Assembly (NCBI RefSeq): GCF_020520425.1
Contig: NC_079490.1
Location: forward strand, 7,626,001 to 7,690,000
Length of the DNA: 64,000 nt
Direction of reading: 5' to 3'
From: Spinacia oleracea
Lineage: Eukaryota > Streptophyta > Magnoliopsida > Caryophyllales > Amaranthaceae
Shown here: positions 1-64,000 of the stretch, piece after piece
Numbering within the stretch: position 1 is the stretch's first letter
Layout: each line of letters starts with the position of its first letter
The notes under the pieces: model-generated
Seen by the model: the letters and a program-made list of their open reading frames with translations, nothing else
The model's database searches: none
Told to the model about the DNA's origin: nothing
Program-made: the position numbers and the translations under genes

Positions 1-3000
1 TTGATGAGAGTCAAAATAGGGCCTTAATTTCCGAGCTGCTACCACCACTGCGTATGCTACTTTCTCAACGAGTGGATACCGAGTTTCGGCATCCGTCAGG
101 GTTCGGCTGGTAAAGTAGATTGGCCGTTGCTTCTTTTCTTCTTCTCGGAGGAGCACTGCGCTTACGGTCCCGGGGCTGATTGCGACGTATAAGTACAGAG
201 TTTCCCCTTCTTTGGGCCTGGCTAGCGTTGGCAGTTGAGCTAGGTGAGCCCTGAGCTGTTGGAACGCGTCTCTTTGCTCTTGTTCCCATGTCAGCTCGGG
301 GTCCACCTTCCTCGGGACGCCTTTCTTTTTGATGGGTTCTGCTTCTCCTCCTGGGAGGGTCTTGGGTTTGAGAGCTTTGAAGAAGGGTGCCCCTTTATCC
401 GAAGCTTTCGATATGAATCTTGACATTGCGGCTAACCTGCCCGTTAGCCTTTGCACGTCTCTTTTTGTCTTCGGTTCGGGTAGATCTAGCGCAGCCTGGA
501 CCTTGTCCGGGTTCGCGTCTATTCCCCTTTCGCTCACCATGGATCCGAGGAACTTCCCTGACTTTACCCCGAAGACACACTTCTTCGGGTTCAATTTCAT
601 GTTGTATTTCCTCAGGTTGGCGAAGGTTTCGGCCAGGTCTTTGATGTGATCCTCTTCCTTCACGCTTTTTACTATGGAATCGTCCACATAAACCTCGACG
701 TTCCTTCCCTTTTGATCGGCGAAGACGTGATCAACTAGTCTTTGGTAGGTGGCTCCGGCATTTTTCAATCCGAAGGGAATCATTCTGTAGTTGAACACTC
801 CCGCGCTCGTGATGAAGGCGGTCTTCGCTCTATCGTCGGGGTGCATGAATACTTGATGGTATCCTGAAAAGGCGTCCATGAAGCTCAGCAATGCGTGGCC
901 ACTGGTAGAGTCTACCACCTGATCTATCCTCGGGAGGGGATAGCAATCTTTTGGGCAGGCTCGGTTCAGATCTGTGAAATCGACACACATGCGCCATGAG
1001 CCATTCGCTTTCTTGACCATGACCACATTGGCCAACCATTTGGGGTACATGCACGGCTCGATGAAGCCTGCCTCTTGCAATTTCTTCACCTCTTCGGCGA
1101 TAGCTTTATTCTTCTCCGAAGAGTAGTTTCTTTTTTTCTGTTTGATTGGTCGAGCCTCAGTACTGACATCCAGCTTGTGACAGATTATTTTCGGATCTAT
1201 GCCTGGCATGTCAGCTGCTGACCATGCGAAAATGTCTTTGTGATCTCTCAGCAACTGAATCATCTCTATTCGAAGTCTTGAGCCTAGGCCTTTTCCTATT
1301 AGGACATTCCTGTCTGAGTCATCCTCGAGGGAGATGTCCTCCATTTCTTGATCTGATTCGGGGGAGAGGGTTTCCGGCCGAGCATCAACCTCTGCGGGTT
1401 TTACCAGACTGCTCGACTCCGCCTTTCTCCTTTTGGCCTCTTTTCCTTCGCTTGGAGGAGGGCTTTTTTCATTCTCGTCTTCAGGGTTGTCTCCTAGCTT
1501 CGGTTTTCGGATGGCCGTGTGACAAGTTGACCTTGCCACCTCTTGGTCGCCTTTTATCCGCTCGGCGAAGCCTACGTCCGAGACGTACATCATCATCTGA
1601 TGGTATGTAGATGGGACTGCTTGTATTTTGTGGATCATGGTTCGTCCCATGATGACGTTGTACACTGAGTCGCAGTCCATCACTAAGAACTCCTCTCGGA
1701 CGTTTCTTGCCGCCAGGCCTTGACCGATTGTAACAGGCAGGGTGATCTTTCCTCGGGGGATAGCTGCAGATCCGTTGAATCCGATTAATGGGTAACTGAC
1801 CTTGGTCAGTGACTCTTCTCCCTCTTCGAGGATGAGCTGTTCGAAACAGTTCCTGAAGATGATATTGACAGCGCTCCCTCCATCGACTAGTACTCTATGG
1901 ACGTTGTGGTTGTTGAGATCCATTTCGATCACCAACGGGTCGTCATGTTTGTACTGGGTCCCGAGGCAATCGTCAGCGGTGAAAGTCATGTTCGGGGGGG
2001 GGGGGGGGGTAGGCTGATTCTCCCCTACATTGCTGAAGTTGACTCGGTGGGAGAGGGCCCTTAAGTGCTTCTTGCCGGCGTTGTTGGATCTTTGTCCTCC
2101 GAACACCACGAGGATTGGTTTTTTCTTTTGCCCTTCGGTCTCATGGACCCTTTTCTGGGCTTGCTCTTGCAGCTTACCAGATTTTGCTTTTTCTTTTTCT
2201 TCTCTTTCCGCCCTATGGTCAAGCAGGTAACCCTTGAGGTAGCCTCGTCGGATGAGGTCTTCGATGTTATCCTTCAACGAGTTACACTCCTCAGTGGTAT
2301 GGCCGAAGTCATCGTGGAATTCACACCATTTGTTCTTGTTGCGGTGGCGGGGGTTTGACCTGAGCTTGTCTGGAAGCTTCCACTTTTCATCGTCCTTGTG
2401 GAGGTTGAAGATTTCTCTTCGAGGTATGGTGAGTGGGGTGTAGTTGGTGTACTTGGGTTGAAATTCACCCTTCTTCCCATCTTTCTTGGGGCTCGCTTCT
2501 CTCGCACCCACCTTCTCTTTCCCCTTTCTTGAGTTGCCCTCGGGCTTACTCTGATTTGTTCTGTTATCTTTCGGATCCGAGGAACCTCTTAGCCTTGCTG
2601 CTGCCTTGTTGAACTCTTCCGTTCTGATGAACGCATCTGCCATTTGGAGCACGTCCGCTATTTTGGAGGGGTTTTTCATTGTCAGTTTGTCTCGGAATTT
2701 CCCCTCCCGTAGCGCGTGCTTCAAGGCGAAGATTGCTACGTCTGGCTGCAGGTTCGGAATGTTGGTGGATTCCTTCATGAATCTGGCCATGAAGTCTTGC
2801 AGGCTCTCGTCTCTTTCTTGCTGTATAGAGGTTAGCTCGGCAGTGGTTCGTTCTGGGCGATTGTCGCTCACGAACTGTACACAAAACCTCTTCTTCAGCT
2901 TCTTCCAACTTTTGATCGATCCCTTCGGCAGCGATCTGAACCATTCTCCAGCAACTCCTGTCAGCGTTGTTGGAAAGTATTTGCACCAGCAGGCTTCGGA

Positions 3001-3501
3001 GTAGGGACTCAGAAACATCTGTTGTTCGTAAGAGATGACATGATCCCTCGGATCTGTGATTCCGCTGTACGTCAGGTGCGCTGGTAGTCTCACTTTGGGA
3101 ATTGTCTCCATGACAATATCATCCGAGAATGGGGAAGATGCTAGAGTCATGACTCTCTTTCCTAGCCTCGCCCTGATACCTTCGCTTCTCGAGTTTCCTC
3201 TAAGGGACTGTTCGGGGGCGTGTAGGGGGCTAGGAGTTCGGTCACTTCTCCTTCTCCTTCTCGACTGGCCACTGCCCTCGGGTTTTCTACTGGACCCACA
3301 GGGGCTACCCAGCCTATTATGAACTGAAGGTCGCAGTCTGCTATGGACCGAGCTTCGGATCCGAGTTCGATCACTGGCCCCACTTTGGAGAGCTTGGGGT
3401 GTTGGAGACGGTGTTGCGAACCATTCTGGCTGCTGTGCAGCTCTCTGTTGCGTATACCACGTGCTCTCTCTCCACCTTGTCATTAGGTGCGTTCCTGACA
3501 T
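1..3501 (-). CDS. Gag-Pol polyprotein of the gypsy element (3' end beyond window)
   Basis: From the ATG at 3501 a single frame stays open for 1,167 codons to base 1. In order it encodes an Arg/Ser-rich stretch, a retrotransposon gag domain (about 3170-2640; YSGITDPRDHVISYEQQMF, GVAGEWFRSLP) and a knuckle-like CEFHDDFGHTTEEC (about 2310). Then come a protease with VLVDGGSAVNI (about 1890; DGGS where many relatives have D-S/T-G) and RT with RACPKDCYPLPRID, SGYHQ and EVYVDDSIVKS. The start of RNase H (YFTSRTLTDAETRYPLVEK) lies at the left edge. A 16-base G run at 1994-2009 (C on the coding strand) keeps the frame exactly as written, so one more or one fewer base would break it. The true start may lie further upstream in another frame (see 3483-3812). 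Confidence 0.85.
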   Translation of the reverse strand, partial: MSGTHLMTRWRESTWYTQQRAAQQPEWFATPSPTPQALQSGASDRTRIRSSVHSRLRPSVHNRLGSPCGSSRKPEGSGQSRRRRRSDRTPSPLHAPEQSLRGNSRSEGIRARLGKRVMTLASSPFSDDIVMETIPKVRLPAHLTYSGITDPRDHVISYEQQMFLSPYSEACWCKYFPTTLTGVAGEWFRSLPKGSIKSWKKLKKRFCVQFVSDNRPERTTAELTSIQQERDESLQDFMARFMKESTNIPNLQPDVAIFALKHALREGKFRDKLTMKNPSKIADVLQMADAFIRTEEFNKAAARLRGSSDPKDNRTNQSKPEGNSRKGKEKVGAREASPKKDGKKGEFQPKYTNYTPLTIPRREIFNLHKDDEKWKLPDKLRSNPRHRNKNKWCEFHDDFGHTTEECNSLKDNIEDLIRRGYLKGYLLDHRAEREEKEKAKSGKLQEQAQKRVHETEGQKKKPILVVFGGQRSNNAGKKHLRALSHRVNFSNVGENQPTPPPPPNMTFTADDCLGTQYKHDDPLVIEMDLNNHNVHRVLVDGGSAVNIIFRNCFEQLILEEGEESLTKVSYPLIGFNGSAAIPRGKITLPVTIGQGLAARNVREEFLVMDCDSVYNVIMGRTMIHKIQAVPSTYHQMMMYVSDVGFAERIKGDQEVARSTCHTAIRKPKLGDNPEDENEKSPPPSEGKEAKRRKAESSSLVKPAEVDARPETLSPESDQEMEDISLEDDSDRNVLIGKGLGSRLRIEMIQLLRDHKDIFAWSAADMPGIDPKIICHKLDVSTEARPIKQKKRNYSSEKNKAIAEEVKKLQEAGFIEPCMYPKWLANVVMVKKANGSWRMCVDFTDLNRACPKDCYPLPRIDQVVDSTSGHALLSFMDAFSGYHQVFMHPDDRAKTAFITSAGVFNYRMIPFGLKNAGATYQRLVDHVFADQKGRNVEVYVDDSIVKSVKEEDHIKDLAETFANLRKYNMKLNPKKCVFGVKSGKFLGSMVSERGIDANPDKVQAALDLPEPKTKRDVQRLTGRLAAMSRFISKASDKGAPFFKALKPKTLPGGEAEPIKKKGVPRKVDPELTWEQEQRDAFQQLRAHLAQLPTLARPKEGETLYLYVAISPGTVSAVLLREEEKKQRPIYFTSRTLTDAETRYPLVEKVAYAVVVAARKLRPYFDSHQ

Positions 3502-3812
3502 TGTGGAGAGATCTCGGGCCTCACATTGTCCTCGTCAGTCGAGGGCATGTTCAGAAATACTTGTCGCCTAGCTCTCCTCGCTTCTCGCCGTGCTGCTGCC
3601 TGGGCTTGTTCTTTCTCGTTGAAGAGGAAGTTTTGCATGATGGTCATGGCTGCAGCGAGCTCTTCTCGAGAGGGGAGTGGTCTGCTGGTCGTGGAGGTGG
3701 CCCTTGTTGGCTGCGACCTCGCCACTGAGTGCAGCTGTTCACCTCCATCGGATTCCGAATCCGTTTGGACAAGGACATCTCCCACCTGGTTGTCATTGTT
3801 GGGCATTTCCAT
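3483..3812 (-). CDS. Amino-terminal gag ORF, out of frame with the main gag-pol
   Basis: This 109-residue ORF starts 68 bases inside the LTR with MEMPNNDNQVGD. It carries an Ala/Arg/Glu-rich helix (EKEQAQAAARREARRARRQ) of the kind seen at the front of Tat-type gag proteins. It ends at a TAA that overlaps the first codons of the 1167-codon frame. The two frames differ by one base. Either this copy has a one-base indel near 3490-3530, or the element uses a frameshift or an internal start. I cannot decide without other family members. Confidence 0.55.
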   Translation of the reverse strand: MEMPNNDNQVGDVLVQTDSESDGGEQLHSVARSQPTRATSTTSRPLPSREELAAAMTIMQNFLFNEKEQAQAAARREARRARRQVFLNMPSTDEDNVRPEISPQCQERT

Positions 3813-3867
3813 TTTTTACGTGGAAAGTGAAGTGTTTTTTCAGAGCTTTCAAGTGTTCTTCCCCACA

Positions 3868-3880
3868 GACAGCGCCAAAT
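3868..3880 (-). other. Primer-binding region of the gypsy element
   Basis: Directly inside the LTR the minus strand reads ATTTGGCGCTGTC and then TGTGGGG. This is the usual position and the usual TTGGCGC-type sequence of primer-binding sites in plant gypsy elements. I cannot name the tRNA with confidence. Confidence 0.6.
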
Positions 3881-4315
3881 TGTTCCGGTGTTGAAGTGGA
3901 TGAAACAATGGGCTTCGAATGAGGGCCCTTTTGTGTGTGTTGAAGATCTTGCTAGCTCGAATGTGTTGTGTCCAAATCAACCTGCACAATAAACAAGTTA
4001 CTAGCCTCGGGGGTGTTTCCGAGGAAAGCCCCTCCGATGCCTAAGTAAGAACGATGCTCGGATTCTAGAGAGAGAAGTTCTCTAGAAGAGTAGTCTTAAG
4101 GCGTGAAAATGGACGTACCTTGGTAAGTGAGCCATGACGGCTTATTTATAGTGTTTGTGCAATAAATGCCCTTAGGTTATTTATTGCAAGTGGGTCTTGG
4201 GCCTTAATTGGTGGCTGAATAGCCTTTTGGACTGTAGTGGGTTTGATGTTGTTGTTGTGAGCCTTTGGGCTTTGGACTTAATGGCCCAATTGGTATTCAA
4301 TTGGGAGCCCAAACA
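3881..4315 (-). repeat. 5' LTR of the gypsy element (435 bp)
   Basis: On the minus strand the LTR starts TGTTTGGGCTCCC and ends CACCGGAACA, so it has the TG...CA form. Its right edge abuts an ATT microsatellite and its left edge the primer-binding region. It is clearly homologous to the solo LTR at 56316-58157. Both share the segment around GCCTCGRGGGTGTTTCCGA and the word TCCGATGCCTAAGTAAGAAC. Confidence 0.9.
4143..4150 (-). promoter_or_regulatory. TATA box in the gypsy 5' LTR
   Basis: The minus strand reads TATAAATA inside the 5' LTR, about 265 bases before the LTR end. The same box is present in the solo LTR copies near 56570 and 57998. It would drive transcription of the element towards base 1. 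Inferred from sequence and position only. Confidence 0.55.

Positions 4316-4360
<45 letters not shown>
4316..4360. repeat. (ATT)n microsatellite at the LTR border
   Basis: A pure run of ATT units starts at the base after the LTR. The element either inserted into the microsatellite, or the repeat grew from the target duplication. Confidence 0.9.
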
Positions 4361-4394
4361 AATCGATTTTTGTTTTTTGAACAGTGGAACATCT

Positions 4395-4785
4395 TAGTTT
4401 TGAGCTTGAACTATGGTGGAGACTTTTTTACTTTAAGCTTTCATCATGGTGGAAACTTAAAACGTAAAAGTTTCTACCGTAGTAGAAGCCTAAAACTAAG
4501 TATTCATGTTCAAAATAAAATTAATTCTATTTTTATTAGTGATATTAATTAATAAAAAATAATTAAATCTAGTTAAAAAAATGTTACTCCATATTGTTAT
4601 TTTTGTTAGAATTATAATGGTTAACTAGTTTTATTAGAATTATTTTATTTAACTAGTTTCGTTGTAATTATTACTTTTTAGCAGGGAGACTTTTGCGTTT
4701 TAGGCTTCTACTATGGTAGAAACTTCTACGTTTAATCTTCCACCAACTGAAAGTCTCCGCCATGGTTCAAGTTCAAAACAAAACT
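4395..4785. repeat. Foldback repeat with arms of about 105 bp
   Basis: The stretch 4395-4503 is the inverted copy of 4681-4785. Shared words are TTGAACYATGGYGGAGACTT and AAGTTTCTACC with TAGTAGAAGCCTAAAAC. The spacer between the arms is AT-rich. No TSD or transposase is seen. It shares words (CATGGTGGAGACTT) with the next hairpin, so both probably come from one source. Confidence 0.75.
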
Positions 4786-4873
4786 TAATTAAAAAAAAGT
4801 CTTTTTTTTTCCGGAATAATTATTTCAAATTCAACAATAATTTAAATCGAATTAATATAGAGACTTTTTCATT

Positions 4874-4963
4874 TTGAGCTTCCACCATGGTGGAGACTTT
4901 TGCAGTTTGAGTTCGATGGTACGAGCTTAAACTGCATAAGTCTTCATCATGGTGGAAGCTCAA
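4874..4963. repeat. Short hairpin, arms of about 38 bp
   Basis: The arms 4874-4911 and 4925-4963 pair with only a few mismatches (TTTGAGCTTCCACCATG at the base, TGCAGTTTRAG near the loop), leaving a loop of about 14 bases. The fold is the size of a small-RNA precursor. Given the neighbouring foldback, a transposon remnant is the simpler explanation. Confidence 0.65.
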
Positions 4964-5439
4964 ACGGTGGAAGCCTCTGTAAGCTTTGCCGGACAAAAAA
5001 AAAAATCCTATTGTGGCCGGAGTTCTAGTCGCCAGAATTCTGGTTGGAGTTCTTTCCGGCGAAGTTCTAGTCGGGGTGGTAGCCGCCCGAATGGTTGGAA
5101 GGTTGAAGGTGGATGGTAAGGCTGAAGGTGGATGGTAAGGTTGAAGGTAAGATGGTGGGTGAAAGTAAGGTAAAAGGTAAAAACATAAAGGGGTTAATAT
5201 AAAAAGGGAGAGTTATGACATTCAATAGGGTGGGTGAGTGTTTAGGGGGGGGGGGGGTGGGTGGGTTAGTAAGCCCCTTTGCAAAATAGAAAACTTTAAA
5301 AGGTCAAGTTATTTAAGTTGAAGCAAAATCATCTCCCTCCCGTTTTCCTTGCCCCGCTCTTGAAATTTTAGGTTGACCTGACCTGAATTCTACCCATCTA
5401 GTAAACATGTCTAACTTTAGCTTTAGAGTTTTGACCAGG
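4964..5439. repeat. Gene-free stretch with a small minisatellite and a poly-G run
   Basis: 5089-5175 contains imperfect repeats of GGTTGAAGGTGGATGGTAA. A run of 13 G lies at about 5247-5259. No coding potential is seen. Confidence 0.6.
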
Positions 5440-6900
5440 GCTGTCAAAAAGTGATCCGATTTGAGAAAATAGTCGACATCTGAACCGAATATATTCGAGA
5501 AGTAGAGGCTCTTCAAACCGATCCTAACAGATCCGACATTGATCCGAAATTCGATTTGACCCGTGAATCAAAGACCCGAACCCGATCCGCTAACAATCCG
5601 AAGAGACCCGTAACCCGATTAGTTTCCGACTAGTTTTAACTGAATTAAACTCGCATCCGACTCGATAGCAATCCGAAATCCAATTTTACCTGATAACAAC
5701 TGCAATCGACCTGAACCGGTAAGACCCGATATCCGGTTTAACCTGCATTGTTGTTGACCCAATCCGAATGAACCCGAAACTGACTTTCAACCGAACTTTG
5801 GACGTATGTGTCAATGTGTTTTGATAAGTGGAAAGATTAATTTTGGACGGAGGGAGTAGAAATTTAAAAAATCATTATTTGGCATGAAGTATTAGAATAA
5901 TAAAGTGATCCGAATTTGATAGTGAACTCGAGAGTTACTCGATCCATAAAACATAAGAGTACAAGTAAAGATGGTTGTGGGTCGGGTCGGGTCGGGCTTC
6001 GGGTCGAGCCCACGAGTCGTGGGCCTAACTTGTTCGGGCCCATGCCAGGTCCACGTTGTTTCGTGACGTGTCGTGCCGGGCCGGGCCGAAAAGTTAAAAA
6101 AGAGGCCCAGGCCCACGGGCTTTCGTGTCGTGCCGGGCCGGCCCGTCGTGCCTAAGGCTAATTTTACTAAATTTAGCGTGCTTTGTCGTGCCGGGTCGAG
6201 TCGTGTCGTGCCTTGTCGTGCTTTTTCCAAAAAATTAAGGCTCAGGCCCGGCCCACGACTTCGTGCCCGTGCCGGACTTTTTTCGTGTCGGGTCGGGCTT
6301 CGGCCGTCCCGGTCCACAACCATCTTTAAGTACAAGTCAACCCCATCTTAGCTCCAACCGCAAACTGCAAACTCAATCAGTAATTGACCCGAATCTGAGG
6401 TACGACCGATCTAAACTTGACCCGAACCCGAGACTCACAATCCAAACTTGACCCAAACCCGAGACTTTATCCAATCCATACATGACCCGTTCCCACATTA
6501 AACCGGTTAAAATAGTAACCGAATCCGACATACACCCGAACCTGAGACTTACCCGATCCGGACATGACCAGTACTCGCAGTAAACTGGTCAAAATAGCAA
6601 CCGTATCCGACATACAACCGAACCAAACTAGACCCGAACCAAATTAAACCGATACAAACCCGTTTTAAACACAAACCGGTTCAAACTGAACACGAGACTT
6701 AACCGAACCGAAATTACCCAAACCGAAACCAACTCAAACCTGAAACAATATATTACCCCACTTCATCTGAACCAGAAGTTATCCGAACCGATACGAATTG
6801 ACTCGGATAGAAACATTGACCCGACATTATCCGATTTCGACAAGACCCAATGTCGTTTCTAACCAATTCAAAACCGATCCGATGACCCAATTTGACACCC
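5440..6900. repeat. Degenerate low-complexity block rich in GACCCGAACC words
   Basis: The sequence is built from diverged words such as ATCCGA, AACCCGA and ACCGAACC without a clear period. A decayed Stowaway end (GGACGGAGGGAGTA) lies near 5850-5863. A hAT MITE sits inside at 5966-6328. Similar wording fills the hAT elements at 46770-48720 and 57093-57724, so the block probably derives from such elements. No gene seen. Confidence 0.55.
5966..6328. mobile_element. hAT-type MITE with 8-bp TSD
   Basis: The ends are inverted repeats TAAAGATGGTTGTGG, flanked on both sides by the 8-bp duplication AGTACAAG (5958-5965 and 6329-6336). An 8-bp TSD and TARRGATGG-type ends fit non-autonomous hAT elements. 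The interior is GC-rich (GTCGGGTCGGG, GTGCCGGGCCGG) and has no transposase. Short frames inside it are not genes. Confidence 0.85.
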
Positions 6901-7415
6901 ATAATTTTAACTATGTAAAAACTTTCAAGTGAAAAAGGTTGAGCGGATTTTCAAGATAAACCACCCAAGTGTGTTTGTTATCTTGCAAATTTGTCTTAAT
7001 CCTGTTCCAAGTCTCCTATATAGTGGCACCTTGATAAAGAACGATTTGCAGGAGGTCAGTTGAGATAGTCTCATAGATCCACATTTTACCATCAAATCGA
7101 GATGCTACCACGTGGCCTCAGTTATGTCATGAGAATAAGTTTTAAAAGGCCCAAAACCAATTATAATATTGTAATTTTTCTATATCAAGAATTATAAGGA
7201 TTTCGTTCTTAATATTACTTATAGCATGAGGGGGATGATAATCATTCGATGAAGCGAGATTGTATTAAATTTGTGAAACTTCTTGAATTGGAATGTATTA
7301 CATTAATTTTATCTATAGTTGTTATAATAGTCCTAATTATGTAAGGACACCTAATATAACTCTCAATAACAACAAATCTAGGCAAATATAAACTTTTGAT
7401 GATCTCCTTATATAT
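6901..7415. other. No gene seen
   Basis: AT-rich spacer. No ORF with family similarity and no clear repeat ends were found. Confidence 0.5.
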
Positions 7416-7823
7416 GTGGATCAGAAAACTTCGATTCATTCGGTCGATATTTGTGGCGTTCTATGTGACTGTAGGTTGCACTGTTACAACGTTCGTACCA
7501 CTACCCTCTCGCAGTCGTTCACCACGTACGACCTTCAATTGGATAATACTCTGATTAACGGAAGTTCTGGAACTATTAAACTAGTCGACTTTGGAGAATT
7601 GTGTTTTGTTACTGATCCCGACAAGAGTGCAGAGAAAATGGTTGGTAATTCTGATTTTAGTTTATCATCAACAAATGTGAAAACAATTGGGAAGGATATA
7701 TCTACCTTTGGTAAATTGATTTTAAAAATGGTAGCTGGTGAGGAAATCAATATTGTTTGGTTTTTGCGTGTTGATTTTAGTGTATCCTCAACAAATGAGC
7801 AAGCACCATCGACGACAGCATGA
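7416..7823 (+). pseudogene. Protein kinase-like fragment
   Basis: A central stretch, DLQLDNTLINGSSGTIKLVD followed by FG, matches the catalytic loop (DLxxxN) and the following strand and D-F-G of eukaryotic protein kinases. The downstream GNSDF and DISTFGKLILKMVAGEE resemble the activation-segment end and helix F of kinases (WNK-like spacing is possible). The HR before DLQLDN is missing, the APE motif is absent, and no N-lobe is seen upstream. This looks like a decayed fragment rather than a working gene. The family assignment is tentative. Confidence 0.4.
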
Positions 7824-8177
7824 TTGACGACTCACTAGATTATGTTTCACTTTGGGCTACTGTGCTTTTTACCGTCGACATTTTTTTGTTTTCAGTTGGC
7901 CATAATTTTGACATACGAGTACATGGTTGTACACACATCGTTATCGCTTAACTCAGCCCAGTCAGTTGTATTTTCCGTCACTCGTGCTTAACAAGTTGCG
8001 ATATTTTTGGATACTTGTCTCCATATTTGACAACTTAATGTCCCTGACGGTGCATATAATAAGTAATAAGTACATTTGATTTATTATTTTCATTTAAGAA
8101 AAGGGGCATACTTATAATTTCTTCAATGCAAATAAAAAAAAAAAAAATGTTCTTATGTATAATCATTTATGGGGTAA
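7824..8177. other. No gene seen
   Basis: AT-rich spacer ending at the Helitron 5' end. Nothing else recognised. Confidence 0.5.
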
Positions 8178-9238
8178 TCATATATATATATATAAAGGGG
8201 TGTTTTTTCAAGAAAATTGAGAGCGTCCACGTAGGATTGTATAATTATAAAATTTGGAATTAATTTTGTAAGATAATTAAATTTATCCTTTTTGATAATT
8301 AGAGTTCTTGAGATAAATAGTAAAAGAAAGGATAAATACAAATATTGTAAGCTAATAAATTTATCTTTTTAATAGTTAGATTTCTTGAGATAATAAACTC
8401 CGATGAATCACATAGTATATAAACTCATAAGGTGTATTGTGAATTTCACCAACAAAACGTTTAAGTTTTTTTTTGGAAAACAATAAACGAGAGTAAATTT
8501 TAAGAAAAGAGAATGTCAATGTTATTAAGAGTGAGGGTTGATATTTTCGTTGAACACATTGATATTTTCGTTGGATGAGGGTTGATACTTTATCAACGAA
8601 AATATCAATATGTAGCTGAATCACATATCAATAGGATTTGAGTTTAGTGCTACAAGCCTACAATTTTGTTTTTCCACATTCAACGTCCTTTTAAAAAAAT
8701 TATTTTTTGTTGGTTGTAATTAGTAAAATTGCAACAATATAATTATCATGTTCATGAATGAGCGTGCAGTAGGTTTTACATCAAACAAAACAACATAACC
8801 TAAAGCACAAACAACCGTGGAAAACTAAAATCAACCACACGAACTCTATGTCTAGCTCGCATTTTACCGCATTAAAAGTCATGCTACGTGGTGCAGTCGT
8901 GCAGATTTTCAAATTTTCAATACTTTTGACAAATGTGATTATCATCTGTTTATTAAAGTTGTTTAGCTTAGTTATTTTTAATATAATTAAGATCACGCAA
9001 AAAAATAAGGATTATTTTTATCTTTTTTATGATTAGCTCTATTGGTATTTGGATACAAGTATGAGACCAAATCTTTATTACTCATCATCAAAAGAGTTTA
9101 ACCTAACAACAAGTATTGGATATATGACAAAAAGTACTTAATTTCATGAAATGATATATTTATCTTATTTAACATAGAGTTTAAGTTTCAAAACAAGATA
9201 TTAACACAAAACCGTGCATCACACGGGTATAAAACTAG
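8178..9238 (+). mobile_element. Non-autonomous Helitron (about 1.06 kb)
   Basis: The 5' end reads A|TCATATATATATATATAAAG and the 3' end has a hairpin (CCGTGCATCACACGGG), a short spacer TATAAAA and the terminal CTAG, followed by T. TC start, CTRR end, a subterminal hairpin and insertion between A and T are the Helitron hallmarks. No Rep/helicase coding is present. The short frames inside are not supported as genes. Confidence 0.75.
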
Positions 9239-9386
9239 TTATTTATGAAGAACAAATTATATACCATGCAGAACCAAAATAATCAATTACGTGGTACATG
9301 AAATCATTTACATTAAAACTTTTATGTTTAAATAATTTTGGTTTTTCAATTTTGATGATGATATTAACATTTTTGTTTAAACATTT

Positions 9387-10305
9387 TTGTTTTTGTTTTG
9401 AGGGTTATTAACTAGTTAAGTTAGTTAGCCAAAACTATTTAAAAATTGTACCCACGTGCATATATAATTAGACACTTATAAATGCTACATTTTCATGGTG
9501 AATCGTGTATACCATAAATAAAAGACAAGTTTAAAGTACACTTTGATACACCCTTATCTTTTGTTTTTAATATCATTCAATATTTAAAAAAATAATACTT
9601 ATTAATATATATTTAGACTATTTGTATGTAGAGTGTAATTAAATTAATAATATAAAATTAGTACACGTTTTTAAAATTCTTAATTAACATATAAAATATT
9701 ACATAAAATTATTTACGAAGTAATTATTTATAAAGAACAAATTATATACAACTATTTAAAAGGTACAAAACCAAAATAATCTATTAGGTGTTACATTAAA
9801 TCATTTACGGAGTAGTATATTTTCTTTACATTAAAATAATTTAATTTTTTTTTTATAATGGAATTCAACTTTATTTCTACAAATGTTGTGAATTATATTT
9901 CATTGAAATGTGAATGATAACGACGAGTTTGTGCCCCAAAAATGGCAATACTATTATCTATAATAATATATATTGTTGTTTAGTTTAACATTGGTAAATA
10001 TATATTCTTTTGTTGTAAATTAGTTAATCGTATAATTTGGTTAGCAAATATTAGTTAAAAGTATATATTGGGTAACATAATTAGCGGTTGATACTCTCCT
10101 TATATGTTGTATATATTGTTAACTCAATTAATGAAATCGATACGTAATTACAACCTTTCATTTCTATCTTTCAATTTCCACGATGACCCTGATTGTGGAT
10201 TGAGTCAGGCGTACCCTTCAGAGCAACAAGTTGGCCAGAGTATGGGTCATCTTTGCTTCCTGTTTCTTTGTACCGGCGTTTCTTTTTGTTCTTTGCGTCA
10301 AAATT
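9387..10305. repeat. Tandem duplication, copy A (about 919 bp)
   Basis: Begins TTTTGTTTTGAGGGTTATTA and ends near CTTTGCGTCAAAATTGG. It matches 10306-11593 along its length, for example AATTGTACCCACRTG, GCTACATTTTCATGGTGAAT and TCTTTGTACCGGCG. No function is recognised in the frame around 10104-10319. Confidence 0.8.
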
Positions 10306-11593
10306 GGTTTTTGTTTTGATGGTTGTTAGTTAAGTTAGTTAGTTAAAACTATTTAAAAATTGTACCCACATGTTTATATAATTAGACACTTATGAATGCT
10401 ACATTTTCATGGTGAATCGTGTATACTATAAATAATAATCCCTCCGAACCTAAATGTTATTCTCGTTTGTTTTACGCGGTTATTAAGGAAAAAAACATTA
10501 TAAGATTAAATATTATTAATGTAGTTTTATGGGGAATTGTTGCTTTTTTATTCCATTTTCACAAGAAAACAAAATAGTTGAACAATAGAATTTAAGGAAT
10601 AAAAATGTCAACTCATTAATCCATCCAAACTTAAACCACCCAATGAGACTACAAGATTTTTTATTGATAAACCAATAGAATTACAAAGTTAAAATTACAA
10701 GGAAGAGATTAAAAAGGAAATAAAAGAAATGGGAAGATTATTTTGGGACACTAAAAAAAGGAAACGGGAATAACATTTAGATTCGGAGGGAGTAGACAAG
10801 TTTAAAGTACACATTGATACACCTTTATCTTTTGCTTTTAATAGCATTCAATATGTAAAACAAAATATTACCCCGAAAAAACTTATTAATATATTTTAAG
10901 ATTATTTGTATTTAAAGTTTAATTAAATTAATAATATATAACTAGAACACGTTTTCAAAATACTTAATTAACATATAGATGATTACATAAAATCATTTAC
11001 GAATTAATTATTTAAAAAGAACAAATTATATACAACTATTGATAAGGTATAAAACCAAAATGATCTATTAGGTGTTACATTAAATCATTTACGGAGTAGT
11101 AGATTTTCTTTACATTAAAATAATTTAATGTTTTTTATAATGAAATTCAACTTTATTTCTACAAATGTTGTGAATTTATATTTCATTGAAATGTGAATGA
11201 TAACGGCGAGCTTGTGCCCAAAAAATGGCAATACTACTATCTATAATCATATAATTGTTGTTTAGTTTAACATTTGGTTTTTCATTCAAATATCTTGTTA
11301 GAATATAGGTAAATGAATATTCTTTTGTTCTAAATTAGTTAAGCGTATAATTTGGTTAGCAAATATTAGTTAAAAGTATATATTGGTTAGCATAATTAGC
11401 GGTTGATTATTCTCCGTATACGTTGTATATATTGTTAACTCAGTTAATGAAATCAGTACGAAATTACATTCTTTCATATCTATCTTTCAACTTACACGAT
11501 TACGATGATTATGGATAGAGTCAGGCGTACCCTTCAGAACAACAATTTAGCCAGAGTATGGGTCATCTTCGCCTTATGTCTCTTTGTACCGGC
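10306..11593. repeat. Tandem duplication, copy B, interrupted by a MITE
   Basis: Same sequence order as 9387-10305. Without the Stowaway MITE at 10436-10795 the unit is about 927 bp, nearly the same as copy A. The MITE is absent from copy A, so the duplication came first. Confidence 0.8.
10436..10795. mobile_element. Stowaway-like MITE
   Basis: The inverted ends read TCCCTCCGAACCTAAATGTT and AACATTTAGATTCGGAGGGA with TA at the borders. This is the plant Tc1/mariner (Stowaway) type. It is an insertion relative to copy A of the surrounding duplication. Confidence 0.8.
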
Positions 11594-12129
11594 GTGGGTT
11601 TTCTCTCGCACGTCAGAAAATATTTTGGATGACATCTAACATATGTGTCATTTAAATACTCGTTGTATCATCGTGTAATATGTTCTCCGAGGATGAGAGT
11701 TTTGGAATCACTCCGGTTTTAGGATTTGTAGTGATAGAAGAATCATAAGGGAACAATGTGATCACCGTCGTAAACAATAGTTTTAGTGATAAAAATTAGT
11801 ATATCTGTGTTGTGCTGGTAATTAATTAAGTGATTTTTCTGAATTATTACAGACCATTACTTGGACCTACAGGTTACGGTAGGGCATGACTAAGATCTAT
11901 GGCCTTAAACATGTCTGTGTTGCATATATTTTCTCTAACTTTTATTATTTTTTCTATAATTTTTATTAGTTTTTTTATATACAATTATGCATAATGTGCA
12001 AAAAATAATACAAGACGGACAATTAATTTTAAATTGTAACAAAAGTAAATAGTTAGTCGAATAATAACTCCAAAAAAAATCAGTATTTATTCCTTTATTT
12101 TCATTGAGTTGTTTAAAATGAATTCCTAA
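11594..12129. other. No gene seen
   Basis: AT-rich spacer between the tandem duplication and the repeat-rich DNA element. No supported feature. Confidence 0.5.
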
Positions 12130-14268
12130 GCATTTTTTACAATCTCACTTGCATGGGCCATGTCCACGCTATTATTGGTGTGGACCATGGTATTTTAGGC
12201 ATTTTACAACATTTAAAGATGACATGGAACATCAATGTTCACGTGATCCATAAAACGCGCGGCTCATATAGTAACTCTTACGTTGATATAGTTGTACTTA
12301 TATGTAATATAGTTATTCTACTAGTCATACAATAAACTTTAACAATATAATTATTAATATATGTGACATAGTTACTGCAAAGATTATATAGTAACTCTTA
12401 AGTTGATATAGTTGTACTTATGTGTAATATAATTACTCTAATAGTCATACAATAACTTTTTGATGTTATTTTGATAAGAATCCAATTACTTAATTATGTA
12501 TACACAGAGATATTGATTGTTTTATATCATATAGTAAATATTTCTATAAATATTTCTATCGTATAGAAATAGTTACTCTTCTATATCATATAGTAACTCT
12601 TTCTATTCTATAGTTACTATTATATATCATATAGTTAATGTTATAAAAAAGAGTAACTATATCAAAAATAAGAGTAATTATATATTCATTCTTGCAAGAA
12701 AAAGAGTAAATTATAGAAACTATATGTTCAATAAAGTACCTATATCTTCAGAATAGTAACTGTGAAAATTATAATAATAATTACATATCCATTTCGGTAA
12801 GAATAACTATTCAATCCAAAAAGTAATTATATCATATAAAAAGTAATTTTAACTATAGAACAATGACTATATTATAAAATAAACAATATGATATAGCTGC
12901 TTTAAAGGTCATATAGTAACGTTTTCTATTATATAGTTACTATTATATATCATATAATTTCTGAAATAAAAAAAGAGTAAGCTAAGTATATCAAAAGTAA
13001 GAGTAATTATAACTCTTGAACAATAATTAAGAAAAACATTAACTACATGGCTTGTTGTTTTTAGCTACGACATTCTAATTAATTGCATCTATTAAATAAA
13101 CCACATTAAACTCAAATGTTTTTTGAACTAAAAAAATACTAATTGCCACGTTCACGTCCCTTCCTTCCACCAGCACGTCGCCACGTCCTCTCCTTCCATG
13201 TCTGCGTCATCTCCTCCCTCTACTACGTCCTTGGTTTTCATTGTTGTCAGGATTTTCTTCTTCTTCTCCTGCTTTTGTTTTCCTTGCAGAAGTTATTCTT
13301 TGCTCGACTTCAATTGTGGATGCATCATCTTTGTATTTCTGAATCAATAATATATAAACTAAGTTAATAATTTAACATTTAAATATGAAAAAACAACATA
13401 GTAACTATGTAAAACATATAGTTTATATTACGCATCATTTAGTAACTCTTAGAATGATGGTAAGATACTCGCAGAATTGCAGATATAGTTATTGTTATAG
13501 TCATATAGTTACTGTCATATCACTCTCATTACTAATAACATAGAGTACAAAAAAAGAACATAAAAAGAACATAATAATATAGTAACTATTAAAAACATAT
13601 AGTTACTATTATACATGATATAGTATCTCTTAATATTAATGATAGTCATATACTAGCAGAGTTGCAGATATAGTTATTGCTATGATCATATAGTTATGAT
13701 CATAACACAGTAACTTCTATTACTAATAACGTACATAGAGGACAACAAAAAACATAAAAAGAATATTATAATATACATAATAACTATACCAATCATATAC
13801 TCCCTCCGTCCCATAATTATCGTCCTGCTTGACTAAAAACACGGATTTTAAGAAAAATGGAATATAGTACATGAAAAAGTGGAATAAAGTACAAATGATG
13901 ATTGAGTTGTATGGAAAAGTGGAATAAAGTACATGTGAAAGAGAATATAGTACATAGGAAAGTGGAATATAGTACATGGGTGGGGTTTTCAATTTATTTT
14001 CAATTAATATAGTACATGAGAAAGTGGGGACCTTAATAGCCAAAATTAGAAACAAGACTATAATTTTGGGACGCCCGATTTAGAAAACATGACAATAATT
14101 TTGGGATGGAGGGAGTAGTTACTATTATACAAGATATAATATCTACAAATATTATTGATGGTCATTTAGTCACAGAGTTGCAGACATAATTGGTGTGATA
14201 ATAATATAGTAACTTTATGACTAAAAATATAAAATAATATCAAAAACATGCACTGAACATAATAAACT
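12130..14268. mobile_element. Left part of a repeat-packed DNA element split by the copia insertion
   Basis: From about 12270 the sequence is filled with ATAGTAACT / AGTTACTAT words in both orientations. The same words resume right after the copia element (24651-25440). Close to each outer end is a near-palindrome (CACGCTATTATTGGTGTGG at about 12162; CACGCTAATTAGTGTGG at about 25496) and a CACGTGA core (about 12240 and 25443). This suggests one element of about 3 kb with poor terminal inverted regions and dense subterminal repeats. No transposase is recognised, and the class is open. Confidence 0.5.
13800..14115. mobile_element. Stowaway MITE with TA TSD
   Basis: Inverted ends CTCCCTCCGTCCCATAATTA / TAATTTTGGGATGGAGGGAG are flanked by TA (13798-13799 and 14116-14117). 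It sits inside the ATAGTAACT repeat array. The frame on the minus strand inside it is not a gene. Confidence 0.9.
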
Positions 14269-15618
14269 TGTTAGGTTATGATACATATGACAATTCATAA
14301 ATCATGCGGAAAAAACAATAAAGCCAGGAAACCATATTATTTACACATAATCATTTAGCATAGTTTAGATGCATACTCTTTGTTGCGTGCCTTCCCTAGC
14401 TGCGCCCGAACCGAACAAGAACAAGTCTTTAGGACTCCAAGTGTCGTCCCTCCGTAGATAGTCCACAGCACGTCCGGATCCGCCTTAAGATTGACCAACT
14501 AGAATCGCCCTTAAGGTACTACTTATTTTCGGCTAAATGGGCAAGAGTTATGGCTGATTTTTCTGCTTAAAAATCCTAGCTTTGAATACTTGAAAACTTA
14601 TGTATAAATAATGACCCTAGGCCCTTATTTATAGAGGTATGGAAAAGGAATTGTAATCCTACTAGGATGTGGATTTGTTAATTAGAACTTTATTAGGATT
14701 CTAAATAACAAAGCAAATCTAATAAGATTAGGATTTTAATCTTCGCACGAATCCTAATAGAATTAGGATTTCCCGCACACGCATCGCACAAGCCGTGCAC
14801 CCGCGCAAGCCTTGCGGCCCACGTCAGGCGCACAGCCCACGCTGCTGTGCTGTCGCGCGCGCGCGCCCTTGGCTGGGCCTGGTCGAGGCGTGCGTTGCTG
14901 CGTGCGGCTCGCTGGGCGATGGCCTGGCTTCGTGCTGGGCTTTCGTCTAGCGGGCCTCGTCCGATGCTAATTCGTACGATACGCTTCCGATTAAATTCCC
15001 GATTCCGGAATTCATTTCCGATACGAACAACATTTAATATTTTCGATTCCGGAATTAATTTCCGTTTCGAACAAATATTTAATATTTCCGTTTCCGGAAT
15101 TATTTTCCGATTCCGATAATATTTCCGATTCTGACAATATTTCCGTTTCCGGCAATATTTCCGATTCCAGCAATATTTCCATTTCCGATAATATTTTCCG
15201 ATACGTACCATGTTTCCGTTTCCGGCAACATCTACGACTTGGATAATATTTATATTTCCGATACGATCCATATTTCCGTTTCCGGCAATATCATCGTTTC
15301 CGGAGTATTCATTTCTTGCCTGTGACGATCTCAGCTCCCACTGAAACCAAGATCCGTCGATTCCGAATATCCATAGATGGAGTATTTAATGCCATTAAAT
15401 ACTTGATCCGTTTACGTACTATTTGTGTGACCCTACGGGTTCAGTCAAGAGTAAGCTGTGGATTAATATCATTAATTCCACTTGAACTGAAGCGGCCTCT
15501 AGCTAGGCATTCAGCTCACTTGATCTCACTGAATTATTAACTTGTTAATTAATACTGAACCGCATTTATTAGACTTAACATTGAATGCATACTTGGACCA
15601 AGGGCATTATTTCCTTCA
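14269..15618 (-). repeat. 3' LTR of the copia element
   Basis: Starts TGTTAGGTTATGATACATAT and ends TATTTCCTTCA on the plus strand. Contains a GC-rich block (about 14770-14960) and a run of TTCCG-rich repeats (TATTTCCGATTCCGGCAA type, about 14985-15305). The second LTR lacks 18 bases here, between two GTTTCCGG words. The frames at 14693-15271 are not genes. Confidence 0.95.
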
Positions 15619-16483
15619 GTCTCCCACTTGTCCTTAGGGACAAGTGTGCATTTCCTAATTCCTTTGTCGCTCGATGCTTGCTCTTGAACATAAGGTAAGA
15701 GTTGTCATCCTTATTATGTCCAGAGGTGTTCCTCGGTTTCAGAGTTCAACTGATCAAATAAACAGATAATCATAGCCTATGATTCATCCGAGCACGGCCA
15801 TGCATTTCACAGTTTCTAGCTCTCCGAGTGGCCTTGTACAACTTTTAAGCATCTCATCCCGATTTATGGGAGGACAATCCCAATCTTGCGATCTTGAGAT
15901 TAGACTTCGTTTGATAGGTGATTACCTGAGCGTTGCCTTTATAGCCTCCTTTTACGGTGCGACTGTTGGTCAACGTCAAAGCAACCCGTTCTCAAACAAG
16001 TAATCTCAAATCACTCAGGTATTGAGGATTTAGTGTCTAATAATTTTAATGAAATTTACTTATGACAGATTTTCATCTCTTACAGTAAAGTTTCATAGGT
16101 CTTGTCCGATACTAGTCTTCCCAAAGTAAGTATCTATGCAAATGATTATGACATTGCCATGTCCACATAGTTCAAGAAACAGAACTACTAGTCATCTTGC
16201 ATTCTAATCGTCTAACGCTTTCTATGCGTCCAATTTTATAGAAAACTCCGACTAGGGACCATTTTCAACCTTTGACATTCAAGTTCACTTGATAGACATT
16301 TCTTAGTCACAGGACTGGTCCTGACAGTCTATCTTGAATATATCGTCAAATTGAAGGGACTCATCATTTAATAAACCACAAATTAAATGGAAAAATTAAT
16401 TCTTTTCATTTATTGTGAATGATTAACCAATAATGTTTTACAAAGATTTAAACTCTAAAACTTTAAAACATTAAACAGGGACA
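15619..16483 (-). other. 3' untranslated part of the copia element with polypurine tract
   Basis: Directly next to the 3' LTR the minus strand reads AAGTGGGAGAC, a plausible polypurine tract. It is preceded by a short palindrome (CTTGTCCYTAAGGACAAG). No further gene lies between here and the polyprotein stop. The small plus-strand frame at 15779-16003 has no support. Confidence 0.7.
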
Positions 16484-19400
16484 TCAAAGCCATTCTCCAA
16501 TATGCTTGATTCCCATAGCTGCAGTGTGCGAGTTGTGCTTCGCCTGCGGCAGAGGTTTAGTTAATGGATCTGATATGTTGTCATCAGTTCCAATTTTGTT
16601 TATCTCGACTTCTTTTCTTTCAACGAACTCTCGTAGAAGGTGAAATCTACGAAGTACATGCTTGACTCTCTGGTGGTGTCTAGGCTCCTTTGCCTGTGCA
16701 ATAGCTCCGTTATTATCACAATACAGGGCTATTGGTCCTTTAATGGAGGGGACTACACCAAGTTCACCTATGAACTTCCTTAGCCATATAGCTTCCTTTG
16801 CTGCTTCATGTGCAGCAATGTACTCCGCTTCAGTTGTAGAATCCGCAATGGTGCTTTGCTTAGCACTTTTCCAGCTTACTGCACCCCCGTTGAGGCAGAA
16901 GACAAACCCAGACTGTGATCTGAAATCATCTTTGTCGGTTTGGAAACTTGCGTCCATATAGCCTTTAACAATTAATTCATCATCTCCACCATAGACCAGG
17001 AAGTCATCTTTGTGCCTTTTCAGGTACTTCAGAATATTCTTGGCAGCAGTCCAATGCGCCTCTCCTGGGTCTGACTGGTATCTGCTCGTAGCACTGAGTG
17101 CGTACGCAACATCCGGGCGTGTACATATCATAGCATACATTATTGAACCAATCAATGATGCATATGGAATCCCATTCATTCGTCTACGCTCATCAAGTGT
17201 TTTTGGGCACTGAGTCTTGCTTAGAGTCATTCCATGAGACATGGGTAGGTAGCCTCGCTTGGAGTCCGCCATCTTGAACCTATCAAGCACCTTATTGATA
17301 TAAGTGCTTTGACTAAGTCCAATCATCTTTTTAGATCTATCTCTGTAAATCTTGATGCCCAATATGTACTGTGCTTCTCCTAGATCTTTCATCGAAAAAC
17401 ATTTCCCAAGCCAAATCTTGACAGAGTTCAACATAGGAATGTCATTTCCGATAAGTAATATGTCGTCGACATATAATACTAAGAAAGCAATTTTGCTCCC
17501 ACTGACCTTCTTGTATACACAAGATTCGTCTACGTTCTTGATGAAACCAAAGTCACTAACTGCTTCATCAAAACGTATATTCCAGCTCCTGGATGCCTGC
17601 TTCAATCCGTAGATTGACTTCTTTAGCTTGCATACCTTTTTAGCATTCTTTGGATCCTCAAAACCTTCAGGCTGTGTCATAAACACAGTTTCTGTCAAAA
17701 CGCCGTTTAAGAAAGCAGTTTTGACATCCATCTGCCATATTTCGTAATCGTAATATGCAGCGATTGCTAACATTATCCGAATAGACTTTAGCATTGCAAC
17801 TGGTGAAAAGGTTTCATCGTAATCCACACCGTGGACTTGCCTGTAACCTTTTGCAACCAATCTAGCTTTGAAAACTTCAAGTTTCCCATCCTTGTCCTTT
17901 TTCAGTTTGAAAACCCATTTGCTTCCAATGGCTTGGTAGCCATCTGGCAAATCGACCAAATCCCATACTTGGTTTTCAGACATGGAGTCTAATTCAGATT
18001 GCATGGCTTCTTGCCATTGCTTGGAGCTAGGGCTCGTCATAGCTTGTTTGTAAGTCGCAGGTTCATCACTTTCAAGTAATAGAACGTCATAGCTCTCGTT
18101 CGTCAAAATACCTAAGTACCTTTCCGGTTGAGATCTATATCTTTGCGATCTACGCGGGGTAACATTTCTAGATTGACCATGATTCTCACCAGATTCTTCT
18201 AAAGATCTCTGAGTTTCATCCTGAATGTCATCTTGAGCATTCTCTAGAGTTTGTTGTTCGACTCGAATTTCTTCGAGGTCTATTTTTCTCCCACTTGTCA
18301 TTTTGGAAATGTGATCTTTCTCCAAAAAGACACCATCTCGAGCAACAAACACCTTGTTCTCATATGTATTGTAGAAGTAATACCCCTTTGTTTCCTTTGG
18401 ATAGCCCACAAGGATACATTTGTCAGATTTTGGATGAAGTTTGTCTGAAATTAATCGTTTGACGTATACTTCACATCCCCAAATCTTAAGAAAAGACACA
18501 TTTGGAGGTTTTCCAAACCATAATTCATATGGAGTCTTTTCGACAGCTTTAGATGGAGCTCTATTTATAGTGAGTGCATCTGTATTTAGTGCATGTCCCC
18601 AAAATTCTAATGGAAGTTTGGCTTGACCCATCATTGACCTGACCATGTCTAGCAAGGTTCTGTTCCTCCGTTCCGACACACCGTTCCATTGTGGTGTTCC
18701 AGGAGGAGTCAATTCTGATAGAATTCCACATTCTTTCAGATGGTCATCAAATTCATAGCTCAGATATTCACCGCCTCTATCAGACCGCAGTGCCTTAATC
18801 TTCTTGCCTAATTGATTCTCTACTTCACTCTGAAATTCCTTGAATTTGTCAAAGGATTCAGACTTATGCTTCATTAGGTAGACATAACCATATCTACTGA
18901 AGTCATCAGTGAAAGTGATAAAGTAGCTGAAACCACCTCTAGCATTTGTACTCATTGGTACACATACATCTGTATGGATTAAACCCAATAGTTCAATTGC
19001 TTTTTCTCCAACTTTAGAGAAAGGTTGTTTTGTCATTTTGCCAAGTAAACATGATTCGCATTTACCATAATCCTCTAAGTCAAATGGTTCTAGAATTCCT
19101 TCCTTTTGAAGTCTTTCTAAGCATTTCAAGTTTATATGGCCTAATCGACAATGCCACAGATAGGTGAGATCTGAATCATCCTTTTTGGCCTTTTTGGTAT
19201 TTATGTTATAAACTTGTTTGTCGTGATCTAATAAATAAAGTCCATTGACTAATCTAGCAGATCCATAAAACATCTCTTTAAAATAAAACGAACAACTATT
19301 GTCTTTTATTAAAAAGGAAAATCCCTTAGCATCTAAGCAAGAAACTGAAATGATGTTTTTAGTAAGACTTGGAACATGGAAACACTCTTCCAGTTCCAAA

Positions 19401-20449
19401 ACTAGCCCGGAGGGCAACGACAAATAATAAGTTCCTACAGCTAATGCAGCAATCCGTGCTCCATTTCCCACTCGTAGGTCGACTTCACCCTTGCTTAACT
19501 TTCTACTTCTTCTTAGTCCCTGTGGATTGGAACATAAGTGTGAGCCACAACCTGTATCTAATACCCAAGAAGTTGAATTAGCAAGTATACAGTCTATAAC
19601 GAAAATACCTGAAGATGGAACGACTGTTCCGTTCTTCTGATCTTCCTTTAGCTTCAAGCAATCTCTCTTCCAATGCCCCTTTTTCTTGCAGTAGAAGCAT
19701 TCGGATTCAGAAGTGGGTTGACTGACCTTCCTCTTTACAGATTTGGCGCCAGTTTGCTTAGTTGGGCTGGCCTTGTTGCCACCTTTCTTAGCATTCCTCT
19801 TCTTTCCAGATTTCTTGAACTTGCCCCCACGCACCATAAGCACATCCTGCTTATCACTTTTGAGCGTTTTTTCAGCGGTCTTCAGCATACCGTGAAGCTC
19901 AGTGAGCGTTTTGTCCAGACTATTCATACTGTAGTTCAGTTTGAACTGATCATACCCGCTATGAAGAGAATGGAGGATGGTGTCTATAGCCATTTCCTGA
20001 GAAAATTGCTGATCCAGCCGACTCATATTCTCAATGAGTCCAATCATTTTGAGAACATGTGGACTTACGGGCTCGCCTTTCTTAAGCTTGGTCTCAAGAA
20101 TTTGCCTATGAGTCTCTAATCTTTCGACTCGAGCCAGATCTTGGAACATGTTCTTCAACTCACTGATGATTGTGAAAGCATCTGAGTTGATGAACGTTTT
20201 CTGCAGATCTGCACTCATGGTGGCGAGCATTAGACATTTCACATCCTTGTTGGCATCAATCCAACGATTGAGGGCTGCCTGAGTGACCCCGTCGCCTGCG
20301 GCTTCGGGCATCGCCTCTTCTAGGACATACTCCTTTTCTTCCTGCATAAGAACTATTTGCAAGTTCCTTTGCCAGTCAAGGAAGTTTTTCCCGCTCAACT
20401 TCTCCTTTTCGAGAATTGATCGAATGTTGAATGAATTGTTGTTTGCCAT
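16484..20449 (-). CDS. Ty1/copia Gag-Pol polyprotein, 1,321 residues, intact
   Basis: The start is taken at MANNNSFNIR (20449). The frame is open 31 codons further upstream, but those residues are hydrophobic and unlike gag. Order: UBN2-type gag (about 15-200), zinc knuckle C251-C254-H259-C264, and aspartic protease WVLDTGCGSH (295-304). Next are the GAG-pre-integrase HCRLGH with CESCLLGK and the integrase core with D494, D557 and E593. RT follows (WVFKLKKDKDG, then YVDD at 993-996), then RNase H (GYMDASF, STTEAEY). All catalytic residues are present and there is no stop or frameshift. It acts in virus-like particles in the cytoplasm and in nuclear integration. This copy could be autonomous. 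Confidence 0.95.
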   Translation of the reverse strand: MANNNSFNIRSILEKEKLSGKNFLDWQRNLQIVLMQEEKEYVLEEAMPEAAGDGVTQAALNRWIDANKDVKCLMLATMSADLQKTFINSDAFTIISELKNMFQDLARVERLETHRQILETKLKKGEPVSPHVLKMIGLIENMSRLDQQFSQEMAIDTILHSLHSGYDQFKLNYSMNSLDKTLTELHGMLKTAEKTLKSDKQDVLMVRGGKFKKSGKKRNAKKGGNKASPTKQTGAKSVKRKVSQPTSESECFYCKKKGHWKRDCLKLKEDQKNGTVVPSSGIFVIDCILANSTSWVLDTGCGSHLCSNPQGLRRSRKLSKGEVDLRVGNGARIAALAVGTYYLSLPSGLVLELEECFHVPSLTKNIISVSCLDAKGFSFLIKDNSCSFYFKEMFYGSARLVNGLYLLDHDKQVYNINTKKAKKDDSDLTYLWHCRLGHINLKCLERLQKEGILEPFDLEDYGKCESCLLGKMTKQPFSKVGEKAIELLGLIHTDVCVPMSTNARGGFSYFITFTDDFSRYGYVYLMKHKSESFDKFKEFQSEVENQLGKKIKALRSDRGGEYLSYEFDDHLKECGILSELTPPGTPQWNGVSERRNRTLLDMVRSMMGQAKLPLEFWGHALNTDALTINRAPSKAVEKTPYELWFGKPPNVSFLKIWGCEVYVKRLISDKLHPKSDKCILVGYPKETKGYYFYNTYENKVFVARDGVFLEKDHISKMTSGRKIDLEEIRVEQQTLENAQDDIQDETQRSLEESGENHGQSRNVTPRRSQRYRSQPERYLGILTNESYDVLLLESDEPATYKQAMTSPSSKQWQEAMQSELDSMSENQVWDLVDLPDGYQAIGSKWVFKLKKDKDGKLEVFKARLVAKGYRQVHGVDYDETFSPVAMLKSIRIMLAIAAYYDYEIWQMDVKTAFLNGVLTETVFMTQPEGFEDPKNAKKVCKLKKSIYGLKQASRSWNIRFDEAVSDFGFIKNVDESCVYKKVSGSKIAFLVLYVDDILLIGNDIPMLNSVKIWLGKCFSMKDLGEAQYILGIKIYRDRSKKMIGLSQSTYINKVLDRFKMADSKRGYLPMSHGMTLSKTQCPKTLDERRRMNGIPYASLIGSIMYAMICTRPDVAYALSATSRYQSDPGEAHWTAAKNILKYLKRHKDDFLVYGGDDELIVKGYMDASFQTDKDDFRSQSGFVFCLNGGAVSWKSAKQSTIADSTTEAEYIAAHEAAKEAIWLRKFIGELGVVPSIKGPIALYCDNNGAIAQAKEPRHHQRVKHVLRRFHLLREFVERKEVEINKIGTDDNISDPLTKPLPQAKHNSHTAAMGIKHIGEWL

Positions 20450-23298
20450 ATTTAAAACTACAATTGAAAAGAATAAACAAATAAATAACCATTCACAGTT
20501 TCTCTTAATAAACTTAAATTCTAGCATACATGCATAATTCAATGTTCATTAAGCATTTTATTCAAGTTATGTGTTCCGGCAGGTTTGAATAAAATGATTC
20601 CAAGATCCTAAAATCATTGAAGAACTAAGCACAATTTGTCGACTTAATCCTAAAACATCTTAGGTAAGCAAAAGCCTTTTGCTAATAGTCTAGAAACTAT
20701 TCTTGGTTGATAGGTACGTCTAAGAACTTATTAGGTAAACCTATCGATTTTGCCACGACATAAATGGACTCCTTACTTATATCGTTGAGTTTCACCAAAA
20801 CTAACATGTACTCACAATTATTTGTGTACCTTGCCCCTTTAGGACCAATAAGTAACACCTCGCTGAGCGAAAACTATTACTAGATTGATGTAAAGGATAT
20901 CCAAGCAAGTGTATATTTTGGCATGGCACCTTTTAACTCAATTTTCAAGTTTGGAACTTAAGGCTCTTACTATGTTGGTTAAATTTTAAGTGAACTAAAA
21001 TCTTTAATCATGCAACATAATCAAGCTTTGATCTCATGCATTTTAAGACATATTTAAAAGCAATAAATAACTTAAAACATGCATAAGATAAATGTGATCT
21101 AGTATGGCCCGACTTCATCTTGAAGCTTTAACTTCAAAGTCCGTCTTGAAAATCTCCGTGGGAGGCACCATTTTCTTCAAATAGGATAAGCTATAGACCA
21201 ATTACATTCAAATTAATGGTACGCAGACCATATTTTCTATCCTATTTGGGCCATACTAGTCACTTCATAACCTGCAAAACAGTACATATACAATATATAC
21301 CATTCACCCATTCATTATCATGAATGGCCCACATAGCTGGTTAGTAAAACACATTATGCATCACATAAACATTTGCAGCAATTAATCAAGGGCACCAATA
21401 ATCTACAAATTATTCAGTCCTTATTAATTCTAATCAAGTTGTTTTAACCTTAAGGATTTGTAGACCTAATCAAGAGTTTATGACTAAAAGGGCTCCCACT
21501 TAAACCAATAAATTCATATGCTTTACTAATTTTAAACATAAAAATATATTTCTAGTCTAACCGGAAACATACAAATTTAATTAAAATTTAAAGCTCATAT
21601 AAATTTATAATTGAATCCACAAAGTTTAATTTAATTTCAGTCGTATTTAAATTAATTCATGATTTTAATTTTAGTAAAATAATTAGAATAAATAAAATTT
21701 ATTATAATTACAATATTCAAAATTAAAATCCAAGAAAATAATTTAAATTATTAATTTTAAAATTAATTAAAATTACGTAAACTGAAAATTTCAAATTAAA
21801 ATTTCAAAACGATCTAATCGCATTGCAACAACCCCACGCAACGCACGCCCATGGGCCATACGCACACAGCCATCGCTGGCCATGTGCGCGCAGCCCATGC
21901 GCTGCGTCGCATCGCTGCTGCTCACCTTCGCAAGGCATCACGCGAGCTGGTGCTCGCTGCGCGCGCCAGCGCTCGATGCACGCGAGCCATCGCTCGCTGC
22001 GCTCGATCCATGCGAGCCATCGCTCGCTGCGCGCGCTCGCTAGTGCTCAATCCATGCGAGCCATCGCTCGCTGCGCGCGCTCGCCAGCGCTCGATCCATG
22101 TGAGCCATCGCTCGCTGCGCGCGCTCGCCAGCGCTTGATCCATGCGAGCCATCGCTCGCTGCGCGCCTGCCTTTCCCGCACGCGAGCTTGCGCTCATTGC
22201 ACGAGGCAGCAGTATGCGAGCTGGCGCTCGCTGCGCGCGAGGCATCGACGCTGGGCGTAGCACTCGTGGCACGCGAGCTTGCGCTCGCTGCGCGCGAGGC
22301 TCCGCACGCTTGCGCGAGGCAGTGCGCGCTGTGGCGCAGCACGCTTGCTGCCCACACGCGACTGCTGTGCCTTGCTTTCGCCCTCGCCCATTCGCCCATT
22401 GCATACAGCCCACGACATAAGGCAGGGCTGCTGCCTTGTGCTCGTGCACCATGGCCTTGCTCATTGCATTCGTGCCGCATGGGCGACGAGCTCCCTTGCT
22501 CGTCGTCACACGCCCGCACTATACAACACCCCTTAAGGGTAACACGTAGCGTCCATTGCTTTGTGCGTGCAAGTTATATGAGCGAATCGCATAAAAATTT
22601 AAAATTTATATTCAAAATTAATGATGAATTAATAAATAATATTAATTTCATAATTTTAGGGTGACAAATCGAAAATTTATTATTCAATTGATTTCCGATT
22701 AACATGGATTCAAGTCTAGGTCATAAAAATTTAAAATTTAACATAAATTTACAATTTTTATGGTGGTTTTTAATCAGAGGTATCTAATTAAATTATAACT
22801 AATTATGAAAATCAAATTAATTCTAAATTATTCCAATTTTCAACAAATTAATCATAATTACAAATTAGATTGCATAATTAACAAGGCTAGGCATTCAAAC
22901 TTGTTAAACATATACAGTAGGTCAATCAAAAATTCAAGATTTATCAACAAGAATCGCAAATATTTAATTTAACATCTTAAATTTACGAAATTTTGCATTC
23001 GAAAAACTAAAACCTCCGAAAAGTCATAGTTATACTTCGAATTTGAGAATTCTGGGTTCAGCCGAAAAATACAATTTTTGTCAAAATTTTAGAATGCCTT
23101 TTACATGTGGAATTGACACAAAAATCACTCGATTTGGATGAGTAACGAAGAAACTGCCGAAAAACTGCGTACGTATAATTAAATAAACGCAATTTGCAAT
23201 TAATTAACAATTACGAAAATTAATCACCCCTTTTAATTCTTGCAAATTTGTAATATTTAACCATGTTCATGCAATTTAGATTATGAAAATAATAAGAG
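20450..23298 (-). other. Long 5' leader of the copia element
   Basis: About 2.85 kb lies between the primer site and the polyprotein start, unusually long for copia. It is AT-rich except for the GC-rich minisatellite block (about 21825-22400). No second gene is recognised. The many overlapping frames in the GC-rich block are products of its composition. Confidence 0.7.
21960..22175. repeat. GC-rich minisatellite, unit of about 44 bp, in the copia leader
   Basis: About four tandem units of the type CCATGCGAGCCATCGCTCGC + TGCGCGCGCTCGCCAGCGCT + CGAT. Diverged GCGAGC/GCTCGC words continue to about 22330. The block is very GC-rich within an AT-rich leader and is rich in inverted CGAGC/GCTCG words, so the RNA would be strongly folded. 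Confidence 0.85.
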
Positions 23299-23311
23299 GC
23301 TCGTGATACCA
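23299..23311 (-). other. Primer-binding site of the copia element
   Basis: One base inside the 5' LTR the minus strand reads TGGTATCACGAGC. This is close to the complement of the 3' end of plant initiator tRNA-Met (TGGTATCAGAGC), the usual copia primer. Confidence 0.85.
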
Positions 23312-23312
23312 C

Positions 23313-24645
23313 TGTTAGGTTATGATACATATGACAATTCATAAATCATGCGGAAAAAACCATAAAGCCAGGAAACCATATTATTTACACATAATCATTT
23401 AGCATAGTTTAGATGCATACTCTTTGTTGCGTGCCTTCCCTAGCTGCGCCCGAACCGAACAAGAACAAGTCTTTAGGACTCCAAGTGTCGTCCCTCCGTA
23501 GATAGTCCACAGCACGTCCGGATCCGCCTTAAGATTGACCAACTAGAATCGCCCTTAAGGTACTACTTATTTTCGGCTAAATGGGCAAGAGTTATGGCTG
23601 ATTTTTCTGCTTAAAAATCCTAGCTTTGAATACTTGAAAACTTATGTATAAATAAATGACCCTAGGCCCTTATTTATAGAGGTATGGAAAAGGAATTGTA
23701 ATCCTACTAGGATGTGGATTTGTTAATTAGAACTTTATTAGGATTCTAAATAACAAAGCAAATCTAATAAGATTAGGATTTTAATCTTCGCACGAATCCT
23801 AATAGAATTAGGATTTCCCGCACACGCATCGCACAAGCCGTGCACCCGCGCAAGCCTTGCGGCCCACGTCAGGCGCACAGCCCACGCTGCTGTGCTGTCG
23901 CGCGCGCGCCCCCTTGGCTGGGCCTGGTCGAGGCGTGCGTTGCTGCGTGCGGCTCGCTGGGCGATGGTCTGGCTTCGTGTTGGGCCTTCGTCTAGCGGGC
24001 CTCGTCCGATGCTAATTCATACGATACGCTTCCGATTAAATTCCCGATTCCGGAATTCGTTTCCGATACGAACAACATTTAATATTTTCGACTCCGGAAT
24101 TAATTTCCGTTTCGAACAAATATTTAATATTTCCGTTTCCGGAATTATTTTCCGATTCCGATAATATTTCCGATTCTGACAATATTTCCGTTTCCGGCAA
24201 TATTTCCGATTCCGGCAATATTTCCATTTCCGATAATATTTTCCGATACGTACCATGTTTCCGTTTCCGGCAACATCTACGACTTGGATAATATTTATAT
24301 TTCCGATACGATCCATATTTCCGTTTCCGGAGTATTCATTTCTTGCCTGTGACGATCTCAGCTCCCACTGAAACCAAGATCCGTCGATTCCGAATATCCA
24401 TAGATGGAGTATTTAATGCCATTAAATACTTGATCCGTTTACGTACTATTTGTGTGACCCTACGGGTTCAGTCAAGAGTAAGCTGTGGATTAATATCATT
24501 AATTCCACTTGAACTGAAGCGGCCTCTAGCTAGGCATTCAGCTCACTTGATCTCACTGAATTATTAACTTGTTAATTAATACTGAACCGCATTTATTAGA
24601 CTTAACATTGAATGCATATTTGGACCAAGGGCATTATTTCCTTCA
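23313..24645 (-). repeat. 5' LTR of the copia element
   Basis: Nearly identical to 14269-15618. It differs by a handful of substitutions, one extra A and one 18-bp deletion. As the 5' LTR on the minus strand it should hold the active promoter. Confidence 0.95.
23671..23678 (-). promoter_or_regulatory. TATA box in the copia 5' LTR
   Basis: The minus strand reads TATAAATA within the sequence CTCTATAAATAAGGGCC. It is conserved in the other LTR (about 14624-14633). Confidence 0.55.
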
Positions 24646-24650
24646 AAACT

Positions 24651-25540
24651 AACATAGTAACTACTTCAAATATATAGTAACTGCTTCAAACATATAGTAA
24701 TTTAGCAACTAGGAAATTTGTAGGCCCAATTTTTTTTCCAAATTCTTCCGTCGATTTGTAGAAGAGCACAAACCTTTTGGATTATACACATAATCATGAA
24801 ATTTATAGTCAAACATAGTCAATAAAATCATTATAACATACAATAAGCAAATGTTATAGTTAAAATCGCATAAAAACTCTAAAAATCACATAGTACCTCT
24901 TTAAACCATAAAGTTACTGTATAACTCATATAGTTACTATTTAAAATCATGAAGTCACTAATCGAATTCGCAAAGTGAAAACGATATTTCGGCAAAACAC
25001 AAACGTTAATTTCTCCAAAACAACAAATATTTTCAATTTTAAATAAAAATTTACTTAAAGTACTTTAAAACCAACGAACCGAGATGTGATATCTCAAATT
25101 TCTTGCGATGATTTGTAGTCGAGAACCAATTTTTCGATTCGGTTTCGGTAACGACGAACCTCCTTCTTGATCTACTACTTCCTCCATTTTTTCCTCATCT
25201 AATAGATTCAATTATGAGAATTATAAGATAATTATGAAGAAAATCGAACAAAATTTAACAAACCCTAGAAATTGGGGCAAAAATCTGAAAAGCGTAGAGA
25301 GAAAATAAAGAGAGAGAAGTGAACATAATGCAAATTTGAAATTTTGAAAAATAAATAACTCTACGAAACCTATAGTAACACTTTAAAGCACATAGTTACT
25401 GTAATAGACATATAGTTACTATTTAAAATCGCAAAATAACTGTCACGTGACAATTACACATATTGCCTGACCAAATTACTCCATTGCCTTGTTTCACGCT
25501 AATTAGTGTGGATCAGGTTTATATTAGTGTAAATACTTTT
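24651..25540. mobile_element. Right part of the repeat-packed DNA element
   Basis: Continuation of the ATAGTAACT repeat element after the copia insertion. It ends near a CACGTGA core (25443) and the near-palindrome CACGCTAATTAGTGTGG (about 25496). Contains a gene-start-like segment at 25065-25187. Confidence 0.5.
25065..25187 (-). pseudogene. Gene-start-like remnant, 40 codons
   Basis: The minus strand has a CT-rich 5'UTR-like stretch (CTCTCTCTTTATTTTCTCTC) and an AAACCCTAG-type leader word in reverse orientation. An ATG then opens MEEVVDQEGGSSLPKPNRK and stops after 40 codons. I do not recognise the protein. It may be a captured or decayed first exon. Confidence 0.3.
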
Positions 25541-26110
25541 TTTATTATGTTTTTGAGTTGTGTATTTTGACATGTCCTTTGAAAAAATATGGTGGCATCC
25601 CTCCTTTTGATGTAGGAGAAGTTGGGAACATGAGCAGGGCGGGCCATTTGAATTTCTCTCATGGATTGAGGAGAAATGTCGAACTTATTTGTTCACATGT
25701 TGTTTTTAAATTTTCGATCTATTTAGGCCCAAATTTGCATGTGTAATATAGTGAAGGCCCGCTTGGTAGCCAACTATAATAGTATCAATGAGAATAAATT
25801 TTTATGTAAATTAATATTCAATTTCATGGTAATGGACAATGGTATTGTATTCGAAATTATCATTTTTGCTTCCATTCATTACAATGTGAAGCAAATTTAT
25901 GAAGAAAAGCACAAGTTTTTTTACCAAATAACACTTTAATTAGCTCTCATTCCAATCATTTATCACCAACTACCAAATGTGCCGTAAAAGTTCTTAACTG
26001 ATTTTTGACAATTTTGATTAACATAATGATCTTAAAAAATTTAAAAACAGAAGGAAAAAAACAAAGAGATAATTAAATGGTTATGAAGTGCACATTCATT
26101 ATTTAATTTA
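25541..26110. other. Gene-free spacer with a Tourist-like MITE
   Basis: 25756-25983 has inverted ends of the type GGCCCGCTTGGTAG / CTACCAAATGTGCC and no coding. It is probably a PIF/Harbinger-type MITE. The rest is AT-rich spacer with no gene. Confidence 0.45.
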
Positions 26111-26666
26111 GGCAAATTTGTTAAAAAGGACCTTTTATAACCCAAATTTTGCGAGAAAGGACCTTATATAATTTTTTTTGTGAAATAACACCTTAATGTA
26201 AATTTTTTTGCGAGAAAGGACCTTATATAATTTATTTTTTGTGAAATCACACGTTAATGTAATTTTTTTTTGCGAAAGACAACCAAAAGTAAATTTTCGG
26301 CATTGACTGAGCTTTTCCGGCCATTGACTTGCACGTGAGAAGCACGTGTGGCATTATTTTGCTTATCACACCCAATTTTCCTCCAAAATTCTAAGCTTTA
26401 AAACCTAAAGTTGAAAAAAAAAACCGAAATAAAATCAAGTTTGAAAATTCAAGAGTCGGGAAAATCATTGTCTTTAGCTAACGTAAGCCACACGTGCTGC
26501 TCACGTGCAAGTTAATGGCCGGAAAAGCTCAGTCAATGCTATAAACTTTCCTTAGGTCCTTTCTCGCAAAAAAAATTACTTTAAGGTGTGTTTTCACAAA
26601 AAAAATTATATAAGGTCCTTTCTTGCAAAATTTGAGTTATAAAAGGTCCTTTTTGGCAAATTTGCC
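26111..26666. mobile_element. Foldback element with long inverted repeats (556 bp)
   Basis: The whole element is two arms of over 200 bp. GGCAAATTTG at the outside, AGGTCCTTTYT repeats, then TTTTCCGGCCATTR and CACGTG words inside mirror each other around about 26400. No coding. Long-TIR MULE-type MITEs look like this, but no clean TSD is visible. Its right end abuts a copia LTR start. Confidence 0.8.
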
Positions 26667-26670
26667 TATT

Positions 26671-26846
26671 TGTTAGTAGCTTGTATATATACAACACTCT
26701 GTTTGTATTCATTAGTTAGTTGAGAAATAATAAAAACAACACATTTTATTTAGCTCCCTGTCTTCCTCACGCAGTCAAGCCTTCTTCAATGGCTTCCCTA
26801 CTCTTTCTCCATGATTCTCTTCCACCTTAGATCATGAAATCTAACA
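26671..26846 (+). repeat. Copia LTR remnant, plus strand
   Basis: Starts TGTTAGTAGCTTGTATATAT and ends ATGAAATCTAACA, followed at once by a perfect tRNA-iMet primer site. At 176 bp it is short for an LTR. The foldback element may have displaced part of it. Confidence 0.7.
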
Positions 26847-26858
26847 TGGTATCAGAGC
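26847..26858 (+). other. Primer-binding site (initiator tRNA-Met)
   Basis: TGGTATCAGAGC, the exact complement of the tRNA-iMet 3' end expected of plant copia elements. Confidence 0.85.
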
Positions 26859-28262
26859 GGGAATGATCCCGGCTCTTCAATTCCGCATTAAACTTCTGTT
26901 CGAATCAAATTAATAATTCGTCAAAATTTCCCCAAATTTTATGCTTCGAAATTTTTGCTCGAATTGGGTCAAAATTCGACGAATTAGGGTCTTAATTCGC
27001 CCTAATATCTTCTAAATTCGCACACAAATCTTCTCTAGAACCTTGAATTAAACAATTTTTTTTGATTCTTGAGTTTTCCCCAAATTCTAGGGTTCTTGAA
27101 TTTTTTTGAAATATTTGCAAGAATCTGGTATTGTTGGTAGATTCTTGAAGCAATTTGTGATTCTATGTTCTTCGGTGTTTTTAATCGAAGGATTGACCGG
27201 ACCTTTTGATCGGAGTTTTGATCTATGATCGATTTGGTTGTGATTTCTGCTTGGCAATCTTCCGTCGTCGTCTTCTTCGACGCCTGCTTCTGATACTTCA
27301 AGTTTTGCTGTTCTTCAATTTCGAAGTTCAAATTAATGGCGGGCACTACTCTTCCATTGTCGTCTTCTTTGACATCTGCTTCTGTTACTTCGTGTGAGTT
27401 TGAAGCATCTTGCGATTTCTTCTGGTAGATTCGGTTTGATTTCTTGATCTCCTTGATTACTTTCTTTAATTGCGAATTGAATAAACTTTCGTATTATTTG
27501 AGTGATTTGCTGCTTAATGGGTTGATTTCTTGGCATTTCTTGGCTTCTCCTGCTTCTCCTGCGGATGTTACATGGTTTTTCCCTTCACCTAAAAACTCTC
27601 CCTCTCCTCAACCGAACTCTCAAAGAAATCCAGCTTCGAATTCACTCCGAACCCCCAAAGAAATCCAGCTTCGAATTAAACGGATTTCTAAACATTCTGC
27701 AAATTGATTGATATGATTTGTTAATCTGGGTAACATATGATTGAATTGAGGTTTAAGAACTGTCAACTGCATCAGACTAATTTCCAGTTGGTTTGAATGT
27801 TCATTGGCTTTCAATTTGGTGTTGTTCAGAGATGTTATTGTAATTTGAGATTCTGGTTAATCTTGAATTTGGTTTTAAATTTCAAAATTTAATTTCTTTC
27901 CCCTTTCAATTTATAATTTTACAGTTGTAATAATGTAAATAATGTGTTGAAAAATTACTCCTCCTTCAATTTCACTCTCTCTCTCCAAACATTTACCCAC
28001 TTTCTTCTCTAGTTCCCTCTTCTTTGCTTTCCCTCCAAAACCATGAACGTTCAACCTCCCTCTCAAACGCTCCACCACCCCCGATAACCGCTGCATGTAA
28101 CTTCAACTTATTCAGTATATAATAATGGTATTGTAAAGCGTTATTTCATCTGCACCGTGGTTTCTGGGAAATTGCTGAGAGTGGTTGCAAGTGTACTCTT
28201 CATTCCAGGTAAATATTAATCGACAACTTTTGTGTAAGACCGCCTTACCGGAAAGACCACTT
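26859..28262 (+). pseudogene. Decayed leader and gag start of a copia element
   Basis: After the primer site there is about 480 bp of AT-rich leader and then an ATG at 27336 opening MAGTTLPLSSSLTSASVTS. This resembles the Ser/Thr-rich gag starts of copia elements. It stops after 30 codons and no protease, integrase or RT follows. The rest of the stretch has no recognisable gene. Confidence 0.5.
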
Positions 28263-28400
28263 TTATTGCTTAACTAATTGGTTCTATTGCTTAACTAATT
28301 ATTTTTAGTGCTTAACTAATTAGTTTCATGGTTTAACTAATTGTTTCTAGTGCTTAACTAATTAGTTTCGGTGCTTAACTAATTAATCTCATTGCTTAAC
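28263..28400. repeat. Minisatellite, unit of about 23 bp
   Basis: About six units of the type GCTTAACTAATTAGTTTCGGT. The array is bracketed by two direct copies of TTTTGTGTAAGACCGCCTTA (about 28231 and 28423). These may be ends of an element. Confidence 0.8.
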
Positions 28401-28443
28401 TTATATGACACCAATGCAGTCTTTTGTGTAAGACCGCCTTATA

Positions 28444-29126
28444 TAAAAGTTTGTAAATATTAATTCTTTCATAGAACATCATGATTCGCTGCAATTATTG
28501 CTTCCTCCATTGTTTAAATTTAAGCTTGCTGCTAATTTAGGGTTTGTTAGCTATTTGGGTAATCCAACTATTCAATTTATTCTTACGGTGTTTGAAAGTG
28601 TTGTCATTTAGTGTTGTTTTGTATTTGCATGAATATGTTGAGAAGTTATTTTGGGGTTTCGGTCAGTATGTATTTAGGGTTAAATGGTAGTTGAGGTTCT
28701 TTTTATTTTGTTAATTGATTATTAATTAGGTTAAATAGAATTTTGAGTTAAGTGGTTGTATTAAAATTTGTTTGATGAATGGCTGGAGAACCGATTGAAT
28801 TTACTGCAGTGAGAACGCAGTTGTTTGAAATTAGGAATGTTGTCGGGTAATTTTACCAAAATCCGGTTTATTGTTTGGTATCATTCTATTTGTTAAATAT
28901 AGAGTTAATTAAAGTTCTTTTTTGTATTTATAAAATTTGAACAAATATATGGGGTGCCAAATTCATAAAATGGATGTTAGATCACCGTGTACAATCTAAC
29001 ATCCTTTTTCGTACTCGGGTCGGGTCGGCCTTTTTCCATGCCTGGTCAGATCGGGTTTCGGGTCGGCCCGGCCCACATCCATCTTTAGTTGTGGGTATTT
29101 TTGAAGTAGTTTGGTATATTGATGGT
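28444..29126. other. Gene-free spacer with a hAT remnant
   Basis: 28967-29086 has ends TAAAATGGATGT / CACATCCATCTTTA with GTCGGGTCGG inside, like the MITE at 5966. No clean TSD is visible. No gene seen. Confidence 0.45.
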
Positions 29127-29573
29127 CACAAATTATTAGGTACACCCGGTTGTATGTAGCTCTACATGCAACCGGATCGTTTTGTATTTTCTAATCCCTT
29201 AAAAAAAACACATTTTTCAGTTTAAAAGCACAGTTTTCAGTTTAAAAGCAATTTTTTTTTAATTTTGATGCACATATGTTTTTCAAATATTATGATATTG
29301 AATATCTTCTTCCAAATTGGGAAAAAACCTAAACTTAAAAGGTGAGCAACCAACATCAATTTACATATCCTCTCAAATTCTTCGCACTCGTATGTTCTTT
29401 TGTACTAACAATGTGTTCTTTTGAAATGTATCTGCTTTTAAGCTATAAAAATGTACTTTAACCTGTAAAAATATGCTTTAAACTATAAAATTGTGCTCTT
29501 TGAGGGGTTAAAAACCAAAACTACCCGGTTGCATGTAGAGCTACATACAACCGGGTGTACCTTTTACCAATTG
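29127..29573. mobile_element. MULE-type MITE, copy 1 (447 bp), 9-bp TSD
   Basis: Ends CACAAATTATTAGGTACACC and GGTGTACCTTTTACCAATTG, flanked by the 9-bp duplication ATTGATGGT (29118-29126, 29574-29582). Each end holds its own small palindrome (CCGGTTGTATGTAG...CTACATGCAACCGG). A second copy lies at 47207-47671. A 9-bp TSD fits Mutator-like elements. It lies 32 bp before the next gene's start codon. Confidence 0.85.
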
Positions 29574-29604
29574 ATTGATGGTGGTTATTGATTGTTTTGG
29601 CAGG

Positions 29605-32309
29605 ATGGTGTATAAAAAGGGGCACATTTGGTGGAATAAATCATGGGTGAGTATAATTGGTTTGTAATGTGTTTAATAGTATAGATTTTAGTTATTATGT
29701 TGTGTTTAATAGGTACTATTATTCAATATGTTGTAGTCGTTTTCAATGAGTGAAGCATTTAAGGACAAACCAGTCCCGGAAGCCAACACTAGTAAGCGTA
29801 AGAAGTTTCAAGAACCAGTAGTTGTAGAAGTTGAAGATGACTATGTTGTGATGTGTTCAAGTGATGACAATGAATTGTCAGAGTATGAAGAGGAGGAAGA
29901 AGGACAAGAAGAAGATGAAGAAGGATATGATGAGGAAGAGTACGCTACATTAGAAGATGAAGGTGTTGGTAAGAAAAAGAAGAAAAACCAGATAAAGAAA
30001 AAGACATATGTTAAAAGTAGGCGTATTGCTTATGGACAAGAGGAGGATGAAGAAGAAGAGTATGATCAAGAGGACGAGGAAGAATCAGAAGAAGAGGAAC
30101 ATCAAGTGCATAAAGTAATGAAGAAGATATTGAAGCAGCCGCCATTGCAGAAAAGTCGGCGGGATTACATAGCCGAAGAATATTCCTTGAAGAAGAAACA
30201 GTTGAAGAACAAGAGGCCTAGGGGAGAATCTGATGATGAAGAAGAAGAGGGGAAAGTTGTGAAAAAGAAGTTGGTTCTTAATCCCAAGAAGAAGGCTAAG
30301 AGGATTGAGAAAACAGAGGGAAGAGAAGAAAAGTCTCATGTTAAACACAAGGGAATTACCAAGAGAGGGAAGAAAAAGAGAGTGTTTGTGCAGGTACTTC
30401 TCTTTATTATAAGCTGCTTATGTTTTTGTTCCCGTGTTCTTATTTAGCAATCATTGTGAAAATTTTGTTGGTACCCCTACAGGTTCCTATTCCCGTAAAC
30501 GCAATGTCTAGGGGTGAATACGCCAAGCGTCATGATGTGGTAGTTGCCACGCAAAGAGAAAATTGTGACCGGAAGGTATATATTTCATATTCCCCTTTTA
30601 GTTTTATAGAAACCGTTTATGTATCGCATGACTGAATACGCTTATTAATATTAATTTCTATACGCTTATTAATAATAATAATTTCTGTTTGTAGCAACCC
30701 AGCGTTATTTGTCGTACTGATGCGTTCTCGAAGATTATTGCTGGGTTGGATGATTCTAGGCGGGACTGTGTAAGAGAAATGGGGTTTGGGGGACTGTTGG
30801 ATCTGAAAATATCCAAGCTTCCCAGGCAGCTTTGCTACTGGTTGATGACCAGGTTCGATGGAGTCAACAGTTATCTAGTTGCTGGTGACGGAAATGTGAT
30901 GCCGATCTCTCCTTCCCATTGGCAATATGTGTTTGGGCTGAAGAACAGCGGGCTTTCAGTGCCCGAAAAAGACGATGAACTGCCACCAGGGAGAGTTTTA
31001 CAGATGGCCCAAAAGTATGGTGAGAAAAACTCCGTACGCAAGAACAAGTATACAATACTTATATCAAACTCTACCCGTGTGTTGCAAGGTCCCTTAGATG
31101 AGCAGGGCAAGATAAAGCCCTTGGGAAGTAAATGTGAAAGGACTGAGTTTATGGAAAACTTCATGATTGTGTTGTTGGGACAAATTCTATGTCCTTCTAC
31201 AGATGGTGGCAACATGTCGACAAAATTGCTAGGTGCTGTCTGCATTGCAAAGGATGCAGCAAAGTATAACTGGTGTGAGTTCTGTCACAAATGGCTCTTA
31301 TCCTACGCGATCAACTGCCAGCGGAAGTTAGAAGTCCAAGGTTATGCGGCTGGGACTGGTGGTTGTGTTTTATTTTTGTTGGTAAGCCTCCGAAAATTGT
31401 TATTAGTTTCCTCTGTTGTTATGTAGTTTTAAACACACAAAGGTTGATGATTTATTTATATCTTTGCGTTCTACAGATATTCTATCTGGACCGTTTATGC
31501 AGGGTTCCTGTCCGTTGGGACGAGTTTCCTAGACTAAAAGTCTGGACTGAAGAGGAAGTGGATAAAGTGAAACATCAAGATAGGAAACCGAGTGAAGATT
31601 ATGGGAGGTTGACGGTGGGTTACCTCTTAAAACCATTATATGAGTTTCATTAGTTTTTACATAATCCCAACATCACTTAATTTAATAGAAATTCTTATGT
31701 GAATTTGAACAGACGCTTGATGTTGTGTACGGGGAACCTCATCCCCTGTTTGGTAGAGAAGGGAGGAAACCCATTGCAGAACAAGTTGCTGATATTGTAA
31801 GTGAAGTTATTTACTCAGTAATTAATAGTTTACCCAGTAATATGTTGTAGTTCGTAAAGTTTTGTATTTCCAATTGCAATCCTAGTGTTGCTTGAGGCTT
31901 ATAATAATATACCTTGGGGGTATTCTGAAGTCCAGTGACGATGATTGGGTATTCTTTTATCTTAGGACTTCAGAATCTTTCAAAGTATTATTGTGAGGTC
32001 TTAAAGCAGAAGAAGACTACAGAACCAGTGCATGAAGTCCATCAATCAGCAAAGGATAAATATGGCGTGGTGTAGTTTGGTATAGTACATGGTAGCTGTG
32101 TTTGTAGAATAATGTTTTATACTACCAAAGTAAGTTGATTTTTTTTTTTTTTTTTTTTTTTGTAGGTGATGGAAAAACTGGGCCCAGTATTGCAAGATCT
32201 CCGTCGTTCTGCAAGAGCCGTTGTTGAAACGGTCATTCAACCTGTTATCCAACAGCCGAACAGGTATCTGTTGGATAGTCCTAAGCCCGTTGTTGATTCA
32301 ATTGAATGA
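29605..32309 (+). CDS. Eight-exon gene, acidic/basic protein resembling DUF1985/Ulp1-associated family
   Basis: Proposed exons: 29605-29646, 29737-30393, 30483-30575, 30695-31381, 31477-31614, 31713-31796, 31974 to about 32066, 32166-32309. All introns whose ends are clear are phase 0 with GT...AG. The protein, about 645 residues, starts MVYKKGHIWWNKSW. It has an Asp/Glu run then Lys-rich segments (nuclear-like), and a core with VICRTDAFSKIIAGLDD, MGFGGLLDLKISKLPRQLCY and the following WLMTRFDG. This pattern resembles the N-terminal domain of plant proteins that often carry a Ulp1 protease. No Ulp1 catalytic domain is present here. Such genes are often carried by transposons. The end of exon 7 is uncertain, and the last acceptor follows a 23-T run. 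Function unknown. Confidence 0.6.
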
Positions 32310-33064
32310 CCCTATGACCCTATGTTTTTTGTTTATGATAGGGGATATAAGAGCAGCCCGTAAGGCCCGTCACATTACAACTCCTGCCGTCCATAATTGC
32401 CGCCCACTGTTCTTAAGTCCATCGTTCCTGTCAAATGATATTTGTTGTTTAAATATTTGTGTGTTTGAAGATTTGGGCTGTGTTTCAATCAGACAATGTG
32501 TTTGGTTGTTTTCTTTTGTATGCCAAACTTTTATATCTTTAAACTTGATTTCCATAGTAATGTTAGACGCTTATTATGATTCTTGTTTGCTACAAACCTT
32601 CATATTTTAAGGTACACTTGTTTTGTTATAGGGACCAAAACTGCATGGTTGGGAAATGGGAACTCTTTTTTCATTAATAGTGTAAGAAGCTATTTGCAAT
32701 CGTTTGTGGGACCCGACCTGAATATTTGTATCGACTTTCCCTAATACTGTAAGAAACTAATTGCAAATGTTTGCTGTACCGAACTTGAACAGTATGCTAC
32801 AAAGTGTACTCTTTTTTATTTATATAGGATTAACACATATAATTTGACGAGTAACAAACCTTTAAAGGATTCCTAGTTTAATCATTGATACTATGTCGGG
32901 CATCTATACTGTGTATGCTTTCAATCACTTTCTGATAAGAATATATTAGTCAAATATTTTTGACATGTGCAAATTTTTTACTGATAAAAAACCAGTGAAA
33001 AACAAACAGTTTCCTCAAATAAAGAAAACTCAGTAAGAAGATACAAAGAATTTTGAAAGTTCAA
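32310..33064. other. Spacer between two genes
   Basis: No gene seen. No exon encoding a plastid transit peptide for the following aminotransferase was recognised here. Confidence 0.5.
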
Positions 33065-35799
<2,735 letters not shown>

Positions 35800-36784
35800 A
35801 TACTATGCATAATATGCTGTAACTTCTGCTAACAGTAATCTAATGTGAGCTTATTAATTTATTATGCTCAAGTATGCTTGTTTATACCGTTCAGTTTTCA
35901 TGCTGTTATGTTGTGAATTGGATGATCTTTAAGAATTAACATAGCTTCAGAATTGTCTCTGCATCTGAGTTACTTTAGCATGCACAAAGGCCAATTTGCT
36001 GTTTGCTGTTTGTTACATTTGAGCTTTACTTTATTACTCCTCACTTCATTCAGAATTAGTTATCACGCTAAATATCATATGTTTTAAAGATGAACGTTGT
36101 AATAAAATTACAATCACTTACTGGAAGAAGTAGTATGAAATTCAATCATAAATCGGCATTCTTATCATTCCTAAATAATAGGTCACATTTGACTTTAATG
36201 GTCAAAACATACTAACTTTAACCGTAAACGGTTTAAGAGTATCAAATGGAGATTCACATGACTTCATTGACTTTTAGGACAACTTCATTAATTGTGATTT
36301 GTGAATGGGCAATATGCTAATTTGTCGGCACAGGTACATTTACGTTAATGCCCCTGATTTCCTTGGGCACATACACCAGCTGACCAGCCTACCAAAAAAT
36401 TCTGACTCCTCGAACGGTAGATGATGTAAATGACCAAATTGCCCTTCTCCGTACTAGGAGAAAAGATAGCCGTATCCTTGTTATATGGGAAGTGTCAAAT
36501 GCTCCTTTTGAGCAATACATTTACCAATTTCTCCATCAATATGGTTTTCAGGCTCAGGTTTTGGTGTTCAGAAAGTAATCAGGTGCGAATTAGGTATTCC
36601 CACACTGTATTTCGTAAGATATAGTATAACAATGTAATAAAATGGGATTGCGATTTTTCGGTGTTAATGCCTGCGCTGGTAAAATCCTAGCTTATGAGTG
36701 ACCTTAATCAGGTCCTGAAGTAATATAAATACAAAGATAATACAGCCACAGCAACATCAACAATGAAAATGATAAGTGAATTTC
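35800..36784. other. Convergent 3' region between the PAT copy and RED
   Basis: The two genes converge here with about 985 bp between stop codons. AT-rich, with AATAAA-like words but no clear gene. The small frame at 36430-36624 has no support. Confidence 0.5.
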
Positions 36785-39700
36785 CTAACTTATGCGAGGC
36801 TTCTTTCCAGAAGACTGTACATCATCATAAGACGCATCATCGTCGTTCTCCCCTTTCTCCCCCTTATCACCCTTTTTCCGAGCAATGATCTTATTAATCT
36901 TGTGAAGATCGTTGTTGAGCTTTTGCTCCTTGTTCTTCCGTGTTTTTCGCCCATCTTGCATCTTCACACCGAACTGGAAAGCAGCCTTCGGCATTGCTTC
37001 CTTCTGCTCGTTGTACGTGGCCCACTCCTCCTCTGTCTCGAAATCCCACCGATGAAGACGGCCTTTCGCCTATTGAACATTTTGACATGTAATAAGGACA
37101 TTGTTAGCACTATAATATGACCAAAAAAACACAGTAATGAGGGGTAGGTATTACATTAGTAGTTGTCTGATTATTCTAGCATCAAAACTTAAAGCTCTAA
37201 GGCTCTGTTTGGTAGGGTGTAAAACTTTTTCATGGAAAATGATTTTTCCCTTTTCAATCATTTTACGTTTGTTTGGTTTGGCAAAGGATGGAAAACAATT
37301 TTCCACAACTCCCTCAAGGGTGGAAAAGCATTTTCCATCTTTCCTCATCACCTCCATCTTTCTTTTTCCCATCAACCTTCACCCATTTTCTCTCATTTTG
37401 CTTTATCTACATTAATTTTCTTGTAAGGAACCAAAACAAAGGAAAACTAGTTTGGAATTGGATTTACTTTGAAAAAAGTTTTCCATGAAAAATCAATTTT
37501 CATTGAAAACGTTTTACGCCAACCCAAACGGAGCCAAGGTATTATCAGGCATATCAATAGAGAGCCATGTAGGCACAAAGGAATAGGGAGAAAGGAAGAA
37601 AATTCACTTACACGTCCGCCCATATCCATTTTTGACAAGTCACCTTCGTCATCACTGTCCACAATCTCATGATTATATGATTGATAACCAGGGTAACATT
37701 CAGAATAACTTTCAGATATGAAGTTGGGATCCTTTTCCCGAGCATCTTTTTCCCTAAGTTGTTGAAGTCTTTGATCATCCCGCTTAAACACAGAACCTAA
37801 TCCTCTATCCTTCTCCTCTTGACTCATGAGACGAGGATCTTGAAGGATGTTTGCATTAGCTTGCATATCATAAGCCTGCATCTGCTGGAGATATTGATCA
37901 GGATAGGCCAACTGATCAGCATACTGATCAGGATAGGCCAACTGATCTGCATATTGGTACTCCCCCTGATAAACCCCGCCGTCTATAGCTTGAGCGTGTA
38001 CAGCAGCAGCAGCATAGCCGTTCTGCAATGAGCCACATAAACATAGAACAAGCATAAGATTCTAGTACATCCATATGAAATCAAATTCCTGATAGCATGA
38101 ATTACATACATCAAGATCAAATAAACGATTATTCCCGACAAAATTACCTGATTCCAATCTTGGGAAGGATCGGCAGGTGGCACGGGTCCATAAACAGGTT
38201 CATTGAAATAGGAAGTCCTTTCCTTGTTCTTAGGAGACTCTTCCATGTCTTCTGAAACGGGGCTTTGACTCATATCTTTGCTTGGGACTTCGTAATCAAC
38301 ACCAGCACCAACAAAGATATCATCCTCTTCAACTCGAGCAACAACTGGGACTTGTTTGTCTCTAGTTTCGAGGGTGTCCTTTATCAGAGGTGGGGGTGGG
38401 GGTGGCGGGGGAAGAATTTCTTCATTCTGATTCTTTGATGACAGGCCATCAGGTTTTGGTGGTTTCTCAAAATCATCATACTCGCTGATAACAGTAGTGA
38501 GTTTCCCTATTCAATGGCATAGAAAAGAGAGAAAATATAAACCAAATTATTTTCATGAAGAACTACAAACTTGTAGAGACAACATAAGGCGAACGAAGTT
38601 GCAAAAGCCGTATGCATCAATCACGCTATTCATAGAGGCATGAAAAGCTGTCAATATTAAACACAACAGACAGAAAGTAACCCACCCACCCCACCCGGTT
38701 CAAAAAGTAGGAATGCTGACCACACAGAGCTACAAAAGTTCAACTTTACCAATTTTTCTTTCCTGTACCATTTTAGAGAAAAGTAAGGGTTGTTGGAATG
38801 TGAAGTGAGGCAACCTCGGGTATCAGTTCGTGAGCAAGTAGTATAAACAACCCAATAACATTTACTAATGCTCAAGTTACTTAATAAAACTTTGTTTACT
38901 TAAGCATGACTAGAAATCAAACAAAATCGGACAGTTTTTTTCAGAAAAAGACTGTTACAACCCATACCCTCAAGAAATAGAGGAATAGAGTTATTGGGAG
39001 GGGACACAACCTTTTAGACGTAACAGAAGTAAGAACAAAGATAACCTCCATTCTCTAGTTCCTCCTACAAACTCTAGTAACTGTAAAAGAAGTCAGGTCG
39101 TGAATGCCATAAAGGCATAAAGCATATAATCCTTAGAGGCGAGCCACCAGAAAAATTTCACTGGTAAACGACCTGTGACCCAGGTGATTTTTGCAGCGCC
39201 AGCCGGATCTCACGACTCATGGCCAACTCCAGAGAAAGATCAAGAAACATTCATACATGCAAAATTCTATGACAATACAAGCTTGTCCAGTGGTAACTGG
39301 TTATTAATTATACTGTGGGCCATCCAAATGTCACGACGATGTATTAAGAAGCACAACCGAAGCTATTCACAGAAAAGGTGTCATTGATTGTCTCGCGGCT
39401 CTTGCCACTAATTTAATTATACTAGTAGTCTTGTACAGATACTCCTGCAACTTTCTGTTTTAATCTTATAAGAGTTATATCCTCGAGAGAAGTTACCTTA
39501 AGAGAAACCCATCACATATATTAGCAAATAGGGTTTCAAAAACTAACTAATTGGATCATTGGAAATATTTCAAAACGTTAAATTAACTTCTACTAAAGTA
39601 AGCCAATGACAATTTCCCTGTGTTCGGGAACTTTGAAAATACAATTTCAAAGTTCAGAAACTATTGAAGAAGGAATTCATAGCTCTTATTTGTTTAGGGG

Positions 39701-42700
39701 TAAGTTCTGTAAAGCTGGACCTCCCCAAACCCTGTCATAACTCTCAAAAGGATTTGAGCTAAATAACTGATACGGTTTAGGTTGTATGATATTTACGCCA
39801 CAGAAATTTTGTTATTCGTGCTTTGGGATGGTTTGAGAGTAATTTGATTTCACTTCCCTCCCTCAAGCATATTATATCTAGGTGATGAGTTGTCTAAGAC
39901 AATGGCATTTGTTTGGCTGTTATTTATATATTTTTTATGTAATTGTTTAGTTCCATTTATTTCTTTATATTTGTTTGGCTATTACTATGACATTTAATTT
40001 CCTTCTGTTTTCCTGAATTGACTTCATTTTATCTTTTGTTTTTCCGGTGGTTGTGTTTATTTTACAGAGTATTTCACACTTTATGTTTTGTTTTCTTGTG
40101 ATCATTTAAACATAACATCCTCTTTGTTAACTTGTACTCACTCCGTTCCATAATGTTTGCCAACATATTTAGATACACATACCAAAGAAATGAGAAGAGA
40201 GTGTATGAAAGTGAGTCCTTATTTGTTTTTTTAATAGGAGAGAGAATGTGGTTGTGAGAGAGTGTAGAGTTGAAGTGGCTACAACAAGTGGGACAAAAGA
40301 GATAGGAGACATTCACCAAATTAGGAAAAAGGTGGGAAGAAGTAAAGAACAACTCAAAACAGAAAGTGGGAAGAACTAAGAGGAAGGGATTGAGTAATTG
40401 CAAGGTTAGTTTTTCTTATCCTTTACTGGATAAGAAAATAAACCATTGTGGTGGTTAAGAGTTGGGATTTAGGAGAGCCCTCATTAAACTTAATTTAAAT
40501 AATCATATAGATTTGGCCTAGTTTAATACACACATTTTAAATACCTCAAGACTTTAACAGACTTTTGGCCCAACTCTAGAACGTGAAATAGATTTTACAT
40601 TACAAAATAGCAACAAAATCTAATAGAAAAGATTAGGGGTTTAGGGGCTTGTTTAGTTTAGATTTTGGTCAACTGCGGTGCTTTGGTTTATGCCATCTCT
40701 TTAACCAACTTCAAGATTAAAGAGTTACCAGTATGTTTTTCTTGAACTTGATACTCTTCCAGGTCACCTTCTATTTCTTCTCCTCTACTCACATCAACAC
40801 ATGATACACTGATGCTTCAAATCATGTACTTTGTATTTACCAAAAACAGCTCACTCGGGCGATACACAAAAGTCGTATTTTACCCTACAGTTCAAGAAAC
40901 TATATAATGGTCTGCTACATTCAACCCCCCGCCCCTGTCTTTGAATTTGACTTGTACCACACAAGACATAGCAAGAAGCACACCACAGCCACCTAGAATA
41001 GATAGCGGCATAGCGCCAGGACAGGTCTAGTATTTCAGTGCAGAAAATGATAACAAGTCAAGACTAAAATAGGAAAGACTAACAACAATAATCCCAAACT
41101 ATGGGTGGACTTCTGAAAATAATCCTAACTAACGATTAACTCAGAATAATCCTAACTAATAGGATATCCTTCCCAAAATGATCCCGGCTTACTTGTAACC
41201 TGCACAAACGGTAATTTTTTTTTAAAAAAAAAGTTAAGGCCTTCTTTTCTCTCACCTTTTGTAACCAGGAAACGATGCCCAAAAAACACCATCACCTCCA
41301 CACGGGAAACAACCATGGCTCAAGAATAACCTCACCAGACAGGAGGACTCAGGGAAGTCACCACCATGGTATTAAATCAAGGCCGCATTGTAAAGCTTTT
41401 TGAGCTTACCGAGATATTAGGCCGCAACGGCCGCGAACCATCCGCATTGCCCGTGAATGTGATTCCACAACCGTTACCGCGATCGCGACCAAAACCGAGA
41501 TTTAAAACCATGGTCACCACCAAAAACAACCACCATTGCAAACACACAAAATAACAACCTTATTCTCTCTCTCTCCTACCCATCAAAACTATCATATATC
41601 CATCCTTCCCTATACCCAACCTACCCACATTTGCTGCCACCCCTTGCTTGCCCACTTTCTAGTTTTTGCTCAACTTGCTAGTCTGCATATTAAGGTGGTC
41701 GATGTTGACAGAGAATTGAATTGTGGGAGGCAATCAATGGTTAACGTCGGTGCTTGGCTTCTTATTGCGAAGAAAGAAGTAGAGAAATTAAAGGGATGCT
41801 AGTGGGCTGGGGACGTGAGTCATATATGGTTGGGTGATTGGTTGGGTGTCGGTGATGATGGGCGGAGGTGACCAAGGAAGGGCGAAGGTCCCGAGGTGAT
41901 GGTGTTTCTTGGGTGGCGAATAGCAAGGAAGATGTTGCGACGTGGCAAGAAGGTGGTAACGGAGGTGAGGAGAATGAAGATGGAGGTGTTCAATGGGAGA
42001 AAGGAAAGTGAGGATTTTTTAATAAAAAGGAAAAAAACAAGCTAGCCTATGAAAATTTGACACATCACCTTTTTAACTTGTTTAACCGGTAAACTAATAA
42101 ATTAAGATTTAAGACTATTTTTTAGAAGGGTACCCGTATAATTGGGATTAACCAGAGTTAAAGTGTAGTTGAGATTAAAATGAGAAGGTGAGCCATAATT
42201 CGGATTAATCTTGTTAATTTTCCACTAAAATATTGAGGTTTGTGTATTTAGTAGCCAAACCACTGACACGTGTTGTCAACAAAGACATACTTCATGTACA
42301 CTGAGGCAAAAACCACTCAACTTGATTCCAAATGAGACTTAGCAATTGATATACATAGCTACCAAGACCTCAAGGGTGAGTAGCTTTGTCTCTGGAGATG
42401 TACAATTGATTTTAACAACTTCTGGGCAAGGTTATACAACCACGCATAACTGATTTCAGTTTTTAAGAGGTATTAGTCACCAGTGGGGGAAATTCCTACA
42501 GAAAAAAGATACAGTATGCAGCATTATACCTTTCACTTCTTTCTCCTTCTTCTTTTTCTTGAGAATCTTTCCAGATGATCCTTGACGGAGATAAGACATA
42601 ATTTTTGCAATTCGGTCCAGCACAGAACCATCAACACTTACAGTAACCATTTCCTGCACAAGCAATTATCACATTCATATGAAAGTTTACACTCAAATAT

Positions 42701-45700
42701 GAACAATACATAAAAAGATTACCAACCTCGGGTACTGGACAGTCAGCTTTACTTCTATGCAACGTAGTTGGGATATCATGAGAATAAACATTGTCCTGCC
42801 ATGCAATAAGAAGTAGCTTTGAGTACATCCAATTTATAAACAATCAGTTAGCACAGCATTAATCTTCATCGAAGCAATCCTACACATACAATCTGGATCC
42901 GCCAAAGTTGTTACATTGGATCAAGCTTTCAAAGGGCTCATTCAAGAAGTAACCAATCTATCACTCAATACAAAGAGCTTTGAATCCAACCCGTAAGGAT
43001 AAAGAATTGAAAAAGAGAGGTTTCTGTCATTTGTGGATTCTTAGGTAAAAATCAAATAGTTCGCAAAAAAGGGGAGTATCCTATAAATATACTATATAAT
43101 TATAGTAAATTTATACATAATATGTATAAGAGTCAAAAGATATATAGCTATATTAAATAGAAAATTCCAGTGAGATCACACAAAACAAAGATCGGAAAGA
43201 ATACTGAAATGATTAAATAAAGATCCTTGATTTTCCAGGTGTTAAGTAAAAATCAGTCTACTAACTGTATTATGATATGGAATCAGAAATAATAATAATT
43301 GCAACTTCTTAACAGACAAGAAACTTTCTTAATGCAAAAAGAATAATAGATAAACGCCAGACCTGAAAAAGAACAAGCTTGTGACAGCAGCACATAACTT
43401 GTTTCATTTACCATATACTAGTATTAAAGAATGATGATGGAAAAGGAAGCACCCCTTATAGTCCTAACCAAGTTTAGATCAGTGTGGTGCCTAAATGAGG
43501 TATTAGACTAGATTTCCACACAAACTGATAAAAGTACAATCACACTTATCCAGCAACTTACCATGTCAAAAATAAATGACATACGTCCAGGAAGAAACAT
43601 CTCATTAGTTTTGGCGACACTCTGAGGCTTGATGATCCATTGGTAAACAGACTGAAAGAGATTTAAGAAAATTAGTGACAATTTAGGGAAGTCACAAGCT
43701 TGAAGCTATTTGACATACTACAATCAAATATCATCAACATCTAGAAACTAAAAATATTTGAGCACCTTTGCAGTTGCTGTTCGGAATGTTACAGGCTGGT
43801 CGTCCTTAACTACCCTGAAAAGGACAAAGCTTTCTTTTAGGGCATACATGGCAGCAATAAGATAAGACTAAGAGCATTTACCTAAAAGTAAACAATAGAA
43901 CTAGGAGCAACATCAACGTTGTCCATAGTGGCTATTGTCGTTGTAAGAACAGCTCCAATGGTGATATCCATATTTGTCTCTACAATGTTTTGGGTGTCAA
44001 TTCCATTTTTTTTTGTTTCATCTCATCAGATAACTTTTTTGGAATTTGATGTCAATCCATTTTTTCACTGTTCGAAATATAGGACCCCACCATTTGTATT
44101 GTTTTAAGATTACTATGTTATGGAAAAGGGGGAAAGTTATAGCTTGCAAGTTGAGACCATCTCGTCTCAATAATGGGCAACGATCTCGTTAGAAGGTGTG
44201 ATTTTTCAATCTTGAGCCATTCTAAGAGGTTGCCCCATATAGTATCATGCAGGAACAAGATGAATAGTTTACACAAAAGAAGACAAAGCAAAAGCAATCA
44301 CCTAGCTTTTCCATCAGTATCTTCTTCACCTTCTGGCTTTTTGTCCATCTCACTTCTTACTTTCTGAAGTAAAGCATAATCCAAACCCTTGACCAAGTGA
44401 GTATGCTCCACATCACCTGGAAAGAACATAATGAGTCAAACTGTGCAACAGTTCTCAGATGTAAAAAAGATAAGTTTATGTGATAAACTCATAGACCAAA
44501 ATCCAGTTAAGTTATGGAGATAGAAGAACCTCTAAAAACCAGCGAGAATATACACGTAAATCAGGAAGGACATGCATGATACAGATAATAGAAATCGAGA
44601 ATTGATAAGTTAATAATAGTTCAAAGAAAAATAATACACAACAATTCATAAGCCCTTATCAAATTAAATCCATCACTTTATCTCAACACAACATCGGCTG
44701 TCACATTATAACAACCATTAGGCAAAAGGGATTATAAAAACATATTTTCATCCAAAAATATTTAAAAAAACGGTTGAATATAGTATAATATACAAACCTC
44801 CAAGGTACTTGCTCCGCTCTATTGCCAACTTCTGTGAATCAGCTGCCCTGAAATCAGAAAATCAGCAGCTGTTAACATACTAATCTAAAGGAATTTTTAA
44901 AAGCTCCAAATGAAACTAAATACAAGAGCCTCACTTGAGATCAACATTGCCGGGAGGAGCAACCGCATGAAATCCCAGATCGGAAGCCTCATAATCAGGA
45001 TTCTGGTCTTCTCTCCGCTCCTTTGCACGATCACGATATTTTGGCAGTTCTGGTTCTTCTGGCTTTTCCTCCCTACAAGATATGATAAGACAATACAAGT
45101 CACCACAACACCAACCATGTAAGCCATCATTTCAGAAACTCATTAAACTCTGTTTGGACAAGAATAATTATACTTGTACAGTTGTACTTAGGGAGTGTTG
45201 GTTTGGTGTAAGACATTTTCATGGAAAATGTTTTTCCCCTTTTCGATCATTTTACGTTGTTTATTTTGACGAGGGGTGAAAAACAATTTTTCAATAACTC
45301 TCTCAATGGTGAAAAACATTTTTCATTTGAAAGGAAGGGAAACCACTTTTCCTCCTTATCTCACTCTTCTCTCTTCCCATCAACCCCACCCATCTACTCC
45401 CATTTTCCTTCTCTATGAATTTTCTTGTCGGTAACCAAACAAAGAAAAACTAATTTTGTGGTTTTCTTTGGAAAATGTCTTACATGGAAAATCTTTTTTC
45501 GCTGAAAACGTTTTCCCTAAAACCAAATGGAGCCTTACACTAAAGGCATATATGTGCAAAAATAAATCAATTGATAGAAAATCACATGATTGTTAGCAAC
45601 AAACAATCCTTCGAACAATTTTACAACAAGTTAGAAACACAACCAGAACCTTCCAGACAACAAACAGGATAAATAAGAGAGTTTTGGGTCAACATAGAAC

Positions 45701-46488
45701 AAAATGTAGCATATGTTGATGTCACCAACAAGTCTTAAATATATCACTTCTAAAGGGAGAATCTAACAGTAGTGAAGTACTAATTTGCTTCATCAGCAAG
45801 TTCAAGAGACTAATAAAAGCAGCTTATGTATGTATATAACAAATTACCAAAATGAGGCAAGTATAGCTTCTACATAGGTAAGCCATTAAATTCACAACAC
45901 TATGTTCGGTTAAAACGATTGATTCTCGAGTATGGCAGTTTATATCCCTCCAAAATAAGCACACTTAGAACTCTTACAACGAGATCAAATCCTAACTGAA
46001 CTTAATAACCAAAGAGCTCCCATATAGCTGATTACACTTCCGGTTCGATTCGGACAATGGCAAACATGTAAGTATGTAACCGCCTTTTCCAAAACTCAGT
46101 GTCATGCTTTATAGTTTATACCATCCTCCATATTTGCAGAAAATTCCTTCTGTTTATGTATTTTCCACAGCAATTAACCCCAAAATTTGTGTACTAAATA
46201 CAACAAGTAACCCAGGAAAACAAATTCAATCAGTTCGAGAGCGTTCCATGTTCAGAAAAAAAAACAATCAGAAGCTGAACATAATTTCCCAAGCTAAAGT
46301 ATATAATCAGTAACAATTTAGGGATTGCAAGACCATTTTTTCATGGAAATTAACAATTAAAAACATAATTTGAGCTAATATAACACAAATGCAATAACAA
46401 TTACTAATTAAAGGTTAATATTAGCGAGAGAAGGAGCTTACTTTCGACGGAGGGCCTTTTCTTTGTGGTAATTCTTGTTGGCAGGCAT
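36785..46488 (-). CDS. SMU2: RED/SMU2-type splicing factor, 11 exons, 578 residues
   Basis: Exons from 5' to 3': 46442-46488, 44935-45072, 44798-44847, 44302-44416, 43766-43814, 43562-43651, 42727-42795, 42530-42653, 38148-38506, 37612-38022, 36785-37069. All junctions keep the frame (1,737 coding bases). The product starts MPANKNYHKEKALRRK. It carries the RED N-terminal region (KYRDRAKERREDQNPDYEAS, KGLDYALLQKVRSEM, QWIIKPQ, FLPGRMSFIFDMDNVYSHDI), a polyproline run, and a duplicated QYADQLAYPD unit. It ends in a Lys-rich RED C-terminal region (FQFGVKMQDGRKTRKNKEQK). The protein is a nuclear spliceosome component acting with SMU1. Length fits plant homologues. No disabling change is seen, so it is probably the working host gene. 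Several introns hold MITEs; intron 8 is 4 kb. Confidence 0.95.
37201..37535. mobile_element. Tourist-like MITE in RED intron 10
   Basis: Ends GGCTCTGTTTGGTAGGGTG / CCAACCCAAACGGAGCC, with shared inner words TTTTCATGGAAAATG and GAAAACGTTTTAC. Same family as 45191-45534. TSD not clean. Confidence 0.75.
40137..40394. mobile_element. Stowaway-like MITE in RED intron 8
   Basis: Ends CTCACTCCGTTCCATAATG / AGGAAGGGATTGAG flanked by TA on both sides. Confidence 0.75.
41089..42225. mobile_element. Inverted-repeat DNA element in RED intron 8
   Basis: The left end (AATAATCCCAAACTATGGG, repeated AATAATCCTAACT) is mirrored with mismatches by the right end (GGGATTAACCAGAGTTAAAG, CATAATTCGGATTAATCTTG). 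The interior has no transposase. It includes a TTGAACAC-free, gene-poor core with simple CCACCATGG words. Confidence 0.5.
45191..45534. mobile_element. Tourist-like MITE in RED intron 1, TTA TSD
   Basis: Ends GGGAGTGTTGGTTTGGTG / AAACCAAATGGAGCC are flanked by TTA (45188-45190, 45535-45537), the PIF/Harbinger target. Sister copy at 37201. Confidence 0.8.
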
Positions 46489-46769
46489 TGCTTAATTTGT
46501 TAATTGAATTGGGGATTTTTCGATGATTTGAAACTTCAATTTGATTTTTCCTTGAATTGAAGAACTTTCCGTGTACCAATGGAAGAAGAGGAGAGAGAAA
46601 AATGGAGTTCTGCGAATGCTTAGGGCTTTTGATTTCTTCCCTGCGTAGGAGAAATCTTTCTGGGGGAAAAAGGAGCACTGTGTTTTCTGTTTCTCTAATC
46701 TGGAGACCGACCCGTAAAGACCCGTTCATTTCTTCTAGTTATAATTACCGGTTCGCACCTACGGAGTAG
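46489..46769. other. 5' flank of RED
   Basis: Probable 5'UTR and promoter region of RED on the minus strand. The CT-rich stretch near 46590-46610 (complement of GAGGAGAGAGAAAAATG) lies about 100 bases upstream of the start codon. No clear TATA box. A hAT-type element begins at 46770, so the promoter may be compact. Confidence 0.4.
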
Positions 46770-47019
46770 TAGAGATGGTCAGTGGATCGGGTCTAACTCA
46801 GTCCATTCTGACACAGTTTATAATGGGTTGTGTGGGTAGGACCCACCTATGACCCATGATATTTTTATTGATGTGTCAAGGGTCGTGTTTTTTCAACACA
46901 ATTCATTTTGACCCCATCCCATCGAACTCGACACAACCCACCACGACACACCTGACCAACCCATCCCAACACATGAACCAAACCCACCTAATTTTGTGAC
47001 CCACCACACGCGTCATCCT

Positions 47020-48250
47020 TAGAGATGGCCAGTGGGTCGGATTTGACCCAGCCCACCCTGACACGATCCATATTGGGTCACGTGCGTCAGACACACTTAT
47101 GACCCATGACACAGCCCGCCTAACCCGGATATTTTTTTGATGTGTTGTGGGTCGAATTTTTTCAACACAACTCATTTCGACCCACCCCATCTGACCCGAC
47201 ACAACCCACAAATTATTAGGTACACCCGGTTGTATGTAGCTCTACATGCAACCGGATCGTTTTGTATTTTCTAATCCCTTAAAAAAAGCACATTTTTCAG
47301 TTTAAAAGCACATTTTCAGTTTAAAAGCACATTTTTCAGTTTAAAATCACATTTTTACAATTTTAATGCACATTTGTTTTTCAAATATTATGATATTGAA
47401 TATCTTCTTCCGATTGGCAAAAAACCTAAACTTAAAAGGTGAGCAACCAACATCAGTTTACATATCCTCTCAAATTATTCGCGCTCGTATGTTCTTTTGT
47501 ACTAACAATGTGTTATTTTGAAATGTATCTGCTTTTAAGCTATAAAAAATGTACTTTAACCTGTAAAAATGTGCTTTAAACTATAAAATTGTGCTTTTTG
47601 AGGGGTTAAAAATCATAACTACCCGGTTGCATGTAGAGCTACCTACAACCGGGTGTACCATTTACCAATTGGACACAACCCGACACGGCAAATCCAACCC
47701 ACCCAACCCAACACACGAACCCAACCCACATACCACACGAACCCAACACACCCAACACACGAACCCAACCCACAAAACTCATCATGATTTAGACAACTTT
47801 GTATGTTTAAAATGCTAATAATTAAATTCTAATTTTATTGTGTAAATATACATTAACCACATTTATGTAAGTGAATAACATAAAATTTAATTAATTAAAG
47901 TTTATACAAAATTTGTAACATTTTAACGCTTTATTAATCGTCCAAATTCACCTGACCCAAATCAGTTTCTAAAACTCGTGTAAACCCACCAAACCCATCT
48001 GAATCACATCTGTCATAACCCACGAAACCCAACAGACCCACCCGACCGGCAAAACCCACCTCGACCCACAACCCACGTAACCCACGACCCATCATGTATT
48101 GTGTCCATTATTTTCGACACAATCCACGACAGTACTCGACTCACCCTAGTTTAACTGAGACGGGTCGTGTGTCAATCATCCCCTACCATGACCCACCAAA
48201 CCCACCCACGACCCACCCAACCCCCCCCCCCCCCACGTTGGCCATCTATA
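47020..48250. mobile_element. Inner hAT-like element with near-perfect 8-bp TSD
   Basis: Ends TAGAGATGGCCAGTGGG and the reverse TATAGATGGCCAACGTGGG. Flanks GTCATCCT (47012-47019) and GTCATTCT (48251-48258) differ at one base. A run of 14 C lies near 48222-48235. No transposase inside. The short frames within are made of GACCCACC words. Confidence 0.7.
47207..47671. mobile_element. MULE-type MITE, copy 2 (465 bp), 9-bp TSD
   Basis: Same ends and interior as 29127-29573. The 9-bp duplication GACACAACC is present at 47198-47206 and 47672-47680. It inserted into the inner hAT element. Confidence 0.85.
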
Positions 48251-48961
48251 GTCATTCTAATTTAAATTATTTTGTATGTTTAAAGTGCTAATAAATTTTA
48301 ATTTATTGTTTAAATGTACATTAACCACATTTATATGAATATGTGAATAACATAAAATTTAATTATTTAAATTCATATAAAATTTATAAATTTTTAACGC
48401 TTAAGTGATTGTCCAAACCCACATGACCCAAATAAACTTCTAAAACTCGTCTAAACCCACAAACCCACCTAATTCACCAGACCCTAGGAGTCGCATCAAG
48501 CACCAAAACCTGTCGTAACCACTAAACATATCGGAACCACTCGACCTGCACAACCCACCAAGACCCACACAACCCATGACTCGACCCACCCTAACACAAC
48601 CCACGACTCGACCTACCCTAAGTTAACTTAGTTGGGTAAGCGTGTCAATTATCCCCAACCCACGACCCACCAAACTCACCCATGACCCACATAACCTGCC
48701 ACGTTGGCCTTCGATCTCTATCACCTACATTTACCATTTACCGAATTCGGACTCTCAAAATACACAGAAACTCAAACCGATGTCGTTATCGGATCAGGTA
48801 TCTAATAACCAATAACTCTAAAATGAATCGAACTGTTAAGTTCGGACATCCAATTTGAAATTTAAACCAGCTTTTAAGCCTAATTAGTAATACTTATATT
48901 ATTTTTATTTAAAAATATTATTAATCAATTCCATTTTTATTATGTCAAAAAAAAATTGTCT

Positions 48962-49593
48962 CTATTTGTTTGGCCCATTTGTTTTGGTGAATGTGACATT
49001 CTCCACCTCGTTCCTCTCACTAACTAGATAGTTAAATATCTGAGGAACATTAGCACCCGAGTTGTAATCATTTAACAACTTCCTCTTCGCGAGAGAGTTG
49101 ATGTCTTCATGCCGGTACACAGGGGCATACCTACACTTCCTCGGTGTTAGACAGTGGTTCTTATGCTCATTAACTGCTCTTTTAACCACCCAATCCCCAT
49201 CCTTATTCTTGTTGCAATACATTAAAAACGGACAATCATATTTCTTCGACCGTTTAGTGCCAAGCTCCTTCCTTGTTGAGTACACCATTTTCCCCTCAAC
49301 CCAACGCCTTTACACTGCACGGCCATAGCATTCACACTTCCACAAGTATCCCCTCAATTCCTTTGATTTCGCCCAACCTTTTGCACATACGACCCAGCAG
49401 TACAGAGTATGCCAAATCCTTGTTGTCTTCCATATCTTTTGTAGTACTTGTTCACATCTTCCCAACTATGGAATACCATGCCAACATATGGATAAGTCAC
49501 TACAATATCTTCTACTCCAGTGGCTTCTTCGTCATTATTAACACAAACTTCCTCAATTACATCCTCATTATCATTCCCAATAAATTCAACCAT
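48962..49593 (-). pseudogene. FAR1/FHY3-type (MULE-derived) gene remnant
   Basis: The minus strand encodes a FAR1 DNA-binding domain in pieces. First is MVEFIGNDNEDVIEE and VGMVFHSWEDVNKYYKRYGR with QQGFGI. After a one-base frameshift near 49385 comes SKELRGYLWKCECYGRAV and a TAA stop (about 49316). Then follow KKYDCPFLMYCNKNKDGDWV and VNEHKNHCLTPRKCR, giving the Cys-His pattern of the family. The start codon follows a splice acceptor (TTGCAG|AAACATG), as in FRS genes with a 5'UTR intron. The MULE transposase and SWIM domains are missing. FAR1 proteins are transcription factors domesticated from Mutator transposase. This copy is broken. Confidence 0.8.
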
Positions 49594-50579
49594 GTTTCTG
49601 CAACATTCAACATATATAATAAATAATATGGACTATCGATCTCTATAAATTTTAATTTACTAAAAAACCTTATCAAAACCCTAACCCTAACTTCGTTCAA
49701 AAACTATAAAGCTAACATAGAAATTAATAAAACTAACATAGAAAATCATTCATATATAACCAACTTCATAAAAAATAACAAATTATTTAATACATAATTA
49801 CCCTAATTTCTTTCTTGAAGTTGCGAATTTCACATAATTAAATAAACTAAATTGTTTCTTGAAGATGCAATTTTTACATAAATACTCAAATTAATTTGTT
49901 CCTCCCAGATGACTGTTTAATATAAATAACCTAATTTGTTTCTTGAAGCTGCCAATTTTACATAAACACACCCTAATTTTACAAAACTATATCACCTACT
50001 TTGTTTAATAAATTGCAATTTATCAAAAGTGAATACCCTCATTTGTTTAATGAATATGAAAATTTCATAGATATATATACAAATTTGTTCAGCAAATGCG
50101 ATAATCAGACATACACATACCTTAAATGCAAGGTCGAAGTCCAAAGATGAGACCCAAATTCAATTATGTTATCTTTATCTCTCCCCCCTTTCTCTATCCT
50201 AAAACACTCAAACCCTAAATTCTTAAACAAAATGGAAACCCAAATAATCCTTCCTAAATGTGCCTCAATTTCCCCCGCCTAAACGAAATAACATTTTCCC
50301 CTTTATGTGTGAAACTATTGTAAGACAACTACGTGTCGGCTGCAGGGGAACCAAATTAATGTACAACTAGCGCGCAATAACTTGCTCTGACAAATATGTC
50401 CTTCACGTCAAAACTTATAAAGTAAGTCAATCTACATCCCAACATATATATTTTAAATCTTATCACTTATGGGCACAAATAAAGAACCAAATTATTGCTT
50501 GGAAAATTCAAATGGTATAAATATTGTACCATTTACTCGATCTTTTGCAATAATGGTACACGATTTGATTAAATAATTG

Positions 50580-50621
<42 letters not shown>

Positions 50622-51470
50622 ATCACTAGATGTTTTACAATAATGGTACATATATTTCATTTATGTAACATAACCAGTACCAATAACTGGATTGCAATTT
50701 TGTTTAGGGGGCACAGTATTAGATTATATTAAATTTAACTACAGCCTTAATTTAACTACAAATATGTTTAAATTAAACATATCTTACAACTCCTTTAACT
50801 TAGTTTACTTTTAATATTTAAATTTAACAATACATACACTAATACAATTATTGGTGTAACACACTTAAAATGTAACTTTTCACCATGACATGGTTGTATA
50901 TATGGACAATTACTTTGATTAAGTTCATTTATATAATACATACACATAATCAAACTAAATAAATGAATTTTGCTATACCGTTTCTACACTTGTTATGAAA
51001 CTATAGCTAGAAATAACATATTTTCCTCTAAGACCTTGTAGAGAACTAAACAATTTTCAATTAACCCTAATGTTGTACATAATCAATATAGAAAAGCACA
51101 TCACTTGTCTTTTATAATTCTTAAAATAAGTAAAAAAATCAGTTTACAAAGTTGTGTGTCTTATCGCACGTACCTTTAGGTCTAATTCTAGGGTTTGCAG
51201 GGTACCTTGCGTGTTTATTGTGTGTCTATTGGTACTATAACACAGATCAATGATACCAAAACAAGATAATAAAGGTCTCAATGATACAAACCAAAATAAT
51301 AAAGGAATCAATGATATATAATTTCTTTTAATAATAAAAGAATCACTGATATATATGTCTAGGGTTTAGGGAATCAATAAAGGAGTGTAAATTTTTCTGT
51401 GGTCAGTTAACCTGCATGATCCAACCGCCTCCCGCTTAACCGATCAATCTTTTTAAATATGAATCATTGT
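49594..51470. other. AT-rich spacer, no gene
   Basis: Includes an (AT)n microsatellite at 50583-50612. May include the 5' untranslated exon and intron of the FAR1 remnant. Nothing else supported. Confidence 0.5.
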
Positions 51471-51555
51471 AAACATTCATCCCTGAACTTTATTGTATTA
51501 AACATTCATCTCCGAACTTTATCGGATTAAACATTCATCCCCGAACTTTATCGAG
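51471..51555. repeat. Three tandem units of 29 bp
   Basis: Units AAACATTCATCYCYGAACTT + TATYGNATT at 51471, 51500 and 51529 (the last one two bases short). No known function. Confidence 0.85.
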
Positions 51556-51900
51556 TATGGTTCTCTACTAAGAACTTTATATCTTCTTATTTACGTGACA
51601 TATATTAAAATTTATAAAACAACTTGACAAACATTTGCAATTCATTGAACATATTATATCTAAGTACATTTATGGTACCAATTTGTAGATAACAATTTAT
51701 TCAGGTACATTTATGATACCAATGATAAATAATATGCCTTTAGTACAAACATGGTACAAATATAATACCAAATTTCTTGAACTGTTTGACATGGTACGAT
51801 TATAATATCACATTAATTGAACTATATACATGACACTCAGACTTAATCACTAAAAAAATTACAATATTAATTGTTAGTTGTACACTATACTAGTGTATTA

Positions 51901-52145
51901 CTACCTCCATTTCAGAAAGTTCTTTACGCTTTGGAAAATGTATCCAAAGTATAAAACTTTGACTGTAAATTCTCACCATCAAAACGTTACATGTAAGATC
52001 TTGTTAGATTGGTCTCGGAATGTATTTTCAGAATATCAAATTTTTATAATTTTTTCACATACGAAATTGGATACATTAGTAGTTAAATATTGCATTGGAG
52101 TCCGTGCAAATAGTAACTGTAAAGATCTTTTTGAAACGGAGGTAA
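51901..52145. mobile_element. Stowaway-like MITE, TA TSD
   Basis: Ends CTACCTCCATTTCAGAAAG / CTTTTTGAAACGGAGGTAA between TA dinucleotides. The plus-strand frame covering it is not a gene. Confidence 0.75.
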
Positions 52146-52312
52146 TAAGTATTAACACCAAAATCAACAATAACATCTTTATCGATCTGATTTTGTTACC
52201 TAAACTGATTTCGATTAGAGTTGGCGGATCATATGATTAATCATGATAAGAATTTTAATTAATAGTCATGATTCATGGGAGCAATTGTGCTACGTGCTGT
52301 GGTATTTATTTA

Positions 52313-52484
52313 TAATTCTTTTTTTGTGTTAGCACCCGGTTCATCATATCTTTAGGGGCTAATTCGGATTCGAGACGAGTTTTGGGTGGTTAGGTTTCAG
52401 TCCCCTCCCAACTGTTGTTGCGGGGGATCGAACACGGGTTCTTCCTACCAAGTTCAGCCTCAATCACCACTAAATCAACAAGCA
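52313..52484 (-). mobile_element. tRNA-derived SINE
   Basis: The minus strand has a pol III A-box-like GATTTAGTGGTGATTGAGG (about 52474-52456). A B box, GTGTTCGATCCCCCG (52435-52421), follows at tRNA-like spacing. The unit ends near CTAACACAAAAAAAGAA. The family cannot be named by eye. Confidence 0.65.
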
Positions 52485-52564
52485 ATTGATATTTATTTGC
52501 GATTCTAAATGTTCACATACGACTATACGAGTATTTAAGCAAGGTAAAACTCGTTTACCGTCAT

Positions 52565-53280
52565 TCGAGTATGCGAACAATTTACTTCATCAATACTATT
52601 TGGTGTTTATGGGTCACAAGGAACAACAAAGTTTTTAGAGATGAGAATGTCGCTCTTGCGACCACTATGGCACTTATTACCAAGGGTTTGGATTATCATG
52701 GTATAGCCACTTCTACGGTTTGCTCTTGTATGCTTAGATACCTACATTCGCCTGAACAAAATCAACATTCTGTTCTGTCGGGGTTCTTCAGAGCAATTCT
52801 GGCAGATAAGGGGGGGAGCAATTCTCACACCATCCTACTTGTGGATGGGGCGTGGAAGAAGTCTTTTAAGAGATCGGGTATGGGCTGGATTGTGGAAGGC
52901 GAAAGAGCGGAGGCAGGAAGTGGGCGGGGGGGCGCCAACTATGGGTATGCGGAATCAGCGATTCAAGCAGAGGCTCAGGCTTGCCTGGCAGGGATCAGGT
53001 GGGCGATTGATTGCAATATTAAGTCTATTATTATTCTAACAGACTCCTATTGTTTGGTCGAGATGCTGCGGGAAGAAGGTAGTGTTGATCTACAGTTAAG
53101 CTGGTCTTTGGCAGAGATGAAGGATGCGGCGTATTCCTTTGATTTCTGCTCCATCAACAAGGTCGAAAGGGATAGGATTCATCCCGCGCACCTTTTGGCT
53201 ACAGGGGTTTCGAGGTGTTTGATTTCCTTTTCTAATATGTTTTAGTTCTTTTCTTTAAGCTGTTGTCAAAAATAAAAAAT
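52565..53280 (+). mobile_element. 5'-truncated LINE, 3' end
   Basis: Only the last part of an L1-type ORF2 is present, followed by about 35 bases ending GTTGTCAAAAATAAAAAA. 5' truncation is usual for LINE copies. No TSD identified. Confidence 0.75.
52571..53245 (+). CDS. LINE ORF2 C-terminal RNase H-like domain (partial)
   Basis: 224 codons. IWCLWVTRNNKVFRDE is the linker typical of plant L1 ORF2 proteins after the zinc-finger region. The RNase H-like fold follows: LLVDGAWKK (first Asp), AEAQACLAGIRWA (Glu), IILTDSYCLVEML (Asp), and NKVERDRIHPAHLLAT at the end. No endonuclease or RT is present. The first ATG is simply the first in the truncated frame, so this is a fragment and not a complete gene. 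Confidence 0.75.
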   Translation: MRTIYFINTIWCLWVTRNNKVFRDENVALATTMALITKGLDYHGIATSTVCSCMLRYLHSPEQNQHSVLSGFFRAILADKGGSNSHTILLVDGAWKKSFKRSGMGWIVEGERAEAGSGRGGANYGYAESAIQAEAQACLAGIRWAIDCNIKSIIILTDSYCLVEMLREEGSVDLQLSWSLAEMKDAAYSFDFCSINKVERDRIHPAHLLATGVSRCLISFSNMF

Positions 53281-53569
53281 GACACAAAGGCTTTTCTACC
53301 ACAATTATATTGATGATTCCTCACCAATTGCATTCCCTCAATCGATCTGTTTTCTAGCTATAGAGCTAAATCCTCTTTTATTTATGCTTTTTTTCAAAGA
53401 CTAAATAATTCTAGAAATTAATTACATACCAAACTATATCTAATTTACTAATTATAATTTTTAATTAAATCAGGAAACTAAATAAACATATTGAGCTAAA
53501 GAATATTCTTGCGGATATGCGGCGCAGTGGAGTGTGCTTAGTTTTCCCACGTGAGTGCAATATATATAA

Positions 53570-54182
53570 CTAGTCTTTTATGCACGCGATGCGTGCGTGG
53601 ATTTTTAGAATGTATGTAGGCGGATATTGAGAAATTAATATTTACTACCGTAAAATGATTACCTCTTTTTTTTCTTCTTTTGAAAGCATCTTAACCAATT
53701 TCTTAATACCTATTTCAAGGCTTCGTAACTAATCAAATAGTTAAGAAAATGGTATGAAAGATCTATAGCAACAAAACGCGTAAGTTGAAAATTTAAAAAC
53801 CGAAACGATAGATTGAGATCCACCAAATTTGTTGAAACAATTATGCATGATCATAGTTTGAAAACTAACGCAAATGATGCATAAATTGAAAACTTAAAAA
53901 ACGAAACGATAATAATTCCGTAATTAACTAATATTCCCACCAATTTTTTTAATAATTTAACGTAATTATAAGAGATTGATTATCAACTTAAAGTCTTAAA
54001 CACTCTCTTTTGCCTCTTATATTGCCTTTTATAATTAATGGAGTAGTAATATAAACTTTATAATTAGTAGGGGCATTAATTAATTAAATTGTAAATTAAC
54101 TGAGGTATTATTGTCTTTTTCATAGGGACACCAAAAGTGTGATTACGAAATTACCCTTAGCTCTTCCCTTATATAATAAAGA
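53570..54182 (-). mobile_element. Non-autonomous Helitron A (613 bp)
   Basis: On the minus strand the 5' end reads A|TCTTTATTATATAAGGGAAG. The 3' end has the hairpin GCACGCATCGCGTGC, then ATAAAAGA and CTAG|T. Both borders show the A/T insertion rule. No coding. Confidence 0.8.
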
Positions 54183-55029
54183 TTATATATGTTCCATTCC
54201 TTAGTTGGCAACAACCTCTTATTGTAGCACTACATATTTTGACATGTAACTAATAATTTCATTGAGAGAAGATTATCCTAATTTTTACGTACTTTTAAAA
54301 TAAAACAAAATACTAACAATCTGATTTACATTACGTACAAGTCGTTTGGTTGATCACAAGAAGTAAATATTCTTAGGAAGAAGTTTTCTCCATATATAAG
54401 CATTTTCTAGAAAGTAGGTGACATTGTTTGGTTAAATATAAGAAGTAAATTCCGTGAAAAATCCTACATATTTGGGAAACCTAGGTAAGCAACTTCTTCC
54501 ATTTTGTAGGAAGTAGAACTCCATAGGAAGTGTGATTTCCCTTTTCTCAACGAAACAATTTTACAATTTTTCACTTCCTAGAGAGTCATACTTTCCATAA
54601 TTTTTCATGTTAAACAAACATTACCCGAGCTCCCAACCGAGTTTTAGTCAATCCTAACACTTATAAAGCTTCATACTTTGATTACTATTCACCCAATAGT
54701 GCATTTACGTGCATGCCCTTCATTTCCTTCTTTGTTTTATTTTGTCTTATTTTTAACAATAGAGCATTTACGGTTTCACCCTTCCATTGCTATACAAAAT
54801 GTATTGTTTTATTTGGGTATAATTTCCTATATATTGTACCTTCGAACTATCAATTAAAACGCATATGGTTTATATTTCCTGTTACATGTAAATCCAACAT
54901 CTAACTTTAATATATCATTTCTAACATTTACCATAAATTGTAAGTTCCTAACTTTTAAGTAACATTTTTACAAAAATAATTTTGTATACCTTGGGGATCG
55001 TGCGCGCTAGCGCACGATCCAACAACTAG
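54183..55029 (+). mobile_element. Helitron B, 3' end (5' end not fixed)
   Basis: Long perfect hairpin GGATCGTGCGCG/CGCGCACGATCC form (54995-55020), spacer AACAA, terminal CTAG at 55026-55029 followed by T. No convincing TC start was found. It may lie further left, with Helitron A nested inside. A MITE-like segment with GTTTGGTT / AACAAAC ends lies at about 54350-54640. No gene seen. Confidence 0.55.
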
Positions 55030-55174
55030 TTTATGTAAGTAATAAAAATGTAGTGGATAGGAAACTCACCTAATGACATTGATTATGGGTTAGTTTTATG
55101 ATAGTGGCGGTTATTGTGTTCGCCAATTTATTTACCCTTCCTATTTCTAGCTTAGAGAGTCTATTTAACTTGTA

Positions 55175-55427
55175 CTCCCTCCGTCTCTTAAAAATTGTCC
55201 TAATTGACTTTTCACGGTTTTCAAAACACAATTTAAAACGTAAATATATCTAATTCTACGCGCGTAAAAATTATAAAAAATTGATATTCCAAAAATATAT
55301 ACATTGAAACGAATATAACAAAAACCCATGAAACTATATTATTTCATAAGGCTAATGAAAATTCGTGGTCAAAATTTTCAAAGTTTGACTCAAAGTTACA
55401 ATGGGACGGACGGACGGACGGACGAAG
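55175..55427. mobile_element. Stowaway MITE with expanded GGAC repeat in one end
   Basis: Left end CTCCCTCCGTCTCTTAAAAA. The right end reads GGGACGGACGGACGGACGGA + CGAAG, flanked by TA. The right TIR has gained tandem GGAC units. Confidence 0.8.
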
Positions 55428-56009
55428 TATAATTGGCTAGTTTATTTACGTAAGGACCAATTCGTTAGAATCAATCTTCATACGATTTTTTTTTCTTAAA
55501 AAAGAATGGCAATCATGTTACCATGTATCGTGATTCTTTTGTTTGCATTGAAATTAAATAATAACTAGTGTGTGGCTCGGGCGATGCCCCGATCGCTACA
55601 TTGAATAGTTAAAATTTTAGGTTTTTTTTGAGCTCAATATTTGACGAAATGCATGTATACCTTAAAGTGAAAAACATCAATTAAGTTTGTCAACTACACA
55701 GACACTACGTCATTTAACATGCCAAGTAATTTTTCAATTAGATCATCTTACAATTGTATAATTTATTTTCTAGTGGAACTAAGTGCTTCAAATTAATAAC
55801 ACCAAATTAGATATAAGCAGCCATGCAAGGTATTTCTATAGTTGATGCTTATGAGATTCATGACATCATATTTCTTCATAGTTGTCCTGATTATTTATTT
55901 TTATTTTTTTCAAAATATTCCATAGAAAATAAAAAATCAAATAAAAATTTAGTCGGTTTAGACTTCATGTTAACATTTATTTATAAATTAATGTGAAGAA
56001 ATAAACCAC

Positions 56010-56100
56010 AATTGGTAGTTGGTTAAGATGGTAATGAGAATTATCATTCAAACATGAGGTCTAGAGTTCGATCCTCGTTGTATTGATTTGTGGTTATCCA
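56010..56100 (+). mobile_element. tRNA-derived SINE head or tRNA-like fragment
   Basis: A box TAGTTGGTTAAGATGGTAAT and B box GAGTTCGATCCTCG at tRNA-like spacing. It does not fold into a full cloverleaf with an acceptor stem by eye, so a tRNA-derived SINE is more likely than a tRNA gene. Lies inside Helitron C. Confidence 0.5.
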
Positions 56101-56126
56101 TGACATGACATGACATGACATGACAT
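56101..56126. repeat. (TGACA)n microsatellite
   Basis: Five tandem TGACA units, directly after the SINE-like segment. Confidence 0.85.
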
Positions 56127-56638
56127 GCCACTTGGTGAGTGAATGATGTGGCGCAAAGGGCAGAGTACTACGTGACACATAGGCGTTTTCCAAAACGCCT
56201 TTTAATAGATTAGTATAGATATACTCGATCCGTAATGTATAGTCGCATAGCGGCATCACAAAGTGTTTTCTTGTATCTCGTGTTTGCACTTAAATTTCGA
56301 TGTCTTGTTTCAACTTGTTCCGGTGTTGAAATAAAGGATTTTGTACGAATCGATCCCTTTTGTTGGTGTAGAAGATCTAGCTTGTTTGAATGAGTTGTGT
56401 CCGAATTTACCTGCACGTCTGCACAATTGACAATGTAACTAGCCTCGAGGGTGTTTCCGATGAAAGCCCATCCGATGCCTAAGTAAGAACAATGCTCGGA
56501 TTCTAGAGAGAGTTCTATTAGTTTTAAGGCAATAAATTGGACGTACCTTGTGGTGTGAGCCTTGTCGGTCTATTTATAGTGTTTGTGTAATAAATGCCCC
56601 ATATGTCATTTATTACTTGTTGGTGGTTGAATAGCCTT

Positions 56639-57785
56639 TAGGGATGGGCATGGGCCGGATCTGAGCCGGGTCTGGTGAGATCCAGACCCATATTTTTTAG
56701 GCAGACCCAGACCCGCCCCAGATCCATTGGGTCTGAAAAATTCAGACCCATACCCAGATCCAATGGGTCTTGGGTCAAAAATGGATCTAGTGTTATTTGT
56801 TTATTTTTGTCTTAGAAAATTTTTACGCGCCATTATTTAAACTGATTTACCATCACATATTCACATTCGATACATAAAATATCACAATTCGCAAATTAGT
56901 GCCAAAATACTAATGCATGCATGTATCCAATTAGACCATTTCTAATTTCTAATAATTGACCAGGTTCATGGGCTGGATTTGGACCGGGTTTGGGTCTGAG
57001 AATATTAGACCCAGACCCGTTTTTAAACACATGGATCCAGATCCGCCCCAGATCCATTGGGTCTCATATAATTAGACCCACACCCTTAAATATAGGGATG
57101 ACAATCACATCCGAATCCGAACCGAGTCCGACCCAATCCGATTTAATCCGAGAAATAAAAGTCTGGATCCGGATCCGAATCCGATTAAAAACATCCAAAT
57201 CCGAATGGATATGGATCGGATATGGAGTCTGCAGAGACTCCGACCCGACTCCGACCCGACTCCGACCCAGTCTGAATCCGAGTCAAATCCGACTCGAAAT
57301 TATTTCAAAGTGTATTATTTTTCGTACATTACTTTTTTTTAAAGGAATTTCCCAATTTAATCTAATATATTTAATTCAAGCGCATACATTTGTAATTATT
57401 AATTTATTAGATACTCACTAGATTTTGGTAAATGAGAAATATGATTTCTAATTTATTTTAAAATTAAGAAATACAAGTTCTATGTAAGTAAAGTTAATGC
57501 ATGATATGGATTCGGATTTGGATATAGATTCGAATTTGGATATTATATGGATGCACTTTTGGAGTCCGAATTTTAAATGAATTTGGATATGGATATGGAT
57601 ATGGATGCAATTTTGGAGCACGAATTTTAAATGGATATGGATGCAATTTTAGAGTCCAAATTTTAAATGGATCGGATTTGGAGTTTACTACATCCGACCC
57701 GAATCCGATCAATTGCCATCCCTACTTAAATATGGATTGGGTCCAACCGGGTCTGGACCGGATCCTGGACCCATGCCCATCCCTA
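56639..57785. mobile_element. hAT-like element inserted in the solo LTR
   Basis: Ends TAGGGATGGGCATGGGCCGG and the reverse TAGGGATGGGCATGGGTCC. The interior has GACCCAGATCC words. No clear 8-bp TSD: comparison with the second LTR copy suggests loss of about 12 bases at the site. It holds another hAT MITE. Confidence 0.75.
57093..57724. mobile_element. hAT MITE nested in the hAT-like element, 8-bp TSD
   Basis: Ends TAGGGATGACAATC and the reverse TAGGGATGGCAATTG, with perfect 8-bp duplication CTTAAATA (57085-57092, 57725-57732). The interior has ATCCGAATCC and ATGGATATGG words. No transposase. Confidence 0.9.
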
Positions 57786-57849
57786 GCTGCTATATTGCTG
57801 ATTTGAGGCCATTGGACCTTTGGACTGCTGGCCCAATTGATTTCCAATT

Positions 57850-58157
57850 GACAATATAACTAGCCTCGAGGGTGTTTCCGAGGAAAGCCCATCCGATGCC
57901 TAAGTAAGAACAATGCTCTGATTCTAGAGAGAGTTCTATAGAGAGTAGTCTTAAGGCAATAAATTGGACGTACCTTTAGATGTGAGCCTTGGCGGCCTAT
58001 TTATAGTGTTTGTGTAATAAATGCCACATATGTCATCTATTAGCATTGTTGGTGGCTGAATAGCCTTTAAGGGGTAAGTGGCTGCTATATTGCTGATTTG
58101 AGGCCATTGGATCTTTGGACTGCTGACCCAATTGGTTTCCAATTGGGAGCCCAAACA
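57850..58157. repeat. Second, partial LTR copy within the solo LTR
   Basis: Repeats the segment that starts at about 56430 (ACAATRTAACTAGCCTCGAG). The junction lies at CCAATTGACAAT: the end of the first copy (TTTCCAATTG) is joined to the middle of the LTR (CAATTGACAAT). CAATTG is the shared microhomology. Confidence 0.85.
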
Positions 58158-58162
58158 CAACT

Positions 58163-59061
58163 TATTATTGATCATAGACGTATTTTGCTTGTAAATTGAA
58201 ACCGAGTAATCTCGAACTATTTATTTTTGATGCATAGAAGAGGTAAGTTCAAAGAAAAAACACGTGCACCATATAACCCCGGTCCTAACTATCTTTACAC
58301 ATAACTTCTTTATTAATTTTTTCCGCTTTTATTTTATTTAAATTTATAAAATGCAACTTATCTAAATTTATTTTTCAAGAAATAATGTCAGTAAATTATA
58401 TTTAACCTTTGATGTCTATTTATGTATTCATCAATTGTAATTTACATTTGTACTCTCATTACTTTATTAGCCAAAAAAATAATAGGAGTACGTGGCATAC
58501 GTAATTATTTAACCACGTAAAAAAATAAAACTCTTAATTCTTCATGCATGTTTTTTTAGCGTGTCAATTTTTTACACATAAAAATAAAATAATACGAAGT
58601 ACTCGTACTAATTAATTAGGTACAAAATCAATCACAAAGTCCCCGATGGCTTTGACTGGGTCTTGGCCACGCTGGACAGTTACTTGTAGTAATAATTATT
58701 CTGGAATTACATTGACCTAAAATAGAATATGTTAGGTCAGTACTTTACCAGAATAGAATAATAGGCTATGGAGTATGGATGCTTTATCGAAAACATGTTG
58801 AGACGCTATAAGTGTTACGAGATTAAACCATTATAACAACTTATCTTGATGTTGTAATAGATGAATTGAATAATCGTCGCGCCGTGGCCGAATCACTTAA
58901 TGTTTTAAAAGATAATTTTTCGCTATCTGGGTGCAGTAGAATACCCCAGTCCCGAGGCCAAACCGACCGGCTAGTGCGAGCGCGCTTGTGTGTGTGCATC
59001 ATACCCCTTTTCCCACTTTCTTAACAAGTAATACACTCAACCCCCAATATATAAAGGGACT
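58163..59061. other. Spacer, no gene
   Basis: AT-rich. A GC-richer patch at about 58870-59000 has no recognised gene or tRNA. Confidence 0.5.
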
Positions 59062-59610
59062 TACTCCCTCCATTCCCTTTTGTTCTTCCCCTAAAGAATG
59101 TTGGGTGTGGTTTAAGAAAACTGAATCTTGGTTTGTATTGGGATATGAATAATGATTGGGTGTAAGAATAATGATTGGGTGTAAGAAATTGAATAAAGTA
59201 AAGAGAGAGAAAGTATTTAATTAATAGGGAGAAAAGTAGATATTTTATTAAAGTAATGAAAGAAATCAGCAAAAAATTTCAGTCACATGGGGTATGGGAC
59301 CCATCAGCTGTTACATGGACCAATCAGATTTAATCATACAATGACTCACGTTTTTTTTGGCTGGAAATTAAGCCCAAACAATTGATTTCAGTTTTCCCTC
59401 CAAATTTCCCCCCCAAATAAAAAAACAGGGGATTTTTAATTTCCCTCCAAATTTTTGAGGGGTTGACATAGTGTATTCCCTTTATAAATAGGGTCACTTT
59501 CCCCCCACAAAAGACCAAAATCTGACTTTTACCAAGTTCAATAAATACAAGGAAAACACCAAAATTTCTTCCTCAATTCAGCATTAAATAGCAAAAAAAC
59601 AGGGGACTTA

Positions 59611-61257
59611 ATGGCTTCAGATCAAGAGGATGACGATTTCCTCGGATTTTCTGATGATGAAGGCGATGGAATTAACTCCGATTCTGACTCAGAGGTAGGT
59701 GATGATGCTGCTGACTTGGTACAAGCTTCTCAAAATACTGCTGCTGATTTTGGGGACATTGGGTTTAATGAAGATGTACCAAACAGCACTGAATATGTAC
59801 AGCAAGTACCAGAAGTAGAAGGGGAAGGGCAGCAGCAAACTACCAACTTTCAAGAGGTACCATTTCTTTTTTATTTGAACTTTCCACCACCATCAGAAAA
59901 TGCATCACCAATTCATCATCAAACAGCAACACCCAGAACAGATCATCATAAGCCTAGGACTCCTAGAATAAATAATGAATTGAGGCTTGAAATTTTGGTG
60001 TACCTGCTGAATAGAAAAATTCCAGATTCAGAAACTCTTTTGTTTGGGACAATAAGGGATGCAGCCATAGAATTTGATTACAACAGAAAAACCATAGGGT
60101 CAATATGGGACAAAGCAAAGAAGCAGAAGGCAGCAATGAATTCATATGTGGTGGAAAGTAAGTATCACAAGTGTGGCAGGAAAAAGGTTCAAGTCACATA
60201 TGACTCTATTGCACAAATAGCCATGGGGGACAGAACATGCATTGTAGATCTTGCAAGAATGCTCAATTTGGGACCAACAACAGTATGGAGGCTCATCAAG
60301 AGGAAAATTATTAAGCCACACTCAAGTCCCTTGCATCCAGGCATTTCAGATGCATGCAAAATGGCAAGGATGAGGTGGGTACTCAGACTAATAATGGATT
60401 ACACTATACCACAAGAACCAACATATTACAGCATGTATGACTTCATTCATATTGATGAGAAGTGGTTTTATTTGACTCAAAAAAACCAGAGAGTTTATCT
60501 TGCAAACAATGAACCCTATCCACATAGAAGTGCAAGTTCAAGAACCAAGATACCAAAATTCATGTTCATGGCAGCAGTAGCCAGACCAAGGTGGGGTGAA
60601 AATGGGAATTGTGAATTTGATGGTAAAATAGGCATATTTCCATTCACAAATGCAGTTGCAGCCAAGAGGACATCAAAAAACAGAGTAAAGGGGACCATTG
60701 AAACAAAGCCAGTGAAGTCTGTGAATCAAATTGAAACAAGGGCAATGATGATCAACATGCTAATTCCAGCAATCAAGGCAAAGTGGCCACCACATGAAGG
60801 GGAAAAGGTCATCTATATCATTCAAGATAATGCAAAGGCACATATATTGCAAAATGATCCTGAATGGCAACTACACTACAAACAAGATGGGTTCACTTTT
60901 GTGTTGACTCAACAGCCAGCAAACAGTCCAGATTGCAACATCTTGGACTTGGGATTTTTCAGGTCAATACAATCACTTATGCACAAGAAAATGCCTAAAA
61001 CTGTGGAGGACTTAAGTGGAGCAGTGTGTGATTCTTTTAATGAGTTGCATCCTAAGACATTGTCTAATGTGTGGATGACATTACAGTTTGTTTCTAATGA
61101 GATTCTAAAACACAAAGGCAACAATGATTACCAACTTCCACACAACAAGAAGAAGATTTTAGAAGATCAAGGCAGACTGCCAGAGCAAGTCAAGGCACCT
61201 ATATGGGCAGTTAATGAATGCTTGCAACTCTATGATGAATGGAAAGCAAACCAGTGA
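59611..61257 (+). CDS. Plant mariner-like transposase, 548 residues, intact
   Basis: The product has an acidic N-terminus (1-80) and a first helix-turn-helix region (about 122-175, RLEILVYLLNRK... KTIGSIWDKAKK). A second follows (about 197-255, DLARMLNLGPTTVWRLIKRK). The catalytic domain has FIHIDEKWFYLT (D282), IIQDNAKAH (D406) and SPDCNILDLGFFRSIQ (D446). The spacing D406-39-D446 is the DD39D signature of plant MLEs. It would cut and paste the element at TA sites in the nucleus. All catalytic residues are present and there is no stop. A possible small intron (GAG|GTACC...CATCAG at about 59855-59898) would be in the acidic linker, but the frame is open without it. The word ACAGGGGAC just before the ATG recurs at 63305 and 63800. 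Confidence 0.93.
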   Translation: MASDQEDDDFLGFSDDEGDGINSDSDSEVGDDAADLVQASQNTAADFGDIGFNEDVPNSTEYVQQVPEVEGEGQQQTTNFQEVPFLFYLNFPPPSENASPIHHQTATPRTDHHKPRTPRINNELRLEILVYLLNRKIPDSETLLFGTIRDAAIEFDYNRKTIGSIWDKAKKQKAAMNSYVVESKYHKCGRKKVQVTYDSIAQIAMGDRTCIVDLARMLNLGPTTVWRLIKRKIIKPHSSPLHPGISDACKMARMRWVLRLIMDYTIPQEPTYYSMYDFIHIDEKWFYLTQKNQRVYLANNEPYPHRSASSRTKIPKFMFMAAVARPRWGENGNCEFDGKIGIFPFTNAVAAKRTSKNRVKGTIETKPVKSVNQIETRAMMINMLIPAIKAKWPPHEGEKVIYIIQDNAKAHILQNDPEWQLHYKQDGFTFVLTQQPANSPDCNILDLGFFRSIQSLMHKKMPKTVEDLSGAVCDSFNELHPKTLSNVWMTLQFVSNEILKHKGNNDYQLPHNKKKILEDQGRLPEQVKAPIWAVNECLQLYDEWKANQ

Positions 61258-61640
61258 AGCAAGGTGAAAACAATTAGATAACTTTTTGTGTTTTGGAAAC
61301 ATGTTTTTAAATTGACAAGTAAAACCAATGTGTCACTTTTGTAAGCTTAAATGCAAGCATAACATGTAGGCAAAACATTTTGTAAGCATATCTTTTGGAA
61401 GCATCAATGAATGAATCTCATGTTTAAGTTTAGTAAAGTTTTTTTCCATCATTCTTATTCACATCAATGTAGAGTAATCAAGGCAAGGCAATAAACATCA
61501 AATGAGTACATAACAAGAACAAGGCAGCATTGGCAGAAAAAGAACAAGGCACAAGAGGTAAGGCAACATTGGCAACACTATAAACAAGGCAGCATTGGGT
61601 TATTAAGAACAAGGCAGCATTTGCAATATCACAACTCTAA
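61258..61640. other. Downstream region with AACAAGGCAGCATTGG repeats
   Basis: After the transposase stop there is an AT-rich 3'UTR-like part. From 61515 there are four to five irregular copies of AACAAGGCARCATTGGC. The first hairpin of the cluster follows. Confidence 0.6.
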
Positions 61641-61642
61641 AC

Positions 61643-61722
61643 ACATCGGCTTCAAAATGGAAATAAATAATAATATCACATCATTTTCAGATGGAAATTA
61701 TTCCCATTTTGAAATCGATGCG
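61643..61722. ncRNA. RNA hairpin A1 (candidate small-RNA precursor)
   Basis: Arm 61644-61660 (CATCGGCTTCAAAATGG) pairs with 61704-61720 (CCATTTTGAAATCGATG). Pairing continues inward with ATAAT/ATTAT. The loop contains ATCACATCATTTTCAGATGG, which is shared with hairpin A2. Expression unknown. Confidence 0.5.
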
Positions 61723-61836
61723 TCAAAAGATGTAATTTTGACAAAAACAATCAATTCATCATTGATAACACATGGAATATGCCTCACATAAACAAAGAAT
61801 CATAATTATCTCAGAATATCCCCAAAAATCATTGAA

Positions 61837-61923
61837 TCAAACCCTTTCCAATTAAACTTAGCTCCTGAAAAACATCATGGATGCTAATGGTGCATGAGTT
61901 TGATTGAAAAACATAGGGTTTGA
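61837..61923. ncRNA. RNA hairpin B1 (candidate small-RNA precursor)
   Basis: The 5' arm TCAAACCCTTTCCAATTAAA pairs with a 3' arm around GTTTGATTGAAAAACATAGG + GTTTGA, with a bulge. The terminal part carries a second small stem (CATCATGGATG). The flanks (ATCTCAGAATATCCCC before, GACTCATCACAGATCA after) are shared with B2 and B3. Confidence 0.5.
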
Positions 61924-61995
61924 CACTCATAAAATGAAGACTCATCACAGATCACAAGGCATAAGTACACAACTTTAACACATCACATCTCTAAA

Positions 61996-62073
61996 CACAT
62001 CGGCATCCAAATGGAAAGAATGCATATCACATCATTTTCAGATGGAAATTCTTCCCAATTGGATGCCGATGTG
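61996..62073. ncRNA. RNA hairpin A2, near-perfect 25-bp stem
   Basis: 5' arm 61996-62020 (CACATCGGCATCCAAATGG then AAAGAA) pairs with 3' arm 62049-62073 (TTCTTCCCAATTGGATGCCG then ATGTG) with 2 mismatches in 25. The loop is 28 nt. Size, near-perfect duplex and short loop are what a plant miRNA precursor needs. Neither arm matches a miRNA family that I know. Confidence 0.6.
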
Positions 62074-62188
62074 CCAAAAGATGTAATGGACAAGGAAACA
62101 AGAACAAAGCAGCAAAAACAAGGAAGCAATGAACAAGGCAACATCATTGAATCTCAGTTAAGTTGTTTTACATCATTGACAGATTTGT

Positions 62189-62303
62189 TTCTAAATGATT
62201 TACAACCTCACCACCAATTCACCAAAGGGGATACTAGATCAATCAATGATGTGACATGATCTGTATTCCCTTTGGTAATTGGTGGTGAAGGACATGTTTA
62301 GAA
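62189..62303. ncRNA. RNA hairpin C (candidate small-RNA precursor)
   Basis: 5' arm CTCACCACCAATTCACCAAA + GGGGATACTAGATCA pairs with 3' arm TGATCTGTATTCCCTTTGGT + AATTGGTGGTGAAG. The single-base bulges lie at C and T. The outer stem extends to TTCTAAA/TTTAGAA. Loop about 15 nt. Confidence 0.55.
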
Positions 62304-62457
62304 TCAAATATCTCAGGTTATCAACACATACATCACAGAATATCAACACTAACATCATTGAATATCAGAAACACATTATACATGTTTTGCAAGACATGAA
62401 TTGCCTCTCCTGTCAAACATGACATAAGATCTCAGAATGTCCCCAAGCATCATTGAC

Positions 62458-62543
62458 ACAAACCCTATCCCCTAACACTTAGCTCCGGAAGAGCATCAAT
62501 GATGCTAATGGTGCACAAGTGTTATTGGAACATTGGGTTTGAG
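62458..62543. ncRNA. RNA hairpin B2 (candidate small-RNA precursor)
   Basis: 5' arm AAACCCTATCCCCTAACACT pairs with 3' arm AGTGTTATTGGAACATTGGG + TTT. The terminal part has the perfect small stem AGCATCAATGATGCT. Flanks and terminal loop resemble B1 and B3. Confidence 0.5.
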
Positions 62544-62623
62544 TCTCAGCAAATGAAAGACTCATCACAGATCAAGCATAACAATAACAATCAACAATGC
62601 ATCAGATCACCATGAACTGATCA

Positions 62624-62667
62624 AAACATAGGGTTTGAACCTCATCAAATGAAAGACTCATCACAGA
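62624..62667. repeat. Half copy of the B-type unit
   Basis: Only the 3' side is present: AAACATAGGGTTTGA and the flank AAATGAAAGACTCATCACAG. The 5' arm is missing. Confidence 0.6.
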
Positions 62668-62780
62668 CCTCCACTGATTCATGGGACATGAAGCATTAAA
62701 CAGATCATTAACATGTAGGGTTTCATTTCTCAGACATATTGACACACATCATTGATCAAGTAGTTTCAATACTATCATAT

Positions 62781-62870
62781 CTTTAACATTCTTCTGCCGA
62801 ACGGAATGATTGATATTCACATTCCATTGTGTGAAATGACATTCACTCCGTTCGACAAAAGAAGTTAAAG
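62781..62870. ncRNA. RNA hairpin D (candidate small-RNA precursor)
   Basis: Arms of about 41 nt. CTTTAACATTCTTCTGCCGA + ACGGAATGA pairs with TCACTCCGTTCGACAAAAGA + AGTTAAAG, with one bulge and a few mismatches. The loop is about 8 nt. Confidence 0.55.
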
Positions 62871-62970
62871 GACAATTATCAAAACAAAGATCTCAGAATA
62901 TCAACAATCACATCATTGAAGATCACAAACCTCCTAATATTGATCTCAGAATGTCCCCAAGCATCATTGA

Positions 62971-63061
62971 AACAACTCCAAACCACAAACACTTAGCGCC
63001 CGAGAAATATCATTACTGATACTAATGGCAGCACGAGCATTTGTGGTTAGTAAGACTTGTT
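62971..63061. ncRNA. RNA hairpin B3 (candidate small-RNA precursor)
   Basis: 5' arm AACAACTCCAAACCACAAAC pairs with 3' arm TTTGTGGTTAGTAAGACTTG + TT. The arm sequences are quite unlike B1/B2, while the flanks (ATCTCAGAATGTCCCCAAGC, AAAGACTCATCATCGATCA) and the terminal part (CTTAGC...ACTAATGG) are shared. Confidence 0.5.
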
Positions 63062-63099
63062 CCTCAGCAATAAAAAGACTCATCATCGATCACAATAAA

Positions 63100-63584
63100 T
63101 AAAGGGACATTACTGTATCCTAAAGGGACATGCTTGGACATTAAGCATTCAACACAAGGCCACACTGAGAGGACTGAAATAACTCAAACCCTATCCCCAA
63201 ATTATATTCATTTCATGCCTTTACTAATCCAAAACATAGTTATACTGATCAAATCTCATACTCACCAAAGCATCATATTTATCATACACAAAACATACCA
63301 TAAAACAGGGGACATTAAGCCATCAAATCATGTTCATCACACAGACAACATTCCACAAAATTTCATAACCATATGGAAACACCATCATCCAATCATCATT
63401 ATCAATATCAATATCATAACATCATTATCTAACATCAACATCCATACAACTAATCACAACATCATAATCCAAACAACAACACCCCTGGCCAACAACAGAT
63501 CACAGTTGTTGGCATCCACCTTATGACTCCACAGCTAGCCAGCATTCAATAAAATTAAAAAAGGGAGAAAGGAGACAGACTTAT
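63100..63584. other. No gene seen; CATCAT-rich stretch
   Basis: A/C-rich plus strand with many ATCATCA/AACATC words. The plus frame at 63134-63526 is Ile/His/Thr-rich and reflects composition only. Confidence 0.5.
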
Positions 63585-63767
63585 CTAAGCATCATCAGAT
63601 GCTGAAGCCGATTTTTTTCCCTTTTCAACTTTCTTTGAGGAGGGATAACCAGATAAAAGTTGCCCAGGAGACCCAACAGCATCACCATTCTCATTTTCAC
63701 ACTCTCCAACATACACCAGATCAAATGAATCAGACCCACTTGGTTCATTGCAATCAATAGGGGACAA
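63585..63767 (-). CDS. Possible last exon of an unknown minus-strand gene
   Basis: A 60-codon frame rich in Ser/Asp/Lys (SGSDSFDLVYVGECENENGD ... SKKVEKGKKSASASDDA) ends at a TAG. Codon use looks coding-like, and the segment has the character of a protein tail. A splice acceptor-like TTGATTGCAATG lies near its start, so the gene would continue to the right, beyond 64000. I do not recognise it. It could be a second gene of the mariner element or an unrelated gene. Confidence 0.3.
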   Translation of the reverse strand: MSPIDCNEPSGSDSFDLVYVGECENENGDAVGSPGQLLSGYPSSKKVEKGKKSASASDDA

Positions 63768-64000
63768 ACAACGTGATTAGTGCCATCATAAAATAACAGG
63801 GGACCATGAATTAAAATCAGATTTAATCAAACAACTCAAAATAAAGTTCCAAATAATTTCAGATCACCATGGTTACCACATGCAATGAGATAAATGAGAG
63901 CAAATCACACAATAATTCCATTAAAATCCAACTAATTTTCCGAATACATCCAGATCCCATTTTTACCCAAAAAATGTCAAATAATATCCCAAATACATCC
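63768..64000. other. No supported feature
   Basis: AT-rich, with another ACAGGGGAC word near 63800. No right terminal repeat of the mariner element is seen. Confidence 0.5.

Follow-up and report, generated by a model that had tools for sequence, protein, structure and literature searches.

A mariner-like transposon of spinach carries an array of co-varying hairpins that may be microRNA-like precursors

Results

The window analyzed here is a stretch of 64,000 nucleotides from Spinacia oleracea (RefSeq assembly GCF_020520425.1, contig NC_079490.1, positions 7,626,001 to 7,690,000 of the forward strand). At its right-hand side lies a mariner-like element of about 6.26 kb, the right end of which is beyond the window (Table 1). 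We set the ends of the element by aligning four other copies, three of which span both ends and match 59062-65322/65324 as two overlapping pieces, while the fourth (L013) matches only from 60697. The 5' terminus reads TA followed by CTCCCTCC (59062-59071) and the 3' terminus reads GGAGGGAG followed by TA, at 65322 in window numbering. The element has both hallmarks of plant mariner-like elements, namely a TA target site with CTCCCTC-type inverted termini and a mariner/Tc1-type transposase. Elsewhere in the window, TACTCCCTCC occurs on the plus and the minus strand about 320 bp apart (13798-14117), likely marking a Stowaway-type miniature element, and two open retrotransposon polyprotein frames, typed by eye, lie on the minus strand: a Copia-type frame of 1353 aa at 16484-20545 and an open-ended Gypsy-type frame of 1178 aa at 1-3534.

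Table 1. Features of the mariner-like element in window coordinates; z-scores are for folding on the minus and plus strands
Feature	Position	Strand	Basis or remark
Mariner-like element	59062..64000, continuing to 65322 (L009:1322)	+	alignment with other copies
Transposase ORF, plant mariner type	59611..61257	+	intact, 548 aa
Hairpin A1	61637..61725	-	z -8.0 minus, -5.7 plus; covariation
Cassette B1, alpha class	61807..61955	-	repeat comparison, fold; z -2.6 minus, -2.5 plus
Hairpin A2	61988..62080	-	z -9.0 minus, -7.2 plus
Hairpin C, homologous to D	62185..62312	-	z -7.8 minus, -8.2 plus
B-type flank part (ACAGAATATC...CATCATTGA)	62334..62372 (about)		by eye; repeat family D2
Cassette B2, alpha class	62428..62574	-	repeat comparison, fold; z -2.8 minus, -4.1 plus
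Half cassette B4	62623..62680	-	one arm and one flank only
Hairpin D	62778..62875	-	z -10.3 minus, -7.1 plus
B-type flank part (ATCTCAGAATATC...CATCATTGA)	~62887..62931		77.8% to B2 over 45 nt
Cassette B3, beta class, most changed arms of the window family	62942..63091	-	z -3.1 minus, -1.3 plus
ORF2, last coding exon	63585..63776	-	open frame 63585-63776
ORF2, exon 1	64463-64770, past window end (L009:463-770)	-	spliced gene

The element holds two convergent genes, with an array of hairpins between their 3' ends. The transposase has 1122 homologues, and some of the best 120 of these 1122 are named transposase or mariner transposase. Against Pfam it matched HTH_17 alone, below the cut-off of that family, and a search of bacterial plasmids for the transposase found none. 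Between the window family and four other families its dN/dS was 0.15-0.24. The second gene, ORF2, matched a spinach protein of 155 aa (P0121) at 96% and another (P0123) at 68%. P0121 starts with MGSSxS, which we take to be an N-myristoylation-like motif. When 5.8 billion proteins were searched within a length limit, five relatives of ORF2 came up, and no significant relative was found in Pfam (exon 1 alone queried), NCBIfam or PDB, nor any clear domain. For exon 1, dN/dS was 0.11-0.15 between the window family and families F44, F46 and F47, and 0.15-0.24 between F2 and the same three; synonymous sites were saturated between the window family and F2. Values of 0.41-0.94 among the close relatives F44, F46 and F47 reflect few changes. 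ORF2 is a second conserved gene within a plant mariner. Its intron end varies between copies (window 63760-63790 versus L010:4770-4800), and because of this difference splicing of ORF2 may be abnormal in the window copy and likewise in some others.

As shown in Table 1, the array comprises seven hairpins: A1, A2, B1, B2, B3, C and D. An initial annotation had described B1, B2 and B3 as cassettes in which constant flanks and loop surround variable arms that pair. All three were found with these flanks and loop, and each folds on itself; to them our analysis added half cassettes, hairpins A1, A2, C and D, and the surrounding mariner element. Over a gap-free 102 nt, B2 is 80% and B3 63% identical to B1, and BLAST joined B1 with B2 over 148 nt (E = 1.5e-34), B2 with B3 over 151 nt (E = 1.9e-20) and B1 with B3 over 92 nt (E = 3.3e-11). 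Some of what had been called "constant flanks" in the B cassettes is a basal stem. A1 and A2 are copies of each other. C and D share 55 nt of 3' flank at 85%, above all 300 shuffles, and are weakly alike in their 5' flanks (12 of 300 shuffles as good) and, head-to-head, in their stems (9 of 300), which became alignable once relatives were added. A search with C picked up D loci in the window element (E = 1.6e-9) and in family F47 (E = 1.1e-10). From the half cassettes (62623, ~62887 and, by eye, ~62334) it would seem that cassettes have been duplicated and lost more than once.

Plant MIRNA genes are expected to give a single-stranded foldback of less than 300 nt with a near-perfect 21-nt duplex. 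Six of the seven hairpins have such a foldback, with a 19-bp duplex containing at most three mismatches, and B1 does not, its best duplex having six. No Rfam family reached its curated cut-off in the window, the best match below threshold being MIR1509 with 36.9 versus 87 bits.

The array is present in many copies. A query with 61800-63100 returned 290 first-look candidates, and all 40 that were scored had 99-100% identity. Among the 80 matches listed for the related transposase P0003, at least 76 had 74-75% identity, the window copy included, and 66 of these 76 had no internal stop. The P0002 query listed 35 matches at 88-100%, four of them partial, and reached the first window-family members. 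The near-identical copies and stop-free transposases together indicate that the array multiplied recently along with apparently intact transposases. As with precursors of the miR820 type, the hairpins lie inside a DNA transposon and are amplified with it. Over 38 window-family copies, nucleotide diversity was lowest, of the parts compared, in the hairpins (0.0058) and rose through the ORF2 intron stretch (0.0077) and the spacers (0.0098) to the transposase (0.0164), with the variants listed for D and B3 resting on 12 copies only.

We compared the regions downstream of transposases in the P0003-family groups F44, F45, F46 and F47 (L044-L047), the P0002 family F2 (L048-L050), the P0004 family F4 (L051, L052) and the distant P0012 family F12 (L053, L054). 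Most of the diverged spinach relatives examined bear such hairpins, in varying numbers. Hairpins of the A, B and C/D types recur in F46, F47, F2 and F4; F44 has B cassettes only, F12 has B cassettes only among the types searched for, and the stretch fetched for F45 (L045) gave no array match. The relatives also contain a third member of the C/D cassette type, which we call E, and a third and a fourth B class, gamma and delta, where alpha to delta are labels coined in this analysis and delta is heterogeneous. The P0012 transposase is 52% identical to that of the window over 84% and 49% identical to P0003, and despite this transposase identity of about 50% the arms of the F12 gamma cassette are recognizably the same. 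A sugar-beet transposase, P0011, stands nearer to that of the window (56% identical over 78%) than P0012 does, so B cassettes would be expected in beet if they are inherited. A candidate ORF2 relative in F12 is a weak match (10 of 20 residues, E = 0.005). Additional long hairpins particular to the P0012 family lie beside its B cassettes (L053:850-1110, L054:520-665).

Across families, hairpin bases align more often than spacer bases; in F47, 853 of 854 hairpin bases aligned versus 471 of 1126 spacer bases. Two F2 copies, L048 and L049, are 99.7% identical over 3.4 kb and differ by a stretch of about 138 bp with most of hairpin C, so a hairpin can disappear cleanly. MAFFT misaligned the apex of B3 when given B1-B3 alone, and a hand alignment was used, followed by alignments of 16-28 cassettes. 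F45 enters no alignment, alignment A4 omits the alpha cassette of F2c, which is near-identical to that of F2a, and alignments A3-A5 are without the hairpins of F4 and F12, which were found later.

We then asked whether the paired arms change together, as the initial annotation had proposed for arms that differ, strongly so in B3, and still pair. Across the 24 pairs of the middle stem, B1 and B3 differ at 14 positions of the 5' arm and nine of the 3' arm; each of the nine 3' changes faces a 5' change, and seven of them keep the pair (P printed as 0.0000 with 20,000 redeals), although this test is biased because the three sequences tested also supplied, through their folds, the structure it used. 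Two pairs were kept between B1 and B2 (P = 0.038) and four between B2 and B3 (P = 0.0027), and slid pairings of B1 and B3 kept 0-2. Larger alignments bear out the B1-B3 result. In the alignment of C, D and E (11 sequences), 94.1% of cells were paired and 14 of 26 pairs had two-sided change; no shuffle among 500 did as well on paired cells, two-sided counts or covariation score. Among 16 B sequences two-sided change occurred in 20 of 60 pairs (1 of 500 shuffles), while for paired cells, doubly changed cells and covariation score 0 of 500 did as well. The result was less strong for A (seven sequences), with two-sided change in 6 of 43 pairs (12 of 500 shuffles) and a covariation score reached by 0 of 500.

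Slid pairings gave two-sided counts of 3-8 for C/D/E, 4-9 for B and 0-3 for A, controls that lean toward the structure because the structures derive from these same sequences. The structures that RNAalifold predicted by itself had 14, 13 and 6 two-sided pairs for C/D/E, B and A. A measure of further pair types was not above shuffles (120 of 500 for C/D/E, 191 of 500 for B). The shuffles keep relatedness, and related sequences without structure can exceed such a test. Paired bases change together, which shows that the fold is under selection. The first of the two explanations given by the initial annotation, selection on structure with changing arms, is thus supported by covariation in B, in C/D/E and, to a lesser degree, in A.

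The conservation of arms, loops and flanks depends on class. By their arms, the 28 full B cassettes can be sorted into four classes. Between cassettes of the same class in different families (82 pairs), the 5' arm differs by 15.7%, the 3' arm by 11.8% and the flanks by 9-10%. When cassettes of one family but of different class are compared (36 pairs), the arms differ by 52% (5') and 33% (3') and the flanks by 18-23%. The further cassettes were all found by similarity to B1-B3, and the gamma genomic sites by a gamma arm, so the sharing of flanks is partly ascertainment because cassettes were found by their similarity to known ones. B arms are slightly less conserved than the apex. From these comparisons the flanks, as a basal stem, and the apex stand out as a common scaffold.

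It had been claimed that the array reverses the pattern of normal miRNA families, in which arms are conserved while loop and flanks drift. This held between B classes and among A hairpins, where 20 of 21 pairs had arms that differed more than the loop, and failed for C, D and E, where the loop diverged more than the arms within a class in 9 of 10 pairs. Arm variation had no codon-like period of three bases, as no arm set was significant (smallest P = 0.083).

Between transposon families, the arms of any one class are much more conserved than synonymous sites. Transposase dS between the window family and F2, F46, F44 and F47 was 1.25, 0.73, 0.67 and 0.56, the F46 and F47 values coming from 393 and 172 codons of broken frames. 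Arm divergence was 0.06 for A1 and 0.076 for D between the window family and F2, and 0.097 for C between the window family and F46, while for B2, 8 of the 57 arm sites are not shared with F2. Overall, A1, B2, C and D arms diverged by 0.06-0.16 per site where transposase synonymous divergence was 0.7-1.25 in the same families. A2 arms were 0.17-0.20 from the A hairpins of F46, F47 and F2_A2. B3 evolved faster than A1, B2, C and D, with 17 of 57 arm sites different from F2. Relative to F2 and F44, B3 differs at 12-14 of 28 sites in the 5' arm and 4-5 of 29 in the 3' arm, with 4-7 differences in the two flanks together and 4 in the apex. The B3 arms, singled out by the initial annotation as strongly different, may represent a recent change of guide in the window family.

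The array is probably read from the minus strand, which would place it downstream of ORF2. Free energy was lower on the minus strand in six of the seven hairpins, and z-scores favored it in five, B1 barely, with B2 and C folding better on the plus strand. Read on the minus strand, G-U outnumbered A-C cells by 31:1 in A, 40:8 in C/D/E and 26:10 in B. By our estimate the A/C-rich plus strand alone gives a G-U excess of about 3:1, and hence only the A hairpins are clearly beyond the expectation from base composition. A simple strand test (43 A-C versus 11 G-T cells, P = 1.4e-5) is no proof because the A/C-rich plus strand favors that outcome.

Discussion

We consider it reasonably probable that the array is a transposon-borne set of microRNA-like precursors, with predicted minus-strand transcription, cutting by Dicer-like (DCL) enzymes and targets in trans, that diversifies by duplication and co-varying change of its arms. 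Under this scheme a minus-strand transcript would cover the array, which on that strand lies downstream of ORF2. From what is known of plants, Dicer-like enzymes would read the scaffold and cut each hairpin into a class-specific small RNA of 21-22 nt, with the common basal stem and apex holding processing constant while the guide region changes. The small RNAs would act in trans, most plausibly on host mRNAs of the silencing machinery, as miR820 does; this is the least supported step. New classes would come about when a hairpin is duplicated and its arms then change in a co-varying manner. A more ambitious version, possible if rather doubtful, is that this mariner lineage carries an evolving counter-defense kit of ORF2 protein and miRNA-like array, the members of which are duplicated, retargeted and lost as host silencing genes change, and that with this kit the element can build up many apparently intact copies in spinach.

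We searched the genome for the complement of the gamma 5' arm, allowing at most one mismatch, and found 82 sites versus one for a reversed control pattern. Judged by the arm sequence itself, 69 of these were exact, each with one of three arm variants known from cassettes. Five of the 13 one-mismatch sites were fetched and proved to be four gamma cassettes and one unrelated place. No host target was found for the gamma guide, the only one searched, among these five inspected genomic sites. The window copy itself contained no gamma cassette. One frame of the gamma 5'-arm complement reads LWF[MI]xHG and three genomic variants are seemingly synonymous, as if they belonged to a host gene family; this candidate was dropped, as the three variants, once fetched, proved to be gamma cassettes of other elements.

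Other explanations must be weighed against trans-acting small RNAs. The hairpins could be cis-acting structured RNA, in the form of 3'-end elements of the transposase or ORF2 messenger, with arms free to vary while paired. Roles might include stability, export, a shield between convergent genes or binding sites for the ORF2 protein. Both the position of the array between two convergent genes and the covariation, which reflects selection on pairing, would fit. However, pairing alone would let the arms drift, and same-class B arms differ by only 12-16% where transposase dS is 0.56-1.25. We regard a purely cis-acting role as unlikely.

There is a slim chance that the small RNAs instead hit the element's own transposase or ORF2 mRNA and so limit copy number. 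The best guide of the window family scored 4.0 on the window-family transposase, beating 20 of 20 and 10 of 10 shuffled targets. Yet the same guides scored 3.5 on F44, and F44 guides scored 6.0 on their own transposase versus 5.0 on F2 and F47. The transposase of the same family was the best target in only one of five families (F2, with 5.0 on its own and 5.5-6.5 on others), leaving self-targeting of the transposase unsupported.

Slimmer still is the chance that these are decaying inverted repeats feeding siRNAs that silence the element, with gene conversion explaining the similarity between families. Hairpins can go, as in the two F2 copies that differ by most of C, and half cassettes occur. 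But two-sided changes are not a product of gene conversion, the spacers show no homogenization, and the hairpins are the least polymorphic part among the 38 copies. The same losses bear on the expectation of the initial annotation that the arms of copies across the genome should pair, which stands only in part: L055 and L059 have half cassettes and one copy lacks most of C. Its further concern, that arms might be drifted versions of one another without compensation, was borne out for the drift-like appearance of the arms and not for the absence of compensation.

Wholesale swapping of arms in a fixed cassette, the second explanation of the initial annotation, is scarcely credible: between classes the 5' arm does differ by about 50% and the flanks by about 18-23%, but the arms of C, D and E can still be matched one base at a time, with most of their differences compensated; alpha and beta arms need no gaps apart from two additional bases in B1; and between families the arms of a B class are preserved almost as well as its flanks (12-16% versus 9-10% difference).

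Transposons are normally the targets of small RNAs. If trans-acting microRNA-like precursors are the right explanation, the array would represent a genome parasite that keeps small-RNA genes of its own inside an apparently intact and recently amplified transposon. It would also offer a natural series, in which the scaffold is constant while the guide changes, for the origin of new miRNA specificities and for what Dicer-like enzymes read. Six 15-mers of the arms had no match in a text search of the literature. Among the open-licence literature matches listed, with subscription journals mostly outside, none described a mariner that combines a conserved second gene with a diversified hairpin array of several classes.

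Transposon-borne miRNAs as such are already known from miR820 and MITE-derived miRNAs. In the account of Nosaka et al. 2012 (PMC3459959), miR820, which is carried by rice CACTA elements, reduces the DNA methyltransferase DRM2 and has evolved in step with the site that it targets; five CACTA copies are given for Nipponbare, and the precursor is possibly derived from the target gene. The spinach array resembles that system in having a miRNA-like precursor within a DNA transposon and amplified along with it, and in a guide that changes while pairing is kept, although the pairing of miR820 is with its target DRM2 (PMC3459959). Unlike miR820 as reported there, the spinach element has seven hairpins, paralogous classes, a shared scaffold and 40 near-identical scored copies. 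The array is also similar to the trans-species miRNA superfamilies of Cuscuta in comprising sets of related, varying guides, but guide variation described for Cuscuta has a three-nucleotide period matching synonymous sites (PMC6917502), which the spinach arms lack. The TA target site, CTCCCTC termini and mariner transposase are those of plant mariner-like elements and Stowaway, which are described as usually encoding one transposase (PMC4423477), whereas here a conserved second gene and a hairpin array are added. Finally, MITE-derived miRNAs such as hsa-mir-548 from Made1 likewise come from mariner-related DNA; the source reported for them is short MITEs (PMC1784062), whereas in spinach the hairpins are internal to an element with an intact transposase gene.
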